Shown: in pieces, positions 1 through 64,000 of the stretch
How the letters are laid out: every line of letters starts with the position of its first letter
How positions within the stretch are numbered: the stretch's first letter is position 1
Source: Notolepis coatsorum
Lineage: Eukaryota; Chordata; Actinopteri; Aulopiformes; Paralepididae
DNA length: 64,000 nucleotides
Assembly: GCA_963971535.1 (NCBI GenBank)
Contig: OZ020589.1
Location: forward strand, 95,724,324-95,788,323
Direction: 5' to 3'
Program-made: the position numbers and the translations under genes
Notes under the pieces: generated by a model
Told to the model about the DNA's origin: nothing
The model's input: only the letters and a program-made list of their open reading frames with translations
The model's database searches: none

Positions 1-182
1 TGCTGCTGTCAGGTGGAACAGGAAGTGAAGAAGTCACTGGTTCAGATTAAATCAAATTAAACCTGTAGCTCTATCAGGTACAAACAATGGAGCGCCACTT
101 AGTGACCAAACATGGCACTGCAACTAAATAACAACACAAATATAATAGGCACATTTGTGACGGTTACAAACTGACGTTTGTA
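1..182. other. 3' flank of the zinc-finger gene, no gene seen
   Basis: This is downstream of the zinc-finger stop codon on the minus strand, so it is probably 3' UTR or flank. Bases about 110-160 resemble, inverted, the sequence near 15,400-15,470, so part of it is dispersed repeat. No polyadenylation signal was identified with confidence. Confidence 0.4.
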
Positions 183-1168
183 TTACAATTTGTGACGATA
201 ACCCTCACGATTGTGACTCTCTGCAGACTTGCCAACTCCCTCGCAGCCAGTGCCATTTTTGAGTTTTTTAAAGTTGTAGAGGGCCGAGGAACTGGCGAAA
301 CTCAAAGTGCCATTTTGTGAGTGGATAGGGATGAGTGGGTGTGCGTGTGCAGCTTGACAGGCTAGGCCGTCGCAGTGTTTCTTTAGGTTGCCCTTCAAAC
401 TGAACCCTTTCCCACAGACTGAACAACTAAAGGGTTTCTCTCCGGTATGAGTTCTCGTGTGTTTTTTCAGGTTACCTTTATCACTGAATCCTTTTCCACA
501 AACTGAACAACTAAAGGGTTTCTCTCCCGTATGACTTCTCATTATATGGATCTTCAGATGTTCTCTCTTATTGTACCCTTTCCCACAAACTGAACAACTG
601 AATAGTTTCTCTGAAGTATGAGTTCTCATGTGCATCTTCACAGTTCCCTTCCGAGTAAATGTTTTGCCACAAACTGGACAACTAAATGGTTTCTCTCCTG
701 TATGTGTTCTCATGTGTGTCTGCAGCTGTGACCACCATTCAAACCCTTTTCCACAAACACTGCAAATAAACGGTATCTCCCCACTGTGACTCCTCATATG
801 TCCTACAAATTCAATATTTGTAGTAAATTCTTTACCACAAACATTACATGTCCTGTGAGATTCAAGATGAGGTTTCAAGCTCTCTGTGGGATCTAAATGT
901 TTTCCACACAAACCACAATCACTAGAATGAATGCGAATATGCATCATTAGAGACACCTTATCAATGAAACATGTTCCACACATTTTACAACAAGGTGTGG
1001 ACGGGATGTAACTCAATGATTTGAGTTCATGGGATGATTCTATAGATCTCTTTAAAGTCCTGCTGTTAGATAAACTTTGGCTTTCCTGCATCTTTAAACC
1101 TGACTGAAGTTCCTCACTCTCCTCCCAATCGTCACTGTCATCAGTCTCGGATCCAGAACAGTCATCAT
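183..1168 (-). CDS. C2H2 zinc-finger protein, terminal exon
   Basis: This is the last coding exon of a C2H2 zinc-finger protein, probably a nuclear DNA-binding transcription regulator. The frame encodes about 327 residues to the stop. It starts with an acidic Asp/Glu-rich stretch. Then come seven complete fingers of the C-X2-C-X12-H-X3/4-H type, most joined by TGEKPF-like linkers. The eighth finger (CSVCGKGF...KKH) loses its last histidine and runs into an unrelated tail, so it is truncated. The open frame continues upstream to an ATG at 1214, but those first residues (MLSLSLPPSLSLSLS) are the translated pyrimidine tract of the intron. The exon really begins after the acceptor ctctcag at 1169-1175. 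It needs one base from the previous exon (phase 1), which matches the exon at 10,365-10,640. Multi-exon finger genes of this kind are abundant in fish. The family is certain; orthology is not. Confidence 0.88.
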
Positions 1169-1215
1169 CTGAGAGGGAGAGGGAGAGGGAGGGAGGGAGA
1201 GAGAGCGAGAGCAAT
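1169..1215 (-). promoter_or_regulatory. Splice acceptor and pyrimidine tract of zinc-finger terminal exon
   Basis: Read on the minus strand, this is a 45-base CT-rich tract ending in CTCTCAG directly before the acidic coding segment. It decides the exon start and excludes the upstream ATG. Confidence 0.8.
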
Positions 1216-1785
1216 CAGACGCAGGCAGCACAAATCTTCCATGGCTTTGGGGTACAATTGAACTCCCAGTTCAATGATACCTGACTGCATTATCTGCATT
1301 CATTAATCTGGCTATATTAAATTGGACTGGAGAAACTGAAAGATGCATGAGTCACAGAGGGAATTACCTGAATCTGCTGCACAGCTAACGTTATCTGTGG
1401 AAGGGATACGTCTCCAGACAGTCCAAGTAACCATACACGACATTCATCATTTTCATACAGTATGTTGCCAGTTGTTTGTGCTTTTCTTGATGTGTGGACT
1501 ACCTCTATTTTTGTTAGTTAGTTGGGATGGCTAGTGTTTACCCTAGACTTTCCTTCAGGCCTGGTGGTACGTACAGAAAAAGCCCTAAACAGACGAGGTG
1601 CATCATGGGATGGCATTATAGACCACCGCAACATTTTAACACACGCAGGGGGAAAAAATGAATGAATGTTGATGAGAGCCTCGACGTAAGTGGTTGTAGC
1701 TACGGCTGTGGGGGTGCTGGAGACATGATCCAATATACTTCTTTATACGTCTGAGTCTCCTGAACACGGAGATACCAACACAAGT
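1216..1785. other. Zinc-finger gene intron, nothing recognised
   Basis: This is AT-rich intron sequence. Short open frames show no recognisable motif, codon bias or repeat homology within this window. Confidence 0.5.
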
Positions 1786-2142
1786 TGTGGGGCGGCGTGG
1801 CTCAGGGGTAGAGCGGGTCGCCCAATGATCGAAGGGTTGGTGGTTCGAATCCCGCTCAAGCCCATGTCCATCCCACTGCCGTTGTGTCCTTGGGCAAGAC
1901 ACTTAACCTACTTGCCTCGTATGAATGCGTATGCATGTGAATGAATGTTGGTGGTGGTCGGAGGGGCCGTAGGCGATGATTATTCGCCACGCTTCCGGGA
2001 GTCTGCCTCAGGGCAGCTCTGGCTGCAATTGTAGCTTACCACCACCGGTATGACTGTGTATGAACGAATAATGGACTCTGTGAAGCGCTCTGAGTCAGAG
2101 AAGAGCGCTATATAAATCCAATCCATTATTATTATTATTATT
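1786..2142 (+). mobile_element. tRNA-derived SINE with L2-type tail
   Basis: The head contains pol III promoter boxes: an A-box-like tggctcaggggtaga and a B box ggttcgaatcc. The body ends in agcgctatataaatcc followed by an ATT repeat. The same tail ends the L2-like LINE near 6,970, which suggests that LINE mobilises it. A 6-bp target duplication (acaagt) flanks it at 1780-1785 and 2143-2148. Confidence 0.82.
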
Positions 2143-2143
2143 A

Positions 2144-2327
2144 CAAGTCGATCAGCACTTTCTCGGCCAAGCTATAGTCACCTTTCCGCACCTACTCCCC
2201 AAACTCTGCATGCACAGATTGCCCAGGGAGTCTCTAGATTGTCCACACACTCCCTGGGCAATCTGTGCATGCAGAGTTTGGGGAGCAGGTGTGGAAAAGT
2301 GAGAAAGAAAAAGCTCAGATCGACTTG
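2144..2327. repeat. Foldback (hairpin) element
   Basis: This is a long inverted repeat. The arms at 2144-2231 and 2249-2327 pair, with the inner about 40 bases nearly perfect, around a loop at 2232-2248. The outermost bases caagtcgatc and gatcgacttg are exact inverses. No coding capacity. It could be a MITE or a collapsed inverted duplication. Confidence 0.8.
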
Positions 2328-2480
2328 GGATTGGTCTCTCCATGTTCAGAATGATGTAGCTAAATAACTATTCCCCTTCCTGTTGCCAAAATTGATGTGA
2401 GAATGTGGATGGAAGAAACATTAGTTATTTACAACGTTATGAACAGTTGTAAATTTTGAGTGGTGACACAAATATTTATG

Positions 2481-2957
2481 TTTTTTTTTTTTATCCACTT
2501 TTTCTCCCATTTTCTATATTTTCTCCCATCCCAATTTCGTATCATCCAATTCAACCCTCCCCTGTCACGAACGGTTTCTTGCCTCCCACAAGCCGGCTGC
2601 AATGTGGACTAAGTCATACATAGCACAAGTCCCCTCCGATACTTGAGGTAACAGCAGTCGCATCTTTTCACCTGCGCAGCTCGATCTCTGTGGCGAGGAG
2701 AAACGCGTGGGAGGCTCACGCTGCCCCCGACACTTCCTGATTCTACTGCGCAGGCGCACCAACCGACCTGTAGGAGTCGCTGTCCACAACGCCCGATCCC
2801 CACCCATCAGTTTCCCACCCCCTAATACGGCCAATGTGTATTAGTATGAACGACCAGCTAAACTGAAAGCAATGTGGAGCGCTGGGCTCAAACAGGCGAG
2901 CCCAGCGTCTCTGCATTCGTGGCGAGCGCCTTGCCCACTACGCCACGTAGCCGCCCC
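2481..2957 (-). mobile_element. tRNA-derived SINE, minus orientation
   Basis: The 5' head (ggcggctacgtggcgtagtg) lies at 2957 and the A-rich tail appears as a T-run at 2481. It is flanked by a perfect 15-bp target duplication, acacaaatatttatg, at 2466-2480 and 2958-2972. It is the same family as 31,557-32,039, inverted. Confidence 0.9.
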
Positions 2958-3173
2958 ACACAAATATTTATGTTGAGTTGAAATGTATATCATTTCGAAT
3001 ACATTTTAAGCCTCATAAAAAATGAATTGGTCCTAAAATTCCACTGCAAATTGGTAGTGGTTTGTTTACAGCCCGTCGAAGATGGCGAATGAGGTTACCG
3101 ACTCTAGCCTGGAAGCAAAAAAGAAAAGAAAAAAGGGTTATACAGGCTCATCCGTAACGAGGACTGTTTTTAC

Positions 3174-4156
3174 TAGGCTTGGGCGGTATGACGGTATTAC
3201 GGTATACCAGGGTATTTAGAAATCCCGACGGTATTGAAAATCAATACCGTCTAAACGGAGTTTTGTTGTAGTGCACACACGCGCCAGCAGAGGGCGAGAC
3301 CAGTCCTCACTAGTGGGGCGAGCCATGCAGAGCTGGTTGTCTACACACAGGAGGAGGAGGAGGAGGAGGAGGAGGAGGAGGAGGGGAACCCCGCTTCAGT
3401 GAGTGAAATTAAATGAGACACGCTTACCGTTGCTGGTGCTGCGTGCTAACTGGCTATTCTGAGAGCTAACTGTAGTGTTGTGTATGATCACAACGGTGTT
3501 CACGCTTTACGGTAATGTTGCGACAGTGCTGTGAAAATACCGTAAAGTGTTGTGGTAACGAGGGTGTGTGTTGTTGTTGTGTGTAGGATGCTGCGGGCGA
3601 ACTGCTACCATTCTGAGAGCTTAACGTTAGCACTAGATGCTGCGGGCAAACTGCTACCATTCTGTGAGCTTAACGTTAGCACTAGATGCTGCGGGAGGAC
3701 TGCTACCATTCTGAGAGCTTAACGTTAGCACTAGATCGCTGCGGGAGAACTGCTACCATTCTGAGAGCTTAACGTTAGCACTAGATGCTGCGGGAGGACT
3801 GCTACCATTCTGAGAGCTTAACGTTAGCACTAGATTGCTGCGGGAGAACTGCTACCATTCTGAGAGCTTAACGTTAGCACTAGATGCTGCGGGAGGACTG
3901 CTACCATTCTGAGAGCTTAACGTTAGCACTAGATTGCTGCGGGAGAACTGCTACCATTCTGAGAGCTTAACGTTAGCACTAGATGCTGCGGGCAAACTGG
4001 CCATCTCCGAGATTTGTTTACTTGGTAACACGGGTTGCCACCCCCCCCCCCCCCCCCCCCCGCGCTGATGATAATGAAAGTCATACCGTCATATACCGTA
4101 TACCGGGGTATTAGGTAATCAAGGTATAACGGTATAAGTCATACCGCCCAAGCCTA
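3174..4156. mobile_element. Non-autonomous hAT element (TAGGCTTGGGCGGTAT termini)
   Basis: Terminal inverted repeats TAGGCTTGGGCGGTATGAC and its inverse flank the element, with a perfect 8-bp target duplication gtttttac at 3166-3173 and 4157-4164. This is the hAT signature. The interior holds a GGA repeat (3350-3383), a 51-bp minisatellite and a run of 21 C (4041-4061), and no transposase. Confidence 0.92.
3586..4006. repeat. 51-52 bp minisatellite inside hAT element
   Basis: About eight units containing ctaccattctgagagctta. The later units alternate between two variants (gggaggactg and gggagaactg), a two-unit higher-order pattern of about 103 bp. The length fits neither coding sequence nor CRISPR structure. 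Confidence 0.9.
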
Positions 4157-4271
4157 GTTTTTACTACATCTTTGTATAAATGATCCTTCTTCAGCCTCGG
4201 ATGGTTGTAATTCTTCCAGTTTCGCACCAGTTGCATGATTGAAAAATCAACACTTTTTATTTTGTATATAT

Positions 4272-4861
4272 TAGGGATGCACGATAATTATCGGATCGAT
4301 AATTATCGGGCCGATATCAGCAATTATGACGTCATCCCGATAAACCCGATAACATTATTGATAGCTCCGATAATATATAATAAATTTTTTGGTTAAAAGA
4401 AATCCGGTGTGGGTGGATTGGGATGAAGGGCGTTTGTTTTTACTGTAGGCTCCTCCCGTTTTGCCAGTACTGTGGTACGACTGATAGCGTGTGGTTTAGG
4501 AAGAGGGAGTTTTTCACAAATCCAGCGCTCCCTTTCTCATGCCTGGCTGTGACGTAGTCACGTAACATTCAGAAGCAGCACAGATAGTAAACAAAGATGG
4601 CGTCGTCTGACTTTTTCAAAGTTTCAGAGGAAAACAGTTCGCTTGCTATTTGTAACAAATGCAGAAGTTCCACGAGGAGGGAAAGGGGCAACAAGCTATA
4701 ACACATCCAACCTAATAAGTCACCTGAAACATCACCACCGCTACGATGGTGTATTAAAATCCGACGACGACACCGAGCAGCTAAAGGCTAAGCTAATCCA
4801 AAGCCAGCTGCAAAGGAACCGGCGCGGCTTGTACCTATTGACAAGGCGTTTGCAAAATTAA
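4272..4861 (+). mobile_element. hAT transposon fragment with 5' terminus
   Basis: It begins with a typical hAT terminus TAGGGATGCACGATA and runs into the start of a BED-finger transposase. No matching 3' terminus was found downstream, so it is 5' end only or its right end is lost. Confidence 0.6.
4597..4861 (+). pseudogene. hAT transposase N-terminus (BED finger), frameshifted
   Basis: An ATG at 4597 opens a frame starting MASSDFFKVSEENSSLAICN. It stops early, and the neighbouring frame continues with SYNTSNLISHLKHHH. Together these give the Cys pair and His pair of a BED-type zinc finger, the DNA-binding domain at the N-terminus of hAT transposases. The frame change between the Cys and His halves and the missing catalytic region mean it is dead. 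The family call rests on the motif. Confidence 0.6.
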
Positions 4862-5716
4862 AGACATTTGACAGAGATGATTTGTTTGGTTTATTTCATT
4901 CTTTTTGAGGCGTGCTGTCCTATAAATGCCAAGTAATAGTTGTTTCATGGACCAAGACCACAACAGTCTCCTCTCCTATAGCGTCAAATGTTTTATCTGC
5001 TGACAAAGCACAATACCTGTTGGTTTTTAGTTCACTCATTGTTCAGGGAAACAGTGTTAATGTTGACGGATTGTGAATTTTGTGATTGACTCAAATTATA
5101 TTTATTTGGAAAAATAAATATAGTCACTTTATTTGAAGAGTCAAAACTGTTCTCTTGGCTTTGTTTTGTTCATAGTAGTAACGCTCATGTCATGATAAAT
5201 CTGGTTAGGTCAAAACTACAGGAATATACATTAAAAAAAAATATATATAATACAATAAATATATATATTGCACTCCATTGGAAATGGTGTAGTTTCTTTT
5301 CTGGGACGATCCGAGCCGTGCGGGCGGGGTTTAGGTGCTCAGGCAAGGTAGGCCTTTGCAACGATGGTATGGAACAGTAACCCTGCCCGCCCGTTCATGT
5401 GTAACACTCTGTAATGTGGGACGGACCTCCACAAGCAGTATTTGGAATGGCGATCAGATAATTGGATTATTTCTTTTGCATTACATCAGAGACAAGGTAA
5501 GAACACTATATATAAATTTGATCGTTGATCTGATATTTCTTTCTACCGCGATTGTCTCTGTGTGTGTGTGTGTGTGGCTGTGTGCCGTTGGGTGCAGGAG
5601 GTGGCGGGGGGAGCCCTGCGGTCCAGGGCTCTTTTCATTCTTGCACGAGGAAGGATAATAATGATGATCTAGCGTTGATTTCAGGAAGATTCGATAATCA
5701 GGCGAAAAATTACAAC
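4862..5716. other. Intron of zinc-finger gene, AT-rich, no gene seen
   Basis: This may include degraded interior of the preceding hAT element. It contains A/T runs near 5230-5275 and a TG repeat at 5560-5575. No conserved motif was recognised. Confidence 0.4.
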
Positions 5717-5814
5717 GTGTTTAGTAGGGGTGGAACGGTACACATTCAAACCGTACACCGTTCGGCACGGCCTCCACGGTTCGGGGCATGGGTGTATTGT
5801 TCGGTTGACTTGGC

Positions 5815-7000
5815 TGGTTCTCCTCCTACCTCACAGACAGACACCAATTCATCTCCCTCTCCGGCCACAACTCCTCCCCCTCCCCAGTCACACAGGGGGT
5901 CCCCCAAGGCTCAGTCCTTGGCCCCCTGCTCTTCATCTGCTACATTCTCCCCCTTGGTCACATCATCCGTAAATACCACCTCAACTTCCACTGCTACGCT
6001 GATGACACCCAAATCTACATCAGTACACAATCCCCCCACAGCCCACCCCTCAGTCACATCGAATCCTGCATTACCGAACTCCAAACTTGGATGACTCACA
6101 ACTTCCTCAAATTGAACAGTGACAAGACTGAACTTCTCATTATTGGCACCAAAACCACCCTCACCAGATCCGGACCCATCACACCCACCATCAACGACTC
6201 CACCATCACCCCCTCCCCCCTAGTCCGAAACCTTGGTGTCCTCCTTGACCCCACCCTCTCATTTGACCCCCACGTCCGCTCCATCGTAAAAATATCCTAC
6301 TTTCACCTCCGCAACATGCAAACATCCGTCACTGCCTCTCCCCCCCCCTGCTGCTGAATCCCTCATTCACGCCTTCATCTCCTCCCGCCTGGACTATTGC
6401 AACTCCCTCCTCACTGGTATCACCTCCCGCTCCCTCCATAAACTGCAAATGCTCCAAAATTCAGCCGCCCGCCTCCTCACTAACACCCGGTCCCGCGAAC
6501 ACATCACTCCTGTCCTCCACTCCCTCCACTGGCTCCCGATCAAACACTGCATAAACTTTAAAACACTACTCCTCACCTTCAAAGCCCTCCACAGCCTGGC
6601 CCCCCCTACCTGACTGATCTCCTTCTTCCCTACCGCCCCACCCGTTCCCTCCGGTCCTCCTCCACTGCCTCCCTCACTGTCCCGACATCCAAGCTTAAAA
6701 ACTTGATCGGGCCTTCTCTCGTACTGCACCCCGACTCTGGAACTCCCTCCCCCAGTCCATCAGAGACTCCCCTACACTCTCCACCTTTAAAGCTCGCCTC
6801 AAAAATTGATGTCGGTCTCCAGTCTTTTTGTGCTATCATGCTGTCTTCCCTGTTCCCCCCATGGTCGCATGTTCCTTTCGTTTCTTTGTTGTTTTTGTTT
6901 CTTTGCTTTTGTTTCTTTGTTTTTACTTTTGCTCCCGACTATTGTCAGCGACTTCGGGTTATTGAGAAGCGCTATATAAATTAAATTAATTATTATTATT
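5815..7000 (+). mobile_element. L2-like LINE, 5'-truncated
   Basis: This is the reverse-transcriptase 3' half of an L2-clade-like LINE. Its 3' end is agcgctatataaatt plus ATT repeats, the same tail as the SINE at 1786-2142. It sits inside the hAT element 5725-8994. Confidence 0.8.
5887..6815 (+). pseudogene. Broken L2-like reverse transcriptase
   Basis: Readable pieces include the [11 protein letters not shown] block, the catalytic YADDT motif, the downstream [11 protein letters not shown] block and, after a frameshift near a C-run at 6340, the C-terminal region with HITPVLHSLHWLP and YRPTRSLRSS. The order matches non-LTR reverse transcriptases. Endonuclease and N-terminal parts are missing. 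Frameshifts make it non-functional. Confidence 0.8.
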
Positions 7001-7002
7001 TT

Positions 7003-8170
7003 GATTGATTGAAAAGTTTATTAACAGATTGCAGAATGGGTACAATACAGTACAGCTCAATACATACAGGGCTGTACGCTAAGCTTTTTCACTAGGGGCA
7101 CACTTGCCCCTAAATGAGAAATTTAGGGGCAAAAAATATTTTTTAGGGGCACATTTTTTAATAACAATTTTACCATTATTGATATCGATTGTTTTTTATT
7201 TAAAAATAAATATATATATATTTTATATTTTTTTTTAATAAAATATATATAATCATACTTGTAGTTGTATTATCTGCGAGACATCGCCACCACGCAACAA
7301 GTCAAAATGCTCGCTATATGCAACCAGCTCCACTGTCTGTGTGTACTCGAGTAGCCTCCAGCTACGGCCAGGATTCTCCGGAGCTGCAGCTGGACCCTAT
7401 ACTGTAGCCTCCAGCTACGGCCAGGATTCTCCGGCGCTGCAGCTGGACCCTATTGACTATATTCAGCGTGCCCTCAGCTCGAATACGCATCGACTCAGTG
7501 TTATAACTTATAAGACATTGATATCAGGAGCTATCTGAACTATTTAGTTTAATGGGACGTTTCGTTTTGAACAGTAAGCTAACGCGAGCTATCATGCACT
7601 ACTAGACTTGCTGGAGGATTTGTTGATATCAGTAGCTAGCCGGCTGGCAGGCTCACCGAGGTCCCAGTGTCCCACTAGAGACTAGTGTTTACAACAGCCA
7701 CGGGTGCGGGAGGGAGGAGGAGCAGACGCCGCAGCTCTCTCCGTGTGTCTGAGTTCAGTTCAGTTCGGCTCACTATAGGAGGTCGAACGCGTCGAAAATA
7801 TGAAGCAATACTAACTTTACTTTTCTTCATAGCTAAATCATACAGTCAGCCAGTCTATCAGAGTGAGTGCTCAGTCGATTGTTCCCGCTGATCATACCTG
7901 CTGAGTGCTCACTGCTCAGCTCGCGTGAGTGGCGTCATCACACACCTTGGATAATTTAGGAGTGAAATGCGAATGCAAGGCTTGAAAGCACTGCTCGCAA
8001 GCCCGCCCCCAGATAATATTTACCAATCGCAACGGCCAATTAAAGGGGCAATTCGCGACCATCTCGTCGCACTGTACAGCCCTGACATACAATTGTTAAG
8101 GGGATGCAGACCAGAGAAAGACTTTCGTCTTGTTTACATCAGGGTCCCCCATTTTCAATTCATCATAAGT
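7003..8170 (-). mobile_element. LINE-A 3' tail, split by a nested insertion
   Basis: Segments 7003-7066 and 8085-8170 together form the 3' tail of a LINE family seen repeatedly in this window, here minus-oriented. Recognisable parts are the ATTGATTG tail repeat, gcagaatgggtac, and aagactttcgtcttgtttac. The same tail occurs at 15,656, 22,122, 28,740, 30,300 and 31,100. It has no coding sequence. Confidence 0.8.
7067..8084. mobile_element. hAT-type MITE with 5-bp target duplication
   Basis: The termini are CAGGGCTGTACGCTAAG and the inverse-like ACTGTACAGCCCTG. The flanking duplication is acata (7062-7066, 8085-8089). A sister copy at 55,259-56,481 also has a 5-bp duplication, so 5 bp looks like the family rule. 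No transposase was seen. It interrupts the LINE-A tail. Confidence 0.82.
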
Positions 8171-9032
8171 TATAATGGTTAGCCTCGAGCTAGGCTAACG
8201 TCACGTTAGCCACGAGCTAACTAACTTTAGCCGCGAGCTAACGTTAACTAACTTTAGCCGTGAGCTAACTGTGGAAACAAACGCTCACAGCGAAGTGACT
8301 CCACGACACCAGTTCCATTTGGGGAAGGGGGGTATATTGACATGGCTTGACCACAGAGGTTGTGTCTGTCTGTCTGTCTGTCTGTTAAATAACGAGCCAG
8401 GAGACTAGAGCTTGTGTGTGTCAACTGCGTCTGTTTACATCCTGGTCCCTGCTGGGACGTACCAACTCGATACACCAATGTGGGGGGGTTTCTATAACAT
8501 TCCCCATTCCCTTGTAACATCTCCTTTTTTTTGTTGATAACAACAGTTACAACATTCCTTAGTGCAAATTATTATTAATACAAGAAACCCCATAAACGTC
8601 CTTATTTAAAAGCCTAATAATCTTTTCTGTAGACTTTTCCTTTTGGATAAGAAAGTCTAGTGCTGGTTGAGCATATGCATACTTTGTTGATGGCCTTTGT
8701 CTATAATGTGGCCAAAAAAATAGAAAGGTTTAATTATTTAGTTTGTTTGCACTAAGTTAATACTTTGACAAATGTAGCCTATATTTTTCAGTCAGTTCGG
8801 TCGTGTGCCAAACATTATTTAAGGCAAACCGCTGTAAACCTTTTTAAATTTTTTTCAAATAAATGAGAAGCATGTTAAAATGTTTGGAGTGTTAAATTTT
8901 TTTAAATAAAAAACAACGTATATCGAACCAAACCGAAGACCACAAAACAGTGATACGAACCGAACCGTTGATTTAGTGAACCGTTCCACCCCTAGTATTT
9001 AGTGTATTCCACTAAAGGGCTATTATCGCGTC

Positions 9033-9449
9033 TAGGGCTGCAACGATTAGTCAACATAATCGACGATGTCGATTATAAAAAATCGTCGACGAGGAATTGT
9101 TGCGTCGATTAGTCATTAAAAAAATTAATTATATTTTTTTTTTTTTTTTTTTTGCACTACCTATCTTTGTGAAAGTGGCTTCTCAGCTCTGATCCAGCCA
9201 GCTGAAGACTTCTTAGCTTAACATAACAGACCGACAGTAAGTTTGGGGGAACTAATGGGATAACTGGGGATGTTGTTTGGTCCTGACAAGAGTCTCAAAG
9301 CAACTCTGAGGTCATGCTCAATGTCCAATCTGTTCCTCTGCTCTGTCTTCAGCTGGACCAGAGCTGAGAAGCCACTTTCACAAAGATAGGTAATGCATAA
9401 TTGTTTCTCGATTAGTCGACTACCAAAATAGTCATTAGTTGCAGCCCTA
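9033..9449. mobile_element. hAT MITE (TAGGGCTGCAACGATTAGTC termini)
   Basis: Termini TAGGGCTGCAACGATTAGTC and the matching inverse flank 417 bp, with an 8-bp duplication atcgcgtc at 9025-9032 and 9450-9457. Inside is an inverted repeat (9155-9200 against 9350-9395). Its sequence corresponds to part of a hAT transposase C-terminus also present near 13,040-13,200. Confidence 0.88.
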
Positions 9450-9457
9450 ATCGCGTC

Positions 9458-9715
9458 TTTTCCTGGAATTACACAGAAGCACCCAAACTATATTCATATT
9501 CAAAACGGTATAAAAAGGAAATGTACAGATGAAAAAACAATCTGCTTCGTGGATGTTGACTGGAAGCAACTCACTGACAACCGACGGGTGTATTAGACCC
9601 ATAGATATAATATAAGATATATTTTAAGCACTCGCAAGTGAACAAAGCGCCCCATTGACTTACAGCGCTGGCGTAATAGCGCCCTCTGGCGCATTAAGCG
9701 ATGGCGCAGAATGAG
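9458..9715. mobile_element. Possible TTAA-type (piggyBac-like) element remnant
   Basis: The sequence resembles part of the TTAA-flanked element at 47,377-48,262 (shared aaacaatctgc and gactggaa blocks, then cccatag). It ends near a TTAA at 9716-9719. No left end is clear. Confidence 0.35.
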
Positions 9716-9719
9716 TTAA

Positions 9720-10124
9720 GGGACAGGTTTGCAAATGAGCTTTGGCTACAAACACTATGATACAGGCATTAGATCTCCATGTATTTGTATCGGTCCTTTT
9801 CAAATAAATAAATCAAATCAACACTCCCGTGAATTCTCCAGACAATGACTTGCTCTATTCACCCATGGGCTCAACCAGACATTACACAGACCTTGTACTA
9901 GGGAGCTGGAAGGGTAAAGTCTGTTTAATGTCCGGTCCAACTGATTTGAAACTCACAGGACATGTAATCCTCACATGCAGCCTGTCTGGGTAATGTGGAG
10001 ATAGGTTTAGGTTTGCAGTTCACGTGGGAAAGCAGCTAGACAGCTATTTTTTACCCAGGGACAGTGCACATTAATGAACATCTTCAGTTTCCACATCAAT
10101 GTAAATGTGCCAGATTTGAGCTAA
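9720..10124. other. Intron of zinc-finger gene, nothing recognised
   Basis: AT-rich sequence with a short AAATAAATAAAT run near 9800. No coding motif or repeat termini were recognised. Confidence 0.4.
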
Positions 10125-10139
10125 TTAGCTAGTTTCCAT

Positions 10140-10309
10140 TTGTAGTCCCCGTCTACCATGCATGTCTTTTATGGTGTGGGAGGAAACTGCAGTACCCAGA
10201 GGAAACCCACGTGAACATGCAAACTCCACACAGAAAGGCCCCCTGATGGGGTTCGAACCCAGGACCTTCTTGCTGTGAGGCAGCAGTGCTAACCACTGTG
10301 CCGCCCGCA
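10140..10309 (-). mobile_element. tRNA-derived SINE fragment
   Basis: On the minus strand it begins gcggcacagtggttagcact and has a B box gggttcgaaccc, followed by a body with gtgtggagtttgcatgttc. The same family occurs in the plus orientation at 26,172. The 3' part is truncated. Confidence 0.75.
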
Positions 10310-10364
10310 ACAGTGGAAGGAGAACAAGGGGAAATAGAAGACGAGAAAAAGAAAAGTAACATAC

Positions 10365-10640
10365 TGATATCCTGATGGTCTGTGGGCTCCTCCTTCAGCC
10401 CAGCGGAAGTATCCATGGGTGGGTCCAGCGTGTTCTGTGCCTCTTCTTTTTTAATCATCAGTAGGTCACAGAGTGGACCTGTGGACTCCTCCTTCATCTC
10501 AAAGGAAATATCCTTGGGTGCCTCCTCCTTCTTAATCATCAGTAGGTCACAGAGTGGACCTGTGGGCTCCTCCTTCATCTCAAAGGAAATATCCTTGGGT
10601 GCCTCTTCCTTCTTAATAATCAGGAGGTCTCTGGGTGGAT
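10365..10640 (-). CDS. Zinc-finger gene internal exon with acidic/Lys repeats
   Basis: This is predicted as an internal coding exon of the same gene as 183-1168. It encodes about 92 residues with a repeated block: DLLIIKKEEAPKDISFEMKE, then a near copy with DLLMIKKEE, then a third, shorter unit. Such Lys/Glu-rich N-terminal exons are common in fish C2H2 proteins. On the minus strand the acceptor is tttgccccag before 10,640 and the donor is a strong GTATGT at 10,364-10,359. The exon enters and leaves in phase 1. Its last base A plus AT of the terminal exon gives a complete codon, so the frame continues without a break. The intron between them is about 9.2 kb and full of transposons. It has no finger itself. 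An RNA read would settle the join. Confidence 0.75.
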
Positions 10641-11008
10641 CTGGGGCAAAGGAAGACAGCAATTCAATTTGTATACACCAGTGATTCACTTGTGTACCCT
10701 CTGAGACACGCTGGATCGGTGGTGGGGTCGGCTGACATGGATTCTAGAGGCAGTAGCTCTGTGAACATGCCTGAGTGAAGGTACTGGTATCATATGAAAC
10801 CAGACAACCATGGGAATCTGTGACCTCTAGGATCATCACAGCCTCATGAGACATTACAAACACGAACTAGAGACGTAGTGCATTAAGAAGCTATATGGGT
10901 TTCCTACTAATGAGTCTCAATTGTCCTGATCATCATCATTTTGGGACTACCGTCTGTGGCCCAGAAGGATCGGATATTTATTTTCTTTGGAAAAAGGTAT
11001 CGCTTATA
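10641..11008. other. Intron of zinc-finger gene, nothing recognised
   Basis: No gene or repeat termini are seen. The pyrimidine-rich acceptor of the neighbouring exon is at its left edge. Confidence 0.4.
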
Positions 11009-11016
11009 GTATCGCT

Positions 11017-11668
11017 TAGGGGTGTAACGGTATGCGTATTCTTCCCGCGACTTTACGGTACGGCCGTCACGGTGCGGTACGTGCTGCCATACGAAGAATA
11101 CGCCCTTCAGCGCAAACACACCAGTCGCACATGCAGGCACTCGCGAGGTCCGTGCGAGAACAGCGAGTCCCGACTTCAGTTCAGAGCCGGCGAAAGTGCA
11201 CGGAGAAAGGCACATTTACATTGGAACAGCTGCAGGGTCATTACAATTTTACAGTTTTCTTTCGTTTTCTTGTTTGCCCAATAACGTTAACCAAATGAAA
11301 CCAATGGAAAGACACACGCGCGTCGCCGACACACACACGCGCCAACAAACACATCAACATTCTCCCCCGCCGGACTCACAGGCACAATCAAATAAAAAAA
11401 AGAAACATACTTTTCCGGACAGATCATCTGAGCTCCTCTCCAGTTGAACTGCTATGTTTAAATCCAAATAATCCTCTGCCATTGTTGTACGTAACATGTC
11501 ATCTGTTCTCTAGTATTCAGTCTCGTCGTGAAGTTAAATTCTCTCTAGAAGTGAAACTGAAACTTAGCAAGGATAAGTTGTTAAAGGGGCAGTAGGCAAG
11601 TGGATGCCTGAACACAGAATGACACCAGTATCACTGACTACCACGGCAAGCCTATAGAAAATTATTCT

Positions 11669-11767
<99 letters not shown>

Positions 11768-11937
11768 CATCAATATAATATATAAATTAAAAAAGTTTTA
11801 AAAAATATATATATAAAAATATATATAATAATAATTATTATAAATATTTTTTTTCTGTTGTACCGAACTCGTACCGAACTGTGACCCCAATACCGAGGTA
11901 CGTACCGAACCGTGGCTTGTGTACTGTTACACCCCTA
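11017..11937. mobile_element. hAT MITE (TAGGGGTGTAACGGTA termini)
   Basis: The termini are TAGGGGTGTAACGGTA and TACTGTTACACCCCTA. The flanks gtatcgct (11,009-11,016) and gtattgct (11,938-11,945) are an 8-bp duplication with one change. No transposase. A diverged relative lies at about 32,057-32,705. Confidence 0.85.
11669..11768. repeat. TAA trinucleotide microsatellite
   Basis: About 33 perfect TAA units. It produces a meaningless poly-Ile frame on the minus strand. Confidence 0.97.
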
Positions 11938-11955
11938 GTATTGCTCATTCTCATG

Positions 11956-12314
11956 TCAGTCCTTGTCAGTTTGTTTGCTTTGTCTAACCCGTCTTGTCCT
12001 CCTTTGCTCACAGTCCTCTACCTGGCTCCACACCCTGCTCCCGAGTTCTGGATCTCTGTGTATGACCTTCGCCTGCCCGACTACTCCTCTCCTTGTGTAC
12101 CCCTTGGACTGTCCAAGAACACGATCCCGGCTACAACCCCCCCGCTTGTCCGACTACCCGTCTATACGCCAACTCCCTGGACTGTCTGAGAACCTGGTTA
12201 CCATTCTCCCTTTTCTTAATAAATATACCCGCAGTTTGGGTTTTCCCTGATTCGACATAGTCTCTGCCTGTTTGTATCTGCACCTGGGTTCTGTCTATAG
12301 TGCAACCATTACAC
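11956..12314 (+). mobile_element. Possible solo LTR fragment
   Basis: The segment starts TGTCAGTCC, contains an AATAAA at about 12,218 and ends GTGCAACCATTACA, the style of a Ty3/gypsy LTR. No target duplication could be matched, so this is tentative. Confidence 0.35.
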
Positions 12315-12408
12315 GTTGAAGAGCCACAATGGTAGGTCTATTTACCTTGAAGAACCACAATGGTAGGTTTATTTAACTTGAAGAGCCACAATGGTAGGTC
12401 TATTTGAC
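12315..12408. repeat. Three-copy tandem repeat
   Basis: Three units of about 32-36 bp built on gccacaatggtaggt. A short array without coding capacity. Confidence 0.85.
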
Positions 12409-12515
12409 CTTACAATTAGGGCTGGGCGATATGGCCTCTAAATGATATCGCAATATTTTTTGGCCATATCGCGATACACGATATATATCGCGATATTTTG
12501 ACATTTCCTCTAAAT

Positions 12516-13309
12516 CAGTGGTTCTCAACTGGTCTAGCCTCGGGACCCAACATTTTCCTTAGTCATTAAGTCGCGACCCAAAATGTTGAACCACTATGAT
12601 TTATGTAAAAAAAAAATGCAGTAATACGCAATCTTTCAAAACATGAAATAAACACAAAAAAGTGCAACAAAAGTGCAACTATTGCTAAAAACCCAATAAA
12701 ATAAAATAATAATAAATAATATATGCTTCTTAGCAGATTTCTTAGCTTAACATAACAGACCTAAGTTTGGGGGAACTAATGGGATAACTGGGGTTGCAAC
12801 AAAAGTGCAACTAGGGCTAAAAACCCAATGAAATTAAATAATAATAATAAATAATTATGCTTCTTAGCAGATTTCTTAGCTTAACATAAGAGACCTACGT
12901 TTGGGGGAACTAATGGGATAACTGGGGTTGCAACAAAAGTGCAACTAAGGGCTAAAAACACAATAAAATAAAATAATAATAATAATAAATAATATATCCT
13001 TCTTAGCAGACTTCTTAACTTAACATGCAGGGAACTAATGGGATAACTGGGGATGATGTTTGCTCCTGACAAGAGTCTCAAAGTCTGGGGTGATGGTAGA
13101 CAAAGCAACTATGAGGTCATGCTCAATGTCCAATCTGTTCCTCCGCTTTGTCTTCAGCTGGACCAGAGCTGAGAAACCACTTTCACAAAGATAGGTAGTG
13201 AAAAAAAAAAAGTAAAAAAAAAAAAAAAATTTTTTTTTTTTACACACATCCACTCAAAATGGCCCCGCGACCCACTTTTGGGTCGCGACCCACCAGTTGA
13301 GAAACACTG
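12516..13309 (-). mobile_element. Nested hAT (Charlie-like CAGTGGTTCTCAA termini)
   Basis: The termini are CAGTGGTTCTCAACTGGT and ACCAGTTGAGAAACACTG, with an 8-bp duplication ctctaaat at 12,508-12,515 and 13,310-13,317. It contains the 3' end of a transposase gene on the minus strand and three imperfect copies of a segment with gtttgggggaactaatggg. Confidence 0.9.
13036..13206 (-). pseudogene. hAT transposase C-terminal fragment
   Basis: The minus-strand frame reads TYLCESGFSALVQLKTKRRN and then RLDIEHDLIVAL. This is the conserved C-terminal hAT dimerisation region found in hAT transposases and ZBED-type proteins. The catalytic core is absent. The fragment is a remnant of the autonomous element from which the non-autonomous copy derives. 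A related piece lies in 9,033-9,449. Confidence 0.7.
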
Positions 13310-13561
13310 CTCTAAATCACTTAAAAATGCTTGATTTAACCCTTTGATGCATACAGTCACGCCAATATGATGATTATAATAAGTCCCTGCAACATATGTT
13401 TGCATTATTAAACCATGAAGATGCTTTAAAAAATAATTTAATGAAAATGTACTAAGAGTAGTCTACTGACACACTAATAAAAAAAATTATTTACATCTAA
13501 GACAATTTATATAAAAACTCTTGGGTGCCTAAGACTTTTACACAGTACTGTGTTTTCTATC

Positions 13562-13573
13562 CACTTTAGCCAA

Positions 13574-13630
<57 letters not shown>

Positions 13631-13637
13631 CACACCC
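13562..13637. repeat. CA/TA microsatellite
   Basis: A CA run followed by a TA run of about 17 units, ending in a short ACAC stretch. It lies inside the hAT element. Confidence 0.95.
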
Positions 13638-14631
13638 TACTGTGAGAAAATAATAATCACACACAAAGGTATAATGGCTTATAGCAGACTTAATGATTTT
13701 AGAATATTTCAGATAATGAAATTAAATGTTTATATCATCAACTATCCAGTTAGTATTTATACTGTCTGTAACGTTTGGCTACTTTAAATCATTGAATGTA
13801 GAGAGAGAGAGAGGGGGCGAGAATGAACAAGAGAGCCAGCCCCCCCCCCCCCCCCCCTCGGGTTTTGTTCTAGGTTTGCGTTTTGATCGTCTAAGCTGCC
13901 GTAGGTGATGACGTCACACTTGAATGTAAACAGGAAGAGATGGAGATGGAGACACACGGAGATGGAAATTGAATGATATACAGAAACGAATAACCAATAA
14001 ATATGAAGTTATGTTTAAACTTCTGTTGTCAAGCGTTGTCAATATAACCCACCCCCTTTCCTCACGAATGGAACTAGTCTTGTGGAGTCCGCTTTGACCG
14101 TTTCAGGGTTAGCAGCTATCGCTAGTTAGCTTAGCATAATCATAATGGATACCTTGGTTAGCAGCTACCGTTAGCTCATTGCTCGTGTCAATTAAATTAC
14201 ATGTTATTAAAGGTCCGCGCTGGTCTGTCTAATGAAATTAGAACCGCAACATTATATCGCACTGTACAGCCCTGACTACACTAACGTTAGCCTATAGCTC
14301 CGCCGTCCCTTCTCGAGGAAAGCACTGCGAGTGTCTCTCGGCCGCGGGCGGCGCCATATAAACTAAATACTCAATGTTCGCGATATAGTACAGTACTACA
14401 TCTCGGGTAGAACAATCCGCGATACATCGAGTATACTCGATATATCGCCCACCCCTACTTACAATCTAAAGAAATTTCATTGCAGCAGCTTTGTTAGATA
14501 GTTAGCTAAAAGCTATTTATAGGTCAGTGATCAATAGACGCACAGGAGCAGGAGGGAGAGAGACTTGTTGCTAAACGCTCAATGTTCCTCTTCTCTATCA
14601 TGCACTGCTGTGCTGTTAGTGTTTATTACAT

Positions 14632-15079
14632 GGCGTTTTCACATTTGCCGAAATGCTTGCTTGTGATTGGTCAATAGCGCGCGTCAGAGGTCAGTTATCA
14701 GACAATAATGACCGCTGTGGGACAATAATGACCGCTGTGCGCAGCTGTTCGCAGTCAAGCCCACTGACACACACTGTTTCAGTGCAATTAGACACTGCCG
14801 GTGTTCTGCTGCCGGGGAAGCTGCCGGCGATGACAGGGGGCGGAGCGACGAGCAGAGCCAGAACCAGTGTTGCGAGTCGATGTAAAATGAATTAGGTATA
14901 TTGTTAGTAATTAGCCATGTAATAAGCGGGATAATGTATAGCTATACTCGATCATTGTCGCAAAATAATTGACCTTCACTGACGTTTAAAACACCTCGCC
15001 GAGGCGGCTCGGTATTTTAAACTCTGTGTCGGTCAATTATTTTGCGACAATGACCTCGTAGCTATACATTATCCCTTAC
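14632..15079. mobile_element. Foldback element, copy 1
   Basis: Bases 14,919-15,079 form a long inverted repeat: gggataatgtatagctat pairs with its inverse, as does attgtcgcaaaataattgac. The sequence to the left (cgaaatgcttg, aataatgaccgctgt, gctgccggcgat) is shared with 43,715-43,990, so both belong to one repeat family. Superfamily not assigned. Confidence 0.65.
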
Positions 15080-15291
15080 ATAACTGATAGCTCTATTTAT
15101 TTATATTTATACTATTGTTACCTTGTGTATATATATATATATATATATATACTGGATATGCATTTAATTACATGTATACATCAGGGTTTCCGTTAGCCAG
15201 TAATTACCGGTATTTGACCGGCAAAATCTGTTGAAGTCTGAATATTTAAATCTCTCCGGTCATAATGTCCGGTGAAAATAATTCCCTCTAA

Positions 15292-16551
15292 CAGGGCTGT
15301 ACGTTAACTTTTTTTGCACATAGCACTGGTGCTACAGAGGTTGATAGTTTTGTAGCACAGGCCAAAATCTTGTAGCACAAGTATAAAACGTGTTATATTT
15401 GTAACAGTCACAAATGTGCCTATTGTATTTGTGTTATTTAGTTGCAGTGCCATGTTTGGCTGTCATTTAGTATATCGCCATGTGTTATTATTACTATGAT
15501 ACTCTCATATGCTATTTTCAATTAATATCATAAACAACATAAGGAATATTAGCATCATTTTGAGTGGACTGAAGGAATGAGTCAGCGTTAATAGTTTTAA
15601 ATGCAAATAATTTATTGAAACATAGAAGTGGGGTCGGTTGGGACACACACACACACACAATGGGGGACCCTGATGTAAACAAGACAAACGTCTTTCTCTG
15701 GTCTGCATCCCCTTAACAATTGTGTGTATTGAGCCGTACTGTACCCATTCTGCAATCTGTTAAATAAAGTTTTCATTCATTCATTCACACACACTGTTTC
15801 AACTCACCACCCCCGCATCATATTGTAGTCTAGTCTGTCTTCAAACTTCCACTCCTCTCGAAACTTGTTTATATTTGAATATCATCATTATCTGTCCATC
15901 CTCAGTTTACTATAATATACTCCTGTCCTGAGTCCTGACTAGTGACTTCATCGTCTTTCCAAACGCACGCACGCACACACACACACAGGGAAGGGGAGAG
16001 AGTGCCCCCCCATTTCCCTTTCCACACTGTGTCTGCTGGCTCTGCGCCTCTGATCAGGATTAGCTTGTTAGCTTGCTAACGTTGTAGTGATTGTAATGGT
16101 ACATAAACGTTAATTTCGGGTGATGTGCGCATAAAGGAATGGCGACGGTGCAAAGCATGTAGATGCATTTGACCCGTTGCGAGAAAGAAAAAACACCACG
16201 GACCTATTTCGGGACGTGTAGGCGCACTGCTGTGTTAACGCAGCAGTGCGCACCAACCGACCAACGCGCTGCTCCTTGCAGAAGCACGGATAGGGCGGAT
16301 ACGACTCGTCGAGTTGTCACAAGAGTTTTTTCAAAATAAGAGTATCATATGCACCTGAACGTTGCTAGCTTTCGGAGCCTAGCTGGAGCTGCGCGTGGGC
16401 AGAAATGAGACCCGCTACAGGATTTTCAAAATAAGAGTATCTATATGAACCGAATCCCTATCGCACCAGTGCTACTGAAGTAAATCCATCCATCGCACAG
16501 ACAGCTGTTGCTGTAGCACGTGCGATATATATGTCGCACTGTACACCCCTG
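15292..16551. mobile_element. Nested hAT-type element (CAGGGCTGTACGTTAAC terminus)
   Basis: It begins CAGGGCTGTACGTTAAC, ends CACTGTACACCCCTG, and is flanked by a 7-bp duplication cctctaa. Its terminus resembles the 7,067 family but the interior differs. It contains a LINE-A tail. No transposase was seen. Confidence 0.75.
15656..15790 (+). mobile_element. LINE-A 3' tail, short insertion
   Basis: This is only the last about 130 bases of LINE-A (ggggaccctgatgtaaac through ATTC repeats). It is inserted in a CA repeat, and cacacac flanks both sides. A strongly 5'-truncated copy. Confidence 0.8.
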
Positions 16552-16797
16552 CCTCTAAGCACAATTTGATTATTTGAATTGTATTAAAATAGGCTAAAAT
16601 TAAATAGCATATGCGATGAACGAAACAATCATTACATTTGTTTCATTGATGCTTCACCAAGCAGGTCTAATAATGACAACGATGTTGTCAGCGGGAGCTT
16701 GGTGCTGGTTTGCGAGAGCATGCAGCTGCAGAGCCGCAGAACCCACAGAGCTGTGCCCGCACAGTGCAGTACTCCAATTCAGCCATTGGCAATTCAG

Positions 16798-17708
16798 TAG
16801 GGGTGGACGGTATAAACGGTATAAACGGTATGAATTTGCTCTACGGTATGGATTTTGACTATACCTTGTAACCGGTAGAGCAGCTCTAAAATAGCAATGA
16901 CGTCATGTAACCACAGCGCGACTATTTCACTTGCATTTGCCCCTAAAAATAGATAGAATTAGTCATAGATAATAGATATGTGCAAACTGGAAAAAGTTAT
17001 TTAGGAGGCTTCGCGCAGTGGGCGTGTCAACACGCAATTGTCATTTCATAATAAACACATATCACCACGGGGCGCACAGCAAGTTTCAATTTCAGTTCCT
17101 GGCATTTTTAACCAATGGAGAAAGGTAAGAGATTTCCCTATCGTTTTTCTTATATGTATTATTCTACGTTAATAAAACATACCTGGTGATCAACTACAGT
17201 TTGCTGTGAACATTATGATATGTGTGTAATGTTCTGATAACGACGGCTGGGCAGCGGGGCTGGATGCTGGATTTTGCAAGAAGCATATGCAGCTGCAGAG
17301 CCGCAGAATCCACCATAACCAATCTGTACCGGCACAGTGCAGTACTCCAATTTAGCCATTGGCAATTAAGCCGTTGGGTGGGGGGCGCTGTTGAGCCGGG
17401 CCTGTGACCGGACCTGAAAGCGCCCCTACTCTGCGGCTCTGCAGTTGCATACTATTGGGAGCAGCACGGAGTCTCGACTCGGGACTTATTTTATTTGGAA
17501 TATAATGACTGTATACGCAAAAGTAGCCTAGTTTTAAATTAAAATATTATAAATCTACATGCCTTGAGGATGTCATTATTTATATAGCCTGCCTATCAGG
17601 CAAAAAAAAGTATTCTAACGGAAACACTGATACTGTGATATATACCGTTACCGTCTATGCTTCAAATTATACCGTGATATAAATTTTAGACCATACCGTC
17701 CACCCCTA
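16798..17708. mobile_element. Nested hAT (TAGGGGTGGACGGTATAAAC termini)
   Basis: The termini are TAGGGGTGGACGGTATAAAC and ACCATACCGTCCACCCCTA, with a perfect 8-bp duplication caattcag (16,790-16,797; 17,709-17,716). It lies inside the hAT element 15,182-18,219. Confidence 0.92.
17215..17632. mobile_element. Partial copy of the host hAT family inside its own guest
   Basis: This segment matches the interior and right terminus (ctaacggaaacactg) of the CAGGGTTTCC family that hosts the whole structure. The left end is missing. Confidence 0.7.
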
Positions 17709-18227
17709 CAATTCAGCTGTTGGGTGGGGGGCGCTGCTGAGCGGTCCCCAGACCGGACCTGAAAACACAGCTGGCTCTGCAGCTGCATGCTCTCGCAAAT
17801 CCAGCACTGAAGTTGTTGGGAGGTGGAGATAGTCATTACGCAAACCCACAATAATGTTGCCGTCTCTCTCTGCCAAATTTCTCAGTTCTTAGCTTGATAT
17901 AATTAATACAAATGTCCAATATAACGGAATTCGTTAGCTCATAAAAATGTGATTATAACAGACTGCTGTTTATTAATGTCGGGCAGACTGCCCACCGACA
18001 CCTCAAGTCGGCAGCAGCACGAAGTCTCGAGGGACTTATTTTATTTGGAATATATTAATGACTGTATATACGCAAAAGTAGCCTAGTTTTAAGTTAAAAT
18101 ATTATAAATGCCTTGAGGATGTCATTCTTTATATAGCCTGCCTATCAATTGTTTTTAAGCTCAATAAACTCTGACCGGAATTGATCCCATTTGTCCGGTA
18201 GATTTGACCGGCAACCCTGGTATACAT

Positions 18228-18520
18228 TCATACCAATTATTCACCTATTATATTCTCCATCCATCCATCATCCATTGCAACACCATATTATCACCTACAT
18301 CCAAGTTGGGGGATCCCCTTTGAACAGCCCATCTGAGGTTCCTCTCCTCCACGCCGCCTGTGGTGCTTTTTTCCCCTCCTATTGCTAGGTTTTTAATGAG
18401 TCGTTCCTTATCTTCATTGGGTAAAGTCTGGGAGTGTTGCATATTTAGATTTTATGGTGGGTTTTGTTTTTGATCTTTTGTGATGTTTCTTCTTGACTTG
18501 TACAAGACAACTTGTACAGC
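18228..18520. other. Intron sequence, nothing recognised
   Basis: No element termini or motif were recognised. There is a short CCAT repeat near 18,260. Confidence 0.4.
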
Positions 18521-18528
18521 CCATGGGG

Positions 18529-19800
18529 CAGGGTTCGAAATTAACGGGGGCTTGGGGCATAATGCCCTTGAAAATGGACAAAATGCCCTCGAAAATCAGT
18601 TAAGGGGGGCACAAAATGCCCCAGATAGTTTACTAATTATATATATATATTTATCCGGTAATGACGCGTCTGTGTATCGTACGGTTCAGATGACGCGCAA
18701 ATAAAAAAAAATCATTTGGCGGAGGTGAGCACTGGCTGCTGCTGCAGCAGCAGCACTGCAGCTGAGCCAGGTGCTAGTCAGTTTGTGTACAAATGGCACG
18801 CACAATATAAATCAATCTTCATTACGACTTTAAAAACATAGCCATTAACATTACATAGGCCTACACACATCTTGCCATAGCGTTAGGAGTTTGTACAACA
18901 CAACGCACGTTTTAACTATAGAATCAGCCCGCGAGGTAATACAGTCAACGAAATGTTACCGTAGCTACTAGCTAGCAGAGGAGGAAATGGGAGTCTGAGA
19001 GGCGGGGTGTTTAAAGACAATGATAGGCGTTTATTCAACATCCAAGAAGGCTAACATACAACTGTGTTTTACTAACTCCAACCGGGACCATTGCCGCTTT
19101 CCCACTGCATGCCATCACCTCCTAACGTTACCGGAGCTACCGGAGCTGATAATAACATTGCCTGAGCTGAAGGTGCGTGACACTAAAATGTCCGTGGGGA
19201 CCCGGCGCCAACCCATAGATAGTTCCAACTCACCGAATTACGTAATCCACCACAGTTGCACTCAATATTTAAATAATGTTAGTCTAAATAAATGTAGACA
19301 GATACATAATAATTTCAAGCAGAACACTAATCTTTCCATTAAGAACTGACAATCAGGGAATTTAAACATGGTTGACATTGTTTTTTTGTGTTTATATTAA
19401 AGAAAGGAAAGTCTAGTGCTGGCTGAGCATATTGTTTGTTTGCACTAAGTTAATACTACAAATGTAGCCTATATTTTTCAGTCAGTTCGGTCTTTGTGTG
19501 CCAAACATTATTTAAGGCTGTAAACACTGTAAACTTTTTTATTATTTTTTAATAAATGAGAAGCATGTTTAGATTTGAGTGTTACATTTTTTTTTATAAA
19601 AATTTACGTATATCGAACCGAACTGAAAACCGTGACCCCAAAACCGTGATACGAACCGAACCGTCTATTTTGTGAACCGTCCCACCCCTACCGTTTATTA
19701 TAAAAATTCAGTGCCCCCGAAATACAAAAAAAAGCCCCCGAAAATCAATCAAGGGGGGCAAAAAAAGCCCTTGAAATTTTTTTTTAATTTCTAACCCTGC
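18529..19800. mobile_element. hAT element (CAGGGTTCGAAATTAAC termini)
   Basis: The termini are CAGGGTTCGAAATTAAC and TTAATTTCTAACCCTG, flanked by a perfect 8-bp duplication ccatgggg (18,521-18,528; 19,801-19,808). It contains the right-hand end of a 5,725-type hAT at about 19,380-19,692. No transposase. Confidence 0.9.
19380..19692. mobile_element. Right end of a TAGGGGTGGAACGGT-family hAT
   Basis: It matches 8,640-8,994 over its length and ends GAACCGTCCCACCCCTA. Its left terminus was not found. Confidence 0.75.
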
Positions 19801-19928
19801 CATGGGGGGTATTCCATGTGATCCCGGGCTCTAGAAATACATTTGATTTGGTTCAACAGTATCGGAGCATCCCTACTGCTTATAACATTCAATATATAAA
19901 TATTTATACCTTTCCAAACAGAATCTAA

Positions 19929-21285
19929 GGGCGCTTTCACATATAGTTTTGGTGGACTCGGTGCGGACTCGGTGCGGTGAAGTTGCAACATTGTTGCATT
20001 CTTCATTTGGTTCGTCTGCGTTCACATTGCAATTTGTCAAGTGCACCAAACTTTCTGAACAATGTCACACGGTCGAAAAAGGCGCTCGTCTATTGGACAC
20101 AATAGAGAGTGGGCGCGTGTGTGTGTGTGACAGCGAGCCCTGTCTGACTCCAGATCAGCGGAGTAGTCACAATTTTCAGTCTGTGACATGTTTCGGGCTG
20201 GATGTGGGTCTTGTGCCAAGTATAACGTCCAGGTCATCTTACCAAGGGAACTTGTCTTTCTCATCCCCCGAACTCCTACTTTTTCCAAGCAAGTCACAGA
20301 CTTTAAATAGGCTAATTGTTTTTCGTTTTAACTTCTTTAATTCACATCTCTCTAGTTTGCAACAACGCAACTGCAAGCCAATGCTCCGAGACATATTTAT
20401 ATATTTGTAATTGTTATTAGGCTATTTGAATCTACCATTTAGGGCTAACAGTGTATTCAAATAAATGTAATATGTCTCGGAACATTGGCCCGCAGCTGCA
20501 CCATTGCAAACCACAGAAATGTGAACCCAAGAAGCCAAAAAGAAGTTTAGCCTGTTCAATAGTTTTAGAAGGCTATAGCCAAAGTTGCCTTGTACGCACC
20601 GCTTAGCCTATATTTTACACACTGTGTTTAGCCTATATTAAATAGTCTAATTGTTTTTTCAGCCTGTTATTCGTTTGAACTTTCAGCCTGTTAATAAATA
20701 TGTGTCGTTAATTCAGTATTTAACTTCTTGAATTCATATTTATTTAGGCTATGCTAATTAAAAACACAAATGTTATGGACATCTAATTTAATTCTCTGCT
20801 TATTTATTAATATATTGCTGACGCAGTTTTTAAAATTTTGACGTGGCATTGACCCATTGTTCTATTGAAGCCCATTACCACCATCCTCTCGCTAAACAAC
20901 TTGTACACCGCGTTGTTTTTATGGGTGCCCACAAGTAGCTGTTTAAATTGGTCTTCTGCCCATAATGTCTATCAGGGCTTTCACCTCGTCATTCGCCCAC
21001 GTCTGTCCACAAGACATGTTTACTGTGTGCTTGTTTTGCAGTGAATGCGCACCGCAGTGTTTGTTTTGTTTCCTTCTACCCAAGATGCAGTTTATCAGGT
21101 CACTTCCTATATTTGGTCTTGCGTTTGGTCCGAGACCTATGTTTTCAGGCGGACCAGAGTTTGCGTGTTTGGTCCGCACCAGAGTTCGACTGAACATTCA
21201 CACCACCCCAAAAAAAGCGGACTATCCGAGAAAACGAACTCTGGTCCGATAGTCCGGACCAAACAGATCTGGTGTGAAAGCACCC
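19929..21285 (-). mobile_element. PIF-Harbinger element, non-autonomous
   Basis: The termini are GGGCGCTTTCACA and TGTGAAAGCACCC with a 3-bp TAA duplication on both sides, the Harbinger signature. It retains the start of a Myb-like gene on the minus strand but no transposase. Confidence 0.85.
20943..21020 (-). pseudogene. Harbinger Myb-like protein, N-terminal remnant
   Basis: The frame MSCGQTWANDEVKALIDI is the beginning of the Myb/SANT-like DNA-binding protein encoded by PIF-Harbinger transposons. It stops after about 24 residues. The rest of the gene and the DDE nuclease are absent, so it is a remnant inside an internally deleted element. Confidence 0.6.
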
Positions 21286-21358
21286 TAAGACTATTTCATG
21301 CTTTTTAAGAACCCACAGCCACCCTGGTTTAGAGATTAAAGTCAGTTTCCATCCATAC

Positions 21359-21462
21359 TTGTTTGCATGAGGTCCAAAAGGCTGGTCTCCTGGTCCAGCT
21401 GTGGTGGTTTCATGCAGTCCACCAGACAGACGGACAGTTCTCTCAAACCAAGGCGTGAGAGG
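21359..21462 (-). CDS. Possible upstream exon of the zinc-finger gene
   Basis: A 104-base minus-strand segment lies between an acceptor cccctcacag (21,463-21,472) and a donor GTATGG at 21,358. One frame is open through it and reads LSRLGLRELSVCLVDCMKPP, then LDQETSLLDLMQTS. It leaves one base (phase 1), which fits the phase-1 start of the exon at 10,365-10,640. It enters needing two bases from an earlier exon. The peptide resembles short N-terminal segments I associate with fish zinc-finger genes, but no domain defines it. The exon could be spurious, since the splice signals are moderate. Confidence 0.45.
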
Positions 21463-22121
21463 CTGTGAGGGGAGGGCATATTCAGAAGAATCTTGGGGGA
21501 ACATAAGGAAAATAATGTCAGTTATTTTCACCTTCATCCCTACAGACAAAGTGGTTACAAACCTGGAATAGGTGCCATTTCTATGACCTTCCATGTAGAT
21601 TTGCCTCCCCAAAGATAGAAGCAAGACAATATTAGAATCTGAAGTACATCGTTAATAATCATCTCAAAGATTTTCTTCACATATCACTCTGATGTATGCA
21701 TTTCATCAGAGGGCAAGGTCAGCCATTTTGCAGCCATTCTGGTGCAGGAAGTCGATAGATCAAACTGTATAACCACCAGACCAAATTGAATATCAGATAA
21801 ATATGCCAGTAACAGGAAGTGAGGCGTTAAAGATGAATGATTTGAATTATGTCGAAAAACTAGAAAACGAGTACCATTTCACCCACTGAATTTTCCACAT
21901 TACTGCCACTCAGTGGAAAGAGTGATGGGGATCAGTCATAGAGATACATAGTGAACACTTCTGAGAAATTCTGTTGCTGATGGCCTCACACCATGTGGAG
22001 CAGATGATCTTCTTCTAGATGTATGTGTAGGGGTGATTGACTGTTCTCATGTGTATACTGCCACCTAGAGGCTGATATTTCTCCTGTCTGTCTCTCTCCC
22101 TCCCTTTCACCATCTCTCTCT
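21463..22121. other. Probable zinc-finger gene intron or 5' region
   Basis: No motif recognised apart from the acceptor at its left edge. There is a CT-rich stretch at 22,084-22,120. Confidence 0.4.
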
Positions 22122-22640
22122 CATTGATTGATTGAAGATTTTATTAACAGATCGCAGAATGGGTACAAATACAGTACAGCTCAATACACACAATTGTTAA
22201 GGGGATGCAGACCAGAGAAAGACTTTCGTCTTGTTTACATCAGGGTCCCCCATTTTCAATTCATCATAACATATATGACATACAGATAGACAGTACGGTT
22301 ACATCTAGACATTTATGACATACCAGATCTACAAATATACAGTACTGTTTAGGAGTACAAAAAGAGTTTAAAAAGAGAGTATATACATTTGAGGGGGAAG
22401 AAACTGTACATTGGAGGAGGTTGGGTAGGTGGGGTGGGGGTTGGGTAGGTGGGGGAAACTGTACATTGGAGGTGGTTGGGTGGGTGGGGGGTGGGGTTGG
22501 GTAGGCGGGGGAAACTGTACATTGGAGGGGGTTGGGTTTGGACATTTACAGGGGCCAGTTTCTAATTGCAGTCTCCCGTAGGTGCTCTTCGAGAGTGGTT
22601 TTGAAAGTGGGTAGCGATTCACATTCCTTTACACATTCTG
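22122..22640 (-). mobile_element. LINE-A 3' end, minus orientation
   Basis: From the ATTGATTG tail (22,122) it extends through an internal G-rich VNTR (22,385-22,545, units containing ctgtacattgg). It ends in the C-terminal coding region, which on the minus strand reads ESLPTFKTTLEEHLRETAIR before the stop. It interrupts the region upstream of the Rex1-like LINE. Confidence 0.85.
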
Positions 22641-22754
22641 GTCTTCCCGAACCAGAAACCGTGGGTTGACAGTACTATCCGAGTGGCTCTGAACGCTCGC
22701 ACCACTGCTTATAACCTGGGCAGAGTGTTAGGAAACATGGAGGAGTATAAGGCT

Positions 22755-23781
22755 CAGGGTTTCCGTTAGAAAAAATTGTTGCCGGTCTCCGTGACCTGCA
22801 AGATTTCAATCTACCGGACAAATGAGATTAATTCCGGTCATAGTTTATTGAGCTTTAAAACAATTGATAGGCAGGCTATATAAAGAATGTCATCCTCAAG
22901 GCATGTAGATTTATAATATTATTACTTAAAACTAGGCTACTTTTGCGTATACAGTCATTAATATATTCCAAATAAAATAAGTCCCTCGATACTCCGTGCT
23001 GCTGCTGACTTGAAATAAAATAGACCGCGTATGTGGGCAGTCGGTCCGACACTAAACAGCAGTCTGTTATAATCACATTTTTATGAGCTAACGAATTCCG
23101 TTATATTGGACATTTGTATTAATTATATCAAGCGAAGAACTGAGAAATTTGGCAGAGAGAGACGGCAACATTATCGTGGGTTTGCGTGATGTATATCTCC
23201 ACCTCCCAACGACTTGGTGCTGGTCATAATGTCCGGTGAAAACAACTCCCTCCAAGTACAACTTGACCACCCAAACCGTACCAAAACAGGCCAAAATTAA
23301 ATAGCCCATGCGACGAACGATTCATTACATTCGTTTCATCGTTGCTCCACCAAGCAGCCGGTCCAACAATGAAAGCTGTTGTCAGCGCGAGCCGGCCGCA
23401 GTTAGTTTGCAAGAAGCATCCAGCTGCAGACCCGCAGAGCAGCTTTCCAGGTCTGGGGACCGCACTGTGCCAGCAAAGCTGGTGGGTTCTGTGGGTCTGC
23501 AGCTGCATGCCTTCCGCAAATCCAGCAGCAAGCTCTCGCTGACACAGCGTCGTCATTACCAGACCGGCTGCTTGGCGAAGCAACGACAACAAACGCAATG
23601 ATTGTTTCGTTCATCGCATAGGCCACCCAACTCCAGCCCATCCAAATACAATTCAAATAATCAAACTGTGCCCAGAGGGAACTATTTTCACCGGACACTA
23701 TGACCGGAGAGATTAAATATGTCGGACTTCAACAGATTTTGCCGGTCAAATACCGGTAATTACCGGCTAACGGAAACGCTG
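22755..23781. mobile_element. hAT element (CAGGGTTTCCGTTAG family)
   Basis: It is flanked by a perfect 8-bp duplication ataaggct (22,747-22,754; 23,782-23,789) and ends CTAACGGAAACGCTG. It is inserted in the Rex1-like LINE, in inverted orientation relative to 57,319-58,144. No transposase. Confidence 0.93.
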
Positions 23782-23836
23782 ATAAGGCTACAGTCTATAC
23801 TCTGCACAAGGCTGTAAAGCTTGCTAAGAGGACATA

Positions 23837-24625
23837 TGTAGCGGGTATATAAAATATACTAATGTTGTATTCCACAAAGATCCCTCCCTAACGTTATTAC
23901 TTTAATTTGTTTATTATTATTTTTACTCTAATAGTCTTTTATTTTGAAGCCGTCGTCACTTCCTGCCGAAGTGACGTACTTACTTTGTCGCCCGCCTCCT
24001 TCCGTTCAGTCTGGCTGAGTAAGGAAGGAGGTAAGAGCTGTCCCATGTCCCCAGAACTTATTAATGGTTTAAAAGAACGTACTATTGTAAATAATTTACC
24101 GGGCAATGAACCGGAGTTGTATATATTGGTAACTGTGTTAATGCGAACAATTCTGCACTTTTTGTAATGTGGTTTAGCTGTGGTGGCGAACTATTGTATG
24201 ACACATGCTGACTGAGTTTGTGGTAATGGCTGAACAATGCGTGTAGGCCTCGTTCTGACTGCGTGACATATTTCTCCCCCCTTGTAGCCTAGGCAAGTTA
24301 TTGACGCCATCTGCTGGCCAAGTGTTGATATGTACCTGTGGAATGTCTTCTCCAGGTAATTGGAGATATCTTATTGGTTATTTTGTATTATTTCATTGTG
24401 TTGTTTTATTTTAATGGATATTTCAATGTATCATTCAAAATGTGCAGTCTGGCTGAGTAAGGAAGGAGCCTAGGCAAGTTATTGACGCCATCTGCTGGCC
24501 AAGTGTTGATATGTACCTGTGGAATGTCTTCTCCAGGTGAAATAAAACACACTGAATTGCCACAACTGAGTCTTCACTTCCACTACACGACGACGACACA
24601 GAGGGGTGACCTTAGACCAGTTACA
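23837..24625 (+). mobile_element. Solo LTR
   Basis: It starts TGTAGCGGGTATAT, ends CCAGTTACA (TG...CA), has AATAAA at about 24,541, and is flanked by cata on both sides. It splits the LINE peptide after KLAKR. Inside, a segment of about 67 bases (aagttattgacgccatctgc and onward) occurs twice (24,294 and 24,474). The family is unassigned, perhaps Ty3/gypsy. Confidence 0.75.
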
Positions 24626-24629
24626 CATA

Positions 24630-26170
24630 CACTGACAAGATAGAGGCACAAATGGTCCAGAACGACACAAGAGGTTTATGGCTAGGACTACGGACGATAA
24701 CTGACTACAAAGTCAGCGCCCCCTCAATGGGGAATGCCGACGCCCCTCTCACGGACCAACTCAACTCCTTTTACGCACGGTTCGGTGCAAACAGTGGCAA
24801 CGCTAGCTCACCGGCTAACGACGTCACTGACACACCGGTCGTCGTGCAGGGGGGGGGGGGGGGGGGGGGCATCCGCGGGGGGGGGGCACTCTCTCAGTGA
24901 CGGAACACAGTGTGAGAAGAGCATTTATGCGGGTGAACACCAGAAAGGCAGCTGGCCCAGATGGGATAACAGGATGTATACTTAAGTCCTGTGCTAACCA
25001 GCTAGCCCCAGTGTTCACCACCATATTTAATCTAACCCTGGCTGAGTCCATGGTCCCTGCCTGCTTCAAGGTGTCCACTATAATACCGGTACCAAAGAAA
25101 TCCTCCCCAACAGGTCTTAATGACTACAGACCGGTGGCACTCACCTCTGTGGTCATGAAATGTTTTGAGAGGCTGGTTAAGGATTACATCTATGCCTCCC
25201 TACCCAGTGATATGGACCCTTTACAATTGGCATACAGGCCAAACAGGTCCACTGACGATGATGCAGTCTCTCAAGTACTACACAGTGCCCTCTCTCACCT
25301 AGACTGCCAGAAGGGGGGCTATGTGAGACTGTTGTTCATTGACTACAGCTCAGCGTTCAACACCATAGTCCCCACCAGACTGGTGGACAAGCTGATCGAG
25401 CTTGGTCCGAGCTCCGCTCTGAGCGGCTGGATACTGGACTTTCTGAGTGAAAGGCCCCAGGCGGTCAGGGTGGGGGGTCAGACCTCCAACACCATCACCC
25501 TGAGTATCGGGTCCCCCCAGGGCTGTGTTCTGAGCCCCCTGCTGTATTCACTACACACGATTGTGTGGCCAAGTTCAGCTCCAACTCCATAGTGAAGTTT
25601 GCGGACGACACGTGGTGGTGGGGCTGATCTCTGACAACGACGAGAAGGCCTACCGGGAGGAGGTTGATGCACTGGAACGCTGGTGTCAGGACAACAGCCT
25701 GCTCCTGAACATTGGTAAAACCAAGGAGATGATCGTGGATTTTAGGAGAACACAGCAGGGGACACACACCAGAGGATAAACGGGGCTACCGTGGACAGGG
25801 TGAGCAGCTTCAAGTACCTGGGGGTCCACATCTCAGAAGACCTGACATGGACAACACACATAGACTCAGTCGTAAAGAAGGCGAAGCAGCGCCTCTACCA
25901 CCTGAGACAGTTAAGGAAGTTCAGAGTGTCGGGAAAGATACTCCAGTCCTTCTACTCCGGAGCTGTAGAGAGCATCTTGACTGGAAACATCACTGCCTGG
26001 TATGGAAACAGCAAGGCACAGGACAAGAAGGCCCTACAGAGAGTGGTGCGCTCAGCTGAGCGTACTACGGGTATTGCACTACCACCCCTGCAGATCTTAT
26101 ATAACAAGAGGTGCAAATCCAGAGCCTGCAGAATAATGAAAGACCCTCACCACCCCAACAACAGCCTGTT
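24630..26170 (+). pseudogene. Rex1-like LINE reverse transcriptase, frameshifted
   Basis: The order of motifs is that of a non-LTR reverse transcriptase: TRKAAGPDGITG, LNDYRPVALTSVVMKCFERL, LAYRPNRSTDD, YVRLLFIDYSSAFNT, GSPQGCVLSPLLY, KFADDT (catalytic FADD), then KTKEMIVDFR and FKYLGVHISEDLTW, and the C-terminal HLRQLRKFRV...RIMKDPHHPNN block. A run of 21 G at 24,849-24,869 and small deletions near 25,555, 25,610 and 25,770 shift the frame, so no functional enzyme is made. Confidence 0.88.
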
Positions 26171-26171
26171 G

Positions 26172-26640
26172 CGGCACGGTGGTGTAGTGGTTAACACTGT
26201 CGCCTCACAGCAAGAAGGTCCAGGGTTCGATTCCCGCTTGGGGACCAGGTTTCCATGATGCCAGGTACCCAGGTTGGGTATCTCCCAGGCCTTTCTGTGT
26301 GGAGTTTGCATGTTCTCCCCGTGCTCGTAAGGGTTTCCCCCCTGATAAGATAAACCATGAATGGAAAAACATGCACAACAACAGATCGCTAACGCTGTGG
26401 CGTCCTTGACGAAGACGGACAGGAGCACTTGGATTGGTCCCCTGGTGCGGCTCACGTTGACGCCTGTCTGCTCCCGGCTGCCCTTGGGGGGGAAGGACGA
26501 CGGGATGGGTTAATCGCAGAGACTAATCGCATCAGCGATCCTACAGAGACAATGCATGCGTGTGTGTTCCGGTGTGTGTGTTGAGGATAATTGCATGCCA
26601 ATTAAAGACCTCTGAGCAGGTCCTGCATTATTATTATTAT
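26172..26640 (+). mobile_element. tRNA-derived SINE
   Basis: The head gcggcacggtggtgtagtgg and B box gggttcgattccc are followed by a body and an ATT-repeat tail. It is inserted in the 3' coding part of the Rex1-like LINE, whose frame resumes at 26,641. Same family as 10,140-10,309. Confidence 0.85.
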
Positions 26641-27155
26641 TCAAGCTGCTGCGGTCAGGTAAACGCCTGAGAACACCAACAACTAGGACAGAGAGACTTC
26701 GGCTCAGCTTCTTCCCCCAGGCCATCAGTCTTGAACACTGAACTCTCCACACACAAGCACACACAACACACACGCTGTATACGCTCACACACTAAGTCAC
26801 TTTAGCATGAACACACACACATGCTGCACACTCACACTCACTTTACACAATGAAAAGGTCACTGTACACTGTACATTGGAATACTGACAAAGCCATACTT
26901 GGTCATTTACTGTACAACTGGGTTAGGACATTTGTAGGGGCCAGTTTCGAATTGCAGTCTCCCGTAGGTGTTCTTTGAGAGTGTTTTTGAAAGTGGGTAG
27001 TGATTCACATTCCTTTACAGCTTTGGGTAGGGCGTTCCACATTAATGTGGCATAATTGTGAAACGTGTTTAGTCCCTTGTACCATCAGAAATAGTGTCTA
27101 ATAAGTGGGAATGAATAAATGTCCACAATTTAATAAGATATAGCAGTCCATTTAA

Positions 27156-27600
27156 TAGGGCTGTCTTAAATACTTCGAAGCTTCGTTCGATGGGCATGGG
27201 ATTCGAATATGAAAATTAAATTCGATTATTAAAAAAAAATTATATATATATATATATATTTTTGCAAAATCAACTCTGCCTCTCTTTGTTAACTACAACA
27301 AGCAATGCTGTTTGTTATTTAAGATGAGGTCGGACTCGGCACCGACAGATTTGTGTTCATTGTGCTGCTTTTATAAAGCCTCAAAAAAATGACGGCTTAC
27401 AATATTTCATGAAAGCAAAGTGTTTTGTTTGTCTAAGATTTAAAAAGGTTTAAACTTTACAGCACTGACAAAGTTGAACAAAGTGCTGTACAAGTCCCAC
27501 AACATAAAAAAAAAAAGAAAAAAGAAAAAAAAAAACTTTAATTTTAATTTTTTTATAGTTGATTCCATTTTTATTGCTCAATTCCGCGATTCCGTCCGCG
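27156..27600. mobile_element. hAT fragment, left end only
   Basis: It starts TAGGGCTGTCTTAAATACTTC, a typical hAT terminus, and is followed by A/T-rich interior. A matching right terminus was not found. Confidence 0.5.
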
Positions 27601-27678
27601 ATTCCGTGATCGCGGATTCCATATGGCTCTAGCCTCTAGGATGGAACCCAGGTAGGTAATTTCATCTTTCCTTGTGAC

Positions 27679-28007
27679 CAGGGGTGCAGTGCTGGGCAAA
27701 CGCGGTCAAACGGCGTTTGGCCTCCGTCACTGAGGCCGAAGTGCGCGCATCCTATTATTATGCAAAGTCTAGGTGATAAAATGACTTGTCGCGCCACTTA
27801 TCACCTAGACTTTGCATAATAATAGGATACCGACAACCAAATACAAGCCCTGTAGGTGTGGTGGGGGGTTGCTTGATCTCCCGACTTCACTGGAAGGATG
27901 AGACAAGGTGTATCATCTGTTTTGTGCGCAACAGAGGGAACATGTACTATGCGCGTGCGCGCTTGCGCGGGCGTTTGGCCTTCGCCCATATTACGACTGC
28001 ACCCCTG
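27679..28007. mobile_element. hAT MITE (CAGGGGTGCAGT termini)
   Basis: The termini are CAGGGGTGCAGT and ACTGCACCCCTG, flanked by an 8-bp duplication cttgtgac (27,671-27,678; 28,008-28,015). It sits inside the LINE-A reverse transcriptase and encloses a hairpin. Confidence 0.93.
27750..27827. repeat. Near-perfect hairpin
   Basis: Two 30-base arms (27,750-27,779 and 27,798-27,827) are exact inverses, separated by an 18-base loop. It lies within the MITE at 27,679-28,007. Confidence 0.93.
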
Positions 28008-28735
28008 CTTGTGACAATATTGTCACCCACTGTAACTGAGAAGCCGTCGGTCTTGCTGAGTTTGTTATTTGAACCGAAGAGAATGGACTCTGTTTTGCCC
28101 AGGTGTAATGATAGTTTGTTATCGGCAAGCCATATGCAGATTTTGCCTAGTTCCGAGCTGAGGGTTTTTTCAACCTGTAACTTGTTCTTGTCAGAGACCA
28201 GCAGGGCTGAGTCGTCCGCAAACAGGAACAAGTTGCAGTCACAAGCTGACGACATGTCATTTGCATAAATTAGGAACAGTAGCGGTCCTAGTATGCTTCC
28301 TTGTGGAACAACACAGCTCACTGGGAGGGGGGGGGGGGGGGTAGGGTACCGTTTACCTCCACCATCTGTTCTCTCCCCTCCAGGTAGGATTGTATCCAGC
28401 TCACTGATAGACTATCAAAACCAATTGCTTTTAGCTTGTCAATCAGAATGTTGTGAATGACAGTGTCGAAGGCCTTTTGTAGGTCCAGCATGACCATGCC
28501 GCAGTATTTGCCCGCGTCCACCTCTTGTTTGATGTGGTCGTTCAAATAGAGAAGGCATGTGTCAGTGGAGTGGGATGTTCTGAAGCCAGATTGGAATTCG
28601 TAGATTAGATTTTTTCCCGCGAGGTACTTTTCGACCTGTTCATATAAAAAATGTTCCATGACTTTCGAGATGGATGTAAGGATAGAAACAGGGCGGTAGT
28701 TGCCTGGGTCTAATTTGTCTAAGATGTAATTTCAT
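28008..28735 (-). pseudogene. LINE-A reverse transcriptase, broken
   Basis: Minus-strand frames encode YRPVSILTSISKVMEHFLYE, GMVMLDLQKAFDT (catalytic Asp region), then after a frame break VPQGSILGPLLFLIYANDM, LFADDSALLV (catalytic ADD) and LADNKLSLHLGKTESILFG. These are ordered non-LTR reverse-transcriptase blocks of a jockey/CR1-like type. A 15-base G run at 28,327-28,341 breaks the frame between the two halves. The hAT MITE at 27,679-28,007 interrupts the distal part. Confidence 0.85.
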
Positions 28736-28744
28736 CTTTCCTTG

Positions 28745-29018
28745 TGACAATATCTTCATCAAATGTATATACTCTTCTTTTTTTACTCTTTTAGTATCAC
28801 AAACAGTACTGTATTTGTAAATCTGGTATGTCATAAATGTATAGATGTAGCAGTACTGTCTATCTGTATGTCATATGAATTGAAAATGGGGGACCCTGAT
28901 GTAAACAAGACGAAAGTCTTTCTCTGGTCTGCATCCCCTTAACAATTGTGTGTATTGTATTGAGCTGTACTGTATTGTACCCAATCTGCAATCTGTTAAT
29001 AAAATAATCAATCAATCA
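28745..29018 (+). mobile_element. LINE-A 3' tail, plus orientation
   Basis: Tail sequence (aaatgtatatactc, gggggaccctgatgtaaac, ATCA repeats). It lies head-to-head with the minus-oriented LINE-A on its left, so the pair is inverted. Confidence 0.82.
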
Positions 29019-29020
29019 TC

Positions 29021-29966
29021 GATAATCCAATGTAGTTACCCCCCCCCCCCCCCACCACTTCTAATGTACAGTTTTGAACGAATATGCTTACAGAAAAGGC
29101 GCTGATAAACGTCAAGGTGAAGTCAACTTAGTTTGTGTTCTTTATGGGTTCAAAATAAGGGTTTGCTGCGACACGACGCGAGCTGCGTTCAGTCCATGCC
29201 ACCGGAAGAGGGTGTGTGAATACACAACGTATTCTATATACTTAGGCTAGTTTTCTGTAAGAACGTTTAAAGGAATTTGATTATATATGACAAGAGTTGA
29301 CCGCCAGTCACAACATTTAATTAGTTGGTGAGTAAACAGTTTTCTAGGGCTAGGTTCACAGCCACAGGCTATAGTATACATTTGCAAAAGTGCAGGAAAC
29401 GCCCAACAGATCATATACGGTCACTAGATGAATAAAAGCATTTGCTTACGGTCATAAAGTCGATGCCAAGATTAACTTACCTTGTTTACCGTTGTTTGTC
29501 TACTGCCCTCGAGAAAGAGACTCTCGGAACAATACCCAACACGTTACTCTCTGCGTTATGGGTTTTGTTTGTCTGTAGTAATTTGTCAGGAACAATTGTA
29601 GCTTTACTTTAAGTTAATTGAATTATACATTTTGGGGTGATATAAGCAAATCAACAAAAACAGAGAGTTGGCACCAAAACTTCCTGGTCACTGGCAAGGA
29701 AACTATACGTCACTGGGAAGCGCCATCTCCTCGCTTATGGCCAGCCATTTACACTTCGGATGTCAGAATCATCGGCAATTTGTTTAGCTTGTTTAGCTTC
29801 CTCAGATAGCTTGTATATTTCGATTTTTAATACAGGCTTCAATAGTACTGGCACCAAAGTCTATTTAGCACGCAGACCAGAGAACACTGGTATAGCTTCC
29901 TTCGTCACTGGATCGCGTAGACATAACCGCTTGTCCCACGACGCTGTGATTGGACAGTGTGCGTGT
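29021..29966. other. Unassigned stretch, possibly upstream part of the zinc-finger gene
   Basis: It starts with a 15-base C run. It has no recognised repeat termini or long frame. On the minus strand a strong splice donor (CAAG followed by GTAAGT) occurs at 29,480. It could close a non-coding first exon around 29,481-29,560, but no ATG or proven promoter element is visible. Confidence 0.3.
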
Positions 29967-30478
29967 ATACCAAACCAAGCCGCATTTCTCGGAGACGCTC
30001 TCTGATTGGCACTGACTGACGCTCTCTGATTGGCCACTGACGCGTTTGCCCAATCCGTGACGAGCTGCGTCTTTTACCATTTCCACGTCAAACAGCCTGC
30101 AAACTACCTGGCGTTCTATCGCCATGCTCTAGACAAACTCTAACCTTAACCAACTTCGAAAGAGTGCCTAAGCTTAACCGTCAAAAGAACTTGCCGTCAC
30201 GCACTAAGACAAACTCTAACCTTAACCAACTTCGAAGAGTGCCTAAGCTTAACCAGTGTAGAAACAGGCGTCGGCCAATGAGAGAGTGTCTATATATATT
30301 GAAAATGGGGGACCCTGATGGAAACAAGACAAACGTCTTTTTCAGGTCTGCAATGCATCCCCTTAACAATTGTGTGTATTGAGCCGTACTGTATTGTACC
30401 CATTCTGCCATCTGTTAAATAAAGTTTTCATTCATTCATTCATTCATTCATTCCGAGAAATGCGGCTTGGTTTGGTAT
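29967..30478. mobile_element. Foldback MITE with telomere-like core
   Basis: The arms ataccaaaccaagccgcatt (from 29,967) and the inverse ending 30,478 pair over about 27 bases. The core contains repeated ctctaaccttaaccaac. A LINE-A tail (30,300-30,452) is inserted near the right arm. The core is shared with the foldback at 42,864-43,217. Confidence 0.75.
30300..30452 (+). mobile_element. LINE-A 3' tail
   Basis: A short, heavily 5'-truncated copy ending in seven ATTC repeats. It is nested in the foldback MITE. Confidence 0.82.
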
Positions 30479-30715
30479 TCACGCGGACAAGCGTGTGTCA
30501 AACTTTCTGCTACGTTCCAATCAAAGTCGCAGGTCTGAAACTTCCTACTAGGAAAGGGAAAATTAAGTCGTTTTATGCAAGTCCAAGTCAAGTCCAAGTC
30601 TTTGGGCCACACGTCCAAGTCAAGTCTCAAATAAATACATGTTTAATCCACTGTGCATCAAGTTAGAAATAGCCGCTGTGCAACATGGTTATTTCTAGCG
30701 AACTCATTTAGCAAA

Positions 30716-31248
30716 AAACACCTACGGGAGACTGCAATTCTAAACTGGCCCCTGTAAATGTCCTAACACAACCCCCCCCCCCCCAATGTACAGTAAATTA
30801 CCAAGTATGGTCTTGTCAATATTCCAATGTACAGTTTTGCTTGTTCAGTTGTACAGTGTCCCCCACCCACCCACCCCTCCTACCCAACACCCCCCCCCCA
30901 CCCAACCACCTCCAATGTACAGCCCCCCCCCCCCCACCTACCCAACCTCCTCCAATGTACAGTTTCTATGTCAAATGTATATACTCTCTTTTCTGGACTC
31001 TTTTCGTATCACAAACCGTACTGTATTTGCAAATCTGGTATGTCATAAATGTATAGATGTAGCAGTACTGTCTATCTGTATGTCATGTATGTCATATATG
31101 TTATGATGAATTGAAAATGGGGGACCCTGATGTAAACAAGACGAAAGTCTTTCTCTGGTCTGCATCCCCTTAACAATTGTATGTATTGAGCTGTACTGTA
31201 CTGTACCCATTCTGCAATCTGTTAATAAAGTTTTCAATCAATCAATCA
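30716..31248 (+). mobile_element. LINE-A 3' end, plus orientation
   Basis: It begins in the coding end (HLRETAILNWPL then stop), then a C-rich VNTR (30,770-30,960, units with aatgtacag), and the standard tail ending in ATCA repeats. It is the best view of the LINE-A 3' UTR in the window. Confidence 0.85.
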
Positions 31249-31556
31249 ATTACCGGTATCTCTCATTTCAGCTATCTGCTTTTTCCTGCTCCAAACTCGT
31301 TATTATATTGGCCTTAAAGATCCACTATCGGTCTACCTCCAAATATTTCGATTAAGTAAGTCCTGGAGTGTGTACGCTTCGACACACATTCATGTTTGCT
31401 GCTCTACCAGACATATGTCTACAACCAACAAAAAAGAACGCAGGATCTTTTTGCAACAATGAAAAACAAATATACAACAGATATATATCTAGTAGGGTTG
31501 CTGCAGTGATGTGACATTTTCCATGACTAATAAACTCATGACAATGTCTGTCTGTC

Positions 31557-32039
31557 AGGGCAGCTACGTGGCGTAGTGGGCAAGGCGCTCGCCACTAAAT
31601 CTGGAGCCGCTGGGCTCGGCTGTTCGAGCCCAGCGCTCCACATTTGCTTTCAGTTTAGCTGGTCGTCCGTACTAATACACATTGGCCGTATTAGGGGGTG
31701 GGAAACTGATGGGTGGGGATTGGGCGTTGTGGACAGCGACTCCTACAGGTCGGTTGGTGCGCCTGCGCAGTGGGATCAGGAAGTGTCGGGGGCAGCGTGA
31801 GCCTCCCACGCGTTACTCCTCGCCACTGAGAGATCGAGCTGCGCAGGTGAAAAGATGCGACTGCTGTTACCTCCAGTACCGGAGGGGACTTGTGCTATGT
31901 ATGACTTAGTCCACATTGCAGCCGGCTTGTGGGAGGCAAGAAACAGCGTTTGTGACAGGGGAGGGTTGAATTGGATGATACGAAATTGGGATGGGAGAAA
32001 AATATAGAAAATGGGAGAAAAAGTGGATAAAAAAAAAAA
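31557..32039 (+). mobile_element. tRNA-derived SINE
   Basis: The head ggcagctacgtggcgtagtg and the A-rich tail are flanked by a 17-bp target duplication gacaatgtctgtctgtc with one difference (31,540-31,556; 32,040-32,056). Same family as 2,481-2,957. Confidence 0.92.
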
Positions 32040-32056
32040 GACAATGTCTGTCCGTC

Positions 32057-32705
32057 TAAGTTTTTTTTTTACTACATTTTCAATGACTAGTATTCATTTG
32101 TTTGACAAAGTTGACGTCCATTGGTTAAGTAAACCAATGGACTAATAACTTCCATGCATCAAACAAACATACCGTTACTGGTCTGGACTGGTCCTCAGCT
32201 CCTCTCCAGTCGAGCTGCTGCAGGATTTAATCCAAAATATTTCCAAATTCTCCACCATCATTGTGTTACCATTTACCTGTCGTGTAGTCTAGAGCCTCCT
32301 TTCTCTTCTTCACACAAAGTTAAATCTACTCTCAGTGAAAGTGAATCTTGAGCTACTCTGTACTGTGACCCTGGTGCCTATAGAGACCTATAAAATAGAT
32401 CTGCTGTCCGCGCATACACGTTCACTTTATAATGTTGTCTGACTAAGTATTGTCTGACCAAGTACAATACTGTACTTATTTTATGCCTATTCTTATGTCT
32501 GCACTTTCTACATTGCACTACTTTTATTGTCTTTTATACACATTCTTATAATACATTTAAAAAAAACATACACCGGTCGCGGCGGTGGGAAAGTAATGTA
32601 CTCGTGGATGCCTGAACACAGAGTAAGCCTAATATCTAGACCACCAAGAAACCTAGAATTTGTTCTGCAGAAAGTTTTCACAGAAAAAAATAGCACAGTT
32701 CAGAC
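32057..32705. mobile_element. Diverged hAT-like sequence
   Basis: Parts resemble the interior of the hAT at 11,017-11,937 (ctcctctccagt and the following block, and gcctgaacacagag). Terminal repeats are not clear. Confidence 0.4.
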
Positions 32706-32712
32706 AGAGCAA

Positions 32713-33903
32713 TAGTCCAGTCATTATATGAAAAAACCTAGGACAAATTGCAACAGTAGCAAACTCAACTGATTTTGTATCCTCATTATGTCCTTAGTGA
32801 GGGAAAAAAAGTCCCAAGGAATCCCATCATGGGAAAGTTTTGAAAACGACCTATATATATTCATATCGAAAAATGGCTGTTATAACATAGTGGTGAACAT
32901 TTTACTTTTAGATATCACTATAAAAACTCACAAGCTGATTACACACACAAAGACAAGAAAAAAAGTCAATCACAACTTCATTGAATTATTCTGTTTACTC
33001 ATGCAAATCACACATTATCTTATTTGATATGCACCAATTAGCATACACGCCAGAACGAATCAAAACATTTGATAAAGACATTTTTTTCTTCTTGGAATAT
33101 TAGTAGATAGGCTCTGTGGAGCTCAGTCCACGAGGATGGGGCTCAAGGGTTTATGTCCGTGGGGATAGGTCCATGGAGATGGGTTTTTTTATAATAGGCG
33201 GAAACTACATATTTGTACAGCATGCAAAACACTACATGATTCTTGCACAAAACTACATGGTCTTAACATAAATTTGGTATGTCTGTATAGGGGAGGCTTG
33301 TAGGTACCCATGTAACCCATTTCCATTAACATATATTGAGGTAGAAGGCCAAGGGACCATTTGAAAAATGGTGATGGCCATATTTCCCTCCACAAAAAAT
33401 CGTCTTAACTTTGAATAATTAGGTATGTAGCCCCCTTTCCAATGAGGTAACATGACATGGTTGGTCTCATTGGAAACCCGAGGTTGTCTAGAATCAAATG
33501 GTATCTTTACTTTTGAGCTACCTCAAAATTTGAACGCGTCACAATCTCTGAAAGACAGTGTCGTCAGTGATCCTGCCAGCAATCAAGTACATTGAAAAAA
33601 AACACATTTCCAATGATGGGATTCCTTGGGACTTTTTTTCTCTCACTAAAGACATATTGAGGATACAAAATCAGTTGAGTTTGCTAATGTTGCAATTTGT
33701 CCTAGGTTTAGCCTAATTCTGTCCTATAATGACTGGACTATAGGGGTAACAAAACATTGAAAAAAAACACATTTCCCATGATGGGATTCCTTGGGACTTT
33801 TTTTCTCTCACTAAAGACATAGAGGATACAAAATCAGTTGAGTTTGCTAATGTTGCAATTTGTCCTAGGTTTAGCCTAATTCTGGCCTATAATGACTGGA
33901 CTA
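32713..33903. mobile_element. Foldback DNA element with long inverted ends
   Basis: The left end (TAGTCCAGTCATTATA..., 32,713-32,840) is inverted relative to the right end (33,756-33,903). The right end sequence is additionally duplicated in tandem at 33,590-33,740. Shared blocks include cctaggacaaattgcaac and tcccaaggaatcccatcatg. No transposase frame is recognised. Superfamily unknown. Confidence 0.75.
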
Positions 33904-34083
33904 CAAAGCAGCTCATGGGAAATGTATTGGAAAAAACAGACAGTACCGCTTGCAGCCAGCAGGCACCACAATTACACATTATCGCTTTAACCGTTGATCT
34001 AGATTAGAATAATGAATATTCTACATCTAGGGTTTAGAGATGGAACTGCTCAGTTCGAACACCACGGTTCGGGAAACCTAGAG

Positions 34084-34462
34084 ACCCTTCGGTTTACTTT
34101 GGTACTGTGTGGAACCCTTCACTGTAGCCTAATACGTCACTCCTGGGTTTACTTTAGTACTGTGTGGAACCCTTTGCTGTAACCTAATACATCACTACTT
34201 GGTTTACTTTAGTAGTGTGCGGAACCCTTCGCTGTAGCCTAATACATCACTCCTGGGTTTACTTTAGCCTAATACATCACTCCTGGATTTACTTTAGTAC
34301 TGTGTGGAACCCTTCACTGTAGCCTAATACATCACTACTTGGTTTACTTTAGTACTGTGTGCGGAACCCTTCGCTGTAGCCTAATACATCACTCCTGGGT
34401 TTACTTTGGTACTGTGGAACCCTTCGCTGTAGTCTAATGCATCACTCCCGGGTGTATGGCGT
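34084..34462. repeat. Minisatellite, about 57-60 bp units
   Basis: Six to seven units containing ggtttactttagtactgtg and cctaatacatcactcctgg. It lies inside the hAT element 34,035-35,783. Confidence 0.88.
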
Positions 34463-34639
34463 ACTTTTGTAACTGGCCTTTGACTAACACTAAGAATAAG
34501 GAACACTAGGTTCAGTTAACATTAGTAATTCATGCCCACTGCATACAAATACAAAACCGAGTGAGACCTTAATTTTGTCCAGGCGAGTTGGTGAGTGCAG
34601 ATGTGTCAAGTTATTTTGTCTTGGAAATGGCTATTAGGC

Positions 34640-35110
34640 TACTGGTGGACTAAGTGGACGTCGCTTCACCTACTGCAATGCACTGCTTGCTGGTCTACCA
34701 ACCACCGCCACCAGGCCTCTTCAACTCATTCAGAACACAGCTGCCCGCCTGATCTCCAACCTACCAAAAGTCAGCACGTTACCCCACCTCTTAGGGACGC
34801 TGCACGAATCCGCTTCAAGGTCCTCAACCTGGCATATCGCGCAGCAAAGGGAACGGCTCCCGCCTACCTCCGTTCAATGGTCTCTAACTACACACCCTCA
34901 AGACCCCTCCGCTCGACATCTTCTGGCCGCCTCAGACCCACTCCTATCCGAGCTCCGGGAGAGTCATCAAAGAGAACCACCTATTCTCTGTCCTCGTTCC
35001 ACAATGGTGGAACGAACTTTCTACTAGTTAGGACAGCCGAAACCCGACCAATCTTTCGCGGTCGACTAAAAACACACTTCTTCGATCAATATCTGAAATA
35101 AAAAATGTTT
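34640..35110 (+). mobile_element. L2-like LINE 3' fragment
   Basis: It codes, with frameshifts, the C-terminal block PLQLIQNTAARLISN, RIRFKVLNLAYRAAKGTAPA and FRGRLKTHFF, matching the fragment at 61,469-62,075. It is 5'-truncated and dead. A SINE is inserted just downstream. Confidence 0.8.
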
Positions 35111-35127
35111 TAAATATTTGTGGGTGT

Positions 35128-35604
35128 GGGCGGCTGGGTGGCGCAGCGGAGATTGCGCTCGTCACCAATGCAAGAGACTCCGGTCTCGAATCCCGGTGTC
35201 AGCATTGCCTCCGGCTTGGGCCAGTCGTCATACTATCTCAATTGGCAGAGGTAGCGGGTGGAAGTCGATGGGTGGGGATTGGACGTTGTGGACAGCGACT
35301 CCTACAGGTCGGTTGGGGGACGCCTGCACAGCAGAGACAGGAAGTAGCGGGGGTAGTGTGAGCCTCCCATGCATTACACCTCGCCTCTGAGAGTCTGCGC
35401 TGTCTGGTGAAAAGATGCGACAGGCTGCCTCCTCGTGTACCGGAGGGGACACGTGATGCAAGGCTTCTATACTCCCTACGACCGACCAGTGGGAGGCATA
35501 GTCGAGCAACGTTCAAGACAGGGGAGGGGAGAATTGGAAATACGAAATTGGGATGGGAGAAAAATAGAAAATAAGGAGAAAAAGTGGATACAAAATATAT
35601 ATAT
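35128..35604 (+). mobile_element. tRNA-derived SINE
   Basis: The head gggcggctgggtggcgcagc and B box gtctcgaatccc are followed by the body typical of the 31,557 family. It is flanked by a 14-bp duplication atatttgtgggtgt at 35,114-35,127 and 35,605-35,618. Confidence 0.92.
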
Positions 35605-35870
35605 ATATTTGTGGGTGTACGTTTAATTTTCTTAAATGTTTTAAAAAGTATGTACACAGAGAGAAAACGAATTTGAATTAGCGATGGAATTCTCTCTTCG
35701 TTGAACCATACAGAACTAAAAACAATGACCCCAAAACAGTGATATGAATCAAACCGTGATTTTTGTGAACCGTTCCACCCCTACTACGGTTACACCTTTG
35801 TTTACACATCGATGACAAGCGGCCATATTGTCCAGTGAATGACGATTGCCATCTCCAGTAGTTCTTTACA

Positions 35871-35876
35871 TTTAAT
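35871..35876 (-). terminator. Candidate ccdc130 polyadenylation signal (ATTAAA)
   Basis: ATTAAA on the minus strand lies 40 bases after the ccdc130 stop codon. It is a common variant signal. No AATAAA is closer. Use is not proven and would give a very short 3' UTR. Confidence 0.3.
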
Positions 35877-35915
35877 CAAACAGCGAATCATGTTCGTCGT
35901 GTACAGAGAACAGTC

Positions 35916-36442
35916 TCATTGCCCCGAGTCAGAGTCTGAATCGCTGTAGTCCGCCACCAGCGAGGTGACACCGCTCAAACCGCTACCCCGCTCCGTCCCT
36001 GTCCCACAATCACCTGCCCTCGTCTGTCCTCGGTCCTCTTCCTCTGTGGTGTTATCGCATGTCCCCTGCATCCCAGTGTCATTAGTTTCTATCATTTCCT
36101 GTCCCAGCTGGGGTCGTCCGACACCCATATTTGGCCCTTCCGCCCATGCGACCTCAGACTCCTCTTGCGTCGTCGCGCTGATTCCGGGGTCCGATTTCCT
36201 GCGTGTGATGGTGGCACAGGGTTCGCCTCTGTTCCCCGAACCCACGGTGCGTCTGCGGATGAGGGCTTCAGGGGTGGAGGTGGGGGAGGGCCCCAGGGCT
36301 TTGGCCACCGCGGCTCCCTTCCCCTGCAGGCTCAGCTTGTGGAGTAGACTGCCTGCAGCGCCCCCCTGTGGCACAGAAGGGGCGGTGAACCAGGAGCGAG
36401 AGGTGATCTCCTTCCGCTTGCTGTGCTGCCTGTCATCGTAGG
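35916..36442 (-). CDS. ccdc130: ccdc130/yju2b terminal coding exon
   Basis: This is the last exon of coiled-coil domain-containing 130 (YJU2B), a YJU2/CWC16-family protein linked to the spliceosome. After the acceptor cccaaacag (36,443-36,451), two bases complete a Ser codon from the previous exon. The frame then runs SYDDRQHSKRKEITSRSWF, the Gly/Leu-rich LLHKLSLQGKGAAVAKALG block, an Arg-rich RRRT stretch and an acidic Ser/Asp end (DYSDSDSDSG) to the TGA at 35,916. The exon codes 174 residues. This C-terminal half is low-complexity and poorly conserved in the family, except for the SRSWF and GKGAAVAKALG blocks, which identify the gene. The previous exon lies 7.1 kb away across the copia element. 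Confidence 0.92.
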
Positions 36443-36519
36443 CTGTTTGGGAAGGAGAGAGGACGTCAGAAAGGTTCAAGGAACCATTGCTATACCTTCT
36501 ATTTACCTTGTGATTCATA

Positions 36520-36942
36520 AGACTAAAACACACCTATTCAATCAATATCTGAAAAAAATAACAATAATAAAGAACTAACCTTCTTACAGTCTTTCACTAT
36601 TATATTTCTAGAAAGTGTTATGAGCGATGCACTGCTCTGTTGTAAATGTATTGTAAATGAGTGCCATCTTATTTTCTTGAACTATTTTATCACACTACAG
36701 TACTGCATCATTTTACTGTATTCTATTTGACTTACTATTCTATTACACTATTTTACTCTGTCTATTCTATTTTATTCTTTTTATTACTGCCCATTTTAAA
36801 ACTGAACCAAACCGTAAACAGAGAGGCCTATTGGGATGTTAGTCTTTTTTACTGCTGTGAAGCACTTTGAACTGCAATTTCTGTATGAAAAGTACTATAC
36901 AAATAAAGTTTATTATTATTATAATAATGTACTATGTTACTA
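36520..36942 (+). mobile_element. LINE 3' tail (L2-like)
   Basis: It begins with an L2-type coding end (KTHLFNQYLKK-like, aaaacacacctattcaatc). It ends gcactttgaactgcaattt and a TTATTATT tail, the typical 3' end of L2-like elements. No functional frame. Confidence 0.6.
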
Positions 36943-37059
36943 TCCTTATACTACTACCCATCATGCTAATATGTCTATACTACTATACACTCGGAGTGTA
37001 ACACTAAAGTTAAACACTATTTGATAAAACCACTTACCATTAGCTGCCAGAGATGTACC

Positions 37060-37495
37060 GCTGACTTGTTGTACAGAACTTGTTGCGCACTCCTGGCCAC
37101 CTGTGCTCAGCGCACACACACGTACTGTATATATGTGCTTAATGATTAGTTCCAGCAACAGTAGGCTTATATTATTCGAATGACTTGTTTTATTAGGAGA
37201 TTGCGGATATGCGCTGCCCCCCTGGTTCATGACCACTCACCAACCCAGACAGAGCAGGAGGTGAAGAGCCAAGCGTGCAGTCGTTCCGTATTGACACTAA
37301 ATAAAATGTCACGCTAATATGTCATGTTCTACAGTATGACTTACTAATATAGGGAAGCACATATCTGCAATCTCCTAATAAAACAAGTCATTAGAATAAT
37401 AGAAGCGTACTGTTGCTGTAACGATTCATTACGCACATATACCGTACTTGTGTGTGTGTGCGCTGAGCGCAGGTGACCAGGAGCGCGCAACAAGA
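37060..37495. mobile_element. Foldback element
   Basis: The left arm (about 37,060-37,215) and right arm (about 37,350-37,495) are inverted copies sharing gcaatctcctaataaaacaa and tactgttgctg. The middle is about 130 bases. No coding capacity. Confidence 0.75.
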
Positions 37496-37938
37496 CGATA
37501 TATGGAATATTAATAGTCTATTCCACTATAGCTATAGTGTGCTGTATGACGACAATACATTTGAATCTAATCTCATTTTGATCAGTCGCAAATTGCTTCC
37601 TCGCTACCTGTTGAATACAGGTGTCAGCACAGCACAGACGCAATGTTGAGCCTCTCGCTTCCATTTTGCACATGGTCCTTTGCCTTATAAGGAGCTGGCA
37701 AGGCGTGTTTGTATGCAAAATCAGGTGTACGAGAACACGCTTCCAGTTTAAGAATGAGTGACGTACTTCATTCAAGGAGTTCGGAGCTGCGATCATTTGG
37801 CAACATAAGAGCACCTCTGCACACGTTGATGACTCCGGGGCAGACTATCATAGGTTTTCTCTTACGAACTTCCAACAAGGTTATTTACGAGGAAATGTAT
37901 GTGTCCATAAGTGTGTGAAACTTGTATGTGTCCAGGTC
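37496..37938. other. ccdc130 intron, nothing recognised
   Basis: There is no repeat terminus or frame of note. It ends in the first degenerate unit of the 31-bp minisatellite in which the copia element landed. Confidence 0.4.
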
Positions 37939-37943
37939 CTACA

Positions 37944-38112
37944 TGTTAACTCGCAAATAAGACAACCGTTATCTTTCATTCATGTTTATTTCACGCTCCA
38001 CAGCGTAGTGGCCACTGCCTTCCTCCAGTCCAAAACCAGTGACGCGCAACAACAGTGCCCATTCACCTTTATCCAGATTACCGTAATGGCCGCAGTAGAA
38101 GTGAACTTAACA
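37944..38112 (-). repeat. copia 3' LTR
   Basis: A 169-bp LTR, the downstream copy relative to transcription. It matches the 5' LTR base for base by eye. An AATAAA lies within it on the minus strand (gtgaaataaacatg). Confidence 0.95.
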
Positions 38113-38205
38113 ATCTCACTCTCTTTTTTTAAACAAATAATACAAGATCAGATCTCACTCTCTTTTTTTAAACAAATAATACGAGATCTCACTCTTTTTT
38201 TTAAC
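38113..38205 (-). promoter_or_regulatory. Polypurine tract region, triplicated
   Basis: On the minus strand, A-run plus gagagtgagat lies directly before the 3' LTR and would prime plus-strand DNA synthesis. The surrounding about 35-bp unit (tctcactctctttttttaaa on the plus strand) occurs three times in tandem. Only the copy at 38,113 abuts the LTR. Confidence 0.7.
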
Positions 38206-38273
38206 AAATAATACACTGCAAGGATATTTCAAGAAAACAAAAAAAAATAAACTCAGTCATCATAACCAGTTAT

Positions 38274-41200
38274 TCAGTAATCTAGCTTCCACTGTCCATT
38301 CTTCAGTGCTTTAAGCAGCACAAGGGAAGATGCTCCCTTTTTGGTCAGACAGTTTGCCAGCTGGTCCTTCGTAGTAGACCACAGAATCCGTTGGATCCTT
38401 TTGTCCTGGATAAGTTCTTTGATTCCACTTATTTCCAGTCTCAGTCGTTTCTCAGTCACTGACTTGGTGGACTTGATAGCCTCCACAAGGGAGAAGTTGT
38501 CTGTAACACACATCACAGGTAGGGTGCGCTGTTTGACCATACCTGTAGTAAGTTCAGAGTAGAGAGAGGACAAAAATATGGCATTATCAATACCATCAGC
38601 CAGGGCTAGTGTCTCTCCTGCCAGCGTGCTCCGAACCACTCTTCTGATCCTTTTTGATTTCCAGCAGATTGGAGAGAATCGTCCTTTCTCACCCATCAGA
38701 ACGATGAGATGCCCTCCTTGTGTTCCCCCATCTGGGAGGTTTCCCATGGATGCGTCGCTGAAAACAACAAGCTTCAAACAGTCCTCCTTTCCTAAGTTGT
38801 GAAACTTCAGGGTGACATGTTCTGATTGCAGTTTTCGTACTACCTTATTTGCTTCATGCATAGTTTGCACAGTAGCATGTTTTAGATTGGTTGCAAGGAC
38901 ACATGTATCGAACATGATATCTGGCCTACTCTGTCTAGCCACCCACAAGAGTTGTCCTATTTTTGACCTTAGGTTGTCAGTCTCACACTCTGTGAGAAGA
39001 GCATCACGGTGCAACGCTCTTGATGGGTCTATGAGAATGGGCTGAAGGTTCTTTATGTAGATCTCCTGTTGCACAAGCACTTCTCCACCTACTGTGGAGA
39101 GTTCCATCCCCACATAGCGAAAGTTGTCTTGTTCCTCACGTCCCACCTGGAAAACTGTTTTGAGGTGGGGAATGGTCGTTGTGGCAAATGTGTGTGAGCC
39201 ACCCCAGATGAAATCATCCACATGACAGGCAAGAACACCAGTCACAATACAGTTTTCATCAAGCCAGTAGAATACAGCAGGATCAACTTGTGACATAGTG
39301 GCCCCTGTTTTGATCATCGTTGCTTTTACTCTGTTGTACCAGTAGAGAGAGGCATCAGCAAGTCCATAGACACACTTCTTCAGCTTCCACAGTGTCCCGT
39401 CACTTTTAGCCTCAGGAGGAGGGCGGATGTGTATATCCCGAGACAGCTCCATTCCTTGAAGAAAAGCTGACTTTATGTCCATAGAGTTCAATGTCCATTT
39501 TTTCTGACACAGAACTGATATGAGTAATCTAAGGGACTCTGATGAGCATGTAGGCGAGTCCTTCTGTAGATCTTGAGTGTTAAATTCTTCAAAACCCCTA
39601 GCCACTAGCCGTGCTTTAGGTATGATACCATCTGGGGTTTCTTTAAGTGTACACACCCATCTCGTTGACACCTGTCTTTGACCCACATTTTTCACCTCCT
39701 CAAACACCTCATTTTTCCTCCAGTTACTGATTTCATCTTGTTTAGCCTTATCAAATGGTACACCCTCTGTTACTAATACATCATTTTCCTGCATATCAGA
39801 GCATAGTTCTAGACCATCTAGTTCTACACCATCTAGTGGCTTAACCTGAAAATTGTCTACTTTAGTAAGATCAACTGACCCCATAGTACCAGTGATGTCA
39901 AAAGGTTCTAAGTACTGTAGGTTGTACCAGTTGCTGTTTTTTCCTGTAGCCTTTCCTGCTCGTCCCATCACTTTAGCTGTGTGAGAAACACCTGTTACAT
40001 TATCCACAAAGCTGATTGTCTGACCGGCTTTTACCTTTATACCGGTTTTCACCTCTATGCCGGTCTGGTGATAATCGTCTTGATTGATCGCATTAGGGTT
40101 ATCTATATCCTGGTTTGCTACACCTGCTGCGTCATTATTCATGTCACCATCAGTAACGGGCATGTCCTCACTGTTACTATTCATATCATTGTCAGTAACA
40201 GGCACATTATTATCACTAACAGATACATCGACATTGCCCACAGTATTACTTTCCCCAGGGTGCACTTTTCGCAGCCTAGATTGATGAACCCTGACATATG
40301 TCCCACCATGACGTACAAAAATCACCACCCCATCTTGCCCTATCACAACCCCAGGGCCTTTCCATTCAACACAGTCTGTCCTTTTGTAGAACACTTTGTC
40401 TCCCGTTTCATACTTCTCATCTGTTGGACGAAGCTGTTTTCGAAGAGCTCGTCTGATTCTCTCTGAGCATTCTGCCTCCGTAAAAGCTTTCCTTGCTGCA
40501 TGTAATGCTGTTATGTGCTTTCCCACCCATGCGCTCATTGTAGTTCCCTCCAAAGCAGGTGGCTGGTCAACAAACACAGAGGGAAGGTTCGGGTTCTGTC
40601 CAAACACCAGCTGATGTGGACTGTAGCCATGCACGTTCTGCATTGTGTTCTTTGCCATGAGTGCCCAATCAAGAGCCGTTTTCCAGTCAAGTCCTTTGTC
40701 AAGTTTTACCTTCAGTAGTATCTCTGTAAGGGATTGGTTGTGGCGTTCCAGCAAACCATTGCTCCATGGACTGTAGCCAGCAGTCGTCTTGATCTCGATG
40801 TTGAAGTTCTCCGCCATGTCTCTTATTTCCTCATTATTGAACTCTCCACCGTTGTCAGTGAAGAGACGCTCAGGTGGACCATGGACACTGATCCAGGAAT
40901 GCACAAAATTGTTCACTATCACACTTGGCTTCTTTGAGGTCACGATGCTACCTGCACTAAAGCGAGTGAAGTGATCGATAATGTGTAGGTACCACACATT
41001 TGGTTCTAGCTCATGTAGATCAACTGCCACAGTCTCGTTGTACCTGGAGGCCATGGGCAGACCAACAGCAGGCTTGGGCTTAGCCTTGCTGTACTTGAGA
41101 CATATCTCACATTTTCCTACTATTTCCCCTAGAATAGCAGTGCATTCATCATCCGTGTTTCCAGCATTTGTCAGCAGCTTCTTTAGCCTATCAACTGATG

Positions 41201-42536
41201 CATGTCCAAATTGCTTGTGAAGTTTAAGTAAAGCTTTGTGTTTTTCCACACTGGTCATATTATCTGTGATGGCCAGGACCACATTCTCATATGCTTCACT
41301 CGGGGACTCCTTATCCAGTATGTTCAGACAGTAGTGTCCAGATGAAGTCAACTCTAGAGCTACTGGTTTCTGAAACATTATAGCTGTATCGTTTTCCAGG
41401 TTCAACACAGCTCCTGCTCTCTTTAGCGAAGTTTTACTGAGCAGTAAAGGAATGTCAGATGAGACTACCTCTGTTTCAATATAACATTTTGTTTCTCCTA
41501 TCTTGGCTGGTATCTTGACCTTTTTTGTAGAATGCACAACTCGCCCATCCCCAAACTTAAAAGGTTTGCTACTCTCTGTGCTAACCAACCTTTTGACTTG
41601 TTTCTCATTTAGTCCCCCAACATAGTTATCCAGCCATTTTTCACCACATACAGTCCGTGTACATGCCGTATCAATGACGGCCGTTCCCAGAGCCTCAACC
41701 ATGAATATTGCTGCATCTGATTCCTTAGAAATAAGTGTTATATTACACTCATCTGGCTCTTCATTTTCTTCCGTCACTTTTACATATTCTTTCTTGTTTG
41801 GGCAATCTTTCACCCAGTGGAATGTGCTCTGACAAATCCCACACTTCGTTCGTCTTCCAAATTTATCAAGCGGATTAGTGCCTGCGAATGGTCCTCTAAC
41901 TTGTCCACTTTGAGATCGCGGCTGCTCCCGCCTCTGCTGCTCTCGTCTCTGATCTGTGTAAAAAGCTGCATCTTGCTTCACAGTAATGCCTCCTGCCCTT
42001 TTCTCCGTTTTTTCTCCAAATATACGTTTCAGTCCTGACTTCATATCAACAAAGGTGTGCTTACCACAGGCAGTCAACGCCAGTTGTTTGTCTTTGATGT
42101 CGAGGCCCGCTGTATCCAGTAGTTTGAATGCCAAAACAGCGTCAGGTAGAACCATATCGAACTTCTTGATCCGGTTGTACTTCTGTTCAAAATCAACAAT
42201 ATAGTCCACCATAGAGACGCCGTCTCCTCGCGAAATCTGATCAAACTCCGAATAGGCTTCGTAAGCCCGGTCCTTCTCTTCTCTCAAAAACACACTGTCA
42301 AGTTCCCGAATCAAAGTTACCATTCCATCATCCTTATTCAGATCATCGACAGGTATTTCCAACGCAGTATCCCTCGCTCTACCCGTCAACGATAGAGCAA
42401 CAGCCAACGCTTGTTTCTTCTTGGCTAAATCCGTCACCCGACTCCACATCTCCACTTCATTCTTCCACTTCTCAAAAGACGTCTTTTCGTCCAGTCCAGG
42501 CGGCTGCCTGTAGTTATTAACGTTAGAGGCAGACAT
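38274..42536 (-). CDS. copia Gag-Pol polyprotein, 1,420 residues
   Basis: A single frame encodes all retrotransposon functions. The Gag region (1-230) is followed by a CCHC zinc knuckle (C232, C235, H240, C245). The protease region has DTACT at 289 in place of the usual DSG/DTG. Integrase follows: HHCC finger H440/H445/C476/C479, then catalytic D506, D561 and E597 with 35 residues between the last two. A variable linker leads to reverse transcriptase (about 955-1170) with D1020 in SMDIKSAFLQG and the catalytic HVDD at 1105-1108. Most copia elements have YVDD there. RNase H has D1261, E1308 and D1346. The start ATG lies inside the primer-binding site. There is no frameshift or stop between gag and pol, so Gag/Pol balance would need another mechanism. 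The frame appears intact; activity is not shown. Confidence 0.96.
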   Translation of the reverse strand: MSASNVNNYRQPPGLDEKTSFEKWKNEVEMWSRVTDLAKKKQALAVALSLTGRARDTALEIPVDDLNKDDGMVTLIRELDSVFLREEKDRAYEAYSEFDQISRGDGVSMVDYIVDFEQKYNRIKKFDMVLPDAVLAFKLLDTAGLDIKDKQLALTACGKHTFVDMKSGLKRIFGEKTEKRAGGITVKQDAAFYTDQRREQQRREQPRSQSGQVRGPFAGTNPLDKFGRRTKCGICQSTFHWVKDCPNKKEYVKVTEENEEPDECNITLISKESDAAIFMVEALGTAVIDTACTRTVCGEKWLDNYVGGLNEKQVKRLVSTESSKPFKFGDGRVVHSTKKVKIPAKIGETKCYIETEVVSSDIPLLLSKTSLKRAGAVLNLENDTAIMFQKPVALELTSSGHYCLNILDKESPSEAYENVVLAITDNMTSVEKHKALLKLHKQFGHASVDRLKKLLTNAGNTDDECTAILGEIVGKCEICLKYSKAKPKPAVGLPMASRYNETVAVDLHELEPNVWYLHIIDHFTRFSAGSIVTSKKPSVIVNNFVHSWISVHGPPERLFTDNGGEFNNEEIRDMAENFNIEIKTTAGYSPWSNGLLERHNQSLTEILLKVKLDKGLDWKTALDWALMAKNTMQNVHGYSPHQLVFGQNPNLPSVFVDQPPALEGTTMSAWVGKHITALHAARKAFTEAECSERIRRALRKQLRPTDEKYETGDKVFYKRTDCVEWKGPGVVIGQDGVVIFVRHGGTYVRVHQSRLRKVHPGESNTVGNVDVSVSDNNVPVTDNDMNSNSEDMPVTDGDMNNDAAGVANQDIDNPNAINQDDYHQTGIEVKTGIKVKAGQTISFVDNVTGVSHTAKVMGRAGKATGKNSNWYNLQYLEPFDITGTMGSVDLTKVDNFQVKPLDGVELDGLELCSDMQENDVLVTEGVPFDKAKQDEISNWRKNEVFEEVKNVGQRQVSTRWVCTLKETPDGIIPKARLVARGFEEFNTQDLQKDSPTCSSESLRLLISVLCQKKWTLNSMDIKSAFLQGMELSRDIHIRPPPEAKSDGTLWKLKKCVYGLADASLYWYNRVKATMIKTGATMSQVDPAVFYWLDENCIVTGVLACHVDDFIWGGSHTFATTTIPHLKTVFQVGREEQDNFRYVGMELSTVGGEVLVQQEIYIKNLQPILIDPSRALHRDALLTECETDNLRSKIGQLLWVARQSRPDIMFDTCVLATNLKHATVQTMHEANKVVRKLQSEHVTLKFHNLGKEDCLKLVVFSDASMGNLPDGGTQGGHLIVLMGEKGRFSPICWKSKRIRRVVRSTLAGETLALADGIDNAIFLSSLYSELTTGMVKQRTLPVMCVTDNFSLVEAIKSTKSVTEKRLRLEISGIKELIQDKRIQRILWSTTKDQLANCLTKKGASSLVLLKALKNGQWKLDY

Positions 42537-42548
42537 CCTCTGCTACCA
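42534..42548 (-). promoter_or_regulatory. Primer-binding site for initiator tRNA-Met
   Basis: TGGTAGCAGAGGATG directly follows the 5' LTR with no spacer. It is complementary to the 3' end of vertebrate initiator tRNA-Met (CATCCTCTGCTA plus CCA). Its last three bases are the gag start codon. Confidence 0.9.
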
Positions 42549-42717
42549 TGTTAACTCGCAAATAAGACAACCGTTATCTTTCATTCATGTTTATTTCACG
42601 CTCCACAGCGTAGTGGCCACTGCCTTCCTCCAGTCCAAAACCAGTGACGCGCAACAACAGTGCCCATTCACCTTTATCCAGATTACCGTAATGGCCGCAG
42701 TAGAAGTGAACTTAACA
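42549..42717 (-). repeat. copia 5' LTR
   Basis: A 169-bp LTR, the upstream copy relative to transcription. It presumably carries the promoter, though no clear TATA box is visible. Very short for an LTR. Confidence 0.95.
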
Positions 42718-43538
42718 CTACAGTCTGGTGTATATATTCAGGCCTTACAGTCCGATAGGTATCCAGGTCTTACAGTCTGATAGGTGTATATATTCAGGTC
42801 TTACAGTCTGATAAGGTGTATATATTCAAGTCTTACAGTCTGATAGGTGTATGTGTCCAGGTCGCGTGTATATTTTCCCCAACAGAGTTTCACTTCCGCG
42901 TTTGGTTTGCGCGATCTGATTGGCCACTGAATTTTTTTTTGCGCCAATCGCGTTACTCCTAACAATCGCGCCAGCAGGCTGTTACCCTAATCTTAACCAA
43001 CTAACACTAACCTTAACCCACTAACCTTAACCAACTAATCCTAACCAACTAACCCTAACCTTAACCAACTTTGAAAGAGAGCGACTTCGAAAGAGTCGCC
43101 AGGCTTAACCAGTTTGTTAGGAGTAATGTGATTGGCGCTGAAAAAAACGTTAGTGGCCAATCAGATCGCGCAAACCGAACGCGGAAGTGAAACTCGGTTG
43201 GGGAAAATATACAGGCGTCCAGGTCCTACAGTCTGATAGGTGTATATATTCAGGTCTGACAGTCTGATAGGTGTATATATTCAGGTCCTGCAGTCTGATA
43301 GGTGTATATATTAAAGTCCTACAGTCTGATATGTGTATGTATTCAGGTCCTACTGTCTGACATGTGTATGTATTCAGGTCCTACTGTCTGATATGTGTAT
43401 GTATTCAGGTCCTACAGTCTGATGGGTGTATGTATTCAGGTCCTACTGTCTGATATGTGTATGTATTCAGGTCCTACAGTCTGATAGGTGTATATATTTA
43501 GGTCCTACTGTCTGATAGGTGTATCATCCAGGTCTTAC
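42718..43538 (-). repeat. 31-bp minisatellite seeded at a ccdc130 splice donor
   Basis: About 15 units of roughly 31 bp (ggtcctacagtctgatagg plus tgtatatattca on the plus strand). The array starts directly at the 5' splice site of exon 43,539-43,677. On the minus strand many units carry GACTGTAAGACCTG, the same bases that cross the exon-intron border. A foldback MITE splits it, and the copia element sits at its far end. Confidence 0.9.
42864..43217. mobile_element. Foldback MITE with telomere-like core
   Basis: Inverted ends of about 90 bases (tatattttccccaac, ttcacttccgcgtttggttt and their inverses) flank the element. An 8-bp duplication tccaggtc lies at 42,856-42,863 and 43,218-43,225. The core (42,990-43,075) has degenerate ctaaccttaaccaacta repeats. 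It is inserted in the 31-bp minisatellite. Confidence 0.85.
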
Positions 43539-43677
43539 AGTCAGAGGCCTGGTAGGTGAGCAGTGCAGCCAGTTTCTTGTCCTCCTCCTTCTCTGGTAAC
43601 AGTGGGATGGACAGATTCGTCCTCATCCTGACAGCGTTGTCCTTCTCTTCCTGCTCTGCAAACACTTTCTTCTCCGT
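43539..43677 (-). CDS. ccdc130: ccdc130/yju2b exon (TEKKV...)
   Basis: An internal exon of 139 bases coding TEKKVFAEQEEKDNAVRMRT, NLSIPLLPEKEEDKKLAALL and TYQASD, the conserved charged coiled-coil part of the YJU2B family. The acceptor is ggttcatgcag (43,678-43,688) and the exon starts in phase 0. It ends one base into a Ser codon before the donor GTAAGA at 43,538. The next exon (36,442) supplies CC. The phase match on both sides and the family sequence make the exon secure. Its donor is the first unit of a 31-bp minisatellite. If that donor failed, reading into the array would meet a stop after about 14 codons. Confidence 0.95.
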
Positions 43678-44061
43678 CTGCATGAACCAAGAAATACAAC
43701 CGTCCATTAAAGATGCGTTTTAACATTCGCCGAAATGCTTGATTGCGCTCAATAACGGACCTCTGCCGAGCAATAATGACCGCTGTTCGCAGCTGCAGCA
43801 ATCAAGCCTACTGACAAACACTGCATCAGTGCAATCAGACACACCTGCCGGCTGCCGGCGATAATAATAATGACAGCGGAGCCACACAACAACTGCGTCT
43901 GCATTTGATCTCGTCTTGTCGATCAGGGTGTAAAATTAATTAGGTATATTGTTAGTAAGTTAGCCATGTAATAAGCGGGATAATGTATAGCCTATACTCT
44001 GTCATTGTCGCAAAATAATTGACCGACACAGAGTTTAGAATACCGAGGCGCCTCGCCGAGG

Positions 44062-45360
44062 TGTTCTTTTTCTTTTTTTAATCTTTTTTCCCCCTCCTTT
44101 TTCCTCCGATTTTCTCCCATCCCAATGTTAGTCGTTATGCCAATTCCCAATCCCCTTCCTGGTCGCTGCGCACTTACCCCCCACAGTCGGTCTGGGAGAG
44201 TGGAGGCTACCACGTGCTTCCTCCGACACACGTAGAGCTGCCGCGGTATTGATTATTCCCTTACCGCACAAATTTGCAAAATATTTCCTACCGCCGCGGT
44301 TTTTACCGCACGCACACAAAAAAATAAAAAAAATAAAGTTTGAATGCATTTTTTTTTTTTAGTAGTAGTCTACTCTTTATAGCATATAGCCTGCCTCTAG
44401 TCTAAACGTCTATCTTTAGAGGATGACTTTGCAGCATGAATATTGTTTGGGATTCGGCAAGCACGCATTAGTTATTGAAAGTGAAACACGGATGCGCAGT
44501 TCACTCGGTGTCGCGGGCATAACCCCGCCGACCCTTTCTTATTATTATTACTATAAAGTTACTACTTTATAATAAAGGCATTCGTTTTGTGGCATTGACA
44601 TTATATAGTTATACGTTCAATAACATCAGCGTATTTACCGGACCATAGCAAGCAATACTCTATTCATATCTCAGTTCCTTTCTTTGCTCAGAGCGTGCTG
44701 AGTTGTCCCATTCTGCGGTCTGTTAATAAAGTTTTCAATCAGACAAGTGTATAGAACGAAGGGCTTTTATTATAACATTCGTTGCAGACAGTAAAATCAT
44801 TATGTCTCGTTTAGTACTCCTGAGGCGCGATGTTAGTCCACTCCGGCGGAGAGTTAAAGCTAACGTTATTAGCCATGTTGTGATGAGCTGACATTCAGGA
44901 CGTAAAAACGTGTGACGCGTCTCTCTTCTGACCAATCAGTGGTCTGCAATGTTTCACGTGACTTTTCTGGTACCCAATAGGGTCGCTTGGAACCTCGATA
45001 GACGAGTAGGGTATATCTGCAGAGCCGCAAGCCCAACGAGAGGAGGTAATTTATTATTATTATTATAAAAAACAGTGGTGACGCGGTATTCAGCCTACTC
45101 TGCGGTGGCCGTGATGTAACAGCGATACCGCGGTAATGCGGTAATCGCGGCAGCTCTAGACACACGTCCAGCCAATCAACCGCTTCTTTTCACCTGGCAG
45201 CGCGGATTCTCACTGAGAGGGCGTAGCGTGTGGAAGGATCACACTATCCCACTCAGGTCCTATCCGCGCTTAGCAGGCGCCCCGACCGAACTGTAGGAGT
45301 CGCTGTTTACAACGACCCGGACCCACCCCGCCAGCTTCTCCCACCCTCTAATACTGCCAA
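44062..45360 (-). mobile_element. tRNA-derived SINE split by a hAT
   Basis: Two parts, 44,062-44,232 and 45,159-45,360, join when the hAT is removed and match the minus strand of the SINE at 45,513-46,098. The 5' head is missing: at 45,361 the SINE gives way to half of the hairpin element seen at 45,914-46,024. Confidence 0.75.
44233..45158. mobile_element. hAT MITE (TAGAGCTGCCGCGGTATT termini)
   Basis: The termini are TAGAGCTGCCGCGGTATTG and GCGGTAATCGCGGCAGCTCTA-type inverse. A perfect 8-bp duplication gacacacg flanks it at 44,225-44,232 and 45,159-45,166. It interrupts a SINE. No transposase. Confidence 0.93.
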
Positions 45361-45512
45361 TAGACCTATCTCAAACCCTGCCCCTTTTCTTGATCCTCCA
45401 ATTATTTTGCGACAATGACAACTCGGCGAGGCGCCTCGGTATTCTAAACTCCGTGTCGGTAAATTATTTAGCGACAATGACCTCGTAGCTATACATTATC
45501 CCTTACTTATTG

Positions 45513-46098
45513 TGGGAGCGGCCGGGTAGCACAGCGGACTAAGCGTCTGTCTACCACCACAGAGCCAGTGGGATCGAATCCGGCTATGGTGCCTCCGGCT
45601 TGGCCGACCGTCCATACTAAACACAATTGGCAGTGTTAGCGGGTGGGAAGCTGGCGTGGATGGGTCCTGGTCGTTGTAAACTGCAACTCCTACAGTTTGG
45701 TCGGGGCGCCTGCACAGCAAGGGAAGGATCTGGGAGAGGTAGTGTGACCTTCCCCACATTACACTCTCCCAGTGAGAGTCCGCGCTGCGAGGTGAAAAGA
45801 AGCGGTGGGCTGGGTACACATGTGTCGGAGGAAGCATGTGATAGTCTCCGCCCTCCCAGACCGACGGTAGGGGGTAGAGTGCGCAACGACCAGGAAGGGG
45901 ATTGGGAATGGACCTCTCAAACCCTGCCCTCTTTTCTTGGTCATCCAATCACAACTGTCGCTTGCAAGCGACAGTTGTGATTGGAGGATCAAGAAAAGAG
46001 GGCAGGGTTTGAGATAGGTCTATTGGCATAACGACTAACATTGGGATGGGAGAAAAACTGAAAAAGGGGGGAAAAGATAATAAAAAAAAAATTAAAAA
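45513..46098 (+). mobile_element. tRNA-derived SINE with hairpin insertion
   Basis: The head gggagcggccgggtagcaca and B box gggatcgaatccgg are followed by a body and an A-rich tail (46,080-46,098). A hairpin element at about 45,914-46,024 interrupts it. The SINE resumes with tggcataacgactaacattg, which is continuous in the copy at 44,062-44,232. Confidence 0.85.
45914..46024. repeat. Loop-less perfect-type palindrome MITE
   Basis: Two arms of about 55 bases meet at cgcttg/caagcg with no loop. They match almost throughout (acctctcaaaccctgccctc against gagggcagggtttgagatag). It is inserted in a SINE, and half of another copy lies at 45,361-45,402. Confidence 0.9.
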
Positions 46099-46545
46099 AA
46101 AATGTTATTGTGAACTGAGGCAAACCAATAAATTAACCTTAAAGTCCAGGTAAAGAATCCAGATATTTGTTTTTACATTTGTTAACACATTACACCAAGA
46201 CAATGAAATCCAGTCTTCACCACATTTGACCCTGTGTTTGTCACGTATGTCGTCAAACTCTTCTTCAAAACAATCAGTCTGACCCGTACATTGCAAATTG
46301 TGCAAAAATATGATGTAAATGAAAAGTAGACATGTTGCCAAGTAGTTGAACTCTATCGCTGTGCAATAGTAAACAGAACAGCATGGTCCCTGAGCAACCT
46401 GCACATTGCCCTCTTCACTCTGCCTGAAGCAGAACTACTTCAGAGGGAATCTGTCACTTCATGAAGTAGTTGCAGGGAAAAGTACAATGATGAATTTATG
46501 TAGCTAGAAATTAATTAAATAACACTGGCCTTATCCTTGAAGTCT
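46099..46545. other. ccdc130 intron, nothing recognised
   Basis: A/T-rich sequence with no recognised element termini. The 99-residue minus frame in it shows no known motif. Confidence 0.4.
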
Positions 46546-46561
46546 GCTGTGTGGGCGCATT

Positions 46562-48401
46562 CAGGGTTTCCGTTAGAAAAAATTGTTGCCGGCCTCAGTG
46601 TCCGGTAGATTTCAATCTACCGGTCAAATGAGAGAAATTGAGTTTATTGAGCTTAAAAAACAATTGATAGGCAGGCTATATAAAGAATGACATCCTCAAG
46701 GCATGTAGATTTATAATATTTTAACTTAAAACTAGGCTACTTTTGCGTATACAGTCATTATATTCCAAATAAAATAAGTCCTGAGACTCCGTGCTGCTGC
46801 TGACTTTAAATCAAATAGGTGTCTGTGGGCAGTCGGCCCGACATTAATAAACAGCAGTCTGTTATAATCACATTTTTATGAGCTAACGAATTCCGTTATA
46901 TTGGACATTTGTATTAATTATATTTTATTTTTATTTTTACCTTTATTTTACCAGGTAGTCACTTGAGATCAAAGATCTCTTTTTCAAGCGAAGAACTGAG
47001 AAATTTGGCAGAGAGAGACGGCAACATTATTGTGGGTTTGCGTGATGAATCTCCACCTCCCAACGACTTATTTGCGAGAGTATGGCGCTGCAGAGCAGCA
47101 GATTCAGCTGTTTTCAGGCCCTATCTGGGGACCGCTCAGCAGCGCCCCCCACCCAACAGCTGAATTGCCAATGGCTGAATTGGAGTACTGCACTGTGCTG
47201 GCACAGCTGGTGTGCAGCTGCGGCTCTGCGGCTGCATGCTTCTCGCAAACCCAGCACTAAGCTCTCGCTGACAACGTCGTTGTCATTATTAGACCTGCTT
47301 GGGTGAAGCAACGATGAAAAAAATGTAATGATTGTTTCGTTCATCGCATAGGCTATTTAATTTGAGCCTATTTTAACACTTTCCGTGCCACTCACGAGAT
47401 TTCTCGGATTTTTTTTTTTTTAGCGATCTGAAATCATATTGCATCACCCGAGCCTACCCGAGTATAGCCAAGCGGCGCCGGCGATCATTGTGGAAAAAAG
47501 CGCCCCCTGTCGTCTCCCAGATGACATAAGTGATTTTGGAATGGACTCAATGAAAATGAATGGGGAAAAAAATCCGGTACTCCACATTTTCCAGTCCACT
47601 GATCCAGCCGGGGTTACCAGAGTTCATTCTGGATCCTCAGATCCCCGCGGATCATGGAGTTCTACTGTATCGCGTTGGATCAATACACGTATCGATTTTT
47701 TCGAATGGTGATCAGGAATTGGAATATACCAGTTGGATACCATCTGATGTCAGGTAAGGACTCTATGTTATCAGTGTTAGGATAATCAGAGTAAGTTTGA
47801 TGAAGTTATAAGCTGTTTTGTGAAATGTCTTCTTTCGGTTTCACTGTAAAAGTCCGCGAGGAAATCAACGGGGCGATTATCCGTGCGCGGCTCGAATGTG
47901 CTTGCGTGCACGTATAATATTGATCATCTAGCGTTTATTTGAAAACGATTCATAAAAAGGCAGACGAATATCAACGTTGTGGAATATTCCAGTAAAAGAC
48001 GATTTTCATAGAATGCTCCACAATGGGCTGTTTTTTATCTGAAAACTGGTGCTTTTCTAAATGCTCTGAAACGGAAACGACGCGATAAAAAAACAATCTG
48101 CCTTGACAGCACTGACTGGAAAATAGTCTTTGATAATGCGATGGGCAGATTAGACACATAGCCATAATTTAAAACATAGATTAGGCGATATTAACGTTAA
48201 CATTGGCGCCGATGGTGGCATTCAGCCGGTAAAAAGGAAAACCTGGCGTGGCGCTCAAAGTGTTAATACAATTCAAATAATCAAATTGTGCTTAGAGGGA
48301 ATTATTTTCACCAGACATTATGACCGGAGAGATTAAATATGTCGGACTTCAACAGATTTTGCCGGTCAAATACCGGTATATACCGGCTAACGGAAACCCT
48401 G
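46562..48401. mobile_element. hAT element (CAGGGTTTCCGTTAG family) with nested TTAA element
   Basis: A perfect 8-bp duplication ggcgcatt (46,554-46,561; 48,402-48,409) flanks ends CAGGGTTTCCGTTAG and CTAACGGAAACCCTG. It landed in the 30-bp minisatellite. It holds an extra 60 bases at about 46,925-46,984 and an 886-bp insertion at 47,377-48,262, both absent from sister copies. Confidence 0.95.
47377..48262. mobile_element. TTAA-flanked (piggyBac-like) element
   Basis: The ends CACTTTCCGTGCCAC and GTGGCGCTCAAAGTG are partial inverses and both abut TTAA (47,373-47,376; 48,263-48,266). Sister hAT copies (57,319; 22,755) show the single TTAA empty site, proving insertion. TTAA targeting is the hallmark of piggyBac. 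No transposase was seen. Confidence 0.85.
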
Positions 48402-48628
48402 GGCGCATTACACATTTAGTTTTGTTGTGTGGGCGCATTACACGTTTAGCTTTGTTGTGTGGGCTCATTACACGTTTAATTTTGTTGTGTGGGCGCATTA
48501 CACGTTTAGTTTTGTTGTGTGGGCACATTACACATTTAGTTTTGTTGTGTGGGCACATTACACATTTAGTTTTGTTGTGTGGCCACATTACACATTTAGT
48601 TTTGTTATGTGGGCACATTACACATTTA
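48402..48628. repeat. 30-bp minisatellite
   Basis: About eight units of gggcacattacacatttagt plus tttgttgtgt. One and a half further units lie at 53,944-53,990 beyond the DIRS element, and the first part precedes the hAT at 46,540-46,561. All three pieces were one array before the insertions. Confidence 0.93.
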
Positions 48629-48639
48629 GTTATATATCG

Positions 48640-48815
48640 TACTTGGCTTATCGCGTCCCGCTCTTAAGCCCATCGAGATATACCTCATCTCATGTACCTA
48701 TTGTACTCCATCAACGAATAAAACCAAGTACACCCACACCTGCCGGGTCCCGCCTCTATGGAGGCGTAGCCTATAAGACAGTAGGCATGGTCACCAATAC
48801 ACTCTTCCTCTATTT
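48640..48815 (+). repeat. DIRS left inverted terminal repeat
   Basis: It is inverted relative to 53,735-53,915. Shared blocks include acttggttttattcgttgat and gcctactgtcttataggcta in inverse form. Confidence 0.93.
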
Positions 48816-51499
48816 TCGTTTCCATCATAACGGTCGCAGTGCACCTTATGTAAACTAGTTGTTATGAAAAGATTATGAGAAATTGCGTAATGTTGAAAGT
48901 TACCGGAGGTTTGCTTACCCCTGGAATCTTCGGGGCATGTTTCAGCGACACGTCGGGCCTATTCTGATGTTTACTCGTCTGGTGACAGCAGATCCAGGAG
49001 CAGCGTGCAAGGTTGGCTATCGAGCCGGCTTGTACACAGGTAGGCCCTGTGTTATCAGGCATGGGTATTAGTGTTAGTAATGCTGGGTTGTTTTGTTACA
49101 CAACCATGTTGTGTGTCGGCGCCAGGGGCGGGATGGTTTGGTGGACGTTTCACTGCAGTGAACGGGTTCCAAATGGTCCTGGAAGCGTGCTGTTAAACAA
49201 CTAATGCTAACGCTACGTGCTAATGCTAATGCTACATGCTAACACTATTGCTACGCTGTTCTAATGTCTCCGCCGTGGGATGTTGCTGCTTTTCCCTCCT
49301 CTTGCCCGGTTCATCAATGAAGGTCAGTCGGTAGCTAATGTGGGGGTTTTGCTGAGTCCTATTTTACCCTTTTTACGGGTAAATGGGTTGTCAACAGGGT
49401 GTGCCATGACTAGGTAGGCCTAGCCAGGTAGCGTTAAACCTGTGCCCCTGCGGGGCTTTGAACGGGGTTTCCACCCGGAAGCCGATGCTTGAGGCTCGGC
49501 GGGTGGCAGTAGATCTATACTACTGCAGGACGGGACTTAGCGGCGGCCCGTGTTGTGGCTCAGCTGTTTTCTGTCCATAGTAGCGTTGAACGCTATGCTA
49601 TAGTAGTGTAGTGGGCTACTGTTTTGTTCTGTCTCTACGCTACGAGAATGTCTGTCTATGCTACAGCTTTCTCTCCTCTCAACCATTCCTGCTGACGGTC
49701 AATCGGTGTCTATTGGGGGAGTAGTGCGGGGTGGGGCTTTGTTAACCTTTTTGGTAAATGGGCTAAGCTGGGGCTGGTGTGCTTTTGTGAATATTTTGAA
49801 TGAATGCGGGACTGGTTCTCTCTGGTCCGCGGCCCGCCTCCCCTTAACGTTGTGTATATGGGCTTGCTCATTCTACAGTATTTTGTGGTGTTAGTTCTTT
49901 TATTCATTTAACCCCTTCATGGTGCACACCACAGTGGAGGTTGCTGTTTGCAGCCACCAATGGTGCTCCGTGTTAACATCAGTCCTTTGCTTTTGACATA
50001 TTGAAACAGTGCCCCGCCCGGCCACCGCCATGGGTGGGTCGGCCTGGCGAGTGGCTGGTGGGCTGCTAAAGCATGTACCGCCACGGTATGGAATTGGCAG
50101 CGATTAGAACTGTGTTCGAATTGTTGTTTTTTCTATCAAAAAAATGGTGTCTGGTGGCGGGGCCTTGAGGGCCAGCCGACGTCGACACATCACGCGAGGT
50201 TGTTGACGTTATTAGCTTTGACCTAGCCGCAAGCTATAACCGCTCAGGGTTCCCCTCTCCGCAGGGGATTTTGGTCTTCTGCTGGAGCGCGGGCGGTATT
50301 GTCCTAGGCCCCACACCGCCTCACACCGCGCAGCCAGAAGAAGAGAGAGCACGGCCTCTTCAGCGGCGATGACGAGGCCCTCGACAGGCGGCCATGTTTC
50401 CCCCGCCAGAGGTATCCTGGGCGTTGAATCGACAGGTGTGCACAAGGCCGACAGCCTTGGCGGCCGAGGGATCGGCCATGTTGGATGGGCTCGGCTTGAA
50501 CAACAAGCCGTCGCCGTCCTGCTGCGAGCAGCCCGCTCTCCGATCACTCCCTCCCCCAACACCAGCGGAAAAAGGGGGCTCTGATTGTTTCCTTTGGCTG
50601 CGGGCCGCGTGCCTTCGTTGAAGCGCGGGCGGCCCCACTTTTCGCTTCTCATGGGGACAGGGGCTGACACCCAGTTTATGGCTGAGCCTGGGTCTGTCCG
50701 TGAGAATGTTGTGCTGTCAAGCGGCTCCCACACCATAAGCTGTGTTGGTTGAGCCTGGTGTTACGTCTGTCAACTATAAGTGTTCTCAGCAGGGGGGCTC
50801 GAAACCTTTTGAGGCACAGTGCGGGCTTCCCCGGCCTCGCCTTCGCCAGGCATCATGTTGGTACCTCCCACTCCCGCGAGATCGGCAGTGGTCTGAAATG
50901 AAGAGGTGCGCGTGATTTAGGTGGTAGTAATATCACTGCAGGGCTACGGTGTGTAGGAACCCATGGGGTCCTCACGCCTTGCATGTCCGGCTGCAGAACA
51001 ACTCCTCAGCATGTTCTGGAGGGGTGTTCAGTGGGGGGGCTTTTGTCACCTAGATGATGTCAGCTTCCCCCGTATCAAACCGGCCCTTTCTGTTGGGGTC
51101 CCCCCTTGGGTGCGATTGCCTCGTGGGTAGTGTCAGGTTCCGACCAGACTCCACGGAACACTCTGCTCGCAAGGGTCCAGGGTTGGCTACGCACAGCGGG
51201 TGGGACCGGGCCAACTATCTACAGTTCCTGGCGGACCTGCGCCACATGGCGGCGGGTGCGTTGGGAGTGTCATCACATATGATACGGCAGTACCATATGT
51301 CGAGGTGGATGGAGAGAACGCTGAGGCGGGGACTTGTGTTTACACAACCCCACCCGTTTTCGGGTTTGGTACAGACCCTATTGTCAGGGTCACCAGCAGT
51401 GACAGCTCTGGTCAACGAGATCCAATCTCTGTGGACGAAGCAAGCCATCGTTGTGGCGTTCTCCTCCCGGTGTTCTCTGGTGCCTGAGAAATCGGGAGG

Positions 51500-52370
51500 G
51501 GGGGGGGGGTGTCAGACCCATGCTGGACCTGTCCCATGGGAAGGTTCAGCATTTTTTGGATCGTCTCCTACCTGTTGAACACTGTCAGGTGGGGGTCTGG
51601 TTCTCCTCCATAGACCTGTAGGATGCGTTCTCGCATCTCCGATCTTCCATCCTAGGGCTTACCTACGCTTCCTTGCAGGGTTAGCGTATGAGTACCAGAG
51701 GCTGCCGTTTGGTTTTTCTCTGGCTCCCCGCATCTTCACCAAGTGCGTGGAGGCCGCACTGGGGCCTCTGCGTCGTCAGGGGTTACGAAGTGTATTCTGC
51801 CCTGATGACGTTCTGGTCCTTCGCGGTCAAGGTGGATCGTCGGGTCTCGTACCAGGCAGGTCCCTACCAGCCTGGGGTTTGCTGTAGACTGGAAGTAGAG
51901 TACTCCTCTTCCCAGTCAACGGTTGGAGTGCTATGGGCATCCCTCTCAGAGCGTGTTGTCGACACGCTCGGGAGGTTCCGTCCTAGGACGGTTACGGCGC
52001 TGTCTCACGTCACGTTTTTCACCAACGCCTCCCTCGCTGGTGACGCGTCGGGCCAACGCAGTAGGGGGCAGCTGGCAAACCATGCTGCCTGGTCTGCGCT
52101 ACGTTTACTGTGTTGGTATTGAAAGCGGTCCTTCTGGTCCTCAAACGGTGTTGATCAGGACGGACAATACGACGTCAGTGTCGTATATCGACAGACTGGG
52201 AGGAGTACGCTCCCCCCGTCTGCACCAGGCGGCGGGCGGCTGGCTATGGGCGTCCTCCATCTGCGCGGCCTGAGGGCTCCCCACATCCCCGGCAGGGTGA
52301 ATGTGGGTACAGGTGTACTGTCACGGGCCGGTCCTCATCCTGACGGTTGTTGGGACGGGTACGTTGAGGG
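51500..52370 (+). pseudogene. DIRS reverse transcriptase / RNase H, broken
   Basis: Across frames one reads DLSHGKVQHFLDRLLPVEH, WFSSIDL then a stop, LAYEYQRLPFGFSLAPRIFT, and a Pro-Asp-Asp in the catalytic position. RNase H follows with LIRTDNTTSVSYI and HIPGRVNVGTGVLSRAG. These are the ordered blocks of DIRS polymerases. In-frame stops and frameshifts make it inactive. Confidence 0.85.
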
Positions 52371-52454
52371 GCGCAGGTTCTTGATCCTGATGGTGATACC
52401 ATCCGGAATGCGCATGCTCCCTCCACTGTTGCGCTTTACGCGGGCAGATGGCGT

Positions 52455-53400
52455 ATGTTCCAAGTGTGGTGTAAGGCGGGGGGCCGGGACCCAGTCTCCT
52501 GCCCCCTGGATGCTGTCCTTAGTTACCTCCAGTCTCTCCTTGATAGACTGTCGGCTTCGACGGTGAGGGTATATGCAGCAGCTATATCCTCCTATCATGA
52601 GGGATTTGAGGGAGATGTCTTGTTCAGCCACCCTCTTGTGAAGCGTTTCCTGCTTGGCGCTCGACGCGTTAAGCCGGTGCAACGCTCTTTGGCTCCGAAT
52701 TGGGATCTTCAATTGGTCCTCGGTCAGTTGTCCTTGGCCCCGTTTGAGCCTCTTGAGCAAGCGCCGTTGGAACAGCTGTTGTTCAAGACTGCGTTCTTGC
52801 TGGCCGTCACCTCCGCTGAACGCGTGGGTGTGCTTTGTGCTCTCTCGGTACGACCAAGAGTGCCTGTCTTTCGTTCCGATTACGGTGCCACTCTGCGGCC
52901 TAATCCTGCCTTCGTGCCTGTAAATATCCGGAGTTCTTCCGCTCCAGGGATATTGTGGTTCAGGCGTTTCGTCCGCCTCCTCACGCTAGTGGGTTAGATG
53001 TGGGCCTTCACCTGTCATGTCCGGTCCGTGCTTTGGGAATTACCTCAGCCGTACTCAGGACCTCGGGGTCACCGATCAGCTTTTTGTCTGTCACGGTGGT
53101 TCTCAGGCCGGTAAGGCACTATCAAACAACGCCTGTCCCATTGGTTGTGCGAGGACATTGCCCTCTGCTACACGTTGGCCGGGCTGGATCCCCCTGGGGG
53201 CGTCAGGGCGCACTCCACTCGTGGGGTGGCTGCCTCTGCCGCTCTGCTGGGTGGGGCCTCGGTGGAGGACATCTGTGCTGCAGCTTCATGATCCTCCCCG
53301 GGCCCCTTTGTAAGGTTTTACCTCATGGACATGACCGGGGGTTCTGTCTCCCAGGCGGTTCTGGGGTCTGTGGCCTTTCCTGCTTCCCGTCCTTTGGTAG
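52455..53400 (+). pseudogene. DIRS tyrosine recombinase, broken
   Basis: The frame 52,455-52,997 encodes the N-terminal core-binding part (LSASTVRVYAAAISSYHEGF, HPLVKRFLLGARRVKP, FKTAFLLAVTSAERVG, DYGATLRPNPAFVP). After a frameshift another frame holds the catalytic end, HSTRG (the HxxR motif) and FYLMDM (tyrosine nucleophile). This enzyme integrates the circular DIRS DNA without target duplication. The frame change separates the catalytic residues from the N-terminal domain. Confidence 0.88.
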
Positions 53401-53621
53401 GGTAGCAGGAGTGTGTGGGTATGGGCCATAGTGTGTTAGGTCACACGTGGTTCCGCCTGTGCTGTGTGTTCAAGGGGTTCTAGTTCCTCCTTGCTTGCAC
53501 TCCGGTGGAGTTGACTGCGCCCCCCCTTCATTAAGAAGGATGGGGTGACGGGACTCCCCAAACCCCTTGATGTGGGCTTACGGGTCCTCAGGGGGTACAT
53601 TTGTCGGGCCTCGCGTCCGCT

Positions 53622-53700
53622 CTAACCCATATCTCGATAGGCTTAAGAGCGGGACGCGATAAGCCAAGTATCGTACTGGCTGAGCGTCCCGCTCTTAAGC
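53622..53700 (+). repeat. DIRS internal complementary region
   Basis: It contains the inverse of the left end (aagagcgggacgcgataagc) directly followed by the inverse of the right end (actggctgagcgtcccgc). DIRS elements use such a region to circularise. Confidence 0.88.
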
Positions 53701-53734
53701 AGCCCTGAGTCCCCTTGAGGGATCTTTTACTGGA

Positions 53735-53915
53735 AACGAGATTTTGGCGAGGAAGAGTGTATTGGTGACCATGCCTACTGTCTTATAGGCTACGCCTCCA
53801 TAGAGGCGGGACCCAGCAGGTGTGGGTGTACTTGGTTTTATTCGTTGATGGAGTACAATAGGTACATGAGATGAGGTATATCTCAATAGGCGGGACGCTC
53901 AGCCAGTACTCATAT
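53735..53915 (+). repeat. DIRS right inverted terminal repeat
   Basis: Inverse of 48,640-48,815, with a few differences. It extends at its outer edge with atactaggttatatac-like sequence to 53,940. Confidence 0.92.
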
Positions 53916-55258
53916 AACTAGGTTATATACATAACCTTCCGTTTTATTGTGTGGGCACATTACACATTTAGTTTTGTTGTGTGGGCACATTAGACCTCCA
54001 CTATACACTCACTAGACCTACAGAGAGAGACCTCCACTATATACTCACTAGACCTACAGAGAGAGACCTCCACTATACACTCACTAGACCTACAGAGAGA
54101 GACCTCCACTATACACTCACTATACCTACAGAGAGAGACCTCCACTATACACTCACTAGACCTGCAGAGAGAGACCTCCACTATACTCACTAGACCTACA
54201 GAGAGAGACCTCCACTATACTCACTAGACCTACAGAGAGAGACCTCCACTATACACTTACTATACCTACAGAGAGAGACCTCCACTATACACTCACTATA
54301 CCTACAGAGAGAGACCTCCACTATACTCACTAGACCTACAGAGAGACCTCCACTATACACTCACTATACCTACAGAGAGAGACCTCCACTATACACTCAC
54401 TATACCTACAGAGACCTCCACTATATACTCACTAGACCTACAGAGAGACCTCCACTATACACTCACTATACCTACAGAGAGAGACCTCCACTATACACTC
54501 ACTATACCTACAGAGAGAGACCTCCACTATACACTCACTATACCTACAGAGAGAGACCTCCACTATATACTCACTATACCTACAGAGAGAGACCTCCACT
54601 ATATACTCACTAGACCTACAGAGAGAGACCTCCACTATACACTCACTATACCTACAGAGAGAGACCTCCACTATATACTCACTAGACCTACAGAGAGACC
54701 TCCACTATACACTCACTATACCTACAGAGAAGGCCTCCACTATACACTCACTATACCTACAGAGAGACCTCCACTATACACTCACTATACCTGCAGAGAG
54801 AGACCTCCACTATACACTCACTAGACCTACAGAGAGACCTCCACTATACTCACTAGACCTACAGAGAGAGACCTCCACTATACACTCACTAGACCTACAG
54901 AGAGAGACCTCCACTATACACTCACTATACCTACAGAGAGACCTCCACTATACACTCACTATACCTACAGAGAGAGACCTCCACTATACACTCACTATAC
55001 CTACAGAGAGAGACCTCCACTATACACTCACTATACCTACAGAGAGAGATACCTCCACTATACACTCACTAGACCTGCAGAGAGAGACCTCCACTATACA
55101 CTCACTATACCTACAGAGAGACCTCCACTATACACTCACTATACCTACAGAGAGACCTACAGAGAGAGACCTCCACTATACACTCACTATACCTACAGAG
55201 AGAGACCTCCACTATACACTCACTATACCTACAGAGAGAGACCTCCACTATACACTCA

Positions 55259-56481
55259 CAGGGCTGTACGCTAAGCTTTTTCACTAGGGGCACACTTGCC
55301 CCTAAATGAGAAATTTAGGGGCAAAAAATATTTTTTAGGGGCAAATTTTTAAATAACAATTTTACCATTATTTATATCGATTGTTTTTTATTTAAAAAAG
55401 AAAAGAAAAAAAATTATTTTATATAATTTTTTTTTTAAATAAAAAATATATATTATATAATCATACTTGTAGTTGTATTATCTGCGAGACATCGCCACCA
55501 CGCAACACGTCTAAATGCTCGCTATATGCAACCAGCTCCACTGTCTGTGTGTACTGAGTAGCCTCCAGCTACGGCCACGATTCTCCGGGGGTGCAGCTGG
55601 ACCCTAAACGCTACATTCAGCATGCAAAAGAATTCTCCGGCGCTGCACCTGGACCCTAGTCAGCAGCCCTCACTCATGCGATGTAAACCAGGGACTCGAA
55701 TACGCATGTTGTTGTTGTAGCCAGGACATTGATGCCAGGAGCTTTCTGTAGCTACTGCTGGATGGCGTTGGGACAACGCCTCAGTGAACTATTTAGTTTA
55801 CTGCAACATTTCGTAGTGACTAGTTACCTAGCCAACGGAGGTATTATGCACTGGACTATTGCTGATGGATTTGTTGATGTCGGGAGCTATCCGTAGCTAG
55901 CCGGCTGGATAACGTTACACAATGCCTCAAAGTCATGTATTAAACTAAGTGAATAGTTGACTGGGTCATTTTGTAACGGTAGCTAACGTTATCTCACGAA
56001 GGTCCTACTGACTAGACTAACGTCTCGGTGAGGCAATAGCCTCTGTTTACATGCAACAGGTGGGGAGGGGGTAGCAGCAGCAGCAGCAGTGCGCGGTGCG
56101 CGCTTCATGTGTGCTGAGACAGCGAGTGAGAACTCCGCTAAAGAATTGGATCATGATTTTCACATGACTATTTGATTGAGCGCCACACGGCGCTCAGACG
56201 TCTCAGTGGGAGGCGCCAAACGTAAAAACTGAGCGCAAATGGCGGGTGGCGCTCTAGTTTCGGTCCCTGGTTCCCGCTGATCATACCTGCTGAGTGCTCA
56301 CTGCTCAGCTCGCGTGAGTGACGTCATCGCGTCATCACACGCCTTGGATAATTTAGGAGTGAAATGCGAATCCAAGGCTTGAAAGCACTACTCGCAAGCC
56401 CGCCCCCAGATAATATTTACCAATCGCAACGGCCAATTAAAGGGGCAATTCGCGATGATATCATCGCAGTGTACAGGCCTG
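55259..56481. mobile_element. hAT-type MITE with 5-bp target duplication, copy 2
   Basis: The termini are CAGGGCTGTACGCTAAG and GTGTACAGGCCTG, flanked by actca (55,254-55,258; 56,482-56,486). Same family as 7,067-8,084 with a longer interior. It landed inside the 36-bp minisatellite. Confidence 0.88.
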
Positions 56482-57318
56482 ACTCACTAGACCTGCAGAG
56501 AGAGACCTCCACTATACACTCACTATACCTACAGAGAGAGACCTCCACTATACACTCACTATACCTACAGAGAGACCTCCACTATACACTCACTAGACCT
56601 ACAGAGAGAGACCTCCACTATACACTCACTATACTTACAGAGAGACCTCCACTATACACTCACTATACCTACAGAGAGACCTCCACTATACACTCACTAG
56701 ACCTACAGAGAGAGACCTCCACTATACACTCACTATACCTACAGAGAGACCTCCACTATACACTCACTAGACCTACAGAGAGAGACCTCCACTATACACT
56801 CACTAGACCTACAGAGAGAGACCTCCACTATACACTCACTATACCTACAGAGAGACCTCCACTATACACTCACTATACCTACAGAGAGAGACCTCCACTA
56901 TACACTCACTAGACCTACAGAGAGACCTCCACTATACACTCACTATACCTACAGAGAGACCTCCACTATACACTCACTAGACCTACAGAGAGACCTCCAC
57001 TATACACTCACTATACCTACAGAGAGACCTCCACTATACACTCACTATACCTACAGAGAGACCTCCACTATACACTCACTATACCTACAGAGAGAGACCT
57101 CACTATACACTCACTATACCTGCAGAGAGAGACCTCCACTATACACTCACTATACCTACAGAGAGAGACCTCCACTATACACTCACTAGACCTACAGAGA
57201 GACCTCCACTATACACTCACTAGACCTACAGAGAGAGACCTCCACTATACACTCACTAGACCTACAGAGAGAGACCTCCACTATACACTCACTAGACCTA
57301 CAGAGAGAGACCTCCACT

Positions 57319-58144
57319 CAGGGTTTCCGTTAGCCGGTAATTACCGGTATTTGACCGGCAAAATCTGTTGAAGTCCGACATATTTAATCTCTCCGGTCAT
57401 AATGTCCGGTGAAAATAATTCCCTCTAAACACAATTTGATTATTTGAATTGTATTAAAATAGGCTAAAATTAAATAGCCTATGCGATGAACGAAACAATC
57501 ATTACATTTGTTTCATCGTTGCTTCACCAAGCAGGTCTAATAATGACTTCGACGTTGTCAGCGAGAGCTTAGTGCTGGGTTTGCGAGTGCATGCAGCTGC
57601 AGAGCCACAGAACCCACCAGCTGTGCCGGCACAGTGCAATACTCCAATTCAGCCATTGGCAATTCAGCTGTTGGGTGGGGGGCGCTGCTGAGCTCTGCAG
57701 CTGCATGCTGTCGCAAATAAGTCGTTGGGAGGTGGAGATTCATCACGCAAACCCACGATAATGTTGCCGTCTCTCTCTGCCAAATTTCTCGGTTCTTCGC
57801 GTGATATAATTAATACAAATGTCCAATATAACGGAATTCGTTAGCTCATAAAAATGTGATTATAACAGACTGCTGTTTATTAATGTCGGGCCGACTGCCC
57901 ACAGACACCTATTTGATTTAAAGTCAGCAGCAGCACGGAGTCTCGGGACTTATTTTATTTGGAATATATTGACTGTATACGCAAAAGTAGCCTAGTTTTA
58001 AGTTAAAATATTATAAATCTACATGCCTTGAGGATGTCATTCTTTATATAGCCTGCCTATCAATTGTTTTTAAGCTCAATAAACTCTGACCGGAATTTCT
58101 CTCATTTGACCGGCCTGCAACAATTTTTTCTAACGGAAACCCTG
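57319..58144. mobile_element. hAT element (CAGGGTTTCCGTTAG family), simple copy
   Basis: An 826-bp copy with ends CAGGGTTTCCGTTAG and CTAACGGAAACCCTG and perfect duplication cctccact (57,311-57,318; 58,145-58,152). It has no nested insertion, so it is the reference for the family. It landed in the 36-bp minisatellite. Confidence 0.96.
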
Positions 58145-58189
58145 CCTCCACTATACACTCACTAGACCTACCGAGAGAGACCTCCACTA

Positions 58190-58396
58190 TAAAGTATAAT
58201 AAATCGCAAATTACTTTGGGTATGCAATTGTCAGGCGTTTTATGCTAAATGTGGGGTATGCTTGGGGATATATAAAACATTATACAGTGTTATCTTCATT
58301 TTAAGGGTAAATAGGTTGTGCGGCTCCCTGAGCATTTTATTTTGTGGGACGGGGGAAAAGTGGCTCTTTTGATAGTAAAGGTTGCTGACCCCTGCA
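58190..58396. mobile_element. hAT fragment with right terminus
   Basis: It ends ggttgctgacccctg, a common hAT terminus, and minisatellite sequence resumes right after (cactagacctac). The left terminus is lost. Confidence 0.5.
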
Positions 58397-58604
58397 CTAG
58401 ACCTACAGAGAGATGCACCTTATGAGAGCCACCTAAATTAACAAATTAATAGACAAGCATGTGTTCCTTGCAGTTCTAAGCTAATATATATTGAAGTCAA
58501 AACTTTTATTCTATATATATTATTTTGCTTGGTAGGAATTGCCCTGCTACTGTCACTGTGTAGATAGGAACTACTCTATATTTTTAAACTCTTGCGTTCA
58601 ATAC

Positions 58605-58777
58605 CCTGAATTTCCTGCGGAGGCCGCTGTTGAGCTGGAAGTCGTCCCTCCAGCCGGCCTGGTGGTCCTGGATCTCCGACAGCGAGGGAATCGCCTTCTT
58701 CAGCTTCTCGCGGTCTTTCCCTCCGTGGTCCAGCTTGAACATGGGGTCAGTCTCCAGTTTCTTCTTCTCCTCCCGCT
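58605..58777 (-). CDS. ccdc130: ccdc130/yju2b exon (EREEKKK...)
   Basis: A 173-base internal exon. After the acceptor tttgtccccag (58,778-58,788), two bases complete a Glu codon. It codes EREEKKKLETDPMFKLDHGG, KDREKLKKAIPSLSEIQDHQ and AGWRDDFQLNSGLRRKFR, a highly conserved helical region of YJU2B. It ends in phase 0 before the donor GTATTG at 58,604. It continues into TEKKV of the exon at 43,677 across a 14.9-kb intron. Unlike two neighbours, its donor is not followed by a minisatellite. Identification by family sequence is firm. Confidence 0.96.
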
Positions 58778-58852
58778 CTGGGGACAAAGGGGGGGTCACA
58801 ATACCACAGGAGTGTAAAATAAAGTGTACGCATGCATGGTCTGGACCACTGC

Positions 58853-59196
58853 CCCCCCCCCCTGGACACAGCCCCCCTCTGGACCACAGCCGCGCCCCCC
58901 CCCCTCTGGACACAGCCCCCCTCTGGACCACAGCCGCGCCCCCCCCCCCCTTTGGACACAGCCCCCCTCTGGACCACAGCCTCACCCCCCCCTCTGGACA
59001 CAGCCCCCCTCTGTACCACAGCCTCACCCCCCCCTCTGGACACAGCCCCCCTCTGTACCACAGCTGCACCCCGCCCCCTTCTGGACACAGCCCCCCCTCT
59101 GTACCACAGCTGCACCCCGCCCCCTTCTGGACACAAGCCCCCCTCCCTTCTCGACTACAGCCCACCCTGGACCACAGCCCCCCCTGGACACAGCCC
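58853..59196. repeat. C-rich minisatellite near an acceptor
   Basis: About 9 to 18 units of ccccctctggacacagcc and ccccctctggaccacagcc with varying C runs. It begins 75 bases upstream of the acceptor of exon 58,605-58,777 on the gene strand. It generates long Gly/Pro-rich false frames on both strands. Confidence 0.92.
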
Positions 59197-60072
59197 CTAA
59201 TAAGATGTTTAGCCTACTAAACAAATCAGCTTGATCAATTCAAGTGGATATTATTCCCATAAAAAACTCAGTCTCACTGCCCTGGCCCAGTGGTGAATTG
59301 GTCTCGCTGGCTTGGATAAGCACCAGTTTGGGGGACTGGCTGTTCCGGGGTGGTTCACATGCCTTCGAGCAACACTGTACTTATTTTATGCACTTTATGC
59401 ATTGTTTTGATTCTGTCAAATGTATGCTAATTTCATCGATTTGCATATTCATGATCGACACGTAGTATTGTTAAATGTGCCTTTTACGGTGGAAATGGCA
59501 GACGTTCAAAGTCATAACATGCGCAACGTGTAATCCAACTAATGCGCAGTGAATCACGTTCAAAATAGAATTAACTTCTCTTAGACCACTATTCGTTCTA
59601 TAGCCTGTGATAACTCCTCTTGGGAGTCTCGCTGTTTCTATGTAAACTCTGCAAGCAACGGGTCCAATAAATGTATCTTTAACATGCTTTATATTTTCGC
59701 CATTACTATATGCCGGTCGCGGTTAAAAACATTTTAAACTAACGTTAGCTGCTAGTGCTACCTAAGCTAAGCTAGCTCACAGGAGAAATCAGTTTCAGTT
59801 ACCTCTTACCGTATCTAAGGTAATCAACAAGTAAGCTAGCGACCACTGCTGTCCCCGCTGTCAACAGCACCGTTCCTCCCAGGTGTCTCAATAGTTCTGA
59901 AGTATAAACAAACTATACAGCAACATTAATCTGTCTAATATATTTTCTGTGTAACTTACTTGTTTTTATGAGCTAATGTAGCGATTTTCAAATGATCAGT
60001 AAAGGAACTATTTCTCAGTTGAGGTGTAGTTTGACCAACTCAACTTTTCACAGAATGTTTAGAATCTTTCAA
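59197..60072. other. ccdc130 intron, nothing recognised
   Basis: No element termini, frames or arrays were recognised. A short ctaagctaagctagctcac stretch occurs near 59,762. Confidence 0.4.
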
Positions 60073-60573
60073 CTAGGGCGGTCACGATTCGTCAACCTAT
60101 GGCATTTTCTCCTTAGGAACGGTTCTAATAGTGAGCAAAGGGGGGGGGGGGGGGGTCTCTCTCTTTCTCTCTGTACGTTCAATGATGATGATCAATGAAG
60201 TAGCCAAAATGTACACTATAAAAACGAACTTGATAGTTGATGATTAAATATTTCACTTCATTAGCAAAAATATTGTAACATCATTAAGTCTGTTATAAGC
60301 TATTCTCCCTCTCGTGTGTGTGTGCATACATTCACTATATGCTACTCTTTTTCACATGGATTAGGCTAATTAGCTTTAACAATCCTGATTCCTGGAATAA
60401 TAATCTCTCTGGCTGGTAGTTTTTTTAATCCAAAACTAAAAAGGATGAGGATACTCATTAAACATTTTGAAATATTCAATTAAAATAGATTTTTAATTAA
60501 TGATTAATCCACTAATCGATAAAATAATAAACTGATTAATCGATAACAAAAATAGTCGTTAGTGACAGCCCTA
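60073..60573. mobile_element. Probable hAT element
   Basis: It runs from TAGGGCGGTCACGATTCG to AGTCGTTAGTGACAGCCCTA, which are loosely inverse. The flanking 8 bases do not match, so the pair may be chimeric. It contains a 16-base G run. Confidence 0.5.
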
Positions 60574-60790
60574 ATGCTAATTATATGCCTGTTCATGTTC
60601 ATTTTATGCTGTGGGGCACTTTGGGCTGCGGTCCATGTGTGAAAGGTGTATAGATAGTTATTATTATTATATTGTAAACAAATTAAATGTATGCATTGAA
60701 ATGTCTAAGTCTCAACGACATTGGAAATGAGGGTGACCTCACTTGTCCTTTTCGAGAATAAATAAAGGTTTGAATTGACTGTAGGCCCTA
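60574..60790 (+). mobile_element. Two LINE 3' tails
   Basis: ggggcactttgggctgcgg plus TTATTATTAT (60,610-60,672) and acctcacttgtccttttcga plus aataaataaag (60,730-60,770) look like L2- and CR1-type 3' ends. No coding part. Confidence 0.4.
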
Positions 60791-60914
60791 TAACTTCTAT
60801 TGACTAGAATAGATGAATGACTAGAAACGGCAGACAAAATGATTCTGGTCAAGCGTGACGCTGCGTTGTCATCAGCAGCTGTTTAGACTGGATCCCCAAC
60901 GTGAGTGGAAGTGA

Positions 60915-62100
60915 ATGAGGAGCCTGAGAGGAGCCTGAGAGAAGCCTGAGAGGAGCCTGAGAGGAGCCTGAGAGGAACCTGAGAGGAGCCTGAGAGGAAC
61001 CTGAGAGGAGCCTGAGAGGAGCCTGAGGCCTGGGAGGAGCCTGAGAGGAGCCTGAGAGGAGCCTGAGAGGAGCCTGAGAGAAGCCTGAGAGGAGCCTGAG
61101 AGGAACCTGAGAGGAGCCTGAGAGGAGCCTGAGAGGAACCTGAGAGGAGCCTGAGAGGAGCCTGAGAGGAGCCTGACGCCTGAGAGGAGCCTGAGAGGAG
61201 CCTGACGCCTGAGAGGAGCCTGAGAGGAACCTGAGAGGAACCTGAGAGGAGCCTGAGAGGAGCCTGACGCCTGAGAGGAGCCTGAGAGGAGCCTGAGAGG
61301 AGCCTGACGCCTGAGAGGAGCCTGAGAGGAACCTGAGAGAAGCCTGAGAGGACCCTGACGCCTGAGAGGAGCCTGAGGCCTGAGAGGAGCCTGAGAGGAG
61401 CCTGACGCCTGAGAGGAGCCTGAGAGGAGCCTGAGAGGAGCCTGACGCCTGAGAGGAGCCTGACGCCTTCCGACCACTACCACCAAGCCTCTTCAACTAA
61501 TTCAGAACGCAGCGGCCCGCCTGATCTCAAACCGACCGATGTCAGCCGATGTCACCCCACTTCTCAGGGACCTGCACTGGCTCCCCATGGCCGTATGAAT
61601 CCGCTTCAAGGCCCTCAACCTGGCATATCGTGCAGCGAAGGGAACAGCTCCCGCCTACCTCCAGTCAATGGTCTCTAACTACACACCCTACGCTCTGCCT
61701 CTTCTGGCCACCTCAGACCTTCTCCTATCCAAGCTCCGGGAGGGTCATCAAAGAGAAGTTGCCTATTCTCAGTCCTTGCCCCACAATGGTGGAACGAACT
61801 TCCCACCACAGTTAGGACAGCCGAACCCCATCCAATCTTTCACCGTCGACTAAAGACGCACTTCTTCAATCATTATCTGAAAATAAATAAAAAATACTCT
61901 AATCCTAACTAACCTTACTGTCATGAACTTGTCCTAATATACTAACCTACACTATAGCACTCAACACTTTGATGAACATTGTTACTCAGCTGATAGAGTT
62001 GGACCCTTCCTGCTGTCTTGTTGTACAAAACTTGTAAGTCGCTTTGGATAAAAGCGTCAGCTAAATGACAAAATTACGCCTGAGAGGAGCCTGAGAGGAA
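60915..62100. repeat. 11-bp minisatellite, split by an L2 fragment
   Basis: About 50 units of gagaggagcct at 60,915-61,468, with periodic cctgacgcct and cctgaggcct variants. A further about two units lie at 62,076-62,100 after the L2 insertion. The unit length shifts frame each time, so open frames occur in all three frames and are meaningless. Confidence 0.95.
61469..62075 (+). mobile_element. L2-like LINE 3' fragment
   Basis: It encodes in pieces LIQNAAARLISNRP, LLRDLHWLPM, RFKALNLAYRAAKGTAPAYL and ends gctttggataaaagcgtcag, a conserved L2-type 3' tail. A 6-bp duplication acgcct (61,463-61,468; 62,076-62,081) flanks it. It is inserted in the 11-bp minisatellite. 5'-truncated, not functional. 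Confidence 0.88.
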
Positions 62101-62181
62101 TGGTGGCGTTGGCGGCAGGTACAGCAGTGGTCACTAGCAACTCAATGTATGACTGTCCCTTTATGTATGGCGTAAACCAAA

Positions 62182-62194
62182 GGGGGGGGGGGGG

Positions 62195-62275
<81 letters not shown>
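62182..62275. repeat. G run and GA microsatellite at a splice donor
   Basis: A run of 15 G followed by about 38 GA units. On the gene strand this CT repeat begins four to five bases after the donor of exon 62,281-62,423. Confidence 0.95.
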
Positions 62276-62278
<3 letters not shown>

Positions 62279-62280
62279 AC

Positions 62281-62423
62281 CTGTGGTGAGGATCTGTTCA
62301 TTGTCGGCCATGTCCCAGCGCTCCTCCTTCCGCTGAGCTCCGATCACGATCACATAGTCACAGGTGGCAGGATCGGTCTGCATCTCTATGTAGTTCACAC
62401 ACAGGTGGCACTTCATACGGAAC
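62281..62423 (-). CDS. ccdc130: ccdc130/yju2b exon (FRMKCHLC...)
   Basis: A 143-base internal exon. The first base G completes the Arg codon left open (AG) by exon 63,839-63,899. It codes FRMKCHLCVNYIEMQTDPAT, CDYVIVIGAQRKEERWDMAD and NEQILTT, then one base G. KCHLC provides a Cys pair of the zinc-binding N-terminal domain of YJU2-family proteins. The other pair should lie in the exon outside the window. The acceptor is ctctctcccag (62,424-62,434) and the donor is GTACCT at 62,280. Both flanks are CT microsatellite. The conserved TDPATCDYVI block makes the identification certain. Confidence 0.97.
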
Positions 62424-62691
62424 CTGGGAGAGAGAGAGACAGAGTGAGAGAGACACAGGGTGCGAGAGAGAAAGAGAGAGAGACACAGGGTGTGAGAGAG
62501 AGAGAGACACAGGGTGTGAGAGAGACGAAGAGTGCGAGAGAGAGACAAAGAGTGTGAGAGACAGGGTGTGAGAGAGAGAGTGAGAGAGACACATGGTGTG
62601 AGAGACAAAGAGTGTGAGAGAGAGACAGAGTGAGAGAGAGTGTGAGAGAGAGACAGATTGAGAGTGAGAAATAGACAGAGTGAGAGACGGA

Positions 62692-62748
<57 letters not shown>

Positions 62749-62860
62749 ACACACAGGGTGTGAGAGATAGAGTGTGTGACTAAGTCCCGTCATGCAGTAG
62801 TATAGATCTACTGCCACCCCAGTGTGAGAGAGACACAGAGTAAGAGACAGAGACAGAGTA
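62424..62860. repeat. GA-rich degenerate microsatellite
   Basis: GAGA runs with gacacagggtgtg-like islands, and a perfect GA run at 62,704-62,744. On the gene strand this is a 400-base pyrimidine tract directly before the acceptor of exon 62,281-62,423. Confidence 0.92.
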
Positions 62861-62921
62861 CAACTGTCCGACAAGTACAACACGCGCTGCTTCAGCACCA
62901 AGTAATTCTGTGTGTTTACCT

Positions 62922-63838
62922 GTAGATCAGTGTGGTGTAGTAGTTCTGTGTTACCTGTAGATCAGTGTGGTGTAGTAGTTCTATGTTTACCTGTAGATCA
63001 GTGTGGTGTAGTAGTTCTGTGTTACCTGTAGATCAGTGTGGTGTAGTAGTTCTGTGTTACCTGTAGATCAGTGTGGTGTAGTAGTTCTATGTTTACCTGT
63101 AGATCAGTGTGGTGTAGTAGTTCTGTGTTACCTGTAGATCAGTGTGGTGTAGTAGTTCTGTGTTACCTGTAGATCAGTGTGGTGTAGTAGTTCTATGTTT
63201 ACCTGTAGATCAGTGTGGTGTAGTAGTTCTGTGTTTACCTGTAGATCAGTGTGGTGTAGTAGTTCTATGTTTACCTGTAGATCAGTGTGGTGTAGTAGTT
63301 CTATGTTTACCTGTAGATCAGTGTGGTGTAGTAGTTCTGTGTTTACCTGTAGATCAGTGTGGTGTAGTAGTTCTGTGTTACCTGTAGATCAGTGTGGTGT
63401 AGTAGTTCTGTGTTTACCTGTAGATCAGTGTGGTGTAGTAGTTCAGTGTTACCTGTAGATCAGTGTGGTGTAGTAGTTCTATGTTTACCTGTAGATCAGT
63501 GTGGTGTAGTAGTTCTGTGTTACCTGTAGATCAGTGTGGTGTAGTAGTACTATGTTTACCTGTAGATCAGTGTGGTGTAGTAGTTCTGTGTTTACCTGTA
63601 GATCAGTGTGGTGTAGTAGTTCTGTGTTACCTGTAGATCTGTGTGGTGTAGTAGTTCTGTGTTACCTGTAGATCAGTGTGGTGTAGTAGTTCCGTTTACC
63701 TGTAGATCTGTGTGGTGTAGTAGTTCTGTGTTACCTGTAGATCTGTGTGGTGTAGTAGTTCTGCGTTACGTGTAGATCTGTGTGGTGTAGTAGTTCCGTT
63801 TACCTGTAGATCGGTGTGGTGTAGTAGTTCTGTGTTAC
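62922..63838 (-). repeat. 35/36-bp minisatellite copied from a ccdc130 exon end and its splice donor
   Basis: About 26 units. On the gene strand each reads AACTACTACACCACACNGAT CTACAG then GTAACACAG or GTAAACATAG, so each contains the last 26 bases of exon 63,839-63,899 and its GTAA donor. Units nearest the exon keep the exon's CCG codon. Farther ones have CAG or CTG. The array fills the intron start up to about 62,922. Confidence 0.96.
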
Positions 63839-63899
63839 CTGTAGATCGGTGTGGTGTAGTAGTTCCCCACTTTCTTCTTCTCTGCATTGTAACGTACCC
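63839..63899 (-). CDS. ccdc130: ccdc130/yju2b exon (VRYNAEKKKVGNYYTTPIYR)
   Basis: A 61-base internal exon. After the acceptor gtctgttcag (63,900-63,909) it has two bases of a Gly codon, then VRYNAEKKKVGNYYTTPIY and AG of an Arg codon completed by the next exon. This is the conserved strand region before the second Cys pair of the YJU2 zinc domain. The donor is GTAACA at 63,838. The exon's 3' 26 bases are repeated about 26 times in the following intron. Any use of a later donor copy would read TAC AGG TAA, an immediate stop. The start codon and about 65 residues lie beyond the window. Confidence 0.94.
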
Positions 63900-64000
63900 C
63901 TGAACAGACACAAAAGGTTAGGAAAAACCAGGGAAACTCAGAACACCTCATTCAGAAAGATGCTACACACACCACTACAGCACAACTACATGAACAGAGA
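63900..64000. other. ccdc130 intron, right edge of window
   Basis: It contains the acceptor at its left edge and nothing else recognised. The gene continues beyond 64,000. Confidence 0.6.

What the first reader, a model, noticed from the sequence alone, without database searches (positions are those of the whole stretch)
62922..63899. Minisatellite built from a coding exon end and its own 5' splice site (ccdc130)
Seen directly: after exon 63,839-63,899 the intron consists of about 26 tandem 35/36-bp copies of the last 26 exon bases plus the GTAA donor. The copy next to the exon is identical over those 26 bases, including the CCG proline codon; distal copies carry CAG or CTG. This gradient suggests the array grew outward from the exon border. 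Every copy is a potential decoy donor. Because the exon ends AG, use of any distal copy gives AGG TAA, an immediate stop. The cell must choose the first of about 27 near-identical donors.
Basis: seen in the sequence. Interest (0 to 1): 0.86.

Follow-up and report, generated by a model that had tools for sequence, protein, structure and literature searches.

The report
Exon end and donor copied 26 times
In a fish splicing-factor gene the last bases of one exon, together with its splice signal, have been copied 26 times into the intron, so the cell must pick the first of 27 near-identical signals; a known rule that favours the signal closest across a short exon probably explains how it does so.

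Summary
Exon 63,839-63,899 of ccdc130/yju2b (minus strand) is followed by 26 intronic copies, 34-36 nt apart, of its last 26-27 bases plus GTAA. 25 of 26 keep CAG|GTAA, with predicted U1 pairing as good as the true site. Any of the 26 gives an immediate stop. The "gradient" is a step (CCG, CAG, CTG), not a slope; private variants sit near the exon, repeated blocks far from it. The array was seeded at the exon; recent growth looks distal.

It is not unique: the same genome holds at least three more exon-anchored donor arrays, in bZIP, WD40_2 and probable tetraspanin genes. A donor motif is not clearly over-represented in tandem arrays (904 matches; 833 for a one-base non-donor control), and minisatellites are dense here, so chance formation plus tolerance suffices.

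Best account: exon definition. The 61-nt exon has introns of 5,762 and 1,415 nt; there the upstream of two identical donors won (Carranza 2022). A human precedent is IFI6. RNA data are missing.

The parts
63839..63899 (-). ccdc130/yju2b exon 4 of those mapped (61 bp); its last 26-27 bases are the ancestor copy of the array
   Evidence: tblastn 100% to P0001, P0002, P0003, P0029; boundaries CAG|GGGTAC and CTACAG|GTAACA; the spliced three-exon peptide matches PF04502 at 153.1 bits
63833..63838 (-). true 5' splice site of exon 4 (GTAACA)
   Evidence: phase joins Arg codon AG|G to exon 5 (FRMKCHLC) in frame; U1 duplex -8.0 kcal/mol
62920..63838 (-). 26 intronic tandem copies of exon end plus donor (spacing 34-36 nt)
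63631..63838 (-). exon-proximal, heterogeneous end of the array: holds the CCG copy and all four CAG copies (ranks 1-4 and 6)
62950..63231 (-). distal part with the five-unit block GIKGI (letters code unit types) occurring twice, overlapping; approximate bounds
63870..63885 (-). purine-rich GCAGAGAAGAAGAAAG stretch of the exon, upstream of the duplicated unit; candidate splicing enhancer
   Evidence: GAAGAA once in the exon, 0 times in the array stretch; position; the enhancer role is recalled general knowledge, not tested
62424..63838 (-). intron 4, 1,415 nt (496 nt if the last donor were used)
62281..62423 (-). exon 5 (143 bp)
58605..58777 (-). exon 6 (173 bp)
   Evidence: tblastn 74% to P0001; boundaries and open frame
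43522..43674 (-). exon 7 region (approximate)
   Evidence: tblastn with P0003, P0004, P0025, 47-53% identity

Best explanation
A tandem duplication caught the 3' end of ccdc130 exon 4 with its donor and then expanded into a 26-copy minisatellite inside intron 4, by ordinary minisatellite unequal exchange or slippage that has lately been most active at the intron-ward end. It is tolerated because the exon is recognised by exon definition. The spliceosome pairs the upstream acceptor with the donor nearest across the 61-nt exon, which is always the first copy, helped by the purine-rich stretch found only in the real exon. The copies behind it stay inside the intron and are removed. Mis-selection of a distal copy adds AGG TAA and should yield a transcript subject to nonsense-mediated decay, so at most it lowers output. 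Shown: array anatomy, donor equality by U1 duplex, stops, intron lengths, polarity, conserved open coding exons among those mapped, other such arrays in the genome. Inferred: actual use of the first donor, the role of the purine-rich stretch, decay of mis-spliced RNA, mode and time of expansion.
For: Flanking introns of 5,762 and 1,415 nt and a 61-nt exon place it in the long/long class, where donors of near-equal strength are preferentially used upstream; minigenes with two identical CAG/guaagu sites 52 nt apart and 365-nt introns used the upstream one exclusively (PMC9225289, abstract and passages). The mapped coding exons are open, exon 4 at 100% and exon 5 at 98% to P0001. The PF04502 search gave 9 matches, 3 on C13 (this gene), 4 on C4 (yju2), 1 on C21 and 1 on C32 (both yju2-like), with 95 of 343 candidates scored, so no second ccdc130 came up and the gene very likely still works. 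Three further exon-anchored arrays with 35, 67 and at least 3 donor copies exist in other genes, so such arrays are repeatedly tolerated. In the human IFI6 donor minisatellite a citing paper says two downstream repeat units serve as splice donors (PMC4526556 passage), so use there seems to stay near the exon.
Against: No RNA evidence of any kind. U1 pairing energies are a crude strength measure, and these donors (GTAAC, GTAAA) are weaker than the tested CAG/guaagu; with weak donor pairs the larger-exon minigenes skipped the exon. Over all alternative donor events, before filtering for equal strength, about 60% favoured the downstream site; after filtering about 60% favoured the upstream one, so the rule is not absolute. 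Classical two-site work favours the intron-proximal site (PMC6002489 passages; PMC9225289 introduction), and even the last donor leaves a 496-nt intron. The duplicated unit itself carries 26 nt of exon. The exon with the start codon and the end of the reading frame were not mapped, so the whole gene was not shown to be intact.
Confidence: 0.7

Rival explanations
1. Poison-donor rheostat: a fixed share of transcripts uses distal copies and is destroyed, so copy number tunes the level of a splicing factor, perhaps with feedback from splicing activity.
For: All 26 distal donors give the same immediate stop; 25 of 26 are kept intact and pair with U1 as well as the true site; the gene belongs to the Saf4/Yju2 family, whose members are splicing factors.
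Against: Homogenisation alone keeps copies intact. Other arrays of this kind sit in a bZIP, a WD40_2 and a probable tetraspanin gene, and in the bZIP gene the read-through frame stays open for about 35 codons, so an immediate stop is not a constant design.
Confidence: 0.07
2. Intron-proximal use: U1 fills all sites and the last donors win, so the gene is a hypomorph or on its way to loss.
For: Two comparable 5' sites 33 nt apart in human ESR1 exon 1 use the intron-proximal one, the reason being called not known; the U1 footprint is quoted as 23 + 12 nt, which equals the 35-nt period (PMC6002489 passages).
Against: Exons 4 and 5 are 100% and 98% identical to the P0001 protein, exon 6 74%, and no second copy came up. 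Exon-defined minigenes chose the upstream site.
Confidence: 0.07
3. Dual-specific or recursive splicing within the array: the CAG|GTAA joints act as both acceptor and donor and copies are removed piecemeal.
For: Each of the 25 intact joints is AG|GT; dual-specific sites are enriched in tandem-repeat introns in human (PMC10809524 abstract and passages).
Against: By eye no pyrimidine-rich tract precedes the AG in the unit (ACACCACACTGATCTACAG), and the intron as mapped ends outside the array at exon 5.
Confidence: 0.07
4. Assembly artefact: true copy number is one or a few, or the array is misjoined.
For: Reads are not available; tandem arrays are hard to assemble.
Against: Copies carry ordered, private variants rather than perfect duplicates, and the assembly has long contigs or scaffolds (C13 182 Mb) with similar arrays elsewhere.
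Confidence: 0.05
5. Donor-driven seeding: splice-donor sequence or co-transcriptional RNA-DNA hybrids at exon ends provoke tandem duplication.
For: Strict donor patterns in triplicate exceed their reversed controls: 4,420 to 1,040, 11,122 to 6,697, 904 to 40.
Against: A one-base non-donor control, CTACAGCTAA, gives 833 matches (its own reversed control 0), nearly as many as the 904 of CTACAGGTAA. Counts are matches, not arrays, and in the listed parts single large arrays make up much of them.
Confidence: 0.04

Closest known systems
IFI6 (6-16, G1P3) minisatellite with multiple splice donors (Turri, Cuin, Porter 1995, NAR 23:1854; paper not held; title seen in the reference lists of PMC2915984, PMC4526556, PMC2572611 and PMC3618361; content via a passage of PMC4526556)
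   Same: A minisatellite at an exon's donor offers several donor copies to one acceptor.
   Different: In IFI6 two downstream units are reported as used and give different protein isoforms; here every distal donor gives an immediate stop and the unit carries 26-27 nt of conserved coding exon.
Exon-centric proximity rule, identical competing donors (Carranza, Shenasa, Hertel 2022, PMC9225289; abstract and passages)
   Same: Near-identical donors, long flanking introns, upstream choice expected.
   Different: Two engineered donors 52 nt apart there; 27 natural donors about 35 nt apart here.
Dual-specific splice sites in tandem repeats, UBC and 77 human introns (Duan et al. 2024, PMC10809524; abstract and passages)
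   Same: AG|GT joints recur once per tandem unit.
   Different: There the intron lies within the repeat and its length is a multiple of the unit; here the acceptor lies outside the array.
ESR1 exon 1 pseudo-5' splice site (Ohe et al. 2018, PMC6002489; passages)
   Same: Comparable donors about one U1 footprint apart.
   Different: Two sites, and the intron-proximal one is normally used.
Polymorphic intron minisatellites in fish, growth hormone introns 1 and 3 of Sparus aurata (mentioned in PMC3045353; passages)
   Same: Minisatellites in introns of a coding gene in a fish.
   Different: The passages seen say nothing of donors or exon ends in the unit.

Membership tests
Donor-providing minisatellite (IFI6 type) | Tandem array starting at an exon end, donor in each unit | tested here: met
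   26 copies, 25 with CAG|GTAA
Donor-providing minisatellite (IFI6 type) | Distal units used as donors in mRNA | not testable with these tools
   no RNA data
Donor-providing minisatellite (IFI6 type) | Alternative donors give productive isoforms | tested here: not met
   26 of 26 give a stop after IYR; so it is filed as a variant, not as the same thing
Donor-providing minisatellite (IFI6 type) | Copy number differs between individuals | not testable with these tools
   one assembly only
Exon-defined exon with equal competing donors | Flanking introns longer than about 250 nt | tested here: met
   5,762 and 1,415 nt; the 200-250 nt transition is from a passage of PMC9225289
Exon-defined exon with equal competing donors | Donors of near-equal strength | tested here: met
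   U1 duplex -8.0 for the true site, -8.0 or -8.3 for 25 of 26 copies, -1.6 for copy 2; MaxEnt, the measure used in the paper, was not run
Exon-defined exon with equal competing donors | Upstream donor is the one used | not testable with these tools
   no RNA data
Dual-specific tandem-repeat intron (UBC type) | Intron length is a multiple of the unit, both ends inside the repeat | tested here: not met
   the acceptor AG is at 62,424-62,425, outside the array
ccdc130/yju2b gene | Saf4_Yju2 domain and conserved exon 4 peptide | tested here: met
   PF04502 153.1 bits against cut-off 27.8; exon 4 100%

The most novel reading that the evidence does not exclude
Exon-end donor minisatellites are a recurrent genome-wide feature of this fish genome that acts as graded poison-donor ladders: about one U1 snRNP per 35-nt footprint can load, and copy number sets the fraction of stop-containing transcripts of a splicing factor, giving a heritable, fast-mutating control of splicing output.
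Probability: 0.05. Interest if true: 0.85.

Novelty: new variant of a known kind. Interest (0 to 1): 0.42.

Why it matters
How the intron-proximal of two comparable 5' splice sites comes to be favoured is described as not known (citing Roca 2013) in PMC6002489, and the opposite, exon-centric rule rests on two-donor minigenes and transcriptome statistics. Natural arrays of roughly 27, 36 and 68 donors in coding genes of one genome give ready-made, strongly graded tests of these rules, and natural alleles with different copy numbers, if they exist, would act as a dose series. They also show how far a minisatellite may invade a coding exon's border without evident harm to the gene.

Tried and rejected
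Smooth divergence gradient: rejected. Spearman on distance to the exon copy is -0.06; kept instead as an ordered step.

Genome-wide enrichment of donor motifs in tandem arrays: first seemed strong against the tool's reversed control, then not supported by a one-base non-donor control (833 against 904 matches). A second such control, CTACACGTAA, was asked for once (not completed) and not repeated.

Census of exon-anchored arrays: the tool lists only about the first 100 matches, all on C1. One search listed 9 array places; all 9 were fetched with flanks (L051-L059): 1 exon-anchored (L059), 8 without an evident exon by eye (L057 unclear). One search listed 5 array places; none was fetched. One search gave 105 matches and 8 loci; L001 is the window itself, and of L002-L008 only 500 bases at the centre were viewed. 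L004 was then read whole and is exon-anchored; the flanks of the other six were not checked for exons. So no genome-wide number is claimed beyond four cases including the window. The naive chance figure (292 to 1,138 donor-spanning arrays) uses an assumed 150,000-250,000 donors and 13 arrays in 100 kb.

In the WD40_2 array the first intronic copy is not identical to the exon end: it matches only 4 nt exactly from the donor, the third 10 nt, so the pattern of an exon-identical first copy holds in the window, the bZIP and the probable tetraspanin cases (27, 25 and 33 nt), not in all four.

Tetraspanin label for L063: Pfam gives only 12.8 bits, E 0.092, below cut-off, though near the C-terminal end of the profile (185-211 of 225); no PDB hit. 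Hence "probable". The name creb5-like for L004 in my notes is recalled; the tested label is bZIP_1, 52.5 bits. The WD40_2 label is tested (43.3 bits); its RhoGEF kinship in my notes is recalled.

Exon boundaries were first sliced wrongly: exon 5 (this affects only the copy-0 row, not the stop result) and exon 6 (one base too many at each end, so the tail printed there is out of frame); one search gives the right joint and an open frame.

Literature: searches (listings of titles and abstract starts) showed no report of exon-end donor minisatellites in fish or of this gene's array; passages of PMC3039753, PMC12783039 and PMC3045353 showed none either. The library lacks most subscription papers, so this is weak. 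Turri 1995 itself was not held.

Full report
What is there. The window lies at G000:C13:95,724,324-95,788,323 of a 3.42-Gb genome, taken to be a fish from its gene content (inference). The minus strand carries ccdc130/yju2b. tblastn with database homologues places coding exons, or parts of them, at window positions 71,759-71,691, 71,616-71,527, 69,727-69,662 (beyond the window, in L009), 63,899-63,839, 62,423-62,281, 58,777-58,605, about 43,674-43,522 and about 36,443. The exon with the start codon and the end of the reading frame were not mapped. The spliced peptide of exons 4 to 6 matches PF04502 with 153.1 bits and is open through the joints. A PF04502 search of the genome gave 9 matches, with 95 of 343 candidates scored: three belong to this gene, four on C4 are yju2, one on C21 is an intronless yju2-like frame and one on C32 a broken yju2-like copy. 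No second ccdc130 came up.

The array. After exon 4 come 26 intronic copies of its last 26-27 bases plus GTAA and a few more intron bases, spaced 35 nt (13 times), 36 (11) or 34 (2). The first intronic copy matches the exon over 27 nt exactly. At the exon's CCG codon the copies read CCG (copy 1), CAG (copies 2, 3, 4, 6) and CTG (the other 21). The non-CTG copies are clustered next to the exon (permutation p 3e-5), and copies of unique sequence are also clustered there (6 of 26, p 0.001), while a five-unit block recurs in the distal part. There is no smooth gradient in distance from the exon copy (Spearman -0.06). The plain reading is an old, stable exon-side edge and a recently expanded, homogenised interior and far end.

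The donors. 25 of 26 copies keep CAG|GTAA. Extending the exon to any of the 26 distal donors gives a stop directly after ...TPIYR. The one GAAGAA of the exon lies upstream of the duplicated unit and is absent from the array.

Not a singleton. A search of the own genome with the array returned, among similar tandem arrays, a bZIP gene (L004, C7:88.84 Mb) whose exon end CCAACCTGCAGCTACAG|GTAACACAC is followed by 35 copies, spacing 29-53, median 35 (bZIP_1 52.5 bits). A triple-donor pattern led to L059 (C1:194.57 Mb), where a 68-nt exon coding YLDNKVFVSLANGDVIVYQREA is followed by 67 donor sites, 65 of them 30 or 32 nt from the one before, one 64 and one 437, the last perhaps stray; joined to its next exon the peptide matches WD40_2 with 43.3 bits. 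Its first copies are not identical to the exon end (4 to 10 nt exact). A second pattern led to L063 (C1:18.56 Mb), an 87-nt exon coding [29 protein letters not shown] followed, in the 451 bases held, by at least three copies 44-47 nt apart, probably a tetraspanin. In the WD40_2 and probable tetraspanin cases the exon frame meets a stop within the first unit; in the bZIP case it stays open for about 35 codons. So an early stop is common but not a rule. What was looked at and dropped is told under Tried and rejected.

Is the donor motif favoured? Against the tool's reversed-pattern control, triple donors are in excess (4,420 to 1,040; 11,122 to 6,697; 904 to 40). But a one-base change that removes the donor, CTACAGCTAA, gives 833, with 0 for its own reversed pattern. 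These are match counts, and in the listed parts single large arrays make up much of them. I do not claim donor-driven seeding. With 13 minisatellite arrays in the 100 kb around the gene, random placement alone would put arrays over hundreds of donors before selection, on an assumed donor number. Four known cases need no special mechanism.

How it likely works. Carranza et al. 2022 (PMC9225289, abstract and passages) report that among donors of near-equal strength the upstream one is preferred under exon definition (about 60% of filtered events, against a downstream preference of about 60% before filtering), and that minigenes with two identical CAG/guaagu donors 52 nt apart used the upstream one exclusively; with weak donors the larger exons were skipped. 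Exon 4 has flanking introns of 5,762 and 1,415 nt, the long/long class. That predicts 63,838 as the used donor whatever the copy number. Against it stands the older intron-proximal preference, whose basis is called not known in PMC6002489 (passages). That paper also quotes a U1 footprint of 23 + 12 nt, equal to this array's 35-nt period, so adjacent copies could just hold U1 side by side. This is a coincidence worth testing, not evidence: other arrays here have spacings of 30-47 nt and more. The conserved exons and the lack of a second copy argue that the correct mRNA is made.

What is known. A minisatellite giving multiple donors is known from human IFI6 (Turri 1995, seen only as a cited title; content via PMC4526556). 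Dual-specific AG|GT sites in tandem repeats are known from UBC and other human introns (PMC10809524, abstract and passages). The present case differs in carrying conserved coding sequence in each unit and in having only non-productive alternatives, and it is one of several in the same genome.

Verdict. A real and tidy natural experiment in 5' splice-site choice, with a known kind behind it and a known rule that probably explains it. RNA data would settle it.

Noticed in passing
60917-61463: 11-bp array (53 copies by TRF) whose gene-strand unit CTCCTCTCAGG ends in an acceptor-like CTCTCAG|G: many decoy acceptor-like sites in intron 5 of the same gene.
   Followed up: no
53992-55259 and 56482-57318: Two related arrays (period 36 and 70) whose gene-strand unit reads TCTCTCTCTGTAG|GTATAGTGAGTG, resembling an acceptor joined to donors; in intron 6 of ccdc130.
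   Followed up: no
L012 (C21:30259413-30260348): Intronless open frame of 334 aa matching the Saf4_Yju2 profile at 1-330 of 332, a likely yju2 retrogene; a broken relative lies on C32 (L020).
   Followed up: partly
62021-62074 (+): UnaL2 LINE 3' element match (57 bits, gathering 55) in intron 5.
   Followed up: no
G000:C1:158384332 to at least 158387226: A very long array of 31-bp units CTACAGGTAACACTGCCCCATCACATATAAA, each with a donor-like CAG|GTAA; whether it starts at an exon was not checked.
   Followed up: no
L059, about 1676-3738: A second minisatellite (34-bp step) with open stretches in several frames lies just upstream of the WD40_2 exon, so this exon has arrays on both sides.
   Followed up: no
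375-725: 84-bp period repeat whose reverse strand looks like C2H2 zinc-finger coding units (by eye).
   Followed up: no
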